From NCBI RefSeq assembly GCF_963583255.1, contig NC_084803.1, forward strand, positions 11,320,122-11,384,121: DNA of 64,000 nucleotides, read 5' to 3'. A program made the position numbers and the translations under genes. The DNA comes from Pyrus communis. Taxonomy: Eukaryota > Streptophyta > Magnoliopsida > Rosales > Rosaceae. The notes under the pieces were generated by a model that made no database searches, was not told the DNA's origin, and saw only the letters and a list, made by a program, of their open reading frames with translations. The number at the start of each line of letters is the position of its first letter. Positions within the stretch are counted from its first letter, which is position 1. This document shows positions 1 to 64,000 of this stretch, in pieces.

Positions 1-1224
1 TGGTGCTATAAGAAATGATATGTTTCGTTTGCTATAAGTTGCAGAATTGATGCGAATGGGTGGAAGAATTAGTAACCTGAAGTTAATAAATTTTCGCATT
101 TGCTACACATTTTCGGACTTTTAGGGATATGCTTTTGCAATAAGTGGCTGTAGGAATGTGATGTGTTGTTAGAGATGTGTGTTTGAATAAGACAGGGGTA
201 CATGCGTTAGATATTTTCGTGGCCGATTATTTGAGATGTGTTTGAACTTGTTTCCATGAGAGTGATCGTTTATTTTCATGGTTGCATGTTCTGGTGGTGG
301 ACCGTGGGTGAAGGGAGCAGGGTAGGATTGGTTTTAGAGAATTGTTTGAATTGCAAGCTAGAATTTGTATTAACAATGCGGTGATGGTTTGGAGATATCA
401 ACTGTGAAAATAGATTACCTTCGAGCTCGGTTGATACATAACAGACTGACTCGTTTGTTCTGATGTGGTTCCTTTTGAAATTTGAAATTCTGTCTTTGAG
501 AAGAAGTCCTTATGTTTGACTTATGTAAAGAGAAACACATAAGCGTAGCGTTGTCGCATAAGATACTAATTCTCACCCAAAGTGGTACGGAATCACGAAT
601 TTACTCTTGTAACTTGCTACTTGTGAATGTTTCATTTATTTGATTCTTCAAACTCTTTTTATTTCACTTTCTTCCTGTCTTTATTGTCTTCTCGACATTC
701 TGTTGTGTTTTATCCTTAACAGATGTATTCAGAACTGATCTGTATGATGTTGAGAGCAAGTGAATGTCAAAAGTATGGTTTGAGTTGTGCAGTAGCTTAC
801 ACCTCTTCAACAACATGAATCGTTTTGCGGGTTCTTTCAGGTCAATGTTCCAGTGGCACCAACATTAGCTTAAGGCCATTTTGATACATTGTCGTAGGAT
901 AATTCAGATTATCTCCATCTATTATGGAGTTATACTGATGCTACATTTTGTCTTCTTTTCATTGGCCGCACTGCAATCTGTTTCCGGCTTATAATTGCAA
1001 GTGAATAAATACAATTGAGTAAACTGGTTTTGTCAATTACTAGGTTTGTTGTGGTTGCAGTTGTACATGCTTTGTTATGCTGAGAGGTCGAGTGGGGGCT
1101 TGGTTTTGCTAACATTGCGCGCCGGAGTCTTTTATTTTGTCTGTCTTCTGCAGGGTAGGAGACTAACTCACCTATGCCTAGGATGCCACGCAGGCAATAT
1201 CCTAAGCCAATCGGGCAATGTCGT
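1..1224. other. Intergenic or intronic AT/T-rich DNA, possible terminal exon near 841
   Basis: No coding frame with family signal was recognised. A good acceptor (ttctttcag) at 832-840 is followed by a short plus-strand frame that stops at TAA after about ten codons (841-873). This could be the last exon of a gene lying mostly left of the window, but the peptide is too short to identify. The T-rich character of 600-840 fits intron or 3' UTR. Confidence 0.25.
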
Positions 1225-1446
1225 GAATGAGGATCCTCTCCGGATCCTCTTTGTGAGGATCACGGGGATCCTCAAATCGTGTCCGTTTATCGGACATCGT
1301 GTGGTCAGTTTTCTTCAGATACAGTTCATAATTAATTTTAAATAAAACTATTTAAAATAATTTATGATCGCACAATGTACAATGAACGGGTACGATTTAA
1401 GGATCCCCAAATCCTCATAAAGAGGATTTGGAGAGGATCCTCATTC
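1225..1446. mobile_element. MITE, family A copy 1 (hAT-like)
   Basis: Terminal inverted repeats AATGAGGATCCTCTCC and GGAGAGGATCCTCATT bound about 220 bp of AT-rich sequence. The 8-bp direct repeat ATGTCGTG occurs on both sides, which suits a hAT-type target duplication, although two bases sit between the right end and its copy. A diverged copy with the same internal order lies at 19893-20095. There is no coding capacity. Confidence 0.75.
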
Positions 1447-2272
1447 CATGTCGTGTATCACGTTTTTAGTACTTGAAATATTTTCGGACTTTCTCACGCA
1501 GCAGTGTGCCTGTGAGCAATTTGCTTGGGCTACCACCAACATGACATCTCTGGTGCATAGAAGTTTCTCTTGCGGAGTTGGCCTCCGATATGGTACATCA
1601 ATACTTTTTTGGTGAAAATATCTGGCCAAGCCTCCCAAGTACGGTGTCCCTGTCATGAATAACGAGTTTCATGATCTATGGATTCTGTGCGATACCTCAC
1701 GGGCATATTCGCAGTTTGGATACTTTTCCTAGTTGTAGGATCCTACAAAAGATCCAAATATGCCACAACCAACTTGACCTAGACCTTGCAAGGCGATTGT
1801 GCCACGCCTATTTGCACCCGAGGGCATGTGTTCTCGGCTTCTCGTCACCTCCTACCCCAATATCACTAGGATTTATTATTCATCTTGAATGGTTCAACCG
1901 ATGTAAGCAAACCTAGTTTATCTTAATCATCGTCACCTAACCATCATTATCTCAATTAAATTTAAACATCTTGATCATCGAAATTACAAGAAAAGTTGAA
2001 ATCTCAATTTTTTTAGGTATGTCATTTAATATCTCTTGAGAAACCAATTTAAAAAAAAAAAAAATATATATATATATATATATAATATACACAACATCAA
2101 TAATTACATGCTTAATCTTCTAAATCACGCAATTAGCTAAAAACAAGCGTTAATTACATCATGGATGTCACCATCTTTCACATTTTCCATCACCCCTAAT
2201 CCTACTTTATGAAAAAACAAAAATAGATGATTTGGGGCTAACCATTATTGTCATCATCCCTCAATCGCCGGC
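1447..2272. other. Intergenic, (TA)n microsatellite
   Basis: An A-run followed by a TA microsatellite occupies about 2051-2085. Nothing else was recognised. The left part could carry 3' regulatory sequence of the minus-strand gene that ends at 2273. Confidence 0.4.
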
Positions 2273-2638
2273 TCAAAGATCGGACCGGGTCTTAAAATCG
2301 GAGGCGAGTCTGGTGGCGATCGAAGAGTGGTACATGGCGTCATGAAACGTCTTCATTTCGATCGTCTTCATCCGGAGCTGCCGCGCCTTCTCCTCCGTAA
2401 AGCAGCCAGGCGAGAACCGCGATCGCCGTGGTTTCGAGTCGGCTGCTCCGCCCTGGGCCTTGTCGTCTGACTCTGTCTTTGCCTCCGGGTCAATGTAGTC
2501 GGGTTCGGATGACCACCCGAAGAGCGGGGCCCACCACTTGAACGGCAAGCCTTTCCCGCCAACTGAGCTGGACTTTCGATTTCCGGCGGCGCATGGCGCG
2601 GCTAGGTTTGGCCGGAAGTGGATGAGACTGGTGGACAT
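2273..2638 (-). CDS. Small intronless conserved-type plant protein, function unknown
   Basis: A single open frame of 121 codons starts at the ATG at 2638 (MSTSLIHFRPNLA) and stops at TGA, 2273. The N-terminal part is basic and Ser/Gly-rich. It is followed by a Trp/Pro-rich motif (KWWAPLFGWSSEPDYID, about residues 34-50), an acidic and Lys/Arg-rich centre, and a C-terminal segment likely to be helical (EEKARQLRMKTIEMKTFHDAMYHSSIA). No signal peptide or membrane segment is evident. GC content is clearly higher than in the flanks, as expected for a real plant exon, and the WWAPLFGW motif looks like a conserved core rather than a random frame. I do not recognise the family. The overlapping 64-aa frame in the same region is a shadow. 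Proposed function: none. Confidence 0.65.
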   Translation of the reverse strand: MSTSLIHFRPNLAAPCAAGNRKSSSVGGKGLPFKWWAPLFGWSSEPDYIDPEAKTESDDKAQGGAADSKPRRSRFSPGCFTEEKARQLRMKTIEMKTFHDAMYHSSIATRLASDFKTRSDL

Positions 2639-4518
2639 TTTTAGAGAGAGACGATGGTTTTGGGAGTTTGGAATAGCAAAATGAACAGTAGACAGTTTTG
2701 GGGAGCTTGCATTCCGAGTTTAAAGGGGAAAATTGAGAATTGGATAACGCAGGACGCGTGTCTGTTACAATGTTACTAGTCTAAGCACTGTGTGGGGTCC
2801 ATTGTTCGCTTTTGAAGAATATTTTTACCGGCTATTCCGGTCTCTTTAGTGGCGATCATTGCGATGACTAACGTGATTAGACTAAAATAACCTCGACTTC
2901 TCGCAACGTAACTATTAGGTCCTAAATTAGCTCTTGGGATTTCGCCTAATTATTTATTAAATTAAACAGATCCGTTTATTCTTGATTTCATCTTCTTAAT
3001 TCATAGGGAAGTGTTATTGGCACTCCAAAAATCTCATTGTACACTCCTCACAAGTGTATTTTTCTTTTCAGATATAGAAAGTTTGAAGTATATAATGAGA
3101 TTTTAATTCATATTGTAGCAATTCCTTTCAATTATATCTTGTTAAACAAGTTTAGAAAATTCATTTTATTTCGAGATTGTTTAGTCATTCAGATGAATCA
3201 AGAAATAAAAATTCACCACGAGAATGCTACTTGTACTATAACTACCGATTAATTTGACATGTCATCGTGTACACATTTATCATTTCTTTATAATAGTGAG
3301 ATTATACTTTAAACTAATATAAATTTGTGAAGAAAGAGTTTAGAAATTAATACATATAGAGAAACACATTCACTTTAACAATGTAATTGCGTTCACATCT
3401 GCTACATTCATTCATTGTGGATCGTGTATTTTTGTGCTAATATTGGTCAATCAATGCATTTTTGCAGTATTGGAATACCACACTGAAGACCAAATCAACT
3501 CCACTTGATCAAATTATACACACCACGTGAGCTAGAAAAAGAATATTTCTCTTGCTCCGTTGCTTGAACAACAATCTGGATCACACAAATAACAGTTTAA
3601 CTTGTTGTCCAAATTGTCCAAATCATGTATACAAACATCAAAAACGAGTTTTTTCGTCTTTAAATTTGGTATTGACTAGTTATTTGTGACATTTCCACAA
3701 TAGAAAGAGGCCAAACTTTCAAAGTGTCATTCAAATTTGGTTTCGACATGCAACGTGTTGAGGAAGAATCCAAATATATGATGTCCGTCGATGAGCTTAT
3801 TCGCTTTCTTGTCGTTAATTTGCCGACGGCCGAAAAGTTACGTCGAAGTCAGCATGGAATTTTGGATCGATGCTCCTGCATGATTTGCATGCTGATGTTG
3901 AAATTTCAAAGATGCATGCTTGGTTCATATTCTGGCATCTCAAATACTTTTCGTGCAATAAAATTTGACAACGCCTAACGCACTTGACTTTGAGTAACAA
4001 TGGCGTTTACGTACTAAACTTAATAATTGGCTACGTACGATTGAATAAGCAGATCTAGACAACATACATCGGCAAGTGTACCAGTTAGCACCACAAGCTG
4101 AAAGCTTCAATAACTTGATTGACCACAACCCATAGAAAATGCATTCTTAACTAGGGTTTATTATATGAAGAAAAAAACTGAAAATTAACCTAGCTAGCCT
4201 GCTTGTATAATTCAGTTGGTAAAGGGAAAGAAGGAAAAGAACAAAAGACATAGAGACTTGGCATCTTCCATTAACTCAGCAGCTCCTGCAATTGTATGTG
4301 CTTTTTGTGTTTATATGGAGGCTCCGATCGACTTCAATGACATTCTTTTTTTCTCATCTGCCTTTTCCCATGGCAAACAGACAGTCAATAGAAAGAGCAA
4401 ACATTCATGTTTGCCTATGACAACAGAAACCAACCTAATTCAAACATCAATACTAGTATAGCGACTGGCATGTATTCCTCTTCGTTAGGAAGTTGTCAAT
4501 TCGTCCAGGACTAAGGCC
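2639..4518. other. Intergenic; 5' flank of the 2.3-kb gene plus AT-rich DNA
   Basis: 2639-2780 is the likely promoter and 5' UTR of the minus-strand gene. From about 3010 the sequence resembles the start of a MITE (agtgttattggcactcc), but no matching opposite end was found. Several open frames of 60-85 codons (for example 3724-3978 and 4216-4461) have no family signal and are treated as chance. Confidence 0.35.
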
Positions 4519-5104
4519 ATCCCCAACCAAAGGATTCAGAGGGTCGAAAATAGCCTAAAAATCGTCTCCAACCGAGGAACAGACCAAAGGGCTCTTGGGC
4601 TCCACTGGACAAAAAAGAACCAAAGGGCCAACCGGTTGGCCCAAACCAACCAGCCAGCCAGCCCCGGGCTGGGCCACATGCTGACGTCATATTTATTTAT
4701 TTATTTTTACAGTTTTTTTTTTTTTTGGGCCAAAATTTTCTAAAAAAATATTTAATTATGGGTTTAGATTTTTGGGGCTGAGAAAGGTGATTTGGTCAAA
4801 GTTTGGGGTGTTCATTTTATAAGCATGTTTCCTTGCTCATTCATCTGCCATGGTCGATGTGGGACAATTATAATGGGTGTAGTTGTAGTTGTATTTCCTT
4901 TCATAAGCATGTTCCTTTCACAATTTATTTTAAATATTTAGTTATATTACATTTAATTTGTTGTAGTTGTAGTTTTTAAATTTAAGTTGTAGTTTCTAAA
5001 TTTAAATAATAAATTATGTTTGGCCCTTCGGCCCTCGGTTGGAGACGGTTTTTTGTGACAAGGCTAAAACGAGCCCTATGACCCTTTGGCCTCGGTTGGA
5101 GATG
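4519..5104. mobile_element. TIR element / MITE (CATCyCCAACCrAGG ends)
   Basis: The left end reads CATCCCCAACCAAAGG and the right end reads CCTCGGTTGGAGATG, which are imperfect inverted repeats. A second inverted pair (gtctccaaccgagg near 4564 and ccctcggttggagac near 5032) lies just inside. The interior is AT-rich and non-coding. The class is unassigned because the target duplication is not clear. Confidence 0.55.
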
Positions 5105-5431
5105 ATAAGAAATATGGTCCTGCACTGTTCATTAAAATATTAATTTCTTGGTGATCACAAGAAGATAAAGGTATGTTTGTTTGCCTTCACTAGTATTCCT
5201 TGGATTGGACTAGACTAAATGGTAGTCCAGTCTGGTGTTTGTTATTTAAATGAACAAGAGTTAATGAGACTAAAGGGGACTCGCCCAAACTGAACGCTTC
5301 ACTAGTCGTTCTTAGTAAGAGCCCTCGGTTTCGAGCGGACTCCTAGTCTCATCCTCTCTCGTAGCTAATCCATCCGTCTTCTTCTCCTTCACACTTTCGC
5401 CATCTCCCATCTCCTTCACGACTTCATCGTC

Positions 5432-6345
5432 TCGTCCGAGTTCGAGTAGGACGAGGAGGTTCTCAGCGACGACGGAGAGACCTCATCTGACCTCAAACTC
5501 TTCGTGGGTAACTTTCCCTTCAGCATCGATAGCACTCAGCTCGCTGATATCTTCGAGAGCGCTGAAAATGTCCAGATGGTCAAGGTAATTCCTTGTTTTC
5601 ACTCGAAATTTTGTAAATTTTACTTGAAATTTGGGTGAAAAGTGAAATCAGTTGTTGCTGGTTTAGTGTTTTGTGGGTTAAATTTGGAGGGTTTTTAGCA
5701 TTTGATATATGATGATAAGACGACCGGAAGAAGCAGAGGATTTGGGTTTGTGACTATGTCAAGTGTTCAACAAGCTGAATATGCTGCTCGCCAGCTAAAC
5801 GGCTATGTAAGTCTTCATATTTAAGTCTGACCATTTGCTAATATTTTCTTATATATGCGAAAGTTTGTGATTTGCGAATTGGTACTTTATTTGTAATCGT
5901 ATTTGTTAACATTCATTGTTGAAACTTGCTTGAGATTTGTCTTACTGAAGAAATGTTTGATGGAGCTTAGTCTCTGGCCTTTGAGAACCCTGTTTGTTGT
6001 ATATAACTATTTTAGCAAGAGTTTCATGGCATTATCGTGAAAACAATTTTACTGATTGACGTTTGAAACTTGGTCGATGTTTATTTCATTCTGAAAAGGT
6101 TGCTTTGTTTTGTAGCTTTGTGTTGCATTTCTTGATGTTGGTTTTTTAGTGTAGTGATTGGTTGAGTTCCGTATTTATTTTGCTGAGTCTTGCCGTCATT
6201 TGGTTGTATTGCATTCACGAGAACCCTGTATATCGTATCTAATAAAGGCTTATATCGTATATAAGAAAGACTTCATTGCATTTGGCAGGAACTTGATGGC
6301 AAGGCATTAAGGGAAAAACTATGGACCTCCTCCTCCTCGGACTGA
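5432..6345 (+). pseudogene. Chloroplast 29-kDa ribonucleoprotein (cp29/cp31-type RRM) fragment, broken
   Basis: Three pseudo-exons keep plant splice junctions: 5432-5584 (SDLKLFVGNFPFSIDSTQLA, RNP2-like), 5699-5806 (KTTGRSRGFGFVTMSSVQQA, RNP1 RGFGFV) and 6289-6345 (ELDGKALR). In the second frame after a 1-bp shift the Pro-rich YGPPPPRTEDSSFS tail follows. Together they make one RRM of the cp29 family, which binds chloroplast mRNAs. Two lesions are visible. A TAG at 5447-5449 interrupts the acidic linker where the family usually has Gln. An extra base in the LR(E/V)NYG segment shifts the Pro-rich tail out of frame and gives a premature TGA. There is no transit peptide or first RRM. The piece lies inside the PIF-like element, so it is captured DNA. 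Confidence 0.75.
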
Positions 6346-6789
6346 GGATTCCTCTTTCTCTGGCTTTTCATATTTGGTTGTGTTCATGCATTGCTTGATT
6401 CCATTTATTTGAATGTGCTGAGTTTTCAAGTTTTCGCATATAATCATGTTCTATATCCTATGGTATAGAAACATTGTTGAGATTTCTAAAATAAACAAAT
6501 GTGCATCTGTATCAATTTGTTATGGATATAAAAGTTTCACTTGATTTCTAAGAGCATCGTATTTGAGATGTTGCCAAATTTGTTCTCTGATTAATATACT
6601 TAGCTATGGTGTGTGAAACATATCCACCAACTACAGTTTGCAGCAATGTTGAGACTTTAAGGTTGAGGTAGCTGCGGATTATCTGCATTTTATCCATTTT
6701 TAACCAATTTCTGTTCTGTTTACTATACGATGCTTACAACATGCAGTCTTTTGATCTGAGTATCTGACATCATGATTAATCTTTCTCAG

Positions 6790-6918
6790 TCTAAGCTTCC
6801 ACCTGGGGTGGAGTCTGCTCTACTACAACAAGTTTTGAGCCTAGCACCAGAAAAATTGAGTTCATTGTCTTCGGAACAACAACAAGAAGTAATAAAGCTC
6901 CAACAGATGCTTCGATGA
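6790..6918 (+). pseudogene. CstF64 (cleavage stimulation factor 64-kDa subunit) C-terminal exon, captured
   Basis: After an acceptor (tttctcag, ending 6789) an open frame of 42 codons ends in TGA. It includes PPGVESALLQQVLSLAPEKL and continues to EVIKLQQMLR. This is the C-terminal helical domain of CstF64, which in the intact protein contacts the Pcf11/symplekin side of the 3'-end processing machinery. The frame is intact, but nothing upstream encodes the hinge or the CstF64 RRM. The upstream RRM is of cp29 type, so the two pieces come from different parent genes. Both are inside the same TIR element and on the same strand. Confidence 0.7.
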
Positions 6919-7908
6919 GATCAGATTTAGCCATCATAGCTGAGTCATAAATGGTAGTTTTGATGCAGCAAGTTGTTACATGTGCAGGCACCAACTTGCT
7001 TGCTAAAGCAACAAAAGGCGTGGTATTGATTCAATCGATTTTGATTGTTTATAATAGTATGTTCATGTAAGAAGTCGATTCAGAGGATCTGTAGTGCAGG
7101 AGTACTATCGTATTCGTGTAGCCTACACAAGCTTATGTTTTAGTCTAGTTAGTAAATTAGTTAGGATTGCAAAATTTTGTCTGTATCACAACATTTAAAT
7201 TTACATTCCCTCAGCTAAAACTTGTTGCTTCACTTTTGACAATCCTTTGCTCCAAACATTGTGTACTTTGCTCGAGGTATATTCATGATCTCTTCCTTTT
7301 GCATATTGTTATTGGTTTTCTTCAAACTAGTTGAAGCAAGCAATTTACGTGCTCGAATTCAAATGTAGCAATGATCAAGGCTCGGCTATCCATTTGCCAT
7401 TGCGCCTCACGCATCATTGTGGTCTTGCGATTGAAGGCAATCAAACCAAAGGTGAATAATTAAGAAAACCATTCTAAACCCCGTCAATTGTTAGGAAAAC
7501 ACCTTTGTTATATTAATGTTTGGAGCAAAACTACTATTGAATCATGTATGTTTCTTTCGTTGGCAAGAAATTTGGTTTTTGTATTTTTTATTGAGTCATA
7601 CTCTCATATAATATTATTAATTTTGATAATATCTTTAAATAAAAAGAAATTAAATTAGAATAATAATTTAGTCTTAGTCCAAGCAAACATCAAACTGGTG
7701 ACAGTACTATTTCCATTATCCTGCTTCTTAGTCCGACACTGCACCAAACTCTTCATTAAGTTAGTCCAGCTTAGCCTAATCTAAGCCAGTCTAGCTTAGT
7801 CCTTGAACCTAGTCTAGTCCGAGATAATCTGGTGCAACAAATGCACCCTAAAAGTTCATAAATAAATCACTACGTTTCTAACCAATGAATCCACATTCTG
7901 TTCAGTAC

Positions 7909-8068
7909 CTTGATCTTGTTTGATGCCTCAAGTCCATCAAGCTGGTTTAAAAGCTCCAGTATCGTCTGCTACACCTCATAGTTGTCACCATTGCCACTAT
8001 CAGATTCCATACAAGCAGATCCAATACACACGATTTCATCAATAAAAATGATACATGGAGCATGTTCA
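7909..8068 (-). pseudogene. RPT6-like 26S proteasome ATPase exon (Walker B region) with in-frame stop
   Basis: Read on the minus strand, a 160-bp exon with cag acceptor and gt donor encodes EHAPCIIFIDEIVCIGSACM, then SDSGNGD, a TAG stop, and LELLNQLDGLEASNKIK. This is the AAA+ Walker B (IIFxDE) and following helix of RPT6 (regulatory subunit 8). The family Arg before Thr is replaced by a stop codon (EV*QTILELL). The final residue of DEID is Val, and the Arg of GSARME is Cys. No neighbouring RPT6 exons were found on either side. It is not collinear with the RPT6 C-terminal fragment at 30.2-30.5 kb, because on the minus strand that piece would have to lie to the left. Confidence 0.8.
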
Positions 8069-8220
8069 CTGAAATAATTAAAAACCGATTTGAAATAAAG
8101 TTAGCAAACGAATAACATCAACTCACATTAAGGAATGTGATGTAGAACAAGATATGGGTCAATTTTTACTAAGAAATAAAGAAAATAAAATGTTTCAAAT
8201 TCTGGTAAAGAAGAATTAAA

Positions 8221-8620
8221 GTTGGAAAATATCAGATTCAATCAATATGGTGATGGGAAACATAGCAAGAAATATTATAGTGTCAAAAGTGGGCATTTTT
8301 TTTTTCCAAAAAAAAAGGGCATATAATATGTCGTGTTTGAAATAAATTTCAGACATTTCAATTGTCGTCCGACTAATGTCATTGTTATTTACTTTCGTTT
8401 TAATTCCTTAAGCCTTTTGAGTTGGAAAATATCAGATTCAATCAATATGGTGATGGGAAACATAGCAAGAAATATTATAGTGTCAAAAGTGGGCATTTTT
8501 TTTTTCCAAAAAAAAAGGGCATATAATATGTCGTGTTTGAAATAAATTTCAGACATTTCAATTGTCGTCCGACTAATGTCATTGTTATTTACTTTCGTTT
8601 TAATTCCCTAAGCCTTTTGA
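8221..8620. repeat. Near-perfect 200-bp tandem duplication
   Basis: Unit 1 (8221-8420) and unit 2 (8421-8620) both start with gttggaaaatatcagattca and end with agccttttga. The only difference I see is ccttaag versus ccctaag near the end. The near identity implies a recent duplication. It lies just upstream of a retrotransposon primer-binding site and may be part of that element's LTR. Confidence 0.9.
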
Positions 8621-8640
8621 GTTGTCCAAATGTGTTGTAA

Positions 8641-9204
8641 ATGACTTATTTAAGTCGTGACTGTTTCCCATTGTAATGATCAACTTATCAATTAATCAAA
8701 TTATCCTTTAGGATTCATCAAACTAGTGGATTCTAGAAACTTTGTTCTTCAAGGATTTACGCTTGTATCCTTGTTAACTTGTGTTGCATCAATTGGTATC
8801 AGAGCAGGGAGTTGCCATGTTCTAATGACAATTGATTGTGGGAGATGCAAATCTCTTTCCAACGTTGATTGTGGGATGAAGGCTATGTGTGGCACACCAA
8901 AGATCATCTATGGTGTGGTTGTAAACAATCTTTTGTTGATGGGGAATGCACTAGAGGATTTGCCTCAAGCCAAACTCATTCCCTTGATGTTAGAAAAATT
9001 TATTGTTTTGAGAGTGATGAATGCATAGAAGATTTTCTTGATTGGGTTTCTGTTGTGGAGCAATTCTTCGAAAAAATAATTATTCCAGAGGAGAAGATGG
9101 TCAAGACAGCTACTTTTCGTCTACGGAAAAATATTGCTTTTTGGTGGGATAGTTTTGCAAAAGGCATGAAAGAAAGAAGGAAAAAAATTTATATTCGATC
9201 TTGA
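8641..9204 (+). mobile_element. Gypsy-type LTR retrotransposon remnant: PBS and start of gag
   Basis: TGGTATCAGAGC at 8794-8805 matches the complement of initiator-Met tRNA, the usual plant LTR-retrotransposon primer-binding site, and follows a sequence ending in gttgcatcaat that would be the LTR 3' end. Downstream, 8869-9204 is an open frame with a gag-like segment (ECIEDFLDWVSVVEQFF, then EEKMVKTATFRLRKNIAFWW), the retrotransposon gag motif of Ty3/gypsy elements. The frame stops at TGA, and no protease, RT or integrase and no second LTR follow. It is a truncated, inactive relic. Confidence 0.7.
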
Positions 9205-9509
9205 CGTAGGATGAAGAAAGTTATTGTAAATGTATGGTTTCCGTTTGAATATGATTTGTTTCTTTTAAGAACGGAAAATGTTATTTTCAAATAAAAGAAA
9301 ACGTAGTGGAGGAAAAACTATTTGATGATTTCATATGCCAAGAAAGGATAGAGGAAGAAAATAAAGTTGAATCGCCAATTCGAGTGATGTCATGATTGAA
9401 GAGAAAGCCATAACAGAAGAAGACAATCAAGTCAGCATCCATGATGAACAAGGTATTGATAAAACTTATATTGTGGTCGATATGGTTGTATATACACGAC
9501 CATGAATTA

Positions 9510-9745
9510 CATATTTCATATATATAATTATTATATTTTTTTTAGGTTAAACAATAACAATTTTATTAGAACGTCCATAAAAAGCACAAACTTCAAAAAG
9601 GGACTCCATTGAACCACAGGGGTTCTCAAACCAAACAGACTCAAAAGCATAAAATATAGCCAACTAATCTTTAAGGGCTATTATCAACTATGATAAGTTA
9701 TAGCCGCCTTAACTCTACTATAAATATCCTCATTTAGTATGTCAC
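9510..9745. repeat. Dispersed repeat, copy 1 (second copy at 24655-24815)
   Basis: The stretch from ttttttaggttaaacaataa through ttattagaacgtccataaaa to gggctattatcaact is shared with 24655-24815 in the same orientation. The other copy lacks about 30 bp around gggactccattgaaccacag. No coding signal or clear termini were seen. It may be the tail of a larger element. Confidence 0.7.
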
Positions 9746-9841
9746 TAAAGCTTAAGAAATTTTTTTTATAGAACGACAATAAACTATCAATGTTTTATGG
9801 CACATAATGTTAGACGGTCAAACATTAACATGTGCAAAAAA

Positions 9842-10190
9842 TAATGTAGCGGAGATGAAAATGTTTCGTTAAATGTGTGAGGGACACGAGAAAAGACATA
9901 ATCAAGAATGAGAATATCTAAGGTAAAGTAGGAGTGGCCGCAATTGAACATAAGATGAAAGAAAATCTGTTAAGTTGATTTGGACATGTGAACCGAAGAT
10001 CTATAGATGTTTCTATTAGAAGATGCGACTATGAGACAGAAGTTCGGATAAAAAGAGGTAGAGAAACTTAGTAAGACTTGGAAAGAGAATCTAAGAAAAG
10101 ACAAGGAGTACTTGAAGCTAACGGAAGACTTAACGCAAAACCGAGCACATTGACGTTTTAAGATTCATACAACAGATCCCACTTGGTGGC
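9842..10190 (+). pseudogene. LINE reverse-transcriptase C-terminal fragment
   Basis: Translating with frameshifts gives AEMKMF, then KVGVAAIEHKMKENLLS.FGHV, RRCDYETEVRIKRGR and KTWKENLRKD. This resembles the C-terminal segment of plant LINE-type ORF2 (EMRMLRWM...RWFGHVxRRP...DxTEDMTxDRAxWR). It ends near agattcatacaacagatcccact. Several stops and shifts interrupt the frame. It is a 5'-truncated dead copy. Confidence 0.65.
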
Positions 10191-10487
10191 CACTTAATGA
10201 GATGAGGCTTTGTTGTTGTTCTTGTGGTTGGTTACGTAAACAAATTGGCAAAGTCAAGCAGTTCATAGTTTCAAGGGATGTTATCTTTAATTTCAACTCA
10301 AAATTTCAAACATTAGCATGCACAAAACTCCAGTATAAATAGCATCTCGCAAACAATGGTATTTTTCTCTTTAAAAAATGGTATTTAACTATTTACATTT
10401 AGTATACTATTGCATTTATAAAAAATAATAATAATAATAACAATAATTTTGTTGCAGGGTTCCACACTATCGTCTACAAAAATTGTC

Positions 10488-13400
10488 TTACAAAGTACGT
10501 TTTTCCATTCTCTCGAAGAAATAAAGATAGCCATTACCTTTGTCAGGGATGCCTCCCTCACAATACTCTCCAACCTTGTCATCATCAAAAACGACCCAGC
10601 TCCCACGTTTCAAGATGTGTGCAATATACCGACCATGATCAATAGAGGTTCCAAGGTGACTTATGAATCCAATAAGCTCATACCCTGCACGTAGCCATCT
10701 AGCAGTGAAAAACATACAAAACAAACCCATAACATATAAAGAATACTTTGATAGCTTATACCCTGCACGTAGCCTAACATGTGTATATTATCTTGTTTTA
10801 CAGGTGAGAATACTTTGATTGATTAATGGAATAGATCATATAAACACGCACCATGACTTTACATCTCGCGTCAATGTACGTACCATCTACATAGTTTTAG
10901 GTCAACAATTCAGTTAATACTTCTCAGCACATGCAGCCTTAATTTTGACGTCCATGTAGTTTGTGTGGTGTTTGTGCAAATTTCTCATATATATGTGCAG
11001 AAGAAAAAAGAAAGATTAGGTACGAAAAACTAACTTCCTCCATTTTGACCTCTCTCCCTGTGTAAATGGCCAATGTTTATGATATCATCAACATCTATTC
11101 TGACATCTGCATAAAGAGAGACAAGAAAATGAGAATCCTTCAAAACTCAACATAAATAGAAACAAACTGGGAAGCTAAAAGAAAATTACCAAGCTTGTTC
11201 TCCACCCCCGGCTCCTTTACGAACCTTTGCATGTGCATCACCAAGTACTTAGGGAACGAATTTAGACGTGCTTCCCTGCAGTTAATAAAAAAACAGGATG
11301 GTAAGAGACAGAGAGACAACATTTATTTTTGGTTTTTGTCGATATGGTTACTAAGAGACATCATCGTGTACTGACAATAATTTATCTTCATCGTAGAATG
11401 TTGACAAATTTTAGCAGACACAACATCATCAAGAGAATACATTGACACCAGAAAATAATCAGAAAGCTTACATAATTGTTTTCTTCTCTTTAGTGTACCA
11501 GTCACTCTGTTCATGCATTCTCTTTTCTGAAAGGTTGAAGTTCGAGGACGAAAGACAATTTCTTAGAGAAATGCTTGTTGAAGGACCGTCAGTTGGAATT
11601 ATTAGGGAAAGAGAAAAACAGCGACGGAAAAAAGGAACTCCAGAAATGGGACGAAGATCAATATCAAACGTGAAACCGCTCGAAGGATCAAACATAGGTC
11701 TCCCGCGCCTCCCACCGTCAGTATGAAGATTGTTAATTTGAATAAGAAAATGTAGAAAGAACTCATAAGCATCCTAAACGATAAAAAGGTTTCAGGTATT
11801 AGTAATATTAAAATTGAAGCAGTCAGAGCAAGAATGATAATAATTTTGAGTTTACAATATTGTCAAGTTGTACAAAAGTGTCTCATATAATAAAAATAGT
11901 GGAGAGCAAGAAGAATTAGGCAATTCACCTGTTCTTTCATGGAAGAAAATTTTGAATAGCTGGCTGCCATCGTCGTCTTAAACATTTGAGGCGGTATCCC
12001 TTCTTGTTTCTCTGATTGCTTCATGAAAGAACAGGAAATGATTAGTAAACACCAATGAGGACATCCTAACTCAATGATGATCATTGCAACTAGTATTATG
12101 ATTTAGTAGTATTCTTCTCTTGGGAGGTGTTAGGCTCAACTCCCGTAAATGGTACACGATGATCTAAGTTCTAACTGTAATAATTGGTATAAAATTCGTC
12201 ATTCATGGAAGAACCTAACATCTCTCCCTGTGTACAAGAGCCACTCACACCTTCTCGTTCCTCCCCCCCGCCGGGGGATTATACCCTCTTGTTTTTAATC
12301 TTATTTCTAATCTCAAAATGTATTTATAATCTTTTTGAATAACTATATATGTCCTTTTTACTAATTTTAAAATAGTTGATAAATATTTTAAAGCAGAAAA
12401 CTGATGGCATTGTCTAAAGTTGCAAACGTAGATGAAACCAATAAAAAAATAAATTAAATCGAAAACACAATGATTAAAATAGATTTGAGGTATAAACAAA
12501 GTTATCGAAAAATGTTTTTACAAGCATACACAAATAAGTGGGTGTCACAATCAAGTCCAAACTAATTGCGCTAGCAATACAAAAATTATATAGAGGATAA
12601 ACAAGCCAGTAGTGGAAATGAGTAGAAATATATGGGCAGAACAAATAAGAAAGCGTTCCGGACATACCTTTTTTACAGGAGCTAATGAGTATTCACCAGA
12701 TAGCAAACCATGCGCCAACTTAACTCTGTCATGCAAAACAAAAGATAAGTCTTTCCAAAAATGTGGATGAAGCAATCTACAGTATCTCATGATTAAGAAG
12801 AAAAGCCAGAAAAATAGAAACAAATTCAATAACCGAAATACACACCCATGTTTGCATTTGGAGTAGTGAGTATAAACCAGAAACTCTTATTCATAAACAA
12901 CAATCGAAATTGGTGACAATTAACACTAATAACTAGTAACACATCTTAGCGACAGAAATGCATTTAAAAAATCAATCCTTAGAATTCCCTACGTACTTAC
13001 GTTTGCATGTTCAAGTCTACAGAGGGGTCAGCTGTAGCCTTCTCAAATGCCTCTTTTAAACTTTGCACGTCGTAGAATCTGATGCATTGTGAAAATAAAA
13101 ATAATAAATAATATAGCTCATTCCCCTTTTTACACCGATTAGAAGAGGGAGGGAGGGAGGGAGAGGGGGGGGGGGGTGCGGGGTGGGGGTGGGGTGGGCG
13201 GTGTGGCGGAGGGATACTAACCCTACAGAGAACAAGGATGTTGATAACACAACTTGCATTGTCGCTGCCATATAGCTACTGCAAAACAAATCTCAAATCA
13301 GTGTAAACCCATTTAAGAGAAAGGACGCTTAAAAAAAAGAAGAAGCGTTTTCAGCAACATTACACGTACGAAAGCTACCTATTTCCCAAATTAGTAAGTC

Positions 13401-16400
13401 CAGTGTAACCTCCTCCAAAGGCCTTTTTTATTTGGCTCCCGTCAAAATTGGTATTCTGGTTAAGCTTTCTTTCAGCCTAATAACAAGAACGAAATTAGAA
13501 TGCCCTGTATCTTTTTTATAGTTATTAGATTAAACATTCATCCCTTATAAAGATTTGATTAAGGTGCTTTGATCAATTGCCACCTCAATAATTTTCTATT
13601 TATTTAATTTCCATATCATTAATTTAAATGCATTTATATAGAGGCATAAGGTAACTTAGCAACTAATTGCCTACAATATAGGAATTTAATTTCATGAACC
13701 CCCTTCTACACATTAAATGACATTTTTTTTAATAAAATAAAATAAAAAATTAATTAACTAATTCCTCATTACCTTATTATCATTATTTAAAAAAAATATA
13801 TCTTTCTATTAAAAATGTCTCAATAAAAAGTCTTCAATATATATTTTTTCACGTATAGATATATAAAAAATATACTTAAAACTTATGGTACATTTGAGAA
13901 CAAAAGTATCAACTTTTGGTATGTTTAGATTTCAAATGTACCGAGAAACCAAATTTACCAAAAATTCAAATGTACCATAAAACCAAATGCACCCATTGTT
14001 ATGTAATCCTTTTGATACATTTAGATTTCAAAGGTACAGATAAACCAAATGTATCCATTGTTAGGTAACTCTTTTGGTACGTTTAGATTCCAAATATACC
14101 AAAAGACCAAATGAACAAAAAATCACAAATGTACCACAAAACCAAATGTCTCTATTTGATAATCCTTTTGGTACATTTACATTCCAAATGTACCGAGAAA
14201 TACAAAAAATCAAATCCACTATAAAACTAAATGTGTCCATATTATAGGTAACTAGATGTAGCTATATAATCAAACAAATCTTTATTATGTGTTGGGTTTT
14301 CTAAATAATAAAATCTGACAATTTTTTTTGTATAAGTATTCTACTATATTCACACAAAAAAAAAAAAGTAAAATTATAACAAACAATAAAAAAATGCATA
14401 GAGATGGATAATAAATGCATAAATATAGGGATAAGAGGGGGAAAAAAATGAAATGTTTAGGAAAAGTCGTGAAAAACTAAAATTCTAAACAAAATAAACT
14501 TATGTGAAACACTGAAATTAATAACCAAAATTTTAGGAAAATGCTTGATCAAATTTTCAAAAGGAGTGTATGTTTAGTTTAAAAAATTAAAAAACGAAGC
14601 ACCTATATCAAAACGCCTCTATTAATTATTATTATCCAAAAAATAAATAAAATAATAAGTAAATTGCATTATTTGCTTCGCTTTCACTTACGATAACGTT
14701 GCTTTTTTTATTTTATTTTTTTTATTTTTTTTTATGATTGATTTGGAATTGTGGTGTTTTTGAAGAAAAAAAATTATTAAAAAATATAGAACATTAAATA
14801 TGTTTGATAGAAAAAAAGTGATTTTTTTTTAATGGTTGTCAATGACGGTAAAAAAACATAAAAAAGCAGAAGCAAGTTATACTTCTAAGTATTTTACAAA
14901 ATTACAATCATTGCTCATACATTATTCTCTTTAACAATTATTATATCACATTAAGTACCATATCATTTTTAGTCATTTAATATATTCACAACAATTTATA
15001 TAAAAGTTTACCAAACACTCGGGACACTTTTTTTTTTTTTTTTTTTTTTGTTAAAAGCATTAATAAAAAAAAGTTTACTAAAACTCAATAATTTTATTTT
15101 ATAACTGTTTATTCTCACAACATAACATAAACAGTTTTCTTAAAAAAACACAATAATACCAAACTGACTCTCAGTCAGTTTGGCCAATGATTGGGTTTTG
15201 TTAGCAGCGTAGAAAACCAAAACAAAATTACCAAATTAAGAGAAGTAAGTCGCTTCAGTTACCAAATTGACATAAAAACCAATACCGTATGTTCAGTTTG
15301 AAGCTGAAGCATCTCACTCCTCCTCCAACAGTAGAAATCAACCGCTTCCTTGAACTGCAATCATGAAATCTCATTAATTTTTTTTATTTTTAATTTTTCA
15401 CATAAAACAATTGTCTACGGAAAAAGGAAGAGGCACCTCATCTCGTAGGCTTCCATAAGGAATTTTTTGCACTTGTCCATCATCAGCGAATATGACCATC
15501 TCTTTAGTTATTTCATACACAGGTTCATCGCGGACAGATCCGACATTGTCTGTCATATCATATAAACAAATATGAGAAGAAAAGAGTAATATAAACAACT
15601 TTGCCATTTATTTATTTTTTCAATCTCAAAATTTTCAAGCACCCAGTGGTGGATGTACTTGGAAGCAAGGTCCCAGGACTACTCGGAAAGGGGGGGGGGG
15701 GGGGGGATGCACGTTGTAATCAAAGTAATTTCAGGTTTACTCGAAATCTAGAAAATATACATATGAAAACTAATCACACAAATCATTAATATCAAAGGAA
15801 AACTAATGAAAATAACTTGAAAACTTTGAGTTTTAACGAAAATGACCAAAAAATGTCGTAAGTGAATAGTACCAGATTGACTTTTTAGAGTAAAAATGTG
15901 ATTTTTCGTTAAAGTGAACAGTACAGGAAGCTTTTCGTTAAAACTCCCCAATATCAAGGATATAATATAGCGTAGAAAAAGACTAAAAAAACCTCAATCA
16001 TAACACAATCTTGACTAAAATTACCTGGCACAGAGCGCTTTCGAATTTTCTGGTTATTATCCTCAGAAGCAGACATATCTTTTTTCATTATATGCAAATA
16101 AACTGGATTTCCAGTCTTCTCGTGGTTCCAACGCACATAATTTTTTCCAAATGCAAGATATGTGGTTAAGTCGATAAACAACTCACCATCAGATTTCTGA
16201 AACTCATCAAAGAGACACCATATGTCAGAGAAATTGAAACCCTATATGGAAAGAAATTAAAAAAAAAGAAGAAGAAGAACGTACAAGACTACGGAAAGAC
16301 AGGCAACATTCATTGTAGACGCATGCGTTATGCTTGACGACATGGCGATCAACCCAAGTTTCATAGGATGGGGATCTTTCCTTGTATATGACTGGGTAAG

Positions 16401-17217
16401 AGGCACTGTGGACAAAATATTTCGAGCCCTTGAGTATCTTAGCAAAGCCCTTGTCTCCCCACTTATTCCCCCACGAATTCTTTATGATCCAATACTCCTT
16501 GCCAGTTATGTTGCATCTACCATAACCCACCACCGTAACAGTATGAAGATCATAATTATTATCATAAGTTTGAGGCTTGGGCTCATAAATTTCGAATACA
16601 TCTTTCCATTCAAAAAAGAAGTAGTCAATCGATATGACCATAGCAAGTGCTGGAATCGTCTTTAGGGCTTCCACTATCAATTTCTCATCGTATAAAATTT
16701 CAAAGTCATCTATATGGAATCTAGGAACTTTTCTTGGACCAGGTCTCCTGTTGTTGTAGGCTAGCTCTTTATATTTTTCACTTTCATAAGAGCATTGCTC
16801 TTCAGTAAGCATGCCTTCTTTTATAATGAAGTTATATGCCAATTCGGGCCAACATTGACCCCCAGAAATTACATCATCTGTCATTATGTAGGGAGAACCA
16901 ACGTATATAGCCAAATCTCGGGCGGAAAGAGTTTCTGCTTTCACATCCCCCCGGATGTGCCTATACGCTGCTTCCACGGTTTCAGCTACAGAAAAGCAAG
17001 TGCATGTGTCTTCAAGGAATTGCTCTCTAGCTACTAAGCTTACAGTGCCCCTGGTGGCCCAATTAATTATGTCGTCTTCACTGCCATAAGAAGAATATTG
17101 TATAAGTTATGACATTCATCAGGCAAGTTCTCTAGAACTACTCTTACACAACAAATTCATATTAATTAATTAAAGGAAAGTAATGGACCTGAAACGTGGA
17201 CGATCTTCCTCTTTCAT
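10488..17217 (-). CDS. Chimeric papain-like peptidase / UBP14-type ubiquitin protease-like protein, 14 exons
   Basis: Exons (minus strand): 17217-17189, 17080-16285, 16196-16025, 15549-15437, 15354-15286, 13476-13379, 13278-13222, 13078-13001, 12725-12668, 12009-11929, 11773-11472, 11275-11190, 11106-11035, 10684-10488. All junctions are GT-AG and phases agree, giving 735 aa with no stop. Residues 1-275 form a C1A papain-like domain with Gln30, Cys36 (EDTCTCFS), His189 (LHTVTVVGYG) and Asn211 (IIKNSWG). There is no signal peptide or propeptide. Residues 276-393 match the UBP14/USP5 region before the zinc finger (TYLAFGKNYV, EKTGNPVYLHI). Residues 394-735 match its catalytic domain (GYTGLTNLGNSSYMAATMQV, KLAHGLLSGEYS, GIPPQMFK, SFPKYLVMHMQRF, GSWVVFDDDKVG). 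Catalytic Cys is Ser427 and catalytic His is Arg689. The ZnF-UBP and both UBA domains are absent. The start is the first ATG that gives a phase-correct exon 1. Expression is unproven: it could be a young fusion gene, a read-through model of two genes, or a pseudogene without stops. Confidence 0.7.
10681..10774 (-). repeat. Short duplication of the last splice acceptor
   Basis: The block taccctgcacgtagcc occurs at 10681-10696 and again at 10759-10774. On the minus strand each copy supplies an acceptor, ctacgtgcag followed by ggta. Use of the upstream copy adds 78 bp (26 codons) and keeps the reading frame into YELIGFISHLG. Two isoforms of the chimeric gene are therefore possible. The downstream acceptor fits the UBP14 family length better. 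Confidence 0.6.
13141..13210 (+). other. G-rich tract in an intron, potential G-quadruplex
   Basis: The plus strand has repeated gggagggagggag, a run of ten or more G, and ggggtgggggtggggtgggcgg. Many G-runs of three or more with short loops meet the usual G4 pattern. On the transcribed minus-strand gene this is a C/T-rich intron lying between exons 13278-13222 and 13078-13001, and could act as an extended polypyrimidine tract. Confidence 0.6.
13505..15280. other. Long AT-rich intron of the chimeric gene, missing-exon region
   Basis: This intron occupies the place where UBP14 genes carry the zinc-finger UBP exons. No CxxC...GGNNHA-like coding was found on the minus strand. It contains an imperfect tandem repeat (13900-14210), homopolymer A and T tracts and no recognisable gene. 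Confidence 0.5.
13900..14210. repeat. Imperfect tandem repeat, about 120-bp units
   Basis: Units recur three times with the order ttttggtacatttagattcc, aaatgtaccgagaaaccaaa and aaatgtayccattgttaggtaa. Each unit is internally near-palindromic (ggtacattt and aaatgtacc). It lies inside the long intron of the minus-strand chimeric gene. Confidence 0.65.
15690..15706 (+). repeat. Poly-G run of 17
   Basis: An uninterrupted run of 17 G follows tactcggaaa. It lies in the intron between exons 16196-16025 and 15549-15437, next to a segment (cagtggtggatgtacttgg) that resembles the end of the TIR element at 33839. Run length is prone to sequencing error. Confidence 0.7.
15800..15950. repeat. Dispersed repeat family B, copy 1 (intronic)
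   Basis: The stretch reads aaaactttgagttttaacga, then a segment with gattgactttttagagtaaa, then cgttaaagtgaacagtac and ttttcgttaaaactc. It is shared with 35560-35700 and, in the opposite orientation and more diverged, with 61745-61905. The ends gttttaacga and tcgttaaaac are inverted, so it is probably a MITE. Confidence 0.75.
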
Positions 17218-17419
17218 GTTTAAGCAAGAGTTGTGGAGAGCTCAATATAATGTCTGACTGCGGTCGGAGTCTCTCAACTACTAGGTTTGGCCAAGTATAG
17301 AACTTCAAGGTTTCAAATTAATCAACATATGGCTCTGCAATGGTTAGAATAGTATGAGAATGGGTATTTGGTAAAGCACAACAAGAAGACAGTAATATCA
17401 CAACTAAGTTAAAACAGCA

Positions 17420-17465
<46 letters not shown>

Positions 17466-18437
17466 AGGTTTTAGGAGGAAGAATAAGACGATGACGGACT
17501 ACTTGAGTTTTAGAGGAAGGGAGGGAGGTACTCGCACTTTTATGCGGGGAAAACCTCCAATAGGAAACAGGAACTTCCTTTGGCGCGAAGAAAATATTCG
17601 AAAATAAGTAAGTATTCGTAAGGGTATCAAGAAAGCAAATACTTACCCGGTTGAGGCAATATTTTGGTGAGCTGAGAAAAGGGTAACCTGACTTAAGGTT
17701 TGCTTGTGAACCAAGTCAGAGATCTATAACAGTATTGGAAAGAGAAGGGAACCAGCACCAACAGCATATCCAACTTAAGGATATCATCAAAAAGGTGATA
17801 GTTACTCGATTGAGACAACATTGAGTCGAGAGATAGTATAATTATCTGAATACAGATACTCCTAAGGTCCCAGCGTGTTGAAGGTCAACGGGAGAAGCAT
17901 AACACATCCAACTTAGTATTGTTTGAGCAGCATATCCAACTTTAGGATATCATATCTTAGTTCATAGCTTTGGATAATTAATTAACTAAAGCGAGAATTT
18001 GGTTGCAATCATTAGCTACCAAATGTTCTTGACTAAAACTTCATTGATTTTCAATTTTTTTTTTATCATAGTATCTGATATTAATTTATTTCCATGTTGG
18101 TTATTATATTTTTTAACTTAAAAATTAAAATTTTTCTTGCTTATGTTAATGAGATTTTAAATAAACTCATAATTTGTGGGCCGTATTGAAAATATGAAAA
18201 ATAGATTATACCCCATGAGTGGGCACAGGCCAGCCGAACCCACAATTGGAGGGATCGGACTAGACATATTTGTGGTTTGTAAATAAAACAGGCCGATTCC
18301 TAAGGATTCACGAATTTTTTATTTTAGTAAAAATTTTGTTAATAAGCCTTTGCCTTTCTTTGGTCCATGGGTCCAAAGTTATATATTATTACTCAAAGCA
18401 TGTAGTAGCAATAACAAGTTACAAAGATAAAAGAGTA
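17218..18437. other. 5' flank of the chimeric gene
   Basis: This is the likely promoter and 5' UTR of the minus-strand chimeric gene. A (GA)n microsatellite of about 38 bp lies at 17423-17462 (CT on the transcribed strand), a common feature of plant 5' leaders. The phrase catatccaactt(t)aaggatatcat is repeated near 17764 and 17931. No upstream coding exon (signal peptide or inhibitor propeptide of a C1A peptidase) was found. Confidence 0.4.
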
Positions 18438-18584
18438 ATACTAGGGAGATTAAATTTATTGATAAAATTTTATAAACTAGATGACATGGAAATTGATGAT
18501 TGAATTATTACTTAAGCGTTAATAAACATGCTCATTCTTATTTGTGACACATAATTTAGTTTACAAATTTTGTCTCCCTAGCAT
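18438..18584. mobile_element. MITE family C copy 1
   Basis: The ends ATACTAGGGAGA and TCTCCCTAGCAT are inverted, with further inverted sequence inside (attgataaaattttataaac and tagtttacaaatttt). The order of internal blocks (gatgattgaattattactta, agcgttaataaacatgctca, tgacac) matches the copy at 62041-62198. Confidence 0.75.
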
Positions 18585-18639
18585 AGCGGCATCATTCCTC
18601 ACTGAATCTGAAAGAAAATAAAAATATCATTTTATTTAC

Positions 18640-19759
18640 ACCTGGCAATTTCTTACACGACCCGTTAACATGACACATAAACAACACGAAAATAACAGGT
18701 TTCAGGTCAACACGATAACTAATCGGGTTGTTATTAGGTCACACGATAAGAACCCATTAATAATGGGTCCTTAACAGGTTGACATGAGGGTGACACGTGG
18801 GTAATCCGTTTCGACACGTTAAGAAAAATGTTATTTTGATGATTTTAATTTTTTAAACCCATAAAAAAAACTTACTATAAAATACAATAGCCATAGTGTA
18901 TATGTATATATTGTATATCAAATATGTACTATTGTATTATTATTCTATATAAATTTTAAAATTTTAAAAGTTTAAGTTTTATTTATTTATTTATTTTTAT
19001 AGTATACCATAGGCAAAGAGTGCAATTAAAAATTACAAAACACATTAAAAATAAAAATATCAAGTAAAACTACCAAACACTTTAAAAAACTATAATAATT
19101 AATTTACAAGTGTGAAACATGTAAAAAAATTAGGCAAATGCTCGTGATCTACGCTTAGAGGATGGGTACATCACCATTTGAGTTTTTAGAACCATACAAA
19201 ACCTCATGAATAGTATATTTAAGGGAGTTTAAAATAAATAAAACTCATAATCATTAATCTACAAGTTGAAAAAATGCGAAAGCATGTATAAACGCTCGTG
19301 ATTGCATCATCAACCTTGAAACGCAACTCTCTTCATTTTGCATATCCTTGAACATTTGGTATTTTGTAGTAATGTACTGATATTTTTTCATTAGGCTCTT
19401 ATTTTGGGGTACGTAATACTTGAAAGCCAAATGTTTTTTTTTTTTTTTGTTTTGTTTTTTTTTGTTTTTTTTTTTTTTTGTAGTTTTGAAGTAATATTTA
19501 TGTCACAATGTGATATGCATATACTAATTTAGTATTATGTTTTCCATTTTTTTTGGGTCAAATTATATTTTTCTTTTGCATTATTGATTTAAAAAATATT
19601 ATCTTTAATGAGTAACGAGTTAGGTTATATTACCCGATAATATTAATGGGTCGATTTTAGATCGGATCATATTTGGGTGTTATACGACACGATCTGTCAA
19701 GATATCGGGTATGTCACAAAAACGACACGAACACAAGAAACACGACACGATTGCCAGGT
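18640..19759. mobile_element. Non-autonomous TIR element, ACCTGGCAAT ends
   Basis: The perfect 10-bp inverted ends ACCTGGCAAT and ATTGCCAGGT are followed by subterminal GACACG-rich repeats on both sides (aacacgataactaatcggg; gtcacaaaaacgacacgaac). The interior is AT-rich with poly-T and has no transposase. The target duplication is unclear. Confidence 0.65.
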
Positions 19760-19892
19760 CTAATTTATTCTTGTCTCACATTTGTTTCAAGGCCTCATTG
19801 ATTAAATCATATAGTGTATTAATTTGAGTTTAGAGATATTAACACAATTCCTTTATTCTTTTGAGTTGTTTGAGTTTCAAGAATACCTGAGG

Positions 19893-20095
19893 GCCAAAGG
19901 ATCCTCGTCGGATCCTCTTTGTGAGGATTCCAGAGATCCTCCAATCACATTCATTTATCATGCATCATGCATCCAGTTTTCGTCAGATACTGTTTATATT
20001 CAATTTTAAATAAAAACATTACAATGATTTCTGACCGCACGATGTACGATGAATAGATGTGATTTGAGGATTCTCGGGATCCTCACTCTACTTGA
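19893..20095. mobile_element. MITE family A copy 2
   Basis: It has the same block order as 1225-1446: ggatcctc, ggatcctctttgtgaggat, tttatc.tgcatcatgcatcc, cagatactgtt, taaataaaa, gaccgcacgatgtacgatga, ggatcctcac. The ends are more diverged than in copy 1. Confidence 0.7.
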
Positions 20096-20237
20096 GGGGC
20101 TTGTAGTTGTACTTATAGTATTTGCTTTTCCTTTTTGATGCTCTACAACAGAGAATAAAGAAGCATGTTAACGAATAGAAAACAAAACAATTATTGGTTT
20201 CATACTCTTGATAAAATCTGAGCTCAAACGCACTTAC

Positions 20238-20477
20238 TTCATGCTCAAGGTTGCTAATGTCTTCAATTTTTATCCAGTTTTGGAGGCATAAAAATAACTT
20301 CACTGTTTTAAGAGGGAGAGATGATCTAAGGGGGTAAATTACTCTTTTGTAGTGCTAAATGCACTCTCACTAACCATTGTTGACACTTGAATAGCCAACA
20401 CATCTTTGGCTACCAATGCAAGTGTGGGATTTGTGCTCCTCCCTTCCAACTTCCACCATTTCAGTTGTACAAGGATC
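20238..20477 (-). pseudogene. hAT transposase C-terminal (dimerisation) relic
   Basis: On the minus strand, WWKLEGRSTNPTLALVAKDV, then LAIQVSTMVSESAFSTTKE, and after a 1-base shift RVIYPLRSSLPLKTVKLFLC and LQNWI. This is the hAT family C-terminal dimerisation motif (ARDVLAIPVSTVASESAFST...PLRSSLSPKTVEALICxQNW) seen in plant RICESLEEPER-type proteins. The frameshift after STTKE and the lack of upstream catalytic sequence make it a dead fragment. Confidence 0.75.
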
Positions 20478-20484
20478 TGTTTAG

Positions 20485-21641
20485 CAGAACAAGATTCAAA
20501 TAATACATAACGTATTTGTTAAATAATAATAAGGTGTCCATATGGTTCTTCAAATAAACTCTAAAATGATTATCATCTAATTCAATTACCATATGACTTT
20601 AGATTTGGGTAAGACGATCTTAGAGGAAAGAATAGAAGTTTCGAACCGTTGAAAAAAGTTACGGAATGAGTAATATAAGATGCAATGCTGCTAGTGCTAG
20701 ATAAACTTAAGAACTAAAATTATCCCTGTTATAACTTAAACATAAAAAAACAAGAGCCCGCAACTAATTAAAAGGAAAAAGAGAAATTAAAGAAAATAAA
20801 AGCAGAAAGTTTCACGCGTGAAATCTTCCAGTCAGCAGAGAGGCAACCGTCTTTCACCGGGGTTTACTCTTTGAAGAAAGGTTCTCCATCTCCCTCTCCC
20901 ATAACTTTTTTTTTACTTTTTTGCGTATGAAAAAGGAGAGCAGCACATGCTTTATATTTTGCTCCGTCAACGGAAAATTTGAATTCTCTTCAAGCTTCTC
21001 CAAAGGAATTTTCCTTGTGGCTTTCCTGATTGTTAATTGCAGCTTCTATTAATTTAGATTGTTCTGAAATAGTGAGCAATTGTATGCTTTCTTTAACGTC
21101 CTCTCAACTTGATTCTTCAATTTGGGATGTTGCAGTTGATTTCGTCGCATGAAAAGTTTTTCGCGCATGAAAGAAGCTTTGCCGCTGGAAGTCCAGACAC
21201 GGCTTGAACGCCGCTTGCTTTTCTAGTTCTTATTTTATTTTATATTTTTGCAAATGAGTGTTTTGATTAGGTATAAGATAAATGATTTAAGCTTATAAAT
21301 TAATCTACTGTTAGATTAATCCGATGACTTATATTAAGGAGAATTTCACAAGGTCCTCAAAATGAGGATCATAGGTGAACGGCATTGCTATAAGATGTGA
21401 GAATGTGTATAGGTCATGATTGGGGACACATTTTTTCAGCTAACAATAAAATCCCAAAATGTCAAAACAAACTTGTTTTCCATGCCATTGCCAACACAAC
21501 AAATATCAACTAACCATAAATTCTTGACAACATTAATTCTTCAAAATCTACCAAACTCAAAACATCAAGCCTTCCAGTTCAAATTAATAAAAATGTATGG
21601 TTTGATACTATATTATTAATGTAATCTAGCAGCCTCCCTCC
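20485..21641. other. Intergenic, no gene recognised
   Basis: Mixed AT-rich sequence. A short inverted scrap at 21353-21370 (aaggtcctcaaaatgaggatc) resembles the ends of MITE family A. Small open frames here have no family signal. Confidence 0.35.
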
Positions 21642-22902
21642 TCAAGAACTGCTTTCGATCGACGTCTCCAAAATCCCACAAGTTTCTTGGCGTCCACTTT
21701 TGTTGACAATTTTCTTGGCACACTCCAACCAAGCGGTATACTTGGCTTCATATTTCTCAGCAAAAGGTTCCTCGCAAATTTTAAACCCAAGATTTTCGAG
21801 CAATCCTTTAGCCCTAAGCTTTGCAAAATACTCCTTTCGCTCCTTTCGTCTGGACCAAATACCGCCGCCACCAGGAGGTCCATAGTCACGATAGACCACC
21901 TTTTTCCTAGCCACATAAGTCACTTCATCATTTGACTCTGTAGTCCTCTTGGCAGTTGTGAAATGCTGCGAAGCACTAATTCTCCTATGAGTATTATCAC
22001 CAGCAGCCTCCCTCCTCAAGTCTGATCAATATGTACATATATATTTATGTGTAAATCATTAATTTACAGATTATCAAATTAATCTATGTATATGAATAGA
22101 AAGAGGCAGATAAAAATCTCAAACTCCAACTAGTTAAAAACGAGTAATATGCATAAAGTGTCCTTCATAGAACCTTCAATTTACTTGGTTTTTCTCGTAA
22201 GATTGGAACAAATCCTATAGATCATAAAAAATATTTATGTACTATTTTTTTCTTTTGCTAAATATTGTCAGTCATATATGCAAGAACACTAATTCAACAT
22301 CAAGAAGGGAGTCCGTCGAAAAACCCTAATTGAAATCCTAAATTGACACGGTGTTCATCGACAAACCAATTCAACATCGAGAAAGGTGTTTGTCGAAAAG
22401 CCCTAATTGAAACCCTAAATTGACACGGTATTTGTCGACGAATCCTAATTTAACATCAAGAAGGGTGTTCGTTGACAAACTCTAATTCAAACTCCAAATT
22501 GCTTCATCATGTTATATAAGTGTTTGGACCCAAAATTACACTATTGGCCGGAGCAATCGAACATAGGCTAAGTAGTTTTTAAGGGCAACAAGAGGATACG
22601 AGTTTTTATAAGTTTCAAAACAAATCTTTTTGGCCCCTTTTCGTTTGCTAAAAGTACTACACCACAATTTAAATATTCTAGTCAATCAAATTCTTTAGAG
22701 AAACATATTCCCAAAAATAACAGCATGAAACAGAAATTTACCAGTTTCTTCATGTGGTGGTGGATAATTGACATACACAGCGCGTAATGGATCGTAATCA
22801 ACAAGCTTGCCGGAAGCCTACAACAACAAAAATTCGTAATCAACAATCTTGCCAGAAAGAAATTGATCTATCGTCTGAGCGAGACAGAGAGAAACTTACC
22901 AT
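21642..22902 (-). CDS. Small three-exon protein, function unknown (152 aa)
   Basis: Exons (minus strand) are 22902-22900, 22817-22742 and 22021-21642, with gt-ag junctions in correct phase and 459 coding bases including stop. The protein begins MASGKLVDYDPLRAVYVNYP and continues PPHEE. A basic middle follows (RRISASQHFTTAK, ARKKVVYRDYGPPGGGG). The C-terminal part is charged and probably helical (RRKERKEYFAKLRAKGLLEN, EKYEAKYTAWLECAKKIV). The first coding exon is only the ATG: the intron begins directly after it. I do not recognise the family. The compact conserved-looking N-terminus and glycine turn suggest a real small protein. There is no signal peptide or membrane helix. The second intron (22022-22741) contains the tandem repeat at 22290-22500. 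Confidence 0.7.
22290..22500. repeat. Degenerate tandem repeat, about 65-75-bp units
   Basis: Three units share attcaacatcgagaagggtgt, tgtcgaaaaaccctaattga and aatcctaaattgacacgg. It lies in the second intron of the small minus-strand gene. It is probably non-coding. Confidence 0.6.
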
Positions 22903-23854
22903 CAGGTTCGAGGTAGGGAGTCGTGAGATATGAGAGAGAATAAGAAGCAAGACGCCAACGAGAAAGTTAGCAGACGAAGATTTTGAATTTTACAAGAGGG
23001 TGGGATGCACTCCCAATTTATAGCGATCTTTTGTTGGAGTCGGTTCAATTCCCTCTTTCCTTTTTTTCGTTGACAAAATTCTCTCAATTATTTATTTTTT
23101 TATTCCATGCAATTTCTTGTTTTGGCGAAAATCTCCACTCTTTATCTTGTCGTTTTGAAAAACCGAAAAATCTTCACTCTTTAATTAATAATTAATGCTG
23201 GAAAATCGTTGGAAAATAATTAAAAGAAAAAAAACCAGTTTTCTTTTTTATTTTTTAAAAAACGTAACAACTAGTTTTAAGTTTTATTCCATGCAATTTC
23301 TAACTTTTCTTAACACGGTTGTAGCATTAACCCTCCTTTAAAACTGTGTCATATGTTGATGCTAATGCATTTTTTTGTATTTTATGTTCCATGATGATAA
23401 TTCTTTTCTTAAGTGCAACTTTGATTTATAATATTCACTTGTGTATGGATGGTTTCTGGCTTCTGCAATCATATGTACTATCTCTTGCTGATTAATAACG
23501 CATCTTATCCAAAAATAATAATAATTAAGTACATATTGTAAATAGTATTGTAATAAGAATGTGACTGTGCCACTTCGTAACACTTCGTACTACGGTCTAA
23601 TGATATTCATCTTCATTTGTAAGTGAGAGGTCTTAGGTTCAATTTTCGCCAAAGGCAAATTTAAACGACATTATTGCTAGCCCATTGTGAGGCTAAGTCA
23701 ACCCTTAGATAATATCTTTTGTTTAAAAAATGATAATAATAAGAATGTGATTGTGATTGTGTGTAAACTAGAAATAGAAATCTAATACAATTTGGGAGAT
23801 CTAATTACATTATGATTTGTATTACTTGGAGGGCAAGTAAAGTCTAAGTAGGAG
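22903..23854. other. 5' flank of the small gene, then intergenic
   Basis: 22903-23050 would be the 5' UTR and promoter of the minus-strand gene. Beyond that the DNA is AT-rich. No gene was recognised. Confidence 0.35.
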
Positions 23855-23925
23855 TGTAAGATCCCACATCGCCCAGGGGAGTGATCCTTCTATGTATATT
23901 CTCATCTCTACCTAGCACGAGGCTT

Positions 23926-24036
23926 TTTGGGAGCTCACTGGCTTCGGGTTTCGTAGGAACTTTGAAGTTAAGTGAGTAGTGCGCGAGAGCACTCCCATGA
24001 TGGGTAACCCACTGGGAAGTTCTCGTGTAAGTTCCC
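23926..24036 (+). other. 5S rRNA-derived segment in the Cassandra 5' LTR
   Basis: The stretch from tagcacgaggctttttggga through aggaactttgaagttaagtg to aacccactgggaagttctcgtgt follows plant 5S rRNA order, including the internal promoter region (A box, intermediate element, C box: gaagttaag, gagagcac, gatgggtaaccc). It is diverged and embedded in an LTR, so it is not a 5S gene. In Cassandra it is thought to drive Pol III transcription. Confidence 0.8.
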
Positions 24037-24243
24037 ATAAACAAAACCGTGAAGGCATGATCGGGGCCCAAAGCGGACAATATCGTGCTACGGTGGTGGA
24101 GCGGGCCCGGGATGTGGTAGACCCTAGGCGTGGATGTGACAATTTGGTATCAGAGCCTAACCCTGGCCGTGGTGTGCCGACAAAGACGTCGGGCCCCTAA
24201 GGGGGGGTGGATTGTAAGATCCCACATCGTCCAGGGGAGTGAT

Positions 24244-24303
<60 letters not shown>

Positions 24304-24317
24304 TTATCTCTACCTAG

Positions 24318-24435
24318 CACGAGGCTTTTTGGGAGTTCATTGGCTTCGGGTTCCGTAGGAACTCCGAAGTTAAGCGAGTAGCGTGCGAGAGCACTTCCAT
24401 GATAGGTGACCCACTGGAAAGTTCTCGTGTGAGTT
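24318..24435 (+). other. 5S rRNA-derived segment in the Cassandra 3' LTR
   Basis: This copy is closer to 5S in parts than the 5' LTR copy: aggaactccgaagttaagcg, gcgtgcgagagcac, gataggtgacccactggaaa, gttctcgtgtgag. The differences between the two copies (for example gaactttga versus gaactccga) show how much the LTRs have diverged since insertion. Confidence 0.8.
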
Positions 24436-24543
24436 CCCAGAAACAAAACCGTAAGGGCATGCTCAGGGCCCAAAGCAGACAATATCATGCTACAGTGGTG
24501 GAACGGACCCGGGATGTGGTGGACCCTAGGTCGAGATGTGACA

Positions 24544-24960
24544 AGAAGAATTCACAAGTATAGCAGGCCCCTCTTTCTCATTCTCAAATTATTTTCACAA
24601 CACAATATAAACGAAAGCCATTGATTGGCAATGCATTTTTTGTTATATAATTATAATATATTTTTTAGGTAAAACAATAACGGTTTTATTAGAACGTCCA
24701 TAAAAAGTGCAAACTTCAAACCAAACAGAACAAACACAAAAACCATAAAACATAGCCAACTACTCTTAAGGGCTATTATCAACCATGATAAGTTATAAAT
24801 ATCCTCACTTAGTACAAAAGTTTAATAACCAGCAGGATCTCATATCTCACTCAGTCTCTCTCTTCCCTCTCGCTCATCTCGCCCTCTTTCTCACTCCATA
24901 GCCTTCCTCCGGTCTCTCTTCCCTCTATCTCACTCCGTAGCCTTCCTCCTCATCCTCTTG
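24544..24960. other. Intergenic with dispersed repeat copy 2
   Basis: 24655-24815 is the second copy of the repeat described at 9510-9745. 24830-24960 is C/T-rich (ctctctcttccctctcgctc) and looks like a plant 5' leader preceding the pseudo-exon at 24961. Confidence 0.5.
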
Positions 24961-25066
24961 ACGAGGAAGGTGGTGAAGACGCAGTGCAAGACTGAGGAGG
25001 TAGAGCCTGGAAATTCGTCAGGAAGTGCGAAAAGGCTAAGCAGCTTCTCAAGGACTGCGCCGGCCG
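24961..25066 (+). pseudogene. Mal d 1 / Fra a 1-associated protein-like exon, frameshifted
   Basis: The frame gives TRKVVKTQCKTEEVEPG, and after loss of one base KFVRKCEKAKQLLKDCAGR, ending at a gt donor (cggccggtaaat). This order resembles my recollection of the Rosaceae Mal d 1-associated protein family, myeloid-leukaemia-factor-like plant proteins with a conserved CxTEEVEPGKFxRKCEKxxxLLKDCxGRP segment. The single-base lesion lies at the EPG/K junction (cctggaaattc). Neither the N-terminal exon nor the following PxEVV... exon was found nearby, so this is an isolated fragment. Confidence 0.55.
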
Positions 25067-27527
25067 GTAAATCTCAATCTCTCTCATTCTTTCTATCGAT
25101 TTTCTCCATTTCCCTAAAACCCAATGGCAAATTGGGAATATTTTATCTAGGGTTTCTGTGAATTATTGGAAATTGCCTAATGGTGTCACTTTGATTTTGT
25201 CATATCGTTTTGAAATTGGCATGTGATGTTTTGATATTGTATCATTATTGAAATTGGCCTGTGATGTTTTGATGTTTTGAGAGCTCTGCTTTTCGTGCTT
25301 GTTGATGCTGACTTTACACTCTGAGCCTTTTTTTTTTTTTTTTAATACATAATTTCTGAATTTTTTGTGTTGATTTTGGTTTTTAAACGATTGGGTCATT
25401 GGAAAGGCAACAAATTAGAGTATCTGATTCACTTGTTTCGATAGCATAATTAGTGTTGTACGTTGCTGATAAGAAGATGGGAACTAAGATTCTAGCATTT
25501 GCCTTTTACTTGCAAAAGGTTTTTGCATTCAGATGTTCCCACATCCAAATTAAAAATAAGTTAATTGCATTTGTGTAATTTAATTGGGGCTTGGAAAGGC
25601 AACAAATTAGAGTCTTTGATGTTCTAAATGCAGTGGGGCTTTCAGTGTTGTAGGAAATGTTGTTATCTCAGATGGTACGTACAATACAATATTTCTGTGA
25701 ATTGTTAATTTGGGGATTTTTATGCTATTTGTTCCTTGATAAATTGTTTGAGATTAATTTGAACGATGCCCCAAAAACATCAACAAGTATGCGTGTAGAA
25801 TTGGTTAGCAGCTGGTAAAACGTTTTATGCTTGTATGAAAAAAGTTACATTGACATTAGAGCTGAACACTATAATTGTTTGGTATGGGGCTGAATGTAGT
25901 AAAACATTTATAAGCACCATATCTCCGAATGTCTTTCGCAGTCTTTGGGACGTAATTGGAGCTATCTAGTGTTGTAGTGCATAAAAAGGAACCTTTTCGT
26001 TTTCTTCCCTTGTTTGAGTATCAGCGGTTTATATGTTGCGATAACTAGCTTTGGGTGGTTGGAACAAGAAGAAGACGAAGAAGAAGAATAAGGGTTTGTG
26101 CAAATTTGTGAATTTTAAGCAATGTATCAATGCAATTCAAATTAGGGGTTCAAATTGTTTTGTAGGATTTGGGAGGGTTTTGCTGGAGGGGGGGAATGAA
26201 GGAGAAGAAGAAGAAGAAGGATTAGGGTTTTAGTTGGAAGTTTTGCTATTGTAACTGGAAAGGGTTTTTCTAGAATTTCAATTTTATGATGAAAATATTT
26301 ATTCCAATCGTCGTTCTATCTCCGACTAATCCATCCTCATGCCTCATATCCAATGCTAGGTTTCGTGATTGTTCGGGTTATGAATTTTGTACTTATGCAT
26401 AATATTTTTCTGGTATTGGTAAATCATCTTTCGACTATTTTGCTAGTCGTGAGGTGTGTTCCAACTATTAAGGTGTCATTCTATTAGGGGATTGGATGCT
26501 TTTGTTTGCACCATTTTTTTTCTCATCACACTACTAAAATGTTTTTGTTTGCACCATTTTTTTCTCAGCCATCACCCCTTTGTCATGCTCGTCTCTCTAC
26601 TTAAAGTAAGTCTAATTACAAATTATGAAATTGTGAAATTAAGGATTTTGATTGTGAATTGAGATGAATTTTAGAATTTAGGGTTTTAATTTGGGATAAA
26701 TTATTACGGCATGGAATGGTATTCAGGGTTTAAAAATTTGTGAATGGTTGAAATGGGGATTGAATCAGGGTTTTTATTTGGGATAAATTATTAGGAAATG
26801 GGTTGAATTTCAAGGTTTAAGAATTTCATCGTTGTTTCTTGTTTGTAGTTTGAAGCAATTTCGGTATAGATTTTCAATTCCCAGCCAGCCAACAGGTATT
26901 GACCCAGGTTAGCATATTGCTCAAGGACTTGGTTCTATTTCTTCACTATTTTCTTCTTTGAATGTCCTCAATTTTTTTCTTTCTAAATACAATATTATGC
27001 GTGTCATTTTCTTGTTAGAATTTACAGTATTTGACTCAAATGCTTGGAGGAAATGTATAGAAAATGTTTAGCTGCTCGATACACATAGGCATACCCTAAA
27101 TTCCATTTTGTTTTATCAGTTGAGCATTTCCTTGTCCACATTTACAGTCAGATGAACATTTCACTTGATTAAACATGGTGTGTTCATTGGTAATGAAAAT
27201 AAACTAGATGTTTGTTCTCACTTTGATACTGGGCTGCAATTTTTGAGACAATTCCATAGCCGCCCTGATTTAGTTAGGTTATATACTTTCTCGCTTAATA
27301 CTTTTATACTTGTGCATTCCATTCCTTAATCTTGTGAGGATGACTACACAAGCATTTTGACACCTTTAAATCATGACTTAATTATAAAGCAGAAGCTGTG
27401 GAAATTGAAAATTATTGGTTTATTACATTCTGGTATGTGTTTTCTTCTTGACAGTTTGAAACACTTGGGAAATGTTTAAGATATAGATATAGAACTTCAT
27501 TAATGTTGTATGATCTATGTGGAGGCT
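25067..27527. other. AT/T-rich intron-like DNA, no coding recognised
   Basis: Long T-rich stretches and many short frames are present. The purine-rich block at 26060-26100 and 26200-26225 (aagaagaagacgaagaaga) makes a low-complexity ORF that I do not accept. The segment may be intron of the pseudogene starting at 24961, or of the CACTA-type gene whose end lies at 29.2-29.7 kb. Confidence 0.35.
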
Positions 27528-27864
27528 ACTTCTTGTTAGGGGTGGGCACGGTGCGGTTCGGTGCGGTTCCACCCCTAAACTGAAACCGGAACCGAAATAT
27601 ATTAACGGTTCGATTCGGTGCGGTTCCACTTAAATTTATTACTAGAACTTTACGGTTCGGTCTACACCGGTTCCGATCCGGTTCTTGCCGGTTTACGGTT
27701 CCTAATAATAAATTATTTGAACCACATCTAGTTTGATCCACATTAACATCCAAGCAGAAATTAGTCTATATCCCGAAAATCACAACCGTCATATTTTGTA
27801 CAGCTACCATAGCTCAAACACTGACTGATACCAGCAAGCAAAGTTCCACAGCTCCAGTTTTGAA

Positions 27865-28155
27865 CTAACCCTGCATGTTATCTGCGTGATAGCTATCGAG
27901 TTCCTTGTCGAGTTCATCAACCGACTTCTCCACAGGCTTCTTCCTCCCTTCTCCACCACGACCACGCCCGCGTCCACGACCACTGCCGTTGCCACTCCCA
28001 CGTGGTTTGCCACGACCATTTCTGTTCCCTCCACGACTGCTCCTACTACAAAATCCAAAATCATTGTAACTGTAATCACGGCTTGAAATAGCAGTCAGAG
28101 GATAATTGAAAAAAGTCTGGTTAAAAGTAGATTTCAAAGTAGACCTCCTGAACAA
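27865..28155 (-). pseudogene. ALY/REF (THO complex subunit 4)-like C-terminal exon, captured
   Basis: The frame contains an RGG-rich stretch (GRGKPRGSGNGSGRGRGRGR) followed by KKPVEKSVDELDKELDSYHA and DNMQG, then TAG. This is the C-terminal UAP56-binding tail of plant ALY/REF mRNA-export adaptors, where KxxEDLDxELDxYHAxAM is typical. The N-terminal part of the frame (TLKSTFNQTFFNYPLTAISS) does not look like an ALY RRM, and no RRM was found. It lies inside the Pack-MULE, on the strand opposite to the surrounding CACTA remnant. Confidence 0.7.
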
Positions 28156-28588
28156 CCACCATGTCGGCAGCTATTACTTAATGCAGAAACTTAATAAATC
28201 ATAAGACAAGATTTCTAGCTTAGAACTCCAGCCAAATTTTTTTTTGCAAAATTTTTTTTTAACAGACAATCAAGTAGCTAGTAAATGCATAATTAAGTGC
28301 CATAACCGTAAAAAAGAGACAAAATTGACATAAATGTAGGAGGAACACAGTTGACCACCTACACCATCATCACATAACAATAACACCAAAAAACCACAGA
28401 AGGTTCCACATTGCGGAGAGTTTTTTGGTTTTTGATTCTCAAAATGGTATATCATTTGGTCCAGTAGTAAGCTCCAAAGATAAAGTGCAAATGAATTATG
28501 CAACTACCACGTTTTTCAAAAGCTACTTGCATAAATGTTTGATAAGTTTTCTTACAACAAAACAATTCGAAAAACCCAGAAAAATTAC

Positions 28589-28654
28589 CTTTAGCTTTGC
28601 TGATTGCGCTGCTGTATTCATCCTCTGACTTAATGACAACAATGTTTGTGGAAC
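28589..28654 (-). pseudogene. Thioredoxin-o-like second exon, captured
   Basis: A 66-bp exon with ag acceptor and gt donor encodes STNIVVIKSEDEYSSAISKAK. This resembles the N-terminal segment (NIVLIKSEEEFNxALxKxQD) of plant mitochondrial thioredoxin o before the WCGPC active site. The active-site exon is absent. A preceding stretch (about 28772-28880) is C/T-rich and Ser/Pro-rich on the minus strand, and could be the transit-peptide exon, but it has no ATG in frame. Confidence 0.5.
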
Positions 28655-29198
28655 CTGAAATTCAAGTTAATCAAGAATTCAATTTAATGAGCTATTCCAA
28701 AACCCAAAATTCAAAAATTGAAACTTTGAACAATGGCTGAAACAATAACAAAAAAAGGTAGGGAGTACCCGAGGGCGAGGAGAGAGGTCGAAGCTGCAGA
28801 AAGCGAGGGTTTGGCAGGCAGAAATGAGCGGCGTGCGTGAAGGTGAAGCCGTGATGAAGGTGTTAGGTGTCTCCGTGTGTGTGTAAGTGAAAATGAACCC
28901 TAATTGGGATAGGATCCTCTGCTTTGCAATTTAGTGAAACCAATTTTTTCAACCTATTATACCACAACATGTGTGTGTATATATAATTTATTTATTTATT
29001 ATTAATAAAACGGTTCGGTTCGGTTCGAACGGTTCTTGGTCCTTCGAAACCGGAACCGGAACCGGTTTGAACGGTTCGGTTCAGTTTTTCACTCAAAGTT
29101 GACTTTTCCGGTCAACACGGTTTTTTTCGGTTTTTTTTCTTACGGTTCGATGCGGTTTTGCGGTTTGGCGGTTTTTATGCCCACCCCTACTTCTTGTT

Positions 29199-30094
29199 GT
29201 TGCAGCTGCTTCACCTTTGCGATGTATTCAGCCATTGCTTGTTCTTTGTTCTATGGTGGATAAGGGCATTGTTGTTCTCCAAGAAGCAACATCGCAGCTT
29301 CTCCCGGAGACCCCGATTGAGGACGTCACTGTACCCGAGGATGCAAGTCTTCGGATCGTGATTTAGGTCCTGGATCAGAAGTTCGGTGTCATGGCAAGGT
29401 TGTTCGATGTATGGGGAAGGTAGGGGTTCGTGAGACGGGTGCCTCATCTTCCAGATCATCCACATGAGAGGTCAATGCCCTGAAGGAGGAAGTGACAACT
29501 CTAAAAGGTCAGCTTGCAGCCCAGGGCGAGCAGATGAGGGCCCAGGGTGAGCAGCTGAGTGCCTATGATGAGCAGATAAGGGCCCAGAACGAGAAGATGA
29601 GTGTGATTGTACAGGTCTTAAAGATGTTCGGCCTTCAAATCCCGATGATAGCACCTGATCTTGCTCCGCCTTCGACTTGCCAGCCACTTTGCCTAGCTGA
29701 TACCTAGTAGCATGATGTATTAAACTTAGAAGACTTGTAGTTTTTTCTTTTTTGTTCAGACATATTGTGTGTACATTTTCATATATTTTATAATTAAATA
29801 CTTTTTCTTGGTTTATTAATTATTGTTTAGAATTTAATTACAATATTTATAAAAAATTAAATAAATAAAAATTGCCAAAAAAAAAAGGGTTTCTGCGACG
29901 AAGAAGTGATCTACGTCGCATAAAACCACTTAGTGCGACATAGGTCACTTCTTCGTCGCGCAAACCCTACTATCACTGCCTTGGCACGACGACTTATGCG
30001 TGATGAAGGTTCGTTGTGCTAATTTTTGCGCGACGTTTTTTTGACTTTGCGCGATGAATGACCTCCATCGCGCAAAGTGTTTTTTGTACTAGTA
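29199..30094 (+). mobile_element. CACTA-type transposon 3' portion with coiled-coil ORF end
   Basis: After the MULE insertion the host sequence resumes with an acceptor-like ttgttgcag. From 29473 an open frame runs ALKEEVTTLKGQLAAQGEQM, then three more copies of a RAQGEQ-type heptad unit, and ends in LCLADT and TAG (29707). This matches the repetitive coiled-coil tail of plant CACTA/En-Spm ORF products. Subterminal repeats GCGACGAAGAAGTGATC, GTCGCGCAAA and GCGCGAC (29890-30080) and the end ttttttgtactagta (about 30094) fit the CACTAGTACAAAAAA terminus. The last base is mutated. The 5' end was not found. Confidence 0.65.
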
Positions 30095-30196
30095 TTGCAT
30101 GCCTGCAAGTATCCTCATAATATTCACTGGCGTTCTAATTTCTAAACGTTAAAGACACGCCTTGCATTGGCTCAATAAACACCATGATAACATACT

Positions 30197-30525
30197 TTAC
30201 TTGTACATCTTGCACGACGACATGTTCTTCTTGGTTACCTCCATCATTACCTTGCCAACTGCAATCTCAAAATCTTCCTTCGTTACATGAACCCGTCTCT
30301 CCCTCAAAGCAAACATGCCAGCTTCTGTGCAAACGGCCTGCACTATGGGGAAAAAAAGAGCATAAAAGATTTGATACAGCAGACAAAACTTCTCGTAGTG
30401 ATACACCCCTCAGATAAAAAGAAAAGTACCTTCAGTTCTGCACCAGATGCACCATTCATCTTCTCTTCACTCTTCTTCAGGTCAACTCCATCCATTAAAT
30501 CTATTATTCTCGAATGAATTTTCAA
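30197..30525 (-). pseudogene. RPT6-like 26S proteasome ATPase, C-terminal two exons only
   Basis: Exons 30525-30430 (KIHSRIIDLMDGVDLKKSEE, KMNGASGAELK) and 30337-30197 ([40 protein letters not shown], then SCKMYK and TAA) have correct gt-ag junctions. They form the C-terminal helical lid of RPT6 (regulatory subunit 8). The family tail usually ends NMSLRKLWK; here it is NMSSCKMYK, so the terminal HbYX-like or gate-contact residues are altered. No upstream ATPase exons (Walker A/B) lie to the right, so this is a 5'-truncated copy. The frame is open, which suggests recent truncation. Confidence 0.8.
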
Positions 30526-30526
30526 G

Positions 30527-31287
30527 ATTATCCCAACGAGACTGCAGTTTGTTTAATGCATTACTTAATTATTGTATTAATCAAGTCAGAAATACTGTAA
30601 CGCAACCATCAAAAGTACAATAAGATAGAAAGTTATTATTAACAAGCAAGTGTTGAAGATAATTAATTCTATCAAAACAATAAAGAGTTAGCTGATGCTT
30701 TGGTTTGGTCATTGATCGTGATTTTTGAGATGATTAACAATAATGTAATCAGCTCTTCTATTTCCTAATGCATCCGCAAAAATGGAGTCAGAAAATATGT
30801 TCAATAAAAATAATTGGATCGTTTCCCGTATGAAGCAATGGTAGGCCAGTTACACGATGGTTCTTTTTTTTGTCTCTTGGTACATCTTGCATGCATGGAA
30901 TGTCAAATGTCAATGAAGCTATCACACTTGCCAATTATAGTGGTCCACTCTCATACTTTGAGACCACAAACCCACATGCAGAATTAATGCATTCAAATTT
31001 CAAACCCTAATGTAACAAAGATGGAGATTTTTTTTAGTATGTTTTGTGGGATCTTATATTTTGAGATTTTTGTCGTTAAATCTTAATCTTGAATTTTCGA
31101 GGTTGGAGATTCTTAATTGGCGATAATCTTTTCGGGTTGTCAATTTGTTTGTTGGGTCTTCCCCTTCAACCCCAAATAATACTAGGCATTGCAATAATGA
31201 AGCTAAAAAATCTTTATGAATTTTTATTCAATGAACTGAGGATGAAGGTGCGGAAGGGGTCTGGAACTGGGACAATCAATCATTTGA
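30527..31287. other. Intergenic, no gene recognised
   Basis: AT-rich sequence with no family signal on either strand. The small frame at 31089-31340 runs into the PIF-like element and is discounted. Confidence 0.35.
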
Positions 31288-32266
31288 GGGGGTGTTTGTT
31301 GCGCCGGACTATCTCGGACTGGATTAGCTTCAAGGACTAAGCTGGACTGGCTTAGACTAGACTAAATTGGACTAACTTAGTGAAGCGTTTGGTGCAGTAT
31401 TGGACTAAGAAGCTGGATAATAAAAAATTCTAATATTATATTATTTAATATATAAATTATTAATATTTTATTATGATCTTATCTTTTTCTTCATCTTTTC
31501 CTACCATTTCCGTCCCACTCTTTTCCTCTTCTCTCATCGTCCCACCCTCTCCCTCTTTTTTTCCTCTTAGACCTCTCAATTCATGTCTCTTTCTCATTCC
31601 TGGTCAAACTCCTTATTGATTCCAATCTCTATTTCTCTGTCCTCCCTCCCTCTCTAGCAATGCGTTGTTCGAATGGAACCTCATGGCTCCAATTTTCCTG
31701 ACGAGTTGCAGGTTTCCCGATGTGTTTTCCGACCAACCCTCGTTAAATTGGATGAAGTTAGCACCGCCAAAAAATTCATCACCATCCCTAGATCGAGATC
31801 TTAGCTTTGAATGCTCGAATCTGTCATGGATTTGAAGAAGCCCAAACAGGCCGAGACTTCCAGGCCATTTTCCGGCCACATTCGACCACATTTTGGCCTC
31901 AATTCAGGTAAAATCGTAATTTTGTCACTCCCAGCTTCAATTTGGTATATTTTATATGAAAGTTGGTTGTGAAATGGATCTAAAAGAGAGTCGGAAAGTT
32001 AATGATTGATCTAGGTGACCGGAGATGATGAGGAGTCTGTCGGGAGTGGTCGTTGAGCATGACGAGGACGAGAAAGAGAGGATAGTCTTAGCTAGTCCCA
32101 TGGTTATTGGGGGGTCTCGCTAAGACCTCTTAGTGAAGGGTTTTGTCCATGCTAGTCCCCTTTAGTCTCATTAATGTTAGTCCCAGCATGGAACAAACAC
32201 AATATTGGACTAATAGCTAGTCCAGTCCAGTCCAGTCCAACTTAGTGAGGGCAAACAAACGCTCCC
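31288..32266. mobile_element. PIF/Harbinger-like TIR element, copy 2
   Basis: The ends GGGGGTGTTTGTTGC and GCAAACAAACGCTCCC are bounded by TGA on both sides (31285-31287 and 32267-32269). The subterminal arrays (ggactaagctggactggctt; agtctcattaatgttagtcc) match those of the element at 5169-7848, copy 2's left end matching copy 1's right end. The interior (31470-32070) is C/T-rich then AT-rich, and I see no captured gene. A 92-codon minus-strand frame inside it has no family signal. Confidence 0.75.
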
Positions 32267-33838
32267 TGAGGGTTCTCAATTGGATACTCTGAGGGGTCCC
32301 AATGGTCCCTATGCGTAGTTGCTTTTACTGGCAATTCACTCTTTTATGTGAGCAATTTCTATCATCTGGGCTGACTAGTCTTCTCTTATCATCTATTTGG
32401 AAAATTTCTGGGCCTATAAGAATATACCTTCCTTGCACCTTACCCGCTGATCAAATTCTACACCAACTTTTCTCGTAGTTATTGTATGGTATTGGAACAC
32501 TAATTCACACAATACTTAATCTACGTGTTATGAGGTATGATAGGATGGAGAACGAGTTTACGCTATGCGATTGACAGTATGAATAACAAATTCAGATGTT
32601 ATGGTAAAAGTAAATTGTTTATATGCCGTGTCATAATTTATTCTCGATTTTGGTCTGACACGTGTAAAAGTTTGTATGACCCGTTCGCGGGAATGAGGAG
32701 TCTTTGTTTTGAAGGGTTATGATGGTTATGCATAAAGACTAAAGAGAGGTTTACATGCACTTTAAGCCCCATTGGTTTGTGTAACCTAACCTCCAGACTG
32801 GGAAAAACAAAAGCTCACGAGGTTGGAAAATGATAGAGAGAGGGGGGGTGGGGGGCAAGAGGAGGGCACCTGAAATGATCTAAACATGGCTTTATGTGCC
32901 ATCATATCTTACTTTTCTGTTTTCTGAAGCCTAAATTATGGGGCTGGTACTCTAACTTTAATCTCTCTATGTGCCAGAATATACGCAATGCATTTCACAT
33001 GGTCGGCTGCGTATCATTAATTCAAAGTTAAATCTACATTCTCTGTTGGCCCCTACGTCCTATTCTCTTACCCGATCCTCTTAGGTGCAGATAGGGTATG
33101 CAATATTAGTACGTAGCTGATCACATGATTTTAGTAATTCTAAATAGAAAAAAATATCACTTAAAAGGACAATATTAGGGTTAGTTGCACACACGAGTCG
33201 ACTAATAATCTTAGCAAATTCTTGTACCTAAAGCTTCTCGTGCACATCTTCTCGTATCATCGATTGCCTGTGCTTCAAGTTTTTGTTTTCCTAGAATAAA
33301 ATAATCATTAGGAGGAACTGAAATTTTCATTTAAGGCCTGGGAGGAAGATACTTCAGGAAATTATGGAAAATACTGGATCTTCCTCCTATCTTTTTTATG
33401 ATAGAGGTAACGCATGCCACAGTAAGGTTGGAATATTTAATCCACTTTTAATTTCCTCAAGATAATGAGTGAAACTGTGAAACAGACAATCAGTGTAGGT
33501 AAATGAGCTTTTCTTTGGGTCAAACTTCTATAATTAATACGTCCATTAGATAGAAAATGCATGCACTCTATGGTAATTGCAGGTTCAACCAGACTTTTCC
33601 AGCAGCAGTAGTCCAGAAGAGCCCTGGTCCAGAAAGACCCCGTGTGCCCTAAATGCCAAAACTGAGACAGTTTCAGAACTTCCAAGGAATGACAAAAGCG
33701 CTTCAAATATTTCAAGATATGGGCCCATGCATTCAAATTTGGGACAATCTACACCCTTTTTATTTTCACAAATAATTATTTCTCCTTTTTACTTCAAATT
33801 TTAAATAATTGAAGAAGGTAATCGAATTGTTTATGGGA
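32267..33838. other. Intergenic, no gene recognised
   Basis: Mixed sequence with a short G-run (32842-32855, gagggggggtggggggc) and several chance open frames (for example 33437-33736 minus). No repeats with clear ends. Confidence 0.35.
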
Positions 33839-34318
33839 GCAGTGGTAGATCCAAGAAATAATGTTAGGGAGTCAGTAAGAATAGTGTGCGCAAATTTTTT
33901 TTTTTACCAAAAATAGCATGCATATCGTCATTTCATTAAGTTTTGGTAAGCAAGTCATTTGAAAAGGCATACTGTACTCTTGTTAATGCCTCATTTGCGA
34001 GGGTAACTAACATGTTCCAAGACTGCTCCCATATGAATGCTTAACAAAAAAACACACTAACAATGTTTGATATCATTGCATTACATTAATATGTTTGTCC
34101 AAGAATGATGATGCTTTGTTAGTCACTGAGATCACCATTTTATTTACTCTTCTTTCAGATATTTTATCAAACCGTTGGAGGGCATGTATGAATTCAACTC
34201 TAATCTTCAAAAAAGCAGCATCTATGGTATCCATGAATATTTACCGAAGTTCGGAGGATCAGCACCTCCTTCCCCAAACACCCCCCTCCCCCACCCCCCG
34301 CGGGCGTCCACCACTGTA
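33839..34318. mobile_element. Possible TIR element, CAGTGGTrGAtnC ends
   Basis: CAGTGGTAGATCC at the left and GCGTCCACCACTG at the right are imperfect inverted repeats, with a C-rich right subterminal part (caaacacccccctcccccac). A similar end sits at 15646 (cagtggtggatgtacttgg). No coding. The boundary is uncertain. Confidence 0.4.
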
Positions 34319-35145
34319 TGGGTGGGAGGAAGATGTTTGGTGATGGCCAATAAGGATACAACACAAATAAAAATACTCGATTGTAGTTTACTTCCATGAG
34401 TCAAACATATGGAATTTGACACTGAAGCGAAATTTCGGCTACTCAAATAGAATCTTGAAAAAACTCGAATCCTACCAATTGACACATGCAATGTTCAGGT
34501 TATTCGGGTTGCTCGGAAAGTTGCCCACCTTATTTGATAGCATTATAACTGAAAGTTTTACAAAATGGGAGATCGAGGAATTATATTATTACAGTAACTA
34601 GTTAAGATAAAAAAAAGTAAAAAAATTAAAAACCGTGACCACCTAAAAAGCTAAATATTTACCATTAGTGGATTATATGATCTTATAATATTGGCATTAT
34701 ATTTTTGTTCTCTTGGTTATTACTCGGTGTCAAGAATTCATATTCTCTCAATCCTTAGATTTAAAAATTTCTTTGTAACTAGATGGCCAATAGAACAATC
34801 CTATTGGTGGAACCCAAAAGAACGGTTAAGTTTAAAATTATTTATTGAATTATGGATATGTCGTATCCATATTTGTTGCACCTAATAGGCTAGTACCATG
34901 TCACTGCGGTAGTAGGCTAGTAGTTTAAAAGATACCTGCTTCTTTTGAAAATATACAACAATGGGCCACTTTATATGTGTTTTTCTAGTCAAATATAAGG
35001 AAGCCATTACCTTCTGTAATCATAAAGAACTTCATGGAGACACCAGTTTTATCTCAACCAGACTACCACCTTTCTTGCCTACCCTTTTTCCTTTGGAACT
35101 CACACAATGATTCACTATACGCTTCTTTCTTTCTTATTTCCGTGC

Positions 35146-35191
<46 letters not shown>

Positions 35192-35226
35192 CACATATAT
35201 ATGAAACTATTAGACAGAACAAATAG
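34319..35226. other. Intergenic with (AT)n microsatellite
   Basis: Nothing coding was recognised. A poly-A plus (AT)n tract occupies about 35146-35184. Confidence 0.4.
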
Positions 35227-35435
35227 TATACTAAAATTGAGTGTATTTTTGCTCACCGTTATTTAGTGTGGTGTATGGTCATCATTTTATTTATCATCGT
35301 TAGATGTGTTTGAATTTTGAGATTTGTGTTTATCCACTACACGAATCTCGAAATTCAAACTTATCTAACGATAATAAATAAGATGGTAAACATACATCAC
35401 ACCAAATGATGATGTGCAAAAATGCTTTCTACTAA
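35227..35435. mobile_element. Fold-back MITE
   Basis: The two halves are inverted over about 90 bp: gtatttttgctcaccgttat, tcatcgttagatgtgtttga and attttgagatttgtg on the left, and cacgaatctcgaaattcaaa, cttatctaacgataata and gatgtgcaaaaatgc on the right. The transcript would form a nearly complete hairpin. Confidence 0.75.
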
Positions 35436-35559
35436 AATTTCCATAATACAACGTAACAGTGTGCAATGATTGGCATGCAGCAGCAGCGATGTTTTTGAAG
35501 TTTGAACTCACTTTTAATATTATTTGTTTATTAATTTGTATATCTCAATCGTAGTAATA

Positions 35560-35700
35560 AAAAAATTTGAAAACTTTAAGTTTTAACAATAAAGATAAAA
35601 TAAAATGTAAAGTAAATAATATCAGGATTGACTTTTTAATGTAAAAATATGATTTTTCGTTAAAGTGAACAATACCGCTAACTTTTCGTTAAAACTCAAA
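35560..35700. repeat. Dispersed repeat family B, copy 2
   Basis: Blocks aaaactttaagttttaacaa, gattgactttttaatgtaaa, tgatttttcgttaaagtgaa and ttttcgttaaaactc match 15800-15950 in the same orientation. Confidence 0.75.
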
Positions 35701-36555
35701 GAAAATGATTTTTCATCACATATAATTGGAAGCTAGCTGTCAACTCTTATGTATGTGCAGCACATGAATAGATATTGGAAAGAACAATAGTTCTATGCCA
35801 GTTTATATTTCTTAATTGGTATTGTGCTACTAATTATATAATTAAGTGCCTAGCAAATCTTTTGCCTGCCGTCTGCAATCGTGAAAAAGACTCCATAACG
35901 AAACATGTATGTGGCTTCAAAAGCAACGGAGTGCGAAAATTTTGAAGGAAAATTAAAGTGTAAATGTACTGGCCTCACTCATATATCTTTTTCATGTTGG
36001 TTGGTTACTTGGCTTGATGTTGTTGGAGTCGGCATTAGCAAAGCTAGTTTCATAATTCAAGATTTAGAGGATCTCCAACAATATTAGTGTTATTGTAGCT
36101 AGTTAAATAATTCAAATTCTAAACAGGTTAATTTGGCTATCTACTACTTTCAATTATGCTAAACAGTTTAAGTTAAAATATTTTTTGATTTTTTTTCCTA
36201 AGCTTAACAAGTCAACCCCTTTTTGTTCTCTTGAAATTCGCATTGTGCCCAACACTCAAGAAACATTTCAGTGTGCTGGAAACACAATCCAATACACTTA
36301 TTAAGACAACTCCTTTTACTTATTACAATGTGGAGTATATGTCTATACATAACTGTGTCAAGTTAACTTGGGATCGAGAAGTGCTAATAACATTCTCACT
36401 TACCTTCTCATTTTGACATTCTCACTTATACTCACACTATTTATATTCCACTAGCACGCAAAACTAAAAATTTACTAAGTTTTTGGTTCACATGCTAAAT
36501 TTTAATTATACTAATAAAGGAAGAAAATTAGTGGATATAATTAAAATCTTGAGAA

Positions 36556-36968
36556 AATTATAGTAATTTCCAACTTTAACCAAATTGCAGCGTTGGTCTC
36601 TCAACGAAAAATTCATGACCATTATTTCATTAACTCATCAAAACGTGCAGCTATGATTGTTTTTGTCAACTTCTTCAGAACTTCCATCAAAATGAGTCAT
36701 GATGGAAGGACCATTTCTACAATTGGGTTAGGACCATTGCTCTAATTGGGTTAAACTTAAGGGACTATTGCTACAATTTTCTCATTTGGTTTTTCATATT
36801 TGCCCCTTGATTTAGCCTTACGTGGCACGTGACTCATTTTAACGTAAGTTCTAATGAAATTGATGAAAAGAACCATAGCTGCACGTTTTGATGTGTAAAG
36901 AGACCAATGTTCACGAATTTTTAGTTGATGGACCATTACTCTAATTCAGTTAAAGTTGAGGGACAACA
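36556..36968. repeat. Long imperfect inverted repeat (fold-back element)
   Basis: The left arm (ccaactttaaccaaattgca; ggtctctcaacgaaaaattc; catcaaaacgtgcagctatg; catcaaaatgagtcatg) is mirrored by the right arm (cgtgactcattttaacgtaa; catagctgcacgttttgatg; aatttttagttgatggacc; cagttaaagttgaggga). The arms are about 150 bp each around a loop of about 110 bp. It looks like a MITE or solo fold-back. No coding. Confidence 0.7.
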
Positions 36969-39430
36969 TCAACAATTTCATCTAAAATCTTAGTTTAGCT
37001 TGTTAGTGAAGTACAGGTAACATGATAAGAAGTTCGAAAATTGAAATGAAAAGTTTACTAGCATTTGCTATTGGAATTGGTACTAATGCTAATAAGAAGA
37101 TTTTATTAAGCATCTAAGATGACAATTGAAATGATACCAAATTGAAATCTAAAGCTAAATCAATTATTAGATGAGAAACGCTTGAGTGAAACACTCATGT
37201 CACGTCATTATGTAACATAGTCGGTTTAGCCATATGATTATTGGCTGGTATATATTTGAACACTGGTATAACCAGTCCATATATTACAATTAATATATGT
37301 GAACATCTTAATTTTTATCTAAATAATACTTATATGATTACGTAGATTGGTTATAGCACGTAATTTTGTTCTAGTACATAATAATTTTTCTCTAATGTGG
37401 GACATAGAATGTACATTGAAGAGAACTTCTTCCCCTACCTCTTTGATATTTGGTAAGAAATACTTTAATTTATTAACGAGAATTCAAAGCAAAACATGTG
37501 CACCCAATAATTAGGTCCCCTCAGTACTCTCCATGGAATATAGATTGGAGGCTACTGGTCGTATTGAATATGCATATGCATGGGCTGGTTAATTGCATTA
37601 ACAGCCAACTCTGTTACGTGCGTTGATTTTGTTTGGCGAAGGGGAATAAGGTAAGTACTTCAATATAGCTACATGCATGTTCCATAAATTGTGATGTTCG
37701 TGAGATCTGATCATTCAGATCATAGCTGCAGGGCCTAGAGAGGAAAATAACATTTTTTTTTAAGGCATGAATAAGCGAGTAATTAAACTTATGATGATGA
37801 TCTCACTTAGTATATGAATTAATGAATGGAATTTCACGGGGTTTTTGTGTTAAGAATATAAGTGGAAAGTGATAGTATTTTTATATTTAAATGAGGTGCA
37901 AAACATCAAATGTAACATGCAAAACGCTAGGAAAGTGGAACAAATAAAAGTTAAATCAAGGGAGAAAATCATGGCAGATGGAGGTTGATGGAGGTTGATA
38001 GAGCACATTAACTATTCCATTCAAAATATAACACATGTATTTTTCTGTTAACATACTTTAATAAGTAGAATATATCAAATTTATAATCTACTCGTCTTAT
38101 AAAACGTGTATATTTGTTAAATCACGTAGCTATTTTTCTAATACACAAAAAAATTTCTCAAAAATTGATGAATATGACCACAGTACTGTGGAGTGAAAAT
38201 TGGTATGATTTGAGAGGCTATGCTATTTTAAGATTTAACCATAATTAAGGTTCATTTGCTATGTATGTGTGAATACTTTTAAGATCCCATTTGTATTTTC
38301 AATATAAGAATATAGTTTCATGTTCCAAATAAGTATATTCATATATGTCCATTTAAATATAAAAATATAAGAATATAGTTTATACATGCACCAATAGGCA
38401 AACAGTTTAAATGGATACCTATTCAGTTAAATGGATATCCATTTAAGTGTAGACTGGGGTGGTGAGTGATGATATTTGTGCTTGTAATGGTGATAACCGA
38501 TATATAAAGTTCCATGGACACCTATTCACCATCCCTATATAGTACTGGCACTGCGACGGTTCTTACAATATTTGTTTGTTTGTGAGTTGTTCCAGTTAAA
38601 AATAAATTGATACAGAATTAGACCGTCCAATTTTGACAGATCTCACATCAAAGTTTCAACGAGGTCGATCATTCCAAAATCCAAATAGTACCAATCCCCT
38701 CATAAAAATAAAATGAAGTTAAAAAGTAGTGCCATTATTGGGAGTAAGGGGGACAATTGACAAAGGACGTACACCTTTGTTATGTTGCATGCCAAATCAA
38801 CCTAAACAACAAGAAAGATGATAAATCGTAAACCGAAACTAGGACCCGTAGATTATTCCCAAGCACTCCAAATGGAAATTCACACCTGTCTCTCCTCTCG
38901 CAGTGATGGCCTGTCTGATAGATATTCACTCATTTTTTTCTATTTTTTATTTCTCTTCTTCCCTTTCCATTCGTGGTCGCTTTACACCTGCCAAACATGT
39001 GAGAGAAACAGTGGTATATACAGCAACAGGGCGTGCAAGAAGTCGAGTTTATTTTGACAAGAAAAACTTAACTGCAGCAAGGTGCATTTGCTTAACTACC
39101 GTCATACTCGTCACGTGATATGTTACTTACAAAGTGAGAAGCAAGGAGAAGGGATATATCCCCGTTACTGGAAACTTTTCCTCCACTAGGCAGGACGTGT
39201 ATAAAGTTTGTCTATCTCACTAAAACGGATAGGCTTACAGGCTCCAGGCCATCGGCTCTTTTATCGTCTTTACAACAACTTACCCACAGGTAGCCTCACG
39301 GTAACAGGGCCCTCACTGCGTCGGCATTCTTGTATCAGCTTCCATTGGGCCGTACAATTTTGTAAGTTCCAACTTTAACACAACAAATTTAGAGGGAATT
39401 TGTGAAAAACACAAACCGAAAAAAAAAAAA
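36969..39430. other. Intergenic, no gene recognised
   Basis: AT-rich. A pair of similar phrases (tggatacctattcag; tggatatccatttaagtg) lies near 38410-38450. Open frames at 38818-39118 have no family signal. Confidence 0.35.
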
Positions 39431-40235
39431 GGGAAATTTTATTTGAACCTATGTTTTTTTGCTGCACCCAATTTACTCTTTTCATCCATATTGTTTTTTA
39501 TTAAAGAATTAATCTCTCTTTAAACCTAAATTTATTACATAAACTACTCTCTCAAACCCAATTCAAAATGTTAAGTTATCTTTACACCCATTCCTTTTAT
39601 AAAATAACATATGTAATTAATTTTTTTTAAAAAAAAGAGGCGTCCTTGCCCCACCCTGCTCTTCCCACGAGCGTTTCCATGGCTACTTTTTTTTTCTTTC
39701 TGCTACCAAACCCAGACATTTGCCTTTTTTTCTTTCTACTGATGTGCATAAGCAACAAATCAAACAATTCATCCTCTTATATTTATCAACAAGCAGGGAA
39801 GTTTATAATCTAATAACATTGGTAAGAAGTTTTTCCTTCCTTTAGAATTTTCCAATTGCAGAAAGTTTAACAAACCATTCGATATTGATGAAAAAAATTG
39901 AAACCCAAATACTCATCTTCTAAACTTTAAAAAAATTGAAATCAAACAAACAAAATAATCATAAATTGAGTCATACCTTAGTCGGAGGATTCAAAACTTC
40001 AAAATCACCATCCATCAATAAAAAAAAGCTTGTTTTTCTCTATAAGACCTATTATGGTTTTAGCCAGAATGAATGTAAGATAAACAAGAAGTGATGGTAG
40101 GGTTTAATGGGTTTATTGATAAATTTGAGTTTTATTATTAATTTTATTTTGTACTTAATAGTAATTATGCAAATAGACAATTAACAATTTAAATTTAAGT
40201 TGGTGTAGAAAAAAGTTACATGGATTCAAATAATA
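39431..40235. mobile_element. Probable TIR element family D, copy 1
   Basis: The left end (gggaaattttatttgaacct) is partially mirrored at the right (catggattcaaataa). The right third (ttattgataaattt, ttttgtacttaatagtaatt, atgcaaatagaca) matches 59685-59829 inside the CACTA element, whose end tgggttcaaataaaatttcc fits the left end here. The interior is non-coding. Confidence 0.5.
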
Positions 40236-40344
40236 AATAGTGGATATATGATTACTTGGAAACCTATTAATTCTCATTATTATGTGTTAAATTTGCAGAT
40301 TCTGTTAAAAATACTGGAAAATTACCTTCATGTTCTGTAATTAC

Positions 40345-40707
40345 ACTATGTTTGGATGAGGGAAATAAACTTGGAATTTGGATAAAAGTCAGAATTTATA
40401 AATTGACATGCATCAATTCCCTTGTTTGGATTCATAAACATAGAAATTTAGAATTTCTGCGTGGAAAAAAATACTTGGAATTTGAGACCTCTAATTCCCA
40501 ATTTTAAATTCTATGTAAATAGGTGTCATTTCCCAATTTCTATAATTGAGAGTTTAAAAATAACAAATTTGGTATTTAATTCCATTGTTCTCTTAGGGTT
40601 AACCAAACAAGGAAATTCACAAATTCTAGAAAATAAAATCCCGTCATTTCAATTTCCGTCATTTTAAAATTCCTTAATAATTTTAAATTTCTTCATCCAA
40701 ACATAGT
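40345..40707. mobile_element. MITE, ACTATGTTTGGATGA ends
   Basis: ACTATGTTTGGATGA and TCATCCAAACATAGT are perfect 15-bp inverted ends. The interior has repeated aatttggaattt-like words and no coding. The flanks (ttac and atta) give no clear target duplication. Confidence 0.75.
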
Positions 40708-41513
40708 ATTAGAGAAAATTGAGAAATTTTTAAATTGGTGGAACCTACTTAAGTGGCGCTTCTGATTATTCAATTTGAGATTACAGTTTCTTAATCATGG
40801 TTTATTATTGGCAATACGTTTAAATCACAATATAATAATTTTGAAGGATATTCTAATAAGATTTTGATTGATATTTTATAATCTAGATCTTCATCAAAAG
40901 GGGTGGTTCATTTTTAAGTGTATCAGTTGAGATGTTAAATCGATTTTGTATATAATCATAAACAATTTTGTTTCTGGTTCTACAATCTTCCTATTAACAT
41001 AAATGTAAACATTTGTTTGATTTTCAAGATAATGGGAACCCAAAGGTACATTTTTGTTAATTTTGTTCCTTCATATGAAAAAAATATAGAAAAAAATAAA
41101 ATTCAAACTTAAATGCAAGAGGATTAACTTTTTTTTATCATTGCAAGCTTACGCCGAATTGATTCACAACTTTGATTGAATGAAGACACTACTCTGACTA
41201 GCTGGTTTAACTCACGTCAACCGACACCGCTAATCAACATCAATGGGGGCAGTTTCTGCAAACAGGGGTAAAAGGGTCAAAATACTTTTCTTCAATGTAG
41301 AGGAAAAGTTTACACATTGTAGAATAGTGTGGGGAGGGGGAGAGAGTAAATAGTGTGGGGGAGAGAAAGACGGTAAATACTGTAGACCGAGTGGGACAGG
41401 GGTGCAAACATATGGCAACGAGATCAGAGAGAAGCACCGTGCGAGAGCATAGAGGTCAAAAGCCCGTATAAAAATAAAATATTACAAAAGGAGTCTAAGC
41501 AGTCGGCGCTCCC

Positions 41514-41521
41514 TATTTATA
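41514..41521 (+). promoter_or_regulatory. Putative TATA box of the AKT1 gene
   Basis: TATTTATA lies about 130 bp before the ATG. A start site near 41545 would give a 5' UTR of about 105 bp that includes a C/T-rich leader (ccttctctctcctccctcac), typical of plant genes. Confidence 0.5.
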
Positions 41522-41651
41522 GTACCTGCAAATCCCACCAAAACGATGGCCAAACCTTCCCAGAAGAACCACAACCCAAAGCACTCCCACCACCGCTGAC
41601 GCCCTCCTCCTTCTCTCTCCTCCCTCACTCTCTCGAAATTCCAATCAACCA

Positions 41652-42604
41652 ATGGAGAGCAATATTAGTACCAGAGGAGTCTTTAGCGTCTCAATGTGCG
41701 GCCAAGAGCAGATTGAGCTCTCCAGAGACGGCAGCCACTACAGTCTCTCAACTGGGATTTTGCCTTCCCTCGGTGCAAGGTCGAGCAACCGACGTGTGAA
41801 ACTCGGCAGGTTCATTGTCTCGCCGTACGACCGCCGCTACAGGTTATTTTTTCAGACTTTTGGTTTCTGGGTTGCCTCTGTTTTCTGCTCATACTTTCAT
41901 CAAACATCTTGTGTACCAAAAATCTTTTATTTGTTACTATGTTGTTTATTGTATCAGTTGCGTTGACTAAACTTGTTTTCTTGTTTATTTTTATGTTACC
42001 TTTTTTACTGGGTTTTGTGTTTCGTAAAGAACCATTGAACTTTTGCCACAAAAGGTTGAAGCTTTGTGGTTTATTTTTATTAATGGTAAGTTTTATGTCA
42101 TTTTTTCTGGGTTATGATTCTTGTTCTGGGGTTGTTTGTAATTAGCCCCTCTAGGATTTTTGCATTGCCTTGATGCATATTAGTCTTTTTTTTTCCCTTG
42201 ATTTTTGTTATTTACTTCCGGTTTCTGTGCTTTCTTTTTATTAATTTATTCAGTCTTTTGGGGATTTATAAAAGACGGAGATTGAATCTTGGAGGTGCCT
42301 TTTCAATGATTCAAAGGATTCATTTATTCTGGTTTTTTATTTCCATTTTATTTTATTTCCCAAGTATGTAGCTTTATATGTGTTTGAATGGTCATGAATC
42401 ATGATAAAGTGGTTGTTGTTGAAAATTATTTCAGTGCTAAAATTCTAGGGGCCCAAAAGTATCTTCCTTTTTTTCAAAAGAAATTTGTGTTGATTCTGTG
42501 TTGGAACATACCCTTTCTGTTTTCATGTGCACATTAGTCTGGACCGAGTCTGGATTTATGTTCTCTGAACTGAGACAGACATATCAGTCGATCGTTGGTT
42601 AAAA

Positions 42605-42635
<31 letters not shown>

Positions 42636-45600
42636 TAAATTCTTAAAAAATATATATATATATATATAAATTCGTTTACTAAGAAAAGAATGTTCGGATT
42701 TGGAGGCCTGCAATTCATCTAATTTTTTCTTGTATGGAATACAATCTGCAGTCTTATTTGGTGATTCTTGACATTTTTTGAATCAGATGGAAAAGGAAAA
42801 GTTTTGAATGCAAATCACTGAACCAAGGCATCCCATATGATTTAAGTTCTGCAAGAATTATATGTGCAGAGCAGAAATTTGCAATCTTGATTTGGATAAT
42901 ATTTCTTGGGATTTTCTTACAAGCTGAGGCGGTTTGACTGGTTTGATCCGACTGAATTGGTAAAAGGTCTATCTTGTTGCTAAACTTGGCTCGGATTGAA
43001 TTTGTTCTTGCAGGATATGGGAGACCTTTCTTGTTGTTCTGGTCATCTATACTGCTTGGGTGTCACCGTTCGAGTTTGGTTTCCTTAAAGGACCAGGAGG
43101 ACCGCTCTCCATTACTGATAATGTTGTCAATGGTTTCTTTGCTATTGATATCATTCTCACATTCTTTGTGGCTTACCTGGACAAGACCACATATTTACTT
43201 GTTGACGATCGAAAAAAGATTGGTTGGAAGTATGCAAGATCCTGGTTGATTTTCGATGTCATATCCACAATCCCATCTGAACTTGCTACGAGGATCTTTC
43301 CTAAATCTGTGCAGTCTTATGGCTTTTTCAACATGCTTCGTCTTTGGCGTCTACGAAGAGTTAGTGCCCTATTTTCCAGGTATGGCAATAGTTTTTCCCA
43401 GCAGTTTTTTTTACTGCAAAAATGCATATAAGCAGAAGTTTTTCTTTATGTTAACCTCACCACTATTCTTGCTTGAACAGATTGGAGAAAGATAGGAATT
43501 ATAATTACTTTTGGGTTCGCTGTGCAAAACTTATTTGCGTAAGTATTTATGATGGTTCTGGGATTACTTACATGAACAAAATGCATTTGTTATATGGCAT
43601 CACCATCTGATGGGATTTCGATGCTCCTTTGTAGGTCACTCTTTTTGCCATCCATTGTGCTGGATGCTTCTATTACCTTATAGCTGCACGCAATCATGAC
43701 CCTGCGAAAACATGGATGGGAGTAGAAATCCTAGGACAAAGCCTGTGGATTCGGTATGTGACTGCAGTTTATTGGTCTATCACAACGCTAACAACAGTTG
43801 GATATGGAGACCTGCATCCAGTCAATGCACGGGAGATGATCTTTGACATATTCTACATGTTCTTCAACCTGGGATTGACATCATACTTAATTGGAAATAT
43901 GACCAACTTGGTTGTCCACGGGACCAGTCGAACTAGAAAATTTGTGAGTAAATTCATATTCACTTAATTGGATTTTTGCAATAAAATTAATTAAATGTGA
44001 AAATATTAATTTAGTTGCTTCTGTTTACCAGAGGGATACCATACAAGCTGCCTCCAGTTTTGCGCAGAGGAACCAACTACCTCTACGCCTGCAGGATCAG
44101 ATGCTTGCACACTTGTGTCTGAAGTTCAGAACGGATTCTGAAGGACTGCAGCAACAAGAGACCCTTGATTCCCTTCCTAAGGCCATCCGCTCAAGTATTT
44201 CACATTATCTGTTTTACTCTCTTGTAGATAAGGTGTACTTGTTTCATGGGGTTTCAAATGACTTGCTCTTTCAGTTGGTAAGTTCAAACCCAATCTCAAA
44301 GTTTTCAATCAAATTCTTCTCTCTAGTGAACTTGTCCGAACTTTTCAAAGTATCTTGTGTAGATGTTTGGTTTAAATTCTTATTCTTCTTCTGAATTCAA
44401 AGGTCTCGGAGATGAAAGCCGAGTATTTTCCTCCCAAAGAAGATGTAATCTTGCAGAACGAAGCACCCACAGATTTCTACATACTTGTCACTGGTGCTGC
44501 GGTAACAATTTCATCTTTCTTTTTCTTTCATTTCAAAGACTTTATAACTTTCGTATTCTCTTTATTTCAATTTCTTTTCTGAACAACCCAATATAATATT
44601 TGAATTACTTTACAGGATTTAGTGGTTCTCAAAAATGGAGTTGAACAGGCAAGTCTAACACTTGAATAGAAAGGATATCTTTTGCATTCGGTAGTTGCTT
44701 TGACCGTGGTAACTGATATATAAGATTATGAGTAACATTATTTTTATAAATTGCAGGTCATTGGTGAGGCAAAATCTGGTGATCTTATTGGTGAGATCGG
44801 GGTACTTTGTTACAGACCACAGCTCTTTTCAGTTAGAACAAAAAGATTGAGTCAGCTTCTACGGCTGAATCGTACTACATTCTTAAACATAGTTCAAGCT
44901 AATGTTGGAGATGGGACTGTGATCATGAATAATCTCCTGCAGGTGAGCTTATCTGATCCAGAAGTTAAAGAAACCTATTTATTTCTAAGAATTTGTTTGG
45001 ATGATGATTTTTGACAAGTTGCACTCTACATTGCGTTTCTTTCTTGGTGGGTTGCAGCATTTGAAGGACCTCAAGGACCCAATTATGGAAGGCGTTCTGT
45101 TGGAGACGGAGAACATGCTAGCTCGGGGTAGAATGGACCTACCTCTCAGTCTATGCTTTGCAGCAATCAGAGGAGACGAGTTGTTGTTAAATCAGTTGCT
45201 GAAACGAGGTCTGGATCCAAATGAATCGGATAATAACGGGAGGTCTGCTCTGGTATGCAAAGTCCTATGCTCTTGATTTTACCCTTTTTCTAGAGCATCA
45301 AACTCTAAATACTAACACACATTCTATGTTTCCTCCTTGTTCTGTGAAAAACCAGCATATAGCATCATCGAAAGGAAGCGAAAACTGCGTTCTTCTTCTG
45401 CTAGACTACGGGGCGGATCCTAACAGCAGAGGTACTATCCAAACCTTTAACAAATCATTAAGTTAAACCATCATTAAACATATAATTGTTGACGTTAAGA
45501 GTAAATTATAATATATCCTAATGCAAGAAAGTCCGTTCTATTATTTCGCTAAGACTTATCGTCAATCATGCTATATCGTAGGCTCCCTACGCGATAAGGA

Positions 45601-47504
45601 GTAATCATTTAATAAACATAAGAGTTAAGATCAAATTAATATAATCCGTCAATTATGTGTTGACTTTCCATAATTAAACTATCAACTACTTGAGTCAATT
45701 ATTTGTTTCAAATTTACCAAAAATAAAAATAAAAAATTTGTTTGTTTCGAATTATTATATTTAATGTTTAAAAATTCTGGTTGACTTCGTAATCTTATCC
45801 AGAAGGCATGCATGTGCCTCCCACATCATGCTATCTGACTAGTAGATAAATCTCTCATTAGAGTAATATTAAGTTATTTAGGCTTTCGAATCTGTTTATC
45901 TTATCCCTTTCCTGTTTAATATATCTTTAAAATATAGGAGTCTGATTCTTCTAGTTTTTTTATTCAACCATGCAAACTAGAGTGAAATAAAAATCATCTT
46001 TTGAAAAGAAATTTTTGTCTCATAGGTCGTGCAAATAGAAATTTGTTGTGAATTTGTCTGCATAGAAACGTGAGTTATGTTAGTTGACCAAAATTATGTA
46101 CCACATCTTTGCACTTAGATTAGGATCTCCGTCTCCTTTTTTTTCTAAATTAAAGTAGTTTAGAACGTCGTTTTGTCAAAAAGAATTAAAGTTTTATACT
46201 TAAATTTTACTTATTAAGAAATAATTGGCAACATGTATGCAAGTAGCCTTGTATTATTTAAGTGAAGGAAGTCGATGCATTTCCTTTTTTCTTTCCAAAG
46301 ATAGATCGTCTCCGTTGACTTGATGATATGATTTGTAATGAAATACTTCTGCGTGCGCATGTATGTCTGCACATGTCTTGTTTATTATGTAATCAGAAGT
46401 GATTGAAAAAAGAGTCATATTTTTTAATGTGGGCGGTTGTTCCCGTTAGACCTCGTCAACTCTCCACAGCTTGCCATCTGCGTTGGACCGCCCTTTTAAT
46501 GTACAGCTGATTTAACTGCTGGTTAATTACGCGTTTACTGTATGATTTAAGATAAACTTTTGGGTTTAACATTAACGTAGTTTTGTTTTCATGCATTGGC
46601 AGACTCAGATGGGAATGTACCACTTTGGGAGGCAATACTGAATGGTCATGAGCAAATTGCCAAGCTGCTGTTAGACAATGGTGCAAATTTGAACTCAGGG
46701 GATGTTGGTCAATTTGCCTGCACTGCTGCTGAGCAAACCAGGTTGGACTTGCTCAAGGAAATTGCCCGACATGGCGGGGATGTCACGCGTCCGAAAAGCA
46801 ACGGAACCACAGCTCTGCACGTTGCAGTATCTGAAGACAACGTAGACATTGTCAAGTACCTCTTGGACCAGGGCGCTGACATTGATAAACCCGACCTCCA
46901 TGGCTGGACCCCGAGAGCCCTAGCGGAACAACAAGGACACGAAGACATAAAGACCCTTTTCCACTCTAGTAAAGAACCCAAAGTTGCCGTTACCATTCCT
47001 GAACACAAGAGTGGAATCCGGTTCCTTGGGAGGTTTACAAGCGAGCCAACTATCCACCCTCCACCCACGGACAGCTCATTTTCAGGAGCAGAGGGAGGAT
47101 CATGGGTCAGAAATCGCCCGAGGCGTAGGACTAATAACTTCCACAACTCTTTGTTTGGCATGATGTCAGCTGCCCACATAGGGGAGAAAGACTTGTTTCT
47201 CTCTGTTGCGGAGACGAAAAGTCCTAAGAGCTACGTAAGCAACGCTGCTGCGAGGGTGACAATTAGTTGCCCTGAAAAGGGTGAAGTGAAAGGCAAACTT
47301 GTGCTGCTCCCACTGAGTTACGAGGAGTTGCTTGAGATGGGGACAAAGAAATTCAGACTCTCACCGGCGAAAATCGTGAGCAAAGATGGAGCCGAAATCG
47401 ACAATATAGATGTAATTAGAGACGGTGATCATCTTGTTTTTGTAAGTGCTGGTGAATCACAACAACAACAAGAACCTAACAGCCAAAATCCTTCAAGTAA
47501 TTAA
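41652..47504 (+). CDS. AKT1: AKT1-type Shaker inward-rectifying potassium channel
   Basis: Eleven exons: 41652-41842, 43014-43379, 43481-43538, 43635-43943, 44032-44277, 44403-44501, 44616-44648, 44757-44942, 45058-45252, 45356-45431, 46603-47504. All phases agree, giving 886 aa (Arabidopsis AKT1 about 857). Family order is complete: N-terminal [21 protein letters not shown]1 from residue 65, S4 with basic repeat ([14 protein letters not shown], about 171-184), pore with TTVGYGD (258-264), C-linker, cyclic-nucleotide-binding domain (about 385-500), ankyrin repeats (about 510-720) and a C-terminal KHA domain ending with [11 protein letters not shown]. In plants AKT1 mediates root K+ uptake at the plasma membrane, activated by CIPK23-CBL1/9. 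The donor after exon 7 is GC rather than GT (cag|gcaagt). Intron 1 carries (AT)n tracts (42613-42668) and intron 10 is 1.17 kb. A polyadenylation-like aataaaa lies at 47772. Confidence 0.95.
45432..46602 (+). other. AKT1 intron 10, longest after intron 1
   Basis: No coding or clear transposon ends were found in this 1.17-kb intron. It separates ankyrin-coding exons 10 and 11, with gt and ag ends (gaggtacta; ggcagactc). The small minus-strand frame at its end is a shadow. Confidence 0.6.
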
Positions 47505-48593
47505 AGAGGATTTGGAACTAAAATGTCGGTATTACCACAGACTAATCCAGATTAAGATATGCTGGATTAAGAGATGTGGATGAAAATGATGGACACGGCT
47601 AACCTCTTGCCGTCCTCTGTTGTCTCCATATAGTTTTCTTTTGATGTGGTTATTTTCTTGTGTTTATTTTTTCTTTCAATATTATGACTTGCACGTCAAG
47701 TCACCGTGCAAGTTAATTCATTGTGGCATCAAAATGTACATGATTCACAGCCTGAAAATGTAAAATTGTAAAATAAAATCAGTTTTATCTCGAGCCACGT
47801 GGTAAAATCAAATATTCACGCCTACTATTTTTGTTGTTGACTAATAAAAATCAAATTGTAATACAAACATACGTAGCTATAAGTTAAGCAAGTTGGTTAG
47901 GTTAATACGCCATGTTGCCATATCTAAGAGCATGAGCCACTCAAGATCCGAGGGAGACTTGATCATCCGTCTCCGCTTCCACGTCCGTCTTGTTCGTGGT
48001 GACATCGATACTGGTATGCTGACTACATCGTTCGTCCTGCCAGTTGTGACATCATTCCTCTCCGGACTTGGATTTTCTGCAAGCGTTCTTTGATGTACCC
48101 GATATGCATGGAGGGAGTTTTGTTCGAACACCTCTCACTCGACAGAAATTACGGGAGATGACCAAAAATCACGTAACCTTATATTCAAATGAGAGAATTT
48201 TGGATTTGAGACCTGTAGCTTAAATTTGAACAACAAAATGGTTTCTTGGGTTGTACATGACGTTACACAGGAGTGACCTGGGGTGGAAATACAACGGTAA
48301 AAACCCGCTTCGCCGGAGACATATACAAGACTCAGAGGACACAAGTCGAAGAATAGCTCAACTGGTACAATCACGGAGCAAAGCAAAAATCACGAGTCTT
48401 GAGAGTACCAAAAGTACCGCACAAATGGTAATCCCCCAACATTTGTTGGATCTTTCCAGGATCAGGGTTTACAATTTAATGAATTCTGGGGAGAATGAGA
48501 CTATTCCTTCTGCTCTACAGCCATAGAGTCCTTCAAGAAGTTTCAAAGTGCAAATACACAGCGGATTTCATATCCTGAAATTTATTTCCATCT
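47505..48593. other. Intergenic between convergent AKT1 and RING-CH genes
   Basis: This contains the 3' UTRs of the two convergent genes. The frames at 47877-48131 and 48251-48526 lack any family signal. Confidence 0.4.
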
Positions 48594-50450
48594 CTACAAC
48601 AACTTCAGCATTTTCAGGCGCGCTTCATGTTCGGGATCTAGTTTCGGTGGGGTATAGCATCCGTGAAGATCCTCCACTATATACTCCTGCATAATTTTGA
48701 ACCATAAGCATTTCGGGACCTTTGAATGATGCAAATGTCTAAGAAGATATGAAAGTTTACGAGATGATATGCAGTCTCTCTTGGTCTGGAAAACTAATGC
48801 AAGTCCATGCACATTCCAAGAAATGATTAAATACAAGTATGTAGACATGCATAGGAGAAGAAAGTCGAGAAGTAACCTTTGTGAGTTCCCTCTTGGTCAG
48901 GATGTGATAATGTCTCTGCCAGATCCTCTGAATAGCCATAGTAGCGGCAAGGAAACCATAAGCTATGCCAAGAATGGCAAAGATGACAACAAACACGATA
49001 ACCAGGGCAAAGCAAGCCTCCATAGACGCTGGGAAACAATCCAAGATTCCCCAACCATAGCAACAGTTCTGGCAGCCGGCCATCCGTGGGTCATTGCCAT
49101 TGAGTGATGAACAGTGTAGTATGAGCCCGAAAAATCCAAGCAGCACAAAGAAGGCCAGTACCCCTGATTCAATACAAGGCAATAGATTGTTAACTGAATA
49201 GTTTTGACAAGTGAGAACCAGAGTGTTTAAACGTTTCCTAGATGAGTGAGGAAAAAACCCCTGAACCAAATAACCTTTTTCCATGAACAGTTTTAAGGTG
49301 TAGGATTTTACCTATACAATAATAAAATGGTATAGGATGTTTTGACAAGATACGATCCCAACCATCACTAAATGAATTCCTGAAGGCCCCATCTTTGTCC
49401 ATGACATATGCAAAGCCACCAATTGCAGCTATAACCTGGAAAGAAAATTAATCAGAGATGGGTGGAAAACCAACTGATTATGAAAGAAAGTAAATAAATA
49501 ACAAAACAAAATAAAATTCCAAAGGGCAATTGCTTACTGATTGTACAGCCAAAAACACGAGGAAAACATCCCTCGCCACAAAAACTCGGAATTTTATTTT
49601 GCGCCAGGCATTGTCCTCATATGTTTCAACTCGAAGGTGAAATTGAGCTTTGCAAGTTGTGCAGTGTGAGAAAGCAAATCCTTCCTAGAAAAGCAGATGA
49701 AAGATGGGAGGGGATAACAAGTTCAGTAAATTTGAAACAACTATGGGGTTTACACACAATCTAAGAGAAAAGTCACTAAATTTCACTATGATATACAATA
49801 TCCTCGCTCCAATAGAAAAGGTTACTTACTTTAACGGAGCGCCAGTGATCGAGACAGGACCTATGAACAAACTGCTGGGTGCCTTTGCACATGCAAGGTG
49901 AAATCAATTCATCCTCTGTAAAGTTAAACAACACAAGTCAGACCAACAGCAGCATCAATATGCCTACGCAGCAACGAGATAAAACTTAGCCCAATTTCCG
50001 AAAACATGCGAAATTCACAGTTTTTATACTCATTTCAACTCCCAAATGAAACGAATTACTGCAACGTATTAACATAGACTTAAAACTACAAAAAGATACA
50101 ATCTTTCGAAGTTTCAAACTCCGATTACAATAAATCACAACAATTTAACCCATAAAACAATTAATCACTCCTCAGGAATCACACAATACTGAAATCCAAC
50201 ACTGCTTAAACAAAAATTCAAATTAACAAACTTAATTTCATTAATAAAAAACTGATTGACCTGGTTCGGCATCGCTTTCGAGACAAATGCGACAGCAAGG
50301 GATAGAGCCAGACTCAAGGTCTTCGTTGTTGATCTCACTTGAGCTTGCCGGCGACGAATCGTCCTGGTTCGGTAGCAGAGGCTCGATGTCAGTAGGGTCT
50401 CTGTCTCGCTCCCCTTCACCTGTTGGCTCCAGCTGCACTTCCCCCTTCAT
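48594..50450 (-). CDS. RING-CH (RINGv, MARCH-like) membrane E3 ubiquitin ligase
   Basis: Exons (minus strand): 50450-50261, 49915-49830, 49684-49538, 49435-49312, 49163-48877, 48686-48594. They total 927 bases with phases agreeing, giving 308 aa. The N-terminus is acidic and Ser-rich (DIEPLLPNQDDSSPASSS). A C4HC3 RINGv finger follows: C53-x2-C56, C71-x-C73, H81-x2-C84, C100-x2-C103 (PCCRICLE, SPCMCKGTQQFVHRSCLDHW, HCTTCKAQF). Three hydrophobic segments follow (VFLVFLAVQSVIAAIGGFAY; GVLAFFVLLGFFGLILHC; ACFALVIVFVVIFAILGIAY), then a short cytosolic tail ending in LKMLKLL. The RINGv domain recruits an E2 and the membrane helices select substrates. The plant subfamily's targets are not inferred here. 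All metal-binding residues are present and the gene looks intact. The ATG at 50450 is the first in the frame. Confidence 0.9.
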
Positions 50451-51549
50451 CGATCGGCCTCACAAATCGCTCGAAACCCTACTCCAGCTCCCAATCGCCA
50501 ACCAGAACAGATCAAAACCCCTAAAATTTGTCAAAATTCAAGCGCAATTCGTAATTTATGAGTGAGAATTGGTAACTTTCGCAGAAGTTTAACGGGGATT
50601 CCGACGGAAATTAAAGAATTAATTACGGAACTATTTGGGGATTTATTTAATTTTAAATGAATAAATACCTAGATTTTTTCTGCAGAGAATTTCCGAGGCA
50701 ATTTCGTAAATCGGTGATTTTACGATGACGATAGGCATATAGCTGTGTTCGGATTTGTGATGTTCTATATGACGCAGGTTGCGTACTGCGCGCTCTCGAT
50801 GACTTGACCGGGTAATCATTGGGTGCACTTGGACCTAGTTTGTATGGACCCCATGGATTTTTAGTCATTTGGGCCGTGTAACTTTAAGTGTAATGGGCCA
50901 CTTGACCCAATTCGTTTTCCATGTCTATGAATTGTGTACTCAAATTTAAGTTTGTTTGACCAAATAAGCTTTGTTGCTTGGGATACAAGTAAGGGGTAAG
51001 AGTTTACTTCGGCACTTGAGGTCTTATGTTCGATTTAACCATCCTCTAATATTGCTTGTATCGGAACAAGGACTTGAAGAGCACCTTTATAATTCATATT
51101 TAGCACATTAGAAGGGGATTACGAGTATTTTGTAAATATAAGTCGAAATATAATGAACTAGTATGTGAGTCACGGAAATGACGATGACCATTTAAGTGTA
51201 ACAAAAACAAGTCGAAAGCAATGTGAAATACAGAAAAATGTACACAAAAGAGAATGAAAAAAAAAGCCAATAGGCATTCCATTGGTTGATGTTCTTCATC
51301 ACGCACTAATTCAAAGTTCTAGGATTGAATTCGACGAACAAAGTCAATAAAATTTGCAGAGATCTTAAGCCACATTGATCTAACAGGGAAAGTAGTTGAA
51401 AATCTTAAAAACTGATCAATTTTTCGATAGACTTTCACCGTCGAAACTCAAATCTACCTACTCCGGTTGATCATCGCACAACGTTTTATTTCAGAAACAG
51501 AGCATGATTGAATAACTGTCTTGATGAATATCGATGCCTTTTACCACTT
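50451..51549. other. 5' flank of the RING-CH gene and 3' flank of the acidic-protein gene
   Basis: 50451-50640 should hold the 5' UTR and promoter of the RING-CH gene. 50970-51085 and 51222-51310 share blocks with 53545-53660 and 54391-54476 (see the repeat entry). No gene. Confidence 0.4.
50970..51310. repeat. Duplicated flanking block, copy 1 (copy 2 at 53545-54476)
   Basis: Shared words in order: ttgttgcttgggatacaagt, acttcggcacttgaggtctt, agaaaaatgtacacaaaaga, aggcattccattggttgatg and ttcttcatcacgc-actaatt. Copy 2 has the same order with about 570 bp more between blocks. Both copies point the same way, and the acidic-protein gene lies between them, suggesting an old segmental duplication around that gene. 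Confidence 0.6.
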
Positions 51550-52698
51550 CTACTCTTCTGGACCTTTCAATTTCTTCGAATTTGGACTTGCAGCTTCATC
51601 TTCTTCGCTCTTTTCTTCCCCTTTGCTCCCCTTGCCCTTCTCTCCGATCTTTCTTTTCCCCTCGGTGGCGCTTTCACTCGGCTTCAAATCGGGTTTTGTC
51701 ACGGGGGTGGCAGGAGGAAGAACAGGGTTCTCGTTAGAGCGAGCTTGCAAAGACGGATCCCCCCTCTCATCTTGAGATTTTTTAGGTATCTTCGATCTCG
51801 GACTTGCAGCTTCCTCTTCTTCTCCTCCATCTTCTTGGTTCTCTTCCAGTTTCCCCTTGCCCTTCGCATCGATCTTTCTTTTCCCCAGCTCCACATTCTC
51901 GGCGGCACTTTCACTCGGCTGCGAATCAGGTTTCCGCACGGCCGCGGGAGGATCAAGGTTCATGCTAGAGCCACCGATCAAGGATGGATGCACAACCGCC
52001 CGTTCTTTAAGCTCTGCTTGTTGAAAGTTAGTGTTATGAATCAACTCTGGAACAACTTCCTTCGGATTTTCTTTTTCTTCTTCTTCTTCTGCCTTTGCTT
52101 GATCAGAAAGAGCCTTTTTCCAATCCGCTGGAGTCATAATAATCACCTCCGGTGGTGCGGCGGACTGTACTTCTGGTTCACCGGAGTCACTGGAATCTGT
52201 TTCTTGTTCATTGGGATTTGCTGCTGCTCGTTGACCCTGAAATCCTTCTTCATCGGAATCCTCTATCCAAGAAGGTGGATTTGGCATAAGCTTTGGTGCT
52301 TCTGCTACACTTGCTTCACCGGAACCGGACGCATTGAAGTTGATTCTCAATGGGTTTACTTGTGCTTGTTGTCCAACGAAACCCGGAATAGTCTCAGCAA
52401 GTGCTGCTCTTACATCCTCGAAATCAAAATTCTTTTCCCCTGCGGTTTCTCCTACACTGGAAGCCGGTGTATTCGCAGGAGTTGGTGGTACCGGCTCGCT
52501 GGATTCAGTGTTTTCCTCAGAATCTTCTGCTGCTTCGCTGGGATCTGGGCTTTCCTCAGAATTTGGTGCTGCTTCCCCAGAATCTTGTGCTTCTTCTCCA
52601 CTGGAATCTGGCAATTGCGCAGAACTTGGTGCTGTTTGTTCATCGGAATCGGAAACTTGCCCAGACATTGTTGCCCCTTGTTCACCGGAATCTGACAT
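51550..52698 (-). CDS. Acidic Ser/Glu-rich low-complexity protein, probably nuclear, function unknown
   Basis: This is a single-exon frame of 382 aa from the ATG at 52698 (MSDSGEQGATMSGQVSDSDE); that ATG has an A-rich context (aaaATG). An in-frame ATG at 52767 would add 23 residues (MLLALRNQPF...) but has a weaker context. Residues 1-75 are Asp/Ser/Glu-rich with repeated SGE/DSSE units. The middle holds a less biased patch (NFDFEDVRAALAETIPGFVG) and WIEDSDEEGF plus EVIIMTPADWKKALSDQAKA. The C-terminal third contains two similar modules, each reading roughly KPDxxPSESA, KRKIxxKGKG, EEEAASPxSKxxK. The KRKI/KGKG clusters resemble nuclear localisation signals. No catalytic domain, membrane segment or zinc ligand set is visible. 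I do not recognise the family. The opposite strand has a 395-codon open frame that is a compositional shadow. Confidence 0.7.
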   Translation of the reverse strand: MSDSGEQGATMSGQVSDSDEQTAPSSAQLPDSSGEEAQDSGEAAPNSEESPDPSEAAEDSEENTESSEPVPPTPANTPASSVGETAGEKNFDFEDVRAALAETIPGFVGQQAQVNPLRINFNASGSGEASVAEAPKLMPNPPSWIEDSDEEGFQGQRAAANPNEQETDSSDSGEPEVQSAAPPEVIIMTPADWKKALSDQAKAEEEEEKENPKEVVPELIHNTNFQQAELKERAVVHPSLIGGSSMNLDPPAAVRKPDSQPSESAAENVELGKRKIDAKGKGKLEENQEDGGEEEEAASPRSKIPKKSQDERGDPSLQARSNENPVLPPATPVTKPDLKPSESATEGKRKIGEKGKGSKGEEKSEEDEAASPNSKKLKGPEE

Positions 52699-55600
52699 TT
52701 TCCCAGAAAATTTTCTATCCCAAAACTCTATCGACTGAAAGGGTTGATTACGCAATGCAAGAAGCATTAATCTCACAGAGACTTCTCTCCGTCTTTCACC
52801 ACCATCTTCGCGTATTTCTTCGTATTTTCGGGTTCCAGAACGATAGAGATTTCTGGTTGTCTCTCTCAATTCTTGATCTTTCTTCTCTCTCTCTCTCTCT
52901 CTCTCTCTTAATTTCTTGAAAGATTTGATGGGTGAATGGTGTCTGTGGTTTCAGTAAGCATTTCGCTGTGAGATATTAGGGAGGGAGCTCGATAGTGAAG
53001 GGCAAACCGGTAAATATCACGATGAGTCCCTAACTGAAAATTGGCGGGAGAAACAACGGATCATAACAAACTCTACCAGCTTGGTTTTGCATTAGTTTCT
53101 TTCTTTTGGGCTTAAATATTTTGGGCCTTTCCTTTATGGGCACTGGGCTCATTTGATTGCTTCTTGAAAACCAATGTCTCGGTAATTAGTTCTTGGCCTT
53201 CTTATTATAACAATGTAAATCAAATTAAGTATGTTTCTCATCTCTTCTCGAATTAGGGATAGGCTTCATCGTCGATAAGTAATAGCCTGGAATTAAGACC
53301 CCTAAATGAATGCTCAGTTTAAAAAAAAATGTTCAAGTGAAGTTAATATCAAGTTTTGTTGAAAATGTTACAACCTATGAAGGTAAATTTTCATACAAAA
53401 TATCTCGTTGCAACTAATAGTTGATCACTCAGTATAAGTTGTAATAATTTCCTCGAGTATCTGATGTGGAACTTTATATTATTCAACATACCTATGAAGA
53501 AAGTAACCGTAAATTTTTAACGCAAAATGTCATGGGCCACTTGACCCGATTAGGCCTTGTTACTTGGATACAAGGGGGTTGCAGCTTGAATAGTTAATAG
53601 GAGAATTTATTTCAGCACTCGAAGTCTTATATTTGATTCAAACCTCCTTAAATAACTTGTATAGAAAATGAAATATTGGATACAAGATGGGTGCAAATAT
53701 CTTAATTCATAAGCAATCCAAGCTATGAACACATTGAACAGGGATTGAAGGGCACCTCCTGAGTTTAGTAATGACCCTAAAACTTAAAAGAGTTGGGGGT
53801 AATGCCCTATGAAGTTATCAACTTTGGACTTTATATCACTTTGTTTTCCTAACTTTCAATTAGTATTGACCTCCCTAAATTTTAAATTTATGCCTACATG
53901 CTCTCAACCATCAATTCAATCACAATTTTCTGCTAATTCCGTCATTTGCATTGCACGTGACTAAATTTTTAGAGGCATGTGTGTCAATTTTATGAAAAGT
54001 CACAAAGAAACTTAGTAAATGCTTGGAATTCTTATCATACTACCTTCATTTCAATACATTTGGGGATGGTGATAAAACTATACGCCCAGTAAATATATAC
54101 TTTGCCGAAGAAATTGTGATACAAATGTAAATACGCCAAATAATGAAAGTAAAAGAATTGTAACAAGTACCAAATCTGACTGCTTAATCAACTATGTTTC
54201 CAGTTTAGCAATGAACTGATGTTTCTTTGCAACCAATTCATCGTTGCACATTGTAATGCTTAGCAGGGTGGAGGAACACAAGCACTTCATTAACTTCAGT
54301 TGAAACGATGTGACAAACCAGTACTCAGTTCACTTGAATGATGAGAAGATTTAATGGTAAAAAAAAAAAAAAAAAAGGTCAAAAGCGATACGAGATATAG
54401 AAAAATATACACAAAAGAGGATGCAAAAGAAGGCAACAAGCATTCCGTTACTTGATGTTCTTCATCAGACTAATTCCACGTTGTACGATTGGTTGGTGAT
54501 GAACATACCCCATGTGAGAGGCACATGCTTCACTTAAACTCTTAATAGAAAATGACAAGTGACACAATACAAACCGTTACGATGTTTTAATCTCAGCCAT
54601 ACATTGTAACCAAGTGTTCTAGCTATAACTAAGAACATAAACTTAAACCTTGACTGAAAACTTGAAATCCAAGCCATCTTCAATTCTGCAGCAAGCTTAA
54701 TCTCCAACAGTTCCCTGTTCGATCGATACCTAATCCGAGCCATCAAATTGAGCAACTTAGTTCCATGCTCCTGCAAGTTTGATTTTTCTCGTCCCGATTC
54801 AAATTGGTGTTATGAATGAGCTCATATTGTTTTTCCTCATAAATTAATCAACAAATGCTGCAACTGCTCCGCAAAACCATTAATTGTGAATTAACAACAG
54901 TGGCACGTATGCTTTTTCTTCTATTCCTTTCAATAACCAATTATGATCGGTGACGTCTTCAGTATTTGTCATCAGTATCAACGTGAAGGCTGTGAAAAAA
55001 ATAATACCAACAAAATAACACAAGCACGGGTATAGCACCTAGATTTCGCCCGTCTTTGGCATCTGTTTAAAGTTGTGCAGATGTTTAAGCCTTAACATTT
55101 CAGGCTTTTTCTTTCTATTTTCGTTGGTAACTGCTTATGAGGCAAATGAGCTGTCATACGTGGTTAATTTTATTTAGGACTCAAATATTTGTGATCTTTT
55201 TGTTTGCAAAGTGCGCATTCAGATTGCTCAATTTGGTTTGGTTGTCTTTGGCATGATACAGAATTCAGTCGAACATGGCGTGCCATATCATATTTATGGC
55301 TTTTGGGGTTCTATTCACTTTCTGTTGCTCTCTTGCCTACACTTCCTACTTCCTTGTGCTTTGTAAAGATCACAGCGAATTCCCCTTGACTCCCATCTCT
55401 TGTAATTGTGTAGTAATTTCTCTTGTTTAATGCGGTGTCGGTGAATTATACGTTTGAAATCCTACTAAAACGCTAACCTGAACATAAATTCCAACTGCCT
55501 TTGATAGGCGATATTTGGTAATACATAGATTTATTGCTTTCTCATTTTATTGTTGATTTATGCAGCGATTTTCCTAACGACCTCGAACTTTCTACGCAGT

Positions 55601-56217
55601 TTGTTTCCGACTGCAAGTGCTAGTTTTGGGAAGGAATTGGGTTTAGGTTTGCTTTGGAGAAATGCTTAATGGAACTTCGGTTGGCTGAAATTTGCCGGCT
55701 TCAAACGTATAATTTTTGCAGTTTAACGTCCAGTTTTTGAATCTCAATGATTCAGGCATATGTAGTATGCAAAACCGTCATTTTAAATTGAGACTCGCTA
55801 ACTTTCAGCAGATTTAGGCCTTTTTCCATTTTCTGCACAATTATCTTCCTCCCCTTACATACTACATGCAATTTAGTAAAACCATGAAAGATGCATTTTC
55901 CTGATTTTATATCGTCAATCAAAGTAGAAAGTCATGAAATAGCTTGTAAATTTCGGGATTTTCCATGTTAAACTTGCTTTGCAACTACTGCTACTCAGAA
56001 CTCTGGAACATTTTCCAAGTACCTGGAACATGAAGTGACGTGGAGTTCCTAGTGAATAGAACCATAACACTTGGCTATTTCAGTTTTAAAGTTAAAAAAA
56101 AATTGCCACGTTGTCATTTAAGTGAAGTATTGTTAAATAACCAGAATTTTTGGTCAACTAGATTCCGAATTTACCCCTATCTGATTCCAAATTTACCCCT
56201 TCCACAACAAACACCCA
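52699..56217. other. 5' flank of the acidic-protein gene, then intergenic
   Basis: A (CT)n tract (about 52885-52907) lies in the likely 5' leader. 53545-54476 holds copy 2 of the flanking duplication. A minus-strand frame at 54534-54776 begins after an ag acceptor (EHGTKLLNLMARIRYRSNRE; LLEIKLAAELKMAW). It may be an exon or a decayed gene piece, but I cannot name it. The remainder shows no gene. Confidence 0.35.
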
Positions 56218-57028
56218 CACTAGTACAAAAGAGGCTATCACTGGCGGTGGAAAAACCGACAAGAAACCCTAATTATTGTCGGATTTTTGGTAAAAATCCG
56301 ACATCAAATAGTGCAATGTAGGATAGGAGAACCAACGCCGTTGCTAGCATCACGAAAAGGGTATTGACATCGGTTAGTCCCCTTAATCCAAAACCAAGAA
56401 GCAAAGTAATATAAAATAAAAAAGAACAATAATGTCGGTTAAAAGCGACATCTAAACTTACGTCGGTTAGACGCGACATTGAATTATGACATGATGGTGG
56501 TCCTAACTGAAATCAAGCAACAATTAAAGAATTAAATATCAAACCTACTGTCAGTCCTAACCGACATCACGTAACAGTTAACACGAATAAAATACTCAAA
56601 CTACTCTCGGTTTTAACCGACATCATGTAACATTTAGATACATTAAATAATTATTATGCTGTCGTCCATAAGCGACACCAAATATATTAATAATATAAAA
56701 AATCTTTGTCAGTTTTTAATTAATAATAATTAAAAAAATTATATAAAAATAATTCCCACCATATGTCAATGAAAAAATGAACAATTTTAAGCAAACTTCA
56801 TATTAAAAATAAAATTTCTACCAACTATATATTAAATTTAAAATTAACTACAATTCTTAAAAATGTACACCCCATACAAATTATTCCCGAACTCTTGCAA
56901 ACCAGTTGTGTGGTTCATAGTTTTCAACTGCCGATTTGCTTATTTTTTTCAGCAATCTCTTGAAAAATAAAAGAATTTATTAGACAAAAATCAAGGTATA
57001 ATAAAATAAATCATGAAACATTTACCTT

Positions 57029-57399
57029 TGTTTTTTCTTTATTCCAGTATGCCACCATCGGAATATTTCTGTAATTTCTAACCTCTGCCGCTACATGTTT
57101 CGAAAATGCACTAGAATTATCACTAATGCATTTTCCAGACGAATCAAATGAACAAGGTTGTTCTTTCCAATTCGGAATTGAGGGTCCACGTCTCCGTTGA
57201 GTTGATCCTTATAAATACAGAAAAAACAATTAAAAACCAAGAAACAAAAATAAATGTTCAATTTAAGCATAAAACTAGTTAGAATACAAAACAGAAACTA
57301 AAATTAATAATCATAATAATTTAAAAATGAACCACCTTCGAGCTCTTCCTCTTCGAATTGGAGTTCCTCAAAATGTTGATCTTCAAAATGGTGGTCCAT
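57029..57399 (-). pseudogene. CACTA second ORF (TNPA-like) remnant
   Basis: A first part with ATG at 57399 (MDHHFEDQHFEELQFEEEEL) ends near 57334, where an ag-like or gt-like border precedes ctcgaagg. After an intron, GSTQRRRGPSIPNWKEQPCS, FDSSGKCISDNSSAFSKHVA and AEVRNYRNIPMVAYWNKEKT continue (57200-57029). The layout resembles the smaller CACTA ORF product of plants. Homology is judged from context only. Confidence 0.4.
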
Positions 57400-57539
57400 A
57401 GCAAATGGGGAAGGAGAAAGGAAAAACTGAAAAGGAGGAAGAAAATGACGCACAGATGAAATGGGGAAGGAGAAGAAGAAAGATTGAAATTGGGGGAGAA
57501 ATGAAAGCACGGATGAAATGGGAAAGAGAGGGGGTTAAA

Positions 57540-57960
57540 TATGGGTACTTAGTTGGTGTCAGTTTAAACTGACATTGATTGACTGACGTCGAATTAAAAG
57601 CCATTAGTGTCGAATTAAATGTACATGGCGTCGATTTTAAATATGGGTACTTAGTTGGCATCAGTTTAAACCAACATTGATTGACCGACATCGAATTAAA
57701 AGCCATTGGTGTTGAATTAAATGTACATGGCGTCGGTTAAAACTGACACCAACCTAACACACTTTATTGATATTCACATTGAGTTAAATGAACCAGTCAA
57801 CTTTTTGACACGCTTTATTGAAAATCACGGTGTCAGTTTAAATTAATGTTAACCGACACCAACTTCTGACAAACTTTTTGAAATTCACGTAGCGTTAGTT
57901 TAATGAAACACGCGTCGAATTAAAAGATGATAGTGTCGGTTAAAACCGACACTAAGTTTC
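57540..57960. repeat. CACTA subterminal/internal tandem array
   Basis: A unit of about 115 bp (aaatatgggtacttagttgg, catcagtttaaac, attgattgaccgacatcgaa, ttaaaagccattggtgt, aaatgtacatggcgtcg) occurs nearly twice. It is followed by shorter derivatives (ggtgtcagtttaaattaatg; accgacaccaacttctgaca). The open frame on the minus strand is only this repeat. Confidence 0.7.
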
Positions 57961-58287
57961 TCCATCCATTTCCTTGTGCAAACTGGAAATTTGCCGCCTA
58001 ATATTTCAAATTATCCAACCAATGTTGTCGCCTAAAAGAGACAGTAGACTAGTTTAAAAAAACAAAAAATTTGTTTAACCCAAGGAAAAAAAAATAACTA
58101 GCTCTTTTTCTTTTGTGTTATCTCATATAACATTTTAAGATTTTAATAAATAAAATTTAACTTGAATAAAATACGTAATAAAAAAAATATATAATTTTAT
58201 TGTAAAATATCATCACATACTAATTGAAACATAGTCTACTTAATACTTAAAATACATAAAATAATTAATATATTTTGTCATCATCTA

Positions 58288-58570
58288 TTAGGTCATCGTC
58301 AGTTTTGCATAATTAACGAACTGCGGTAATGATTCATGAAAATGAGTCTCTTCCACGCCAACCCTTGTAAGGAAATTTTCATTGTCAAGTATCCGATCAT
58401 TCAAATTAGGTATGATATAATCATCAATTGCATCATTATCCTCTAATACGTCAAACAAATCCCTCAGCTGCGTTTGAACAACTAAGTGCCAATTTTTTTC
58501 AATTATGTTCTCGACGTAAAATACTTGTAATGCTTGTGATGCTAATATGAAAGGATCATCTTTAAATCCC
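58288..58570 (-). pseudogene. CACTA transposase C-terminal fragment
   Basis: GFKDDPFILASQALQVFYVE, NIIEKNWHLVVQTQLRDLFD and VLEDNDAIDDYIIPNLN match the C-terminal segment of plant CACTA transposases (KDDPFILAxQAxQVFYVxDxxxxNWxVVxxxxPRDxFD). It is cut at its N-terminal side by the nested TIR element starting at 58585. Confidence 0.7.
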
Positions 58571-58584
58571 AATACACTGCAAAC

Positions 58585-58950
58585 TGTAGAAGCTTCTGCA
58601 TCTAAATGTCAACTTATTAAATTTCAATGGTCCAAATTGAAATTTGGACCAACATGGATCCTACAACTGTCCGGTTCTATTACGTGTCTACCAGTTTCAC
58701 ACACTTCAATTTAATTTTGAAAACGACACCGCCTATTTAAAAACGACACCGTGATTTCTCTGTAAATGTTCAGCCATTTCTGTCTTGGAACTGCAGACTA
58801 AATTTTTGAAGTTGATGAAATGTTGGTTTTGTTTGATTGCTTTCCGCTTCAGCTTCGTCATATAGTTCGTGAGTTTTTTTTTTTTTTTGGTCAACTGTGC
58901 TAAGTAAGACATAATCAAATTCGCTTAAACAAATTAAATTACTGGGCATC

Positions 58951-59004
<54 letters not shown>

Positions 59005-59323
59005 CTTCTTAATTCATATATCGAGTTCTATCTACTAACAGTTTGACATGTTCTTCATATTGGAAACAGCGTGAAAGGTAGGAAATTTTGTAGTCTTTGA
59101 TCATCTCCTTGACTTTGGTAAAATATTTTTTAATTTTTCTATCAAATGTGAGTGGTGGGTAGAATGCTAAAAAAATAAAAAAGTAAGGAAAAAATAATTT
59201 TAAGTGTGTGAAACTGGTAAACACATAATAGAACCTGACAGTTGGAGGATCCATGTCAGTCCAAATTTCAATTTGGACCATTGAAATTTAATAAGTTGAC
59301 ATTTAGATGCAGAAGCTTCTACA
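58585..59323. mobile_element. Nested TIR element inside the CACTA transposase
   Basis: The left end TGTAGAAGCTTCTGCATCTA and the right end TAGATGCAGAAGCTTCTACA are perfect inverted repeats. Similarity continues inward for about 100 bp (tcaacttattaaatttcaat; ggtccaaattgaaatttgga). The centre holds a (CT)n microsatellite (58950-59001). No transposase. Inverted repeats this long suggest a MULE-like or fold-back element. Confidence 0.8.
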
Positions 59324-59684
59324 TAGCAAGACTACTAATTAAACATGAGTAACATCTGAACGTGTTAATTAAGGAATTAAAAGAACTTTAATTACTTAAT
59401 TAAAAGGGATAGTTAAAATTGAAGAAAAACACTTGATTTAGAACTAGGTGTGGATCTTGATCAGCTGCAGCTTGTTGTTTTGGCAGCAGTAGTAGCATAA
59501 GTAAAAGCAGGTTTTCTGTAGGTGATGAGTAATGTTGGAGATGGTGATGGTGGTGGTGGGGTTGGTGGGTGGTGGTGGTGGTAGTGATGATGACGATGAT
59601 AAAGATCTATGAGAGCGTCTTAGGATTTTTGCCAGGAAAGAACGTAAGAGAAAGATTACGTAATGGTTAGGATTTGATTATTGG

Positions 59685-59829
59685 GTGGGTTTATTGATAA
59701 ATTTTATTTTTATTGTTAATTTCATCTTGTACTTAATGGTAATTATGCAATAGGATAGTAAAGATATTTCATATTTAAAGTATAAGTTGGGTGTAGAAAG
59801 AAATTATATGGGTTCAAATAAAATTTCCC
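59685..59829. repeat. TIR element family D, partial copy 2
   Basis: Shares ttattgataaattttat, ttgtacttaatggtaattat, atgcaatag and tgggttcaaataaaatttcc with 39431-40235. It sits inside the CACTA element, hence inserted after it or carried with it. Left end not located. Confidence 0.5.
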
Positions 59830-60079
59830 TAACTATAAACATGTTATAATTAAAATGTAAAAATATAAATAAATAATGTGATTGTTATATCAACTCACAT
59901 GTTGCTTGAACCATTATGTAAATTCTTTCTTACTTAGCTCCTTGATTTGTCGCATAGTTAACCTTCCTTGACGATGTTTAGTTTTCAAGAATTGCTCATG
60001 TTGCCTGGGCAATTATGTCCAACTTTAGATAATTAATTTTTCAAAGTTAAGAAAACCAATAAAACATTAAGACGTATGA

Positions 60080-60508
60080 TTAAACGTTCTTACCTTCTAA
60101 ATGGCAATTGTGACTTTTCAACCCTTGTATTTTTCGTTTATTCACGTGCACCCATCGCGACAAATTTGATGAAAATCCATCGAGGACCCGAATAGTAGAC
60201 AACACTTTGCAAAAGGCAGTTTTTTCTTCTCTTTTCAACATGAACAATGCTGGAGGTCGAAATATTCTATTTCCTTCTCTTCGTGAGTGTTGACTACGTC
60301 TTATTTTCAAGACTTCAAGATTTGCATGTGCAGCCAATCCATCTTTAGACTTTTCTATATCTAGTAATGTTCCAACCATATTGTCACATATATTCTTCTC
60401 GATATGCATAACATCAAGATTGTGTCTAATCAACAGATGCCTCCAATAAGGAAGAGAAAACACGGGGAGGGTATATAAAGGCCACCAATGGTCGCCTATA
60501 ACCGACAC
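60080..60508 (-). pseudogene. CACTA transposase (TNPD/Transposase_21-type) fragment
   Basis: The frame contains FSLPYWRHLLIRHNLDVMHI, EKNICDNMVGTLLDIEKSKD and GLAAHANLEVLK. It continues with PPALFMLKREEKTAFCKVLS, TIRVLDGFSSNLSRWVHVNK and RKIQGLKSHNCH. This is the conserved HNLDVMHIEKNVCDN...GLKSHDCH core of plant En/Spm transposases. It ends abruptly at both sides (VSVIGDH and LEGKNV). A close copy with an internal deletion lies at 63715-64000. Confidence 0.85.
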
Positions 60509-60853
60509 CGGCTTTGAAAATATTTCTTTTAACCGATGCTAATATTATGTTAGTTACAACCGATACCGGGTTTCAAAATTCTTAATAAAAATTAAAACCT
60601 ATGTCGGCTACAACCAACACTGTCTTTGAAAATATTTAAAAACTATCATTAGTGTCGGCCATAAGCGACACCAGTTGTCTTTTAACTGACGCTAACATTA
60701 TGTCGGTTAAAAGCGACATTAACAGTTTATGTCGGTTATAACTGACAGTAAATCCGACACCATATTAAGTGGGTGTCGGAATGTCTTATCCACCTCTATG
60801 TTGTATAAAAGCGACACCACCCACCGACACAATAAGGCTCTTTTGTAGTAATG

Positions 60854-61690
60854 CCACAATACCAGCGACTACCCACCTTCATCGCCGCCCTGTGACTCTG
60901 CTGACGACGCCCTATCCCTTCTCTCTTCCTCCTTTTCTTTCCCCTCTTCCCCCTTTTCTCTCCCATTCTTATGTTGACATGTAACCCGAGAGTAGTCAAC
61001 TGCACCCCGAGATTTGCTGTCACCGATCTCCGATTTAAGGACTTGGGAGGTCAGCTGAATCCCGATCAGTTAATCATGTTTAAGGGCTTGTAGATCAATC
61101 ATTGTTTTTTCTTATTTTATTTTGATTTTGGTAATATTTAATTGATATACAAACTGATTAAACATGATTAAAATTGTAAAGATGAAATGGATGGTTTCAC
61201 GGGAGGAATGGTGGAAATGGTAGTCGGGGCGGAAGCGGAAGGAGGAGAAAGGGTGGTTGGTCGATTTGGGGAATTGGAATCGATTAATGACTGTTTTTTA
61301 TTATTTTTATCAAAACAACTAATTTTTGAAAGAGATGTCTTTGTTTTAATTACTACTTTACAGGTGTCAGTAAGTAATTAGTTGGAAACCCTACATGATA
61401 TGCTTACGTGTGAACATGTTGACTACGTGGGGGTTAAATTATAATCTGGTCCACAGACTCGAATGCTTTCAAGTCAATATTAACCACTACCATCTTTGGC
61501 TTATTTGATTGTTTCGAAGTTTTCACGTACCTAAATTCCATACAAGTCAAGGATCCGCACACACACGTCCAGTCCTCTCTTACAGTTCGAACTCTGTGTG
61601 GCCTGACTCAGACACCTTCTGGATATTTCATGTGGTTGGTTTTCAAGTACTCGGATTCAAAAGTTGTTCGCTGACGCTCTGCTGCATAAT

Positions 61691-61727
<37 letters not shown>

Positions 61728-62040
61728 ACACGAACCAAGTATCGATATAATAAAATAAAAAACTTTAACAAAATATTTTTAATACTGTTTATTTTAACGA
61801 AAAATTATATTTTACACAAAAAATCAATCATGATACTATTCATTTTACCATTTATTTTGTCATTATTGTTAAAATTCAAAATTTCAGACCATTTTCATTA
61901 GTTTTCCTAATAAAATATCGATAATGTTGACAATAACAACATGTTAGGATTTTAAAAAGTGCGGTTAGCCACACTTGAGAAAAGACGTGAGACAATTTTA
62001 CTCTCTTGAGAAACGATGTGAGAAAATTTTATCCCAACTA
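60854..62040. other. Intergenic, repeat family B copy 3 and (AT)n
   Basis: An (AT)n tract occupies 61693-61724. 61745-61905 is an inverted, diverged copy of repeat family B (gtttattttaacgaaaaatt; gttaaaattcaaaatttcag). No gene was recognised. The frame at 61187-61381 is low-complexity Gly/Glu/Val and not accepted. Confidence 0.45.
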
Positions 62041-62198
62041 ATGCAAGGGAGACTGAATTTGTAGATAAAATTTTGTAAATTAAAAATACGAAGGTTGATG
62101 ATTAGATTTTTAATTAAGTGTTGATAAACGTGCTCATTCTATTGGTGACACATCATTTAGTTTGTAAATTTTATCTACAAATTCAGTCTCTCGTGCAT
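62041..62198. mobile_element. MITE family C copy 2
   Basis: Inverted ends ATGCAAGGGAGACTGAATTT and AAATTCAGTCTCTCGTGCAT continue inward (gtagataaaattttgtaaat and gtttgtaaattttatctac). TA lies on both sides (acta|atgc and gcat|tacc), compatible with a Stowaway-like TA target. Same family as 18438-18584. Confidence 0.8.
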
Positions 62199-62394
62199 TA
62201 CCTTTTTTCCTCTATGTCATGGCGAAACTCTTGCAGCAAGTAAAACTCATACATAAAGCTGAATTTGGTTGACCATTTTATGTATAATGAATAATTCATC
62301 TAACTACAGACATGTATATAAGCTGCTCTTTACTCTAGTTAACTTAACTCTACTTATATATTTACATATAAGAATAATTTTGACCAAAAAAAAT

Positions 62395-63165
62395 TAGGAT
62401 TAAGTACCTAAAATCTCCTAACCTTTTAGTGTCATTCCAATCTTTTTAAACATTCCAAACAAGTACCAAACCTATTGAAAATGTCATATTCATTAAGCCC
62501 CAAGTAAAAATCTATTAAATTAACTGGAGCTCAGTATGTCTCCAAAAGCAATAGCAGGTCATGGAAATAGCCTCCACCAACTAACGATCACCACCACCAC
62601 CACCATCAGGCCATCACATCCAAACACTACGCAAAACCATAAGCTCCACTCTACAACTCAAGCTGCCAACTTTGAGAATAAGGTCATGGAGGTTGCTGGA
62701 ATGGTATAGACTGATGATACAACAACCACTATTTTCACAGTCCACAATGAAGAACTGGAAGTTTTACGAGCTGAGAATCGGCAAATGAGGAAATCACTTG
62801 AGCAGAAAAAAGCTCATTGAAACCCTATCTGAATTCTTAACCCTCTTCTTTGTGAGGAGATTGTCCCCTATTGTAATTTCAATTTGGATTCATTTTCGAT
62901 TCAATTCAATACCCATTTGATCATTGAGTTGCTTATTATATAATTTATGTTTGAAATTTAGATTTTGAGTCAACTAATATTAATGTTGACCATGATATAC
63001 CTTGTTGGTGAGTTTTGAATATAAACTATGTTTGAAAGATTAACTGGGGCTTAATGAATGCATTTTTAATAAGTTGGGTGCTAGTTTGGAATATTTAAAA
63101 TGGTTGAGACCAACTTGAAATGACATTAAAATGTTGGTAGGTTTTAGGTACTTAGAAGGATCGAT
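62395..63165. mobile_element. Long-TIR element with a broken internal ORF
   Basis: The left arm (AAGTACCTAAAATCTCCTAA; aacattccaaacaagtacca; cattaagcccca) is mirrored by the right arm (tggggcttaatgaatgcatt; gctagtttggaatattt; TTTTAGGTACTT) over about 130 bp. Inside, 62530-62820 forms a plus-strand frame interrupted by one TAG: MSPKAIAGHGNSLHQLTI, a Thr run, then HNEELEVLRAENRQMRKSLE and QKKAH. The last part looks like a coiled coil. The source gene is not recognised. Confidence 0.65.
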
Positions 63166-63714
63166 AAAACATTCACTAATGACCCAACCAATTTAACAAC
63201 CAAAAATAATCGAACTATATAAATATTCGTTAATTAATGTCAACATAATGTGGCTTAGCCAAACTCCTCTCGCTTTAGTGTAAAAATATTAATGTACTAG
63301 AAAAATATCAATATTATGCTAGAAGTTAATTCACACCGCAAACATAGACTAGTTGACAAGATATGGTAGCTTACAAAGAAGAGAAAACAGGAGTAGCGTT
63401 CCTGGTTATGAAAAGTAGTAGACAACTACATATACTTAACATATATATAACGAAGAATAAAAATGAAAATGACATTGTTTTTTTTTTTGTACACATTGTT
63501 TAGAAAAATAATCAAATTCCCATATGCATAATCCTACAATTTACGGATGACCAATCGAAATTACAAAACCAACAGGTTATAGATTCTCCCCTCATCAAAA
63601 TACATATAACTAGAATACAAAATAACATGAATTGTCTCCGCCATGTCTGCTGCAACTTCCACTCATGCTGAAGAATATGATTGGAAATTCAAGCCCCTTC
63701 TTCGCCATTTCCAC
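63166..63714. other. Intergenic, no gene recognised
   Basis: AT-rich with a poly-T run near 63476-63488. It probably belongs in part to the CACTA copy beginning to the right. Confidence 0.3.
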
Positions 63715-64000
63715 GTCAAATTTGATGAATATCCATCGGGGACCTGAAAGGTAGATAACACTTTGCAAAAGGCAGTTTTTTTTTTTCTCTTTTCAACATG
63801 AACAATGCTGGATGTCAAAATGTTCTATGTCCTTCTCTTTGTGGGTGTTGACTACGTCTTATGTTCAAGACTTCAAGATCTACACGTGCAGCCAATCCAT
63901 CTTTAGACTTTTCTATATCTAGCAATGTTCCAACCACATTGTCACATATAAGGAAGAGAAAACACGGGGAGGGTATATAAAGGCCACCAATCGTCGCCCA
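63715..64000 (-). pseudogene. Second CACTA transposase fragment, runs off the window
   Basis: It matches 60140-60508 block by block (gtcaaatttgatgaatatccat; aggcagttttttt; gactacgtcttatgttcaag; gcagccaatccatctttaga; ggaagagaaaacacggggag). It lacks about 60 bp between gtcacatata and aggaagag, which removes the RHNLDVMHIEKN core. Point changes and homopolymer growth add frameshifts. Confidence 0.8.

Follow-up and report, generated by a model that had tools for sequence, protein, structure and literature searches.

The window, a stretch of 64,000 nucleotides from Pyrus communis, carries on its minus strand a chimeric gene model in which a papain-like (C1A) peptidase domain is followed, in the same frame, by sequence of the deubiquitinase UBP14 type. 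The 14-exon chain, running from 17217 to 10488, was rebuilt from sequence motifs and is consistent in phase over all 13 introns. An earlier note on this DNA had described a stop-free minus-strand frame of 14 exons with GT-AG introns, and the rebuild from the sequence agrees with this description, except that the frame comprises 738 codons and not the 735 originally counted. A search of the 64-kb window with the fusion protein gave no significant match to a second copy of either half. The features of the locus are listed below, in the direction of reading.

10488..17217, minus strand: chimeric gene model of 14 exons and 738 codons; 13 of 13 introns GT-AG, no in-frame stop
17189..17217, minus strand: exon 1, ATG and 9 codons (MKEEDRPRF); same start in all four Malus clusters
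16285..17080, minus strand: exon 2, encoding in one frame the mature C1A domain, a linker and the first part of the UBP14 variant zinc finger (Pfam; papain-like fold model)
17020..17022, minus strand: Gln30 of the C1A domain, kept
17002..17004, minus strand: Cys36, the C1A nucleophile (alignment to C1A relatives)
16543..16545, minus strand: His189 of the C1A domain, kept
16477..16479, minus strand: Asn211 of the C1A domain, kept
about 16330..16387, minus strand: fusion point, within exon 2; C1A homology ends at about aa 241 and UBP14 homology begins at about aa 260
16197..16284, minus strand: intron 2, 88 bp, within UBP14-homologous sequence (Pfam and UBP14 alignment)
16025..16196, minus strand: exon 3, the remainder of the variant UBP zinc finger, PF17807 (Pfam and UBP14 alignment)
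13477..15285, minus strand: intron 5, 1809 bp, with tandem arrays; near here the protein lacks the zf-UBP stretch found in UBP14
13275..13277, minus strand: UCH nucleophile Cys changed to Ser (aa 427; UBP14 alignment), Ser in all four Malus clusters too
12019..12667, minus strand: intron 9, inside which the annotated protein P0133 begins, at ATG 12084, to continue into exon 10
11472..11773, minus strand: exon 11, UCH domain; the Malus model P0004 terminates here in a different frame
10488..10684, minus strand: exon 14, the last, which includes the stop and what was once the His box; agrees with P0133
10629..10631, minus strand: UCH catalytic His changed to Arg (aa 692; UBP14 alignment)

Pfam assigned three domains to the 738-codon protein, namely Peptidase_C1 (PF00112) at aa 28-230 with 72.5 bits (cut-off 20.7), the variant UBP zinc finger (PF17807) at aa 260-314 with 52.7 bits (cut-off 22.6) and UCH (PF00443) at aa 418-730 with 126.6 bits (cut-off 23.9). 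Exon 2 sits within an open stretch of 293 codons, and alignment to 132 UBP14 sequences likewise places the beginning of UBP14 homology in this exon, near aa 260. The single open frame that the earlier note had seen joining the C1A domain to UBP14-type sequence is therefore real, but the junction does not fall at the 88-bp intron, where the note had put it, as both Pfam and the alignment have the variant zinc finger beginning upstream, at about aa 260, in exon 2. As PF17807 homology begins upstream of it, the 88-bp intron interrupts sequence that is already homologous to UBP14. The frame holds no methionine between aa 157 and 312, and translation in the fusion frame therefore reaches the zinc finger only by way of the C1A domain. 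No description of a C1A-UBP14 fusion was found in the open-access literature, in keeping with the note's remark that no described plant protein combines the two folds.

The C1A half has the mature-domain fold of the papain family together with its Gln/Cys/His/Asn tetrad, which is intact in pear and in those apple models that include the residues in question. It differs from the family in having neither a signal peptide nor a prodomain: the model start lies only 9 codons before exon 2, and no prodomain was detected by Pfam. Further differences flank the nucleophile, where Glu33 replaces the Cys three residues before it and Thr37 replaces the Trp after it. The cysteines that pair in papain are mostly substituted in the pear C1A half, Glu33 being one example. 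The apple fusion has a Cys at 182, as has one aligned relative. An AlphaFold2 model of the C1A half is papain-like with modest confidence (pLDDT 66.6, pTM 0.74), and chymopapain ranked first when the model was compared by Foldseek (TM 0.78 by target length). Of the 12 matches to the C1A half, three came from the fusion lineage itself and the next was a fruit bromelain-like protein; the source of this half was not found among these 12 matches, the best of which beyond the fusion lineage is 31% identical.

The remainder of the protein shares with plant UBP14 and animal USP5 (isopeptidase T) the variant zinc finger and the UCH core, which are collinear over 471 aligned residues. It is about 50% identical to UBP14 of pear, apple and rose (237 of the 471 aligned residues for pear UBP14), and USP5 is its best match among solved structures. 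Descent from UBP14 is borne out by the matches listed, all of which, with the exception of the fusion lineage and P0133, have the domain set of UBP14. With the whole fusion protein as query, 116 of the 120 matches listed (of 458) had this domain set and the other four were the Malus fusions, and with the UBP half alone P0133 was the one further close match among 120 listed of 398. The fusion differs from UBP14 and USP5 by its N-terminal C1A domain, by the changes of Cys to Ser and His to Arg, and by having no zf-UBP (PF02148) or UBA domain, neither of which was detected by Pfam or is present in the UBP14 alignment. C427S and H692R were scored against conserved columns of the 132 UBP14 sequences, which are the proteins of 700-830 aa among 150 fetched; the Cys and His at these columns we take, as established knowledge of the family, to be the catalytic residues. 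The deubiquitinase half is thus predicted to be catalytically dead, and a reading of the fusion as two working proteases fails on the loss of the catalytic Cys and His from the UBP half. For comparison, the available part of one report describes Arabidopsis UBP14 as containing zf-UBP and UBA domains, with ubp14 mutants arresting at the globular embryo stage (PMC11236618). Pseudo-deubiquitinases are able to serve as scaffolds or activators, according to the accessible portion of PMC10919355, and the fusion is likewise a member of the deubiquitinase family without catalytic residues; USP39 and USP52 are named in that portion, which mentions no such protein joined to a papain-type peptidase.

Four hypothetical-protein clusters of Malus domestica (P0001-P0004) each carry PF00112, PF17807 and PF00443 in one frame, the fusion proteins being ACFX10_017681, TB2_017346, ACFX13_017985 and PS2_017370. 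They share the three Pfam domains, the start and the exonic junction with the pear model, and the MKE.. start, the exon 1/2 splice and the exon 2/3 splice match in all four. They differ from the pear model in being shorter and in 47 of the 662 compared sites. Middle exons are partly skipped in some of the four models, and none of them reaches exon 14, which carries the UCH His. P0001 leaves out most of exon 11 and stops at a point where the pear sequence would continue into intron 13. In P0002 and P0003 about 50 C1A residues are missing, and both stop where the pear sequence would continue into intron 11. P0004 omits exons and terminates within exon 11 in another frame, in a frameshift-like manner. 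The largest contigs of the apple fusion clusters measure 56-58 Mb, and those of canonical apple UBP14 (P0007, P0017) 37.5-38.5 Mb. The apple fusion and canonical UBP14 are probably located on different chromosomes, which we assume to be 15 and 2, respectively.

In pear, the NCBI protein P0133 (UBP14-like, Pyrus communis, 270 aa) is exact to the translation of the window from the ATG at 12084, in intron 9, through exons 10-14, and confirms these exons and their four splices letter for letter. It is a UBP-only protein, without the C1A half and exons 1-9. The first 22 residues of P0133 are coded in intron 9 (12084-12019). Because P0133 opens with residues from this intron, the public annotation of the pear locus either misses part of the gene or records an alternative start. 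In a related copy, P0123, the C1A domain is joined in frame from about aa 219 to about aa 322. This copy has thus lost the end of the C1A domain, the junction and the variant zinc finger, and it has NSSG in place of the NSWG motif; of 153 residues, 9 differ from pear and 25 from apple P0004. Two other proteins, P0121 and P0122, read through into the junction intron, as unspliced DNA would.

The fusion evidently predates the apple-pear split, because four Malus proteins have the same fusion and the same junction, and the earlier note's alternative of a young fusion falls with the identical junction in apple. Among annotated proteins, only apple and pear are so far known to have the fusion. A genome duplication shared by apple and pear has a Ks of about 0.16 and lies well before the apple-pear split, as stated in the available part of PMC6901071; a numeric apple-pear Ks was not found in the literature, including the available parts of PMC6901071 and PMC4336698. 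In a tree of the UBP half, the fusion has a branch length of about 1.9 substitutions per site, and the best tree places it beside Nicotiana with a bootstrap of 50. AU tests rejected none of the placements inside Rosaceae (p-AU 0.48), inside Maleae (0.25) and outside the other core eudicots (0.11). An origin outside Rosaceae was considered and set aside, as the Nicotiana placement has a bootstrap of 50 only and trees with a Rosaceae or Maleae origin are also compatible; we read this placement as long-branch noise.

The pattern of change between apple and pear was derived from protein differences only, in gene models picked for open frames. The apple-pear count omits aligned positions 548-630 and 673 onward of P0001 and P0004 from 575, as gene-model artefacts, and 76 of the 738 sites have no apple counterpart. 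The consensus-site tests compare aa 1-673 minus 621-631 (the 662 sites) and may differ by one or two positions from the apple-pear count; 5 of the 39 sites in the linker stretch differ between pear and the apple consensus. Changed sites number 27 of 236 in the C1A half (aa 1-236) versus 15 of 387 in aa 276-672 (Fisher p 4e-4). The halves share one locus and differ in change, and therefore at least one half is not neutral. Within the UBP half, 2 of 196 UBP14-consensus sites have changed versus 15 of 208 others (p 0.002), and this avoidance of consensus sites holds under exon-stratified permutation (p 0.005). Compared with random mutation, the one-step changes of the UBP half (n=17) are on the conservative side (p 0.013), whereas those of the C1A half (n=24) are as radical as expected by chance (p 0.53); for the whole protein (n=44) conservativeness is not significant (p 0.13). 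The C1A half shows a weaker avoidance, with 2 of 58 family-shared sites changed versus 25 of 178 others (p 0.03), in a family set of nine proteins that are 23-31% identical and in which some "shared" sites (e.g. aa 1, 3 and 7) reflect alignment chance. In neutral simulations the observed C1A change is reached at a DNA distance of about 0.05-0.06 and the UBP change at about 0.02. Neutral drift of the UBP half to about 50% identity with UBP14, simulated with indels left out, introduced 12-13 stops on average; at K 0.30, none of 100 runs stayed free of stops, and the same held at K 0.35. The earlier note's proposal of retained function is supported by the substitution pattern for the UBP-derived half.

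Our best reading of these sequences is that the UBP14 core is probably constrained although inactive, and that the C1A domain is changing faster with its tetrad complete. With a probability of roughly one half, we consider the locus to be a chimeric gene that predates the separation of apple and pear and has been retained with a pseudo-deubiquitinase module. A C1A domain without signal peptide or prodomain would have become joined, within a single exon, to the variant zinc finger and UCH domain from a UBP14 duplicate that had diverged fast. The UBP half would have been retained without cleaving activity, as a module that most likely binds ubiquitin or a UBP14 partner. The C1A half would be located in the cytosol or nucleus, either as a protease aimed by the UBP module or as a tolerated leader. 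That the C1A half acts as such an aimed protease is a doubtful prediction, far less likely than the retention of a chimeric gene with a pseudo-deubiquitinase. The most specific form of the idea, a ubiquitin-guided protease of apples and pears in which an inactive UBP14 core kept by selection would hold ubiquitin or a UBP14 partner, bring a cytosolic papain domain lacking a prodomain to its targets and so provide directed proteolysis that bypasses the proteasome, is speculative and rather improbable. Arguing against a working fusion, the pear NCBI protein P0133 covers exons 10-14 only, from the ATG in intron 9, none of the four apple models reaches exon 14 and one of these is frameshift-like, and the related copy P0123 has lost the junction region.

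The same observations invite the tentative alternative that the locus is a dying chimeric pseudogene, both halves being relics whose frame stays open by luck or by the choice of exons and yields no product. Such a decay would fit the loss of catalytic residues and domains, the shortened and mutually different apple models, the existence of a deletion copy in P0123 and the random look of the C1A changes, and the lack of stops between apple and pear counts only weakly against it, having a probability of about 0.09 under neutrality. Against it stand the slow change of the UBP half and its avoidance of UBP14-consensus sites, as well as a divergence from UBP14 that is too large for neutral drift with an open frame in a simulation from which indels were left out. 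An unlikely further alternative is that only the UBP part is used, from a short transcript starting near intron 9, and that the C1A exon is a relic sharing the frame by chance. P0133 is what such a transcript would encode, its 270 residues being exact from ATG 12084 through exon 14, and the UBP half is indeed less changed than the C1A half. However, the avoidance of consensus sites is found upstream of this ATG, at aa 259-490 (1 of 117 consensus sites changed versus 11 of 115 others, p 0.003), and falls short of significance in aa 491-673 alone (1 of 79 versus 4 of 93, p 0.38), and because of this regional check the UBP-only reading was given less weight. The apple models, moreover, begin at the C1A ATG and hold the three domains in one frame, and the C1A tetrad is intact wherever a model includes it. 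If the retained chimeric gene is indeed expressed as protein, a papain-type peptidase and a conserved pseudo-deubiquitinase are combined in two crop genera. The locus is also an example of an enzyme core that has seemingly been kept by selection after loss of its active site. If the protein is not made, the locus is a warning of chimeric "hypothetical proteins" in plant annotations, with halves that have different fates.

Elsewhere in the 64-kb window, scans with Rfam and for tRNA gave no matches. A tandem pair of about 200 bp at 8220-8624 is 99% identical, a recent duplication, and two 237-bp stretches at 60158-60392 and 63714-63950 are 91% identical. The former of these overlaps an ORF without a Pfam match, which to us looks like a CACTA-type transposon protein. 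On the plus strand, open stretches at 43000-47504 carry Ion_trans, ankyrin and KHA domains and represent a plant Shaker-type potassium channel gene, presumably AKT1-like.
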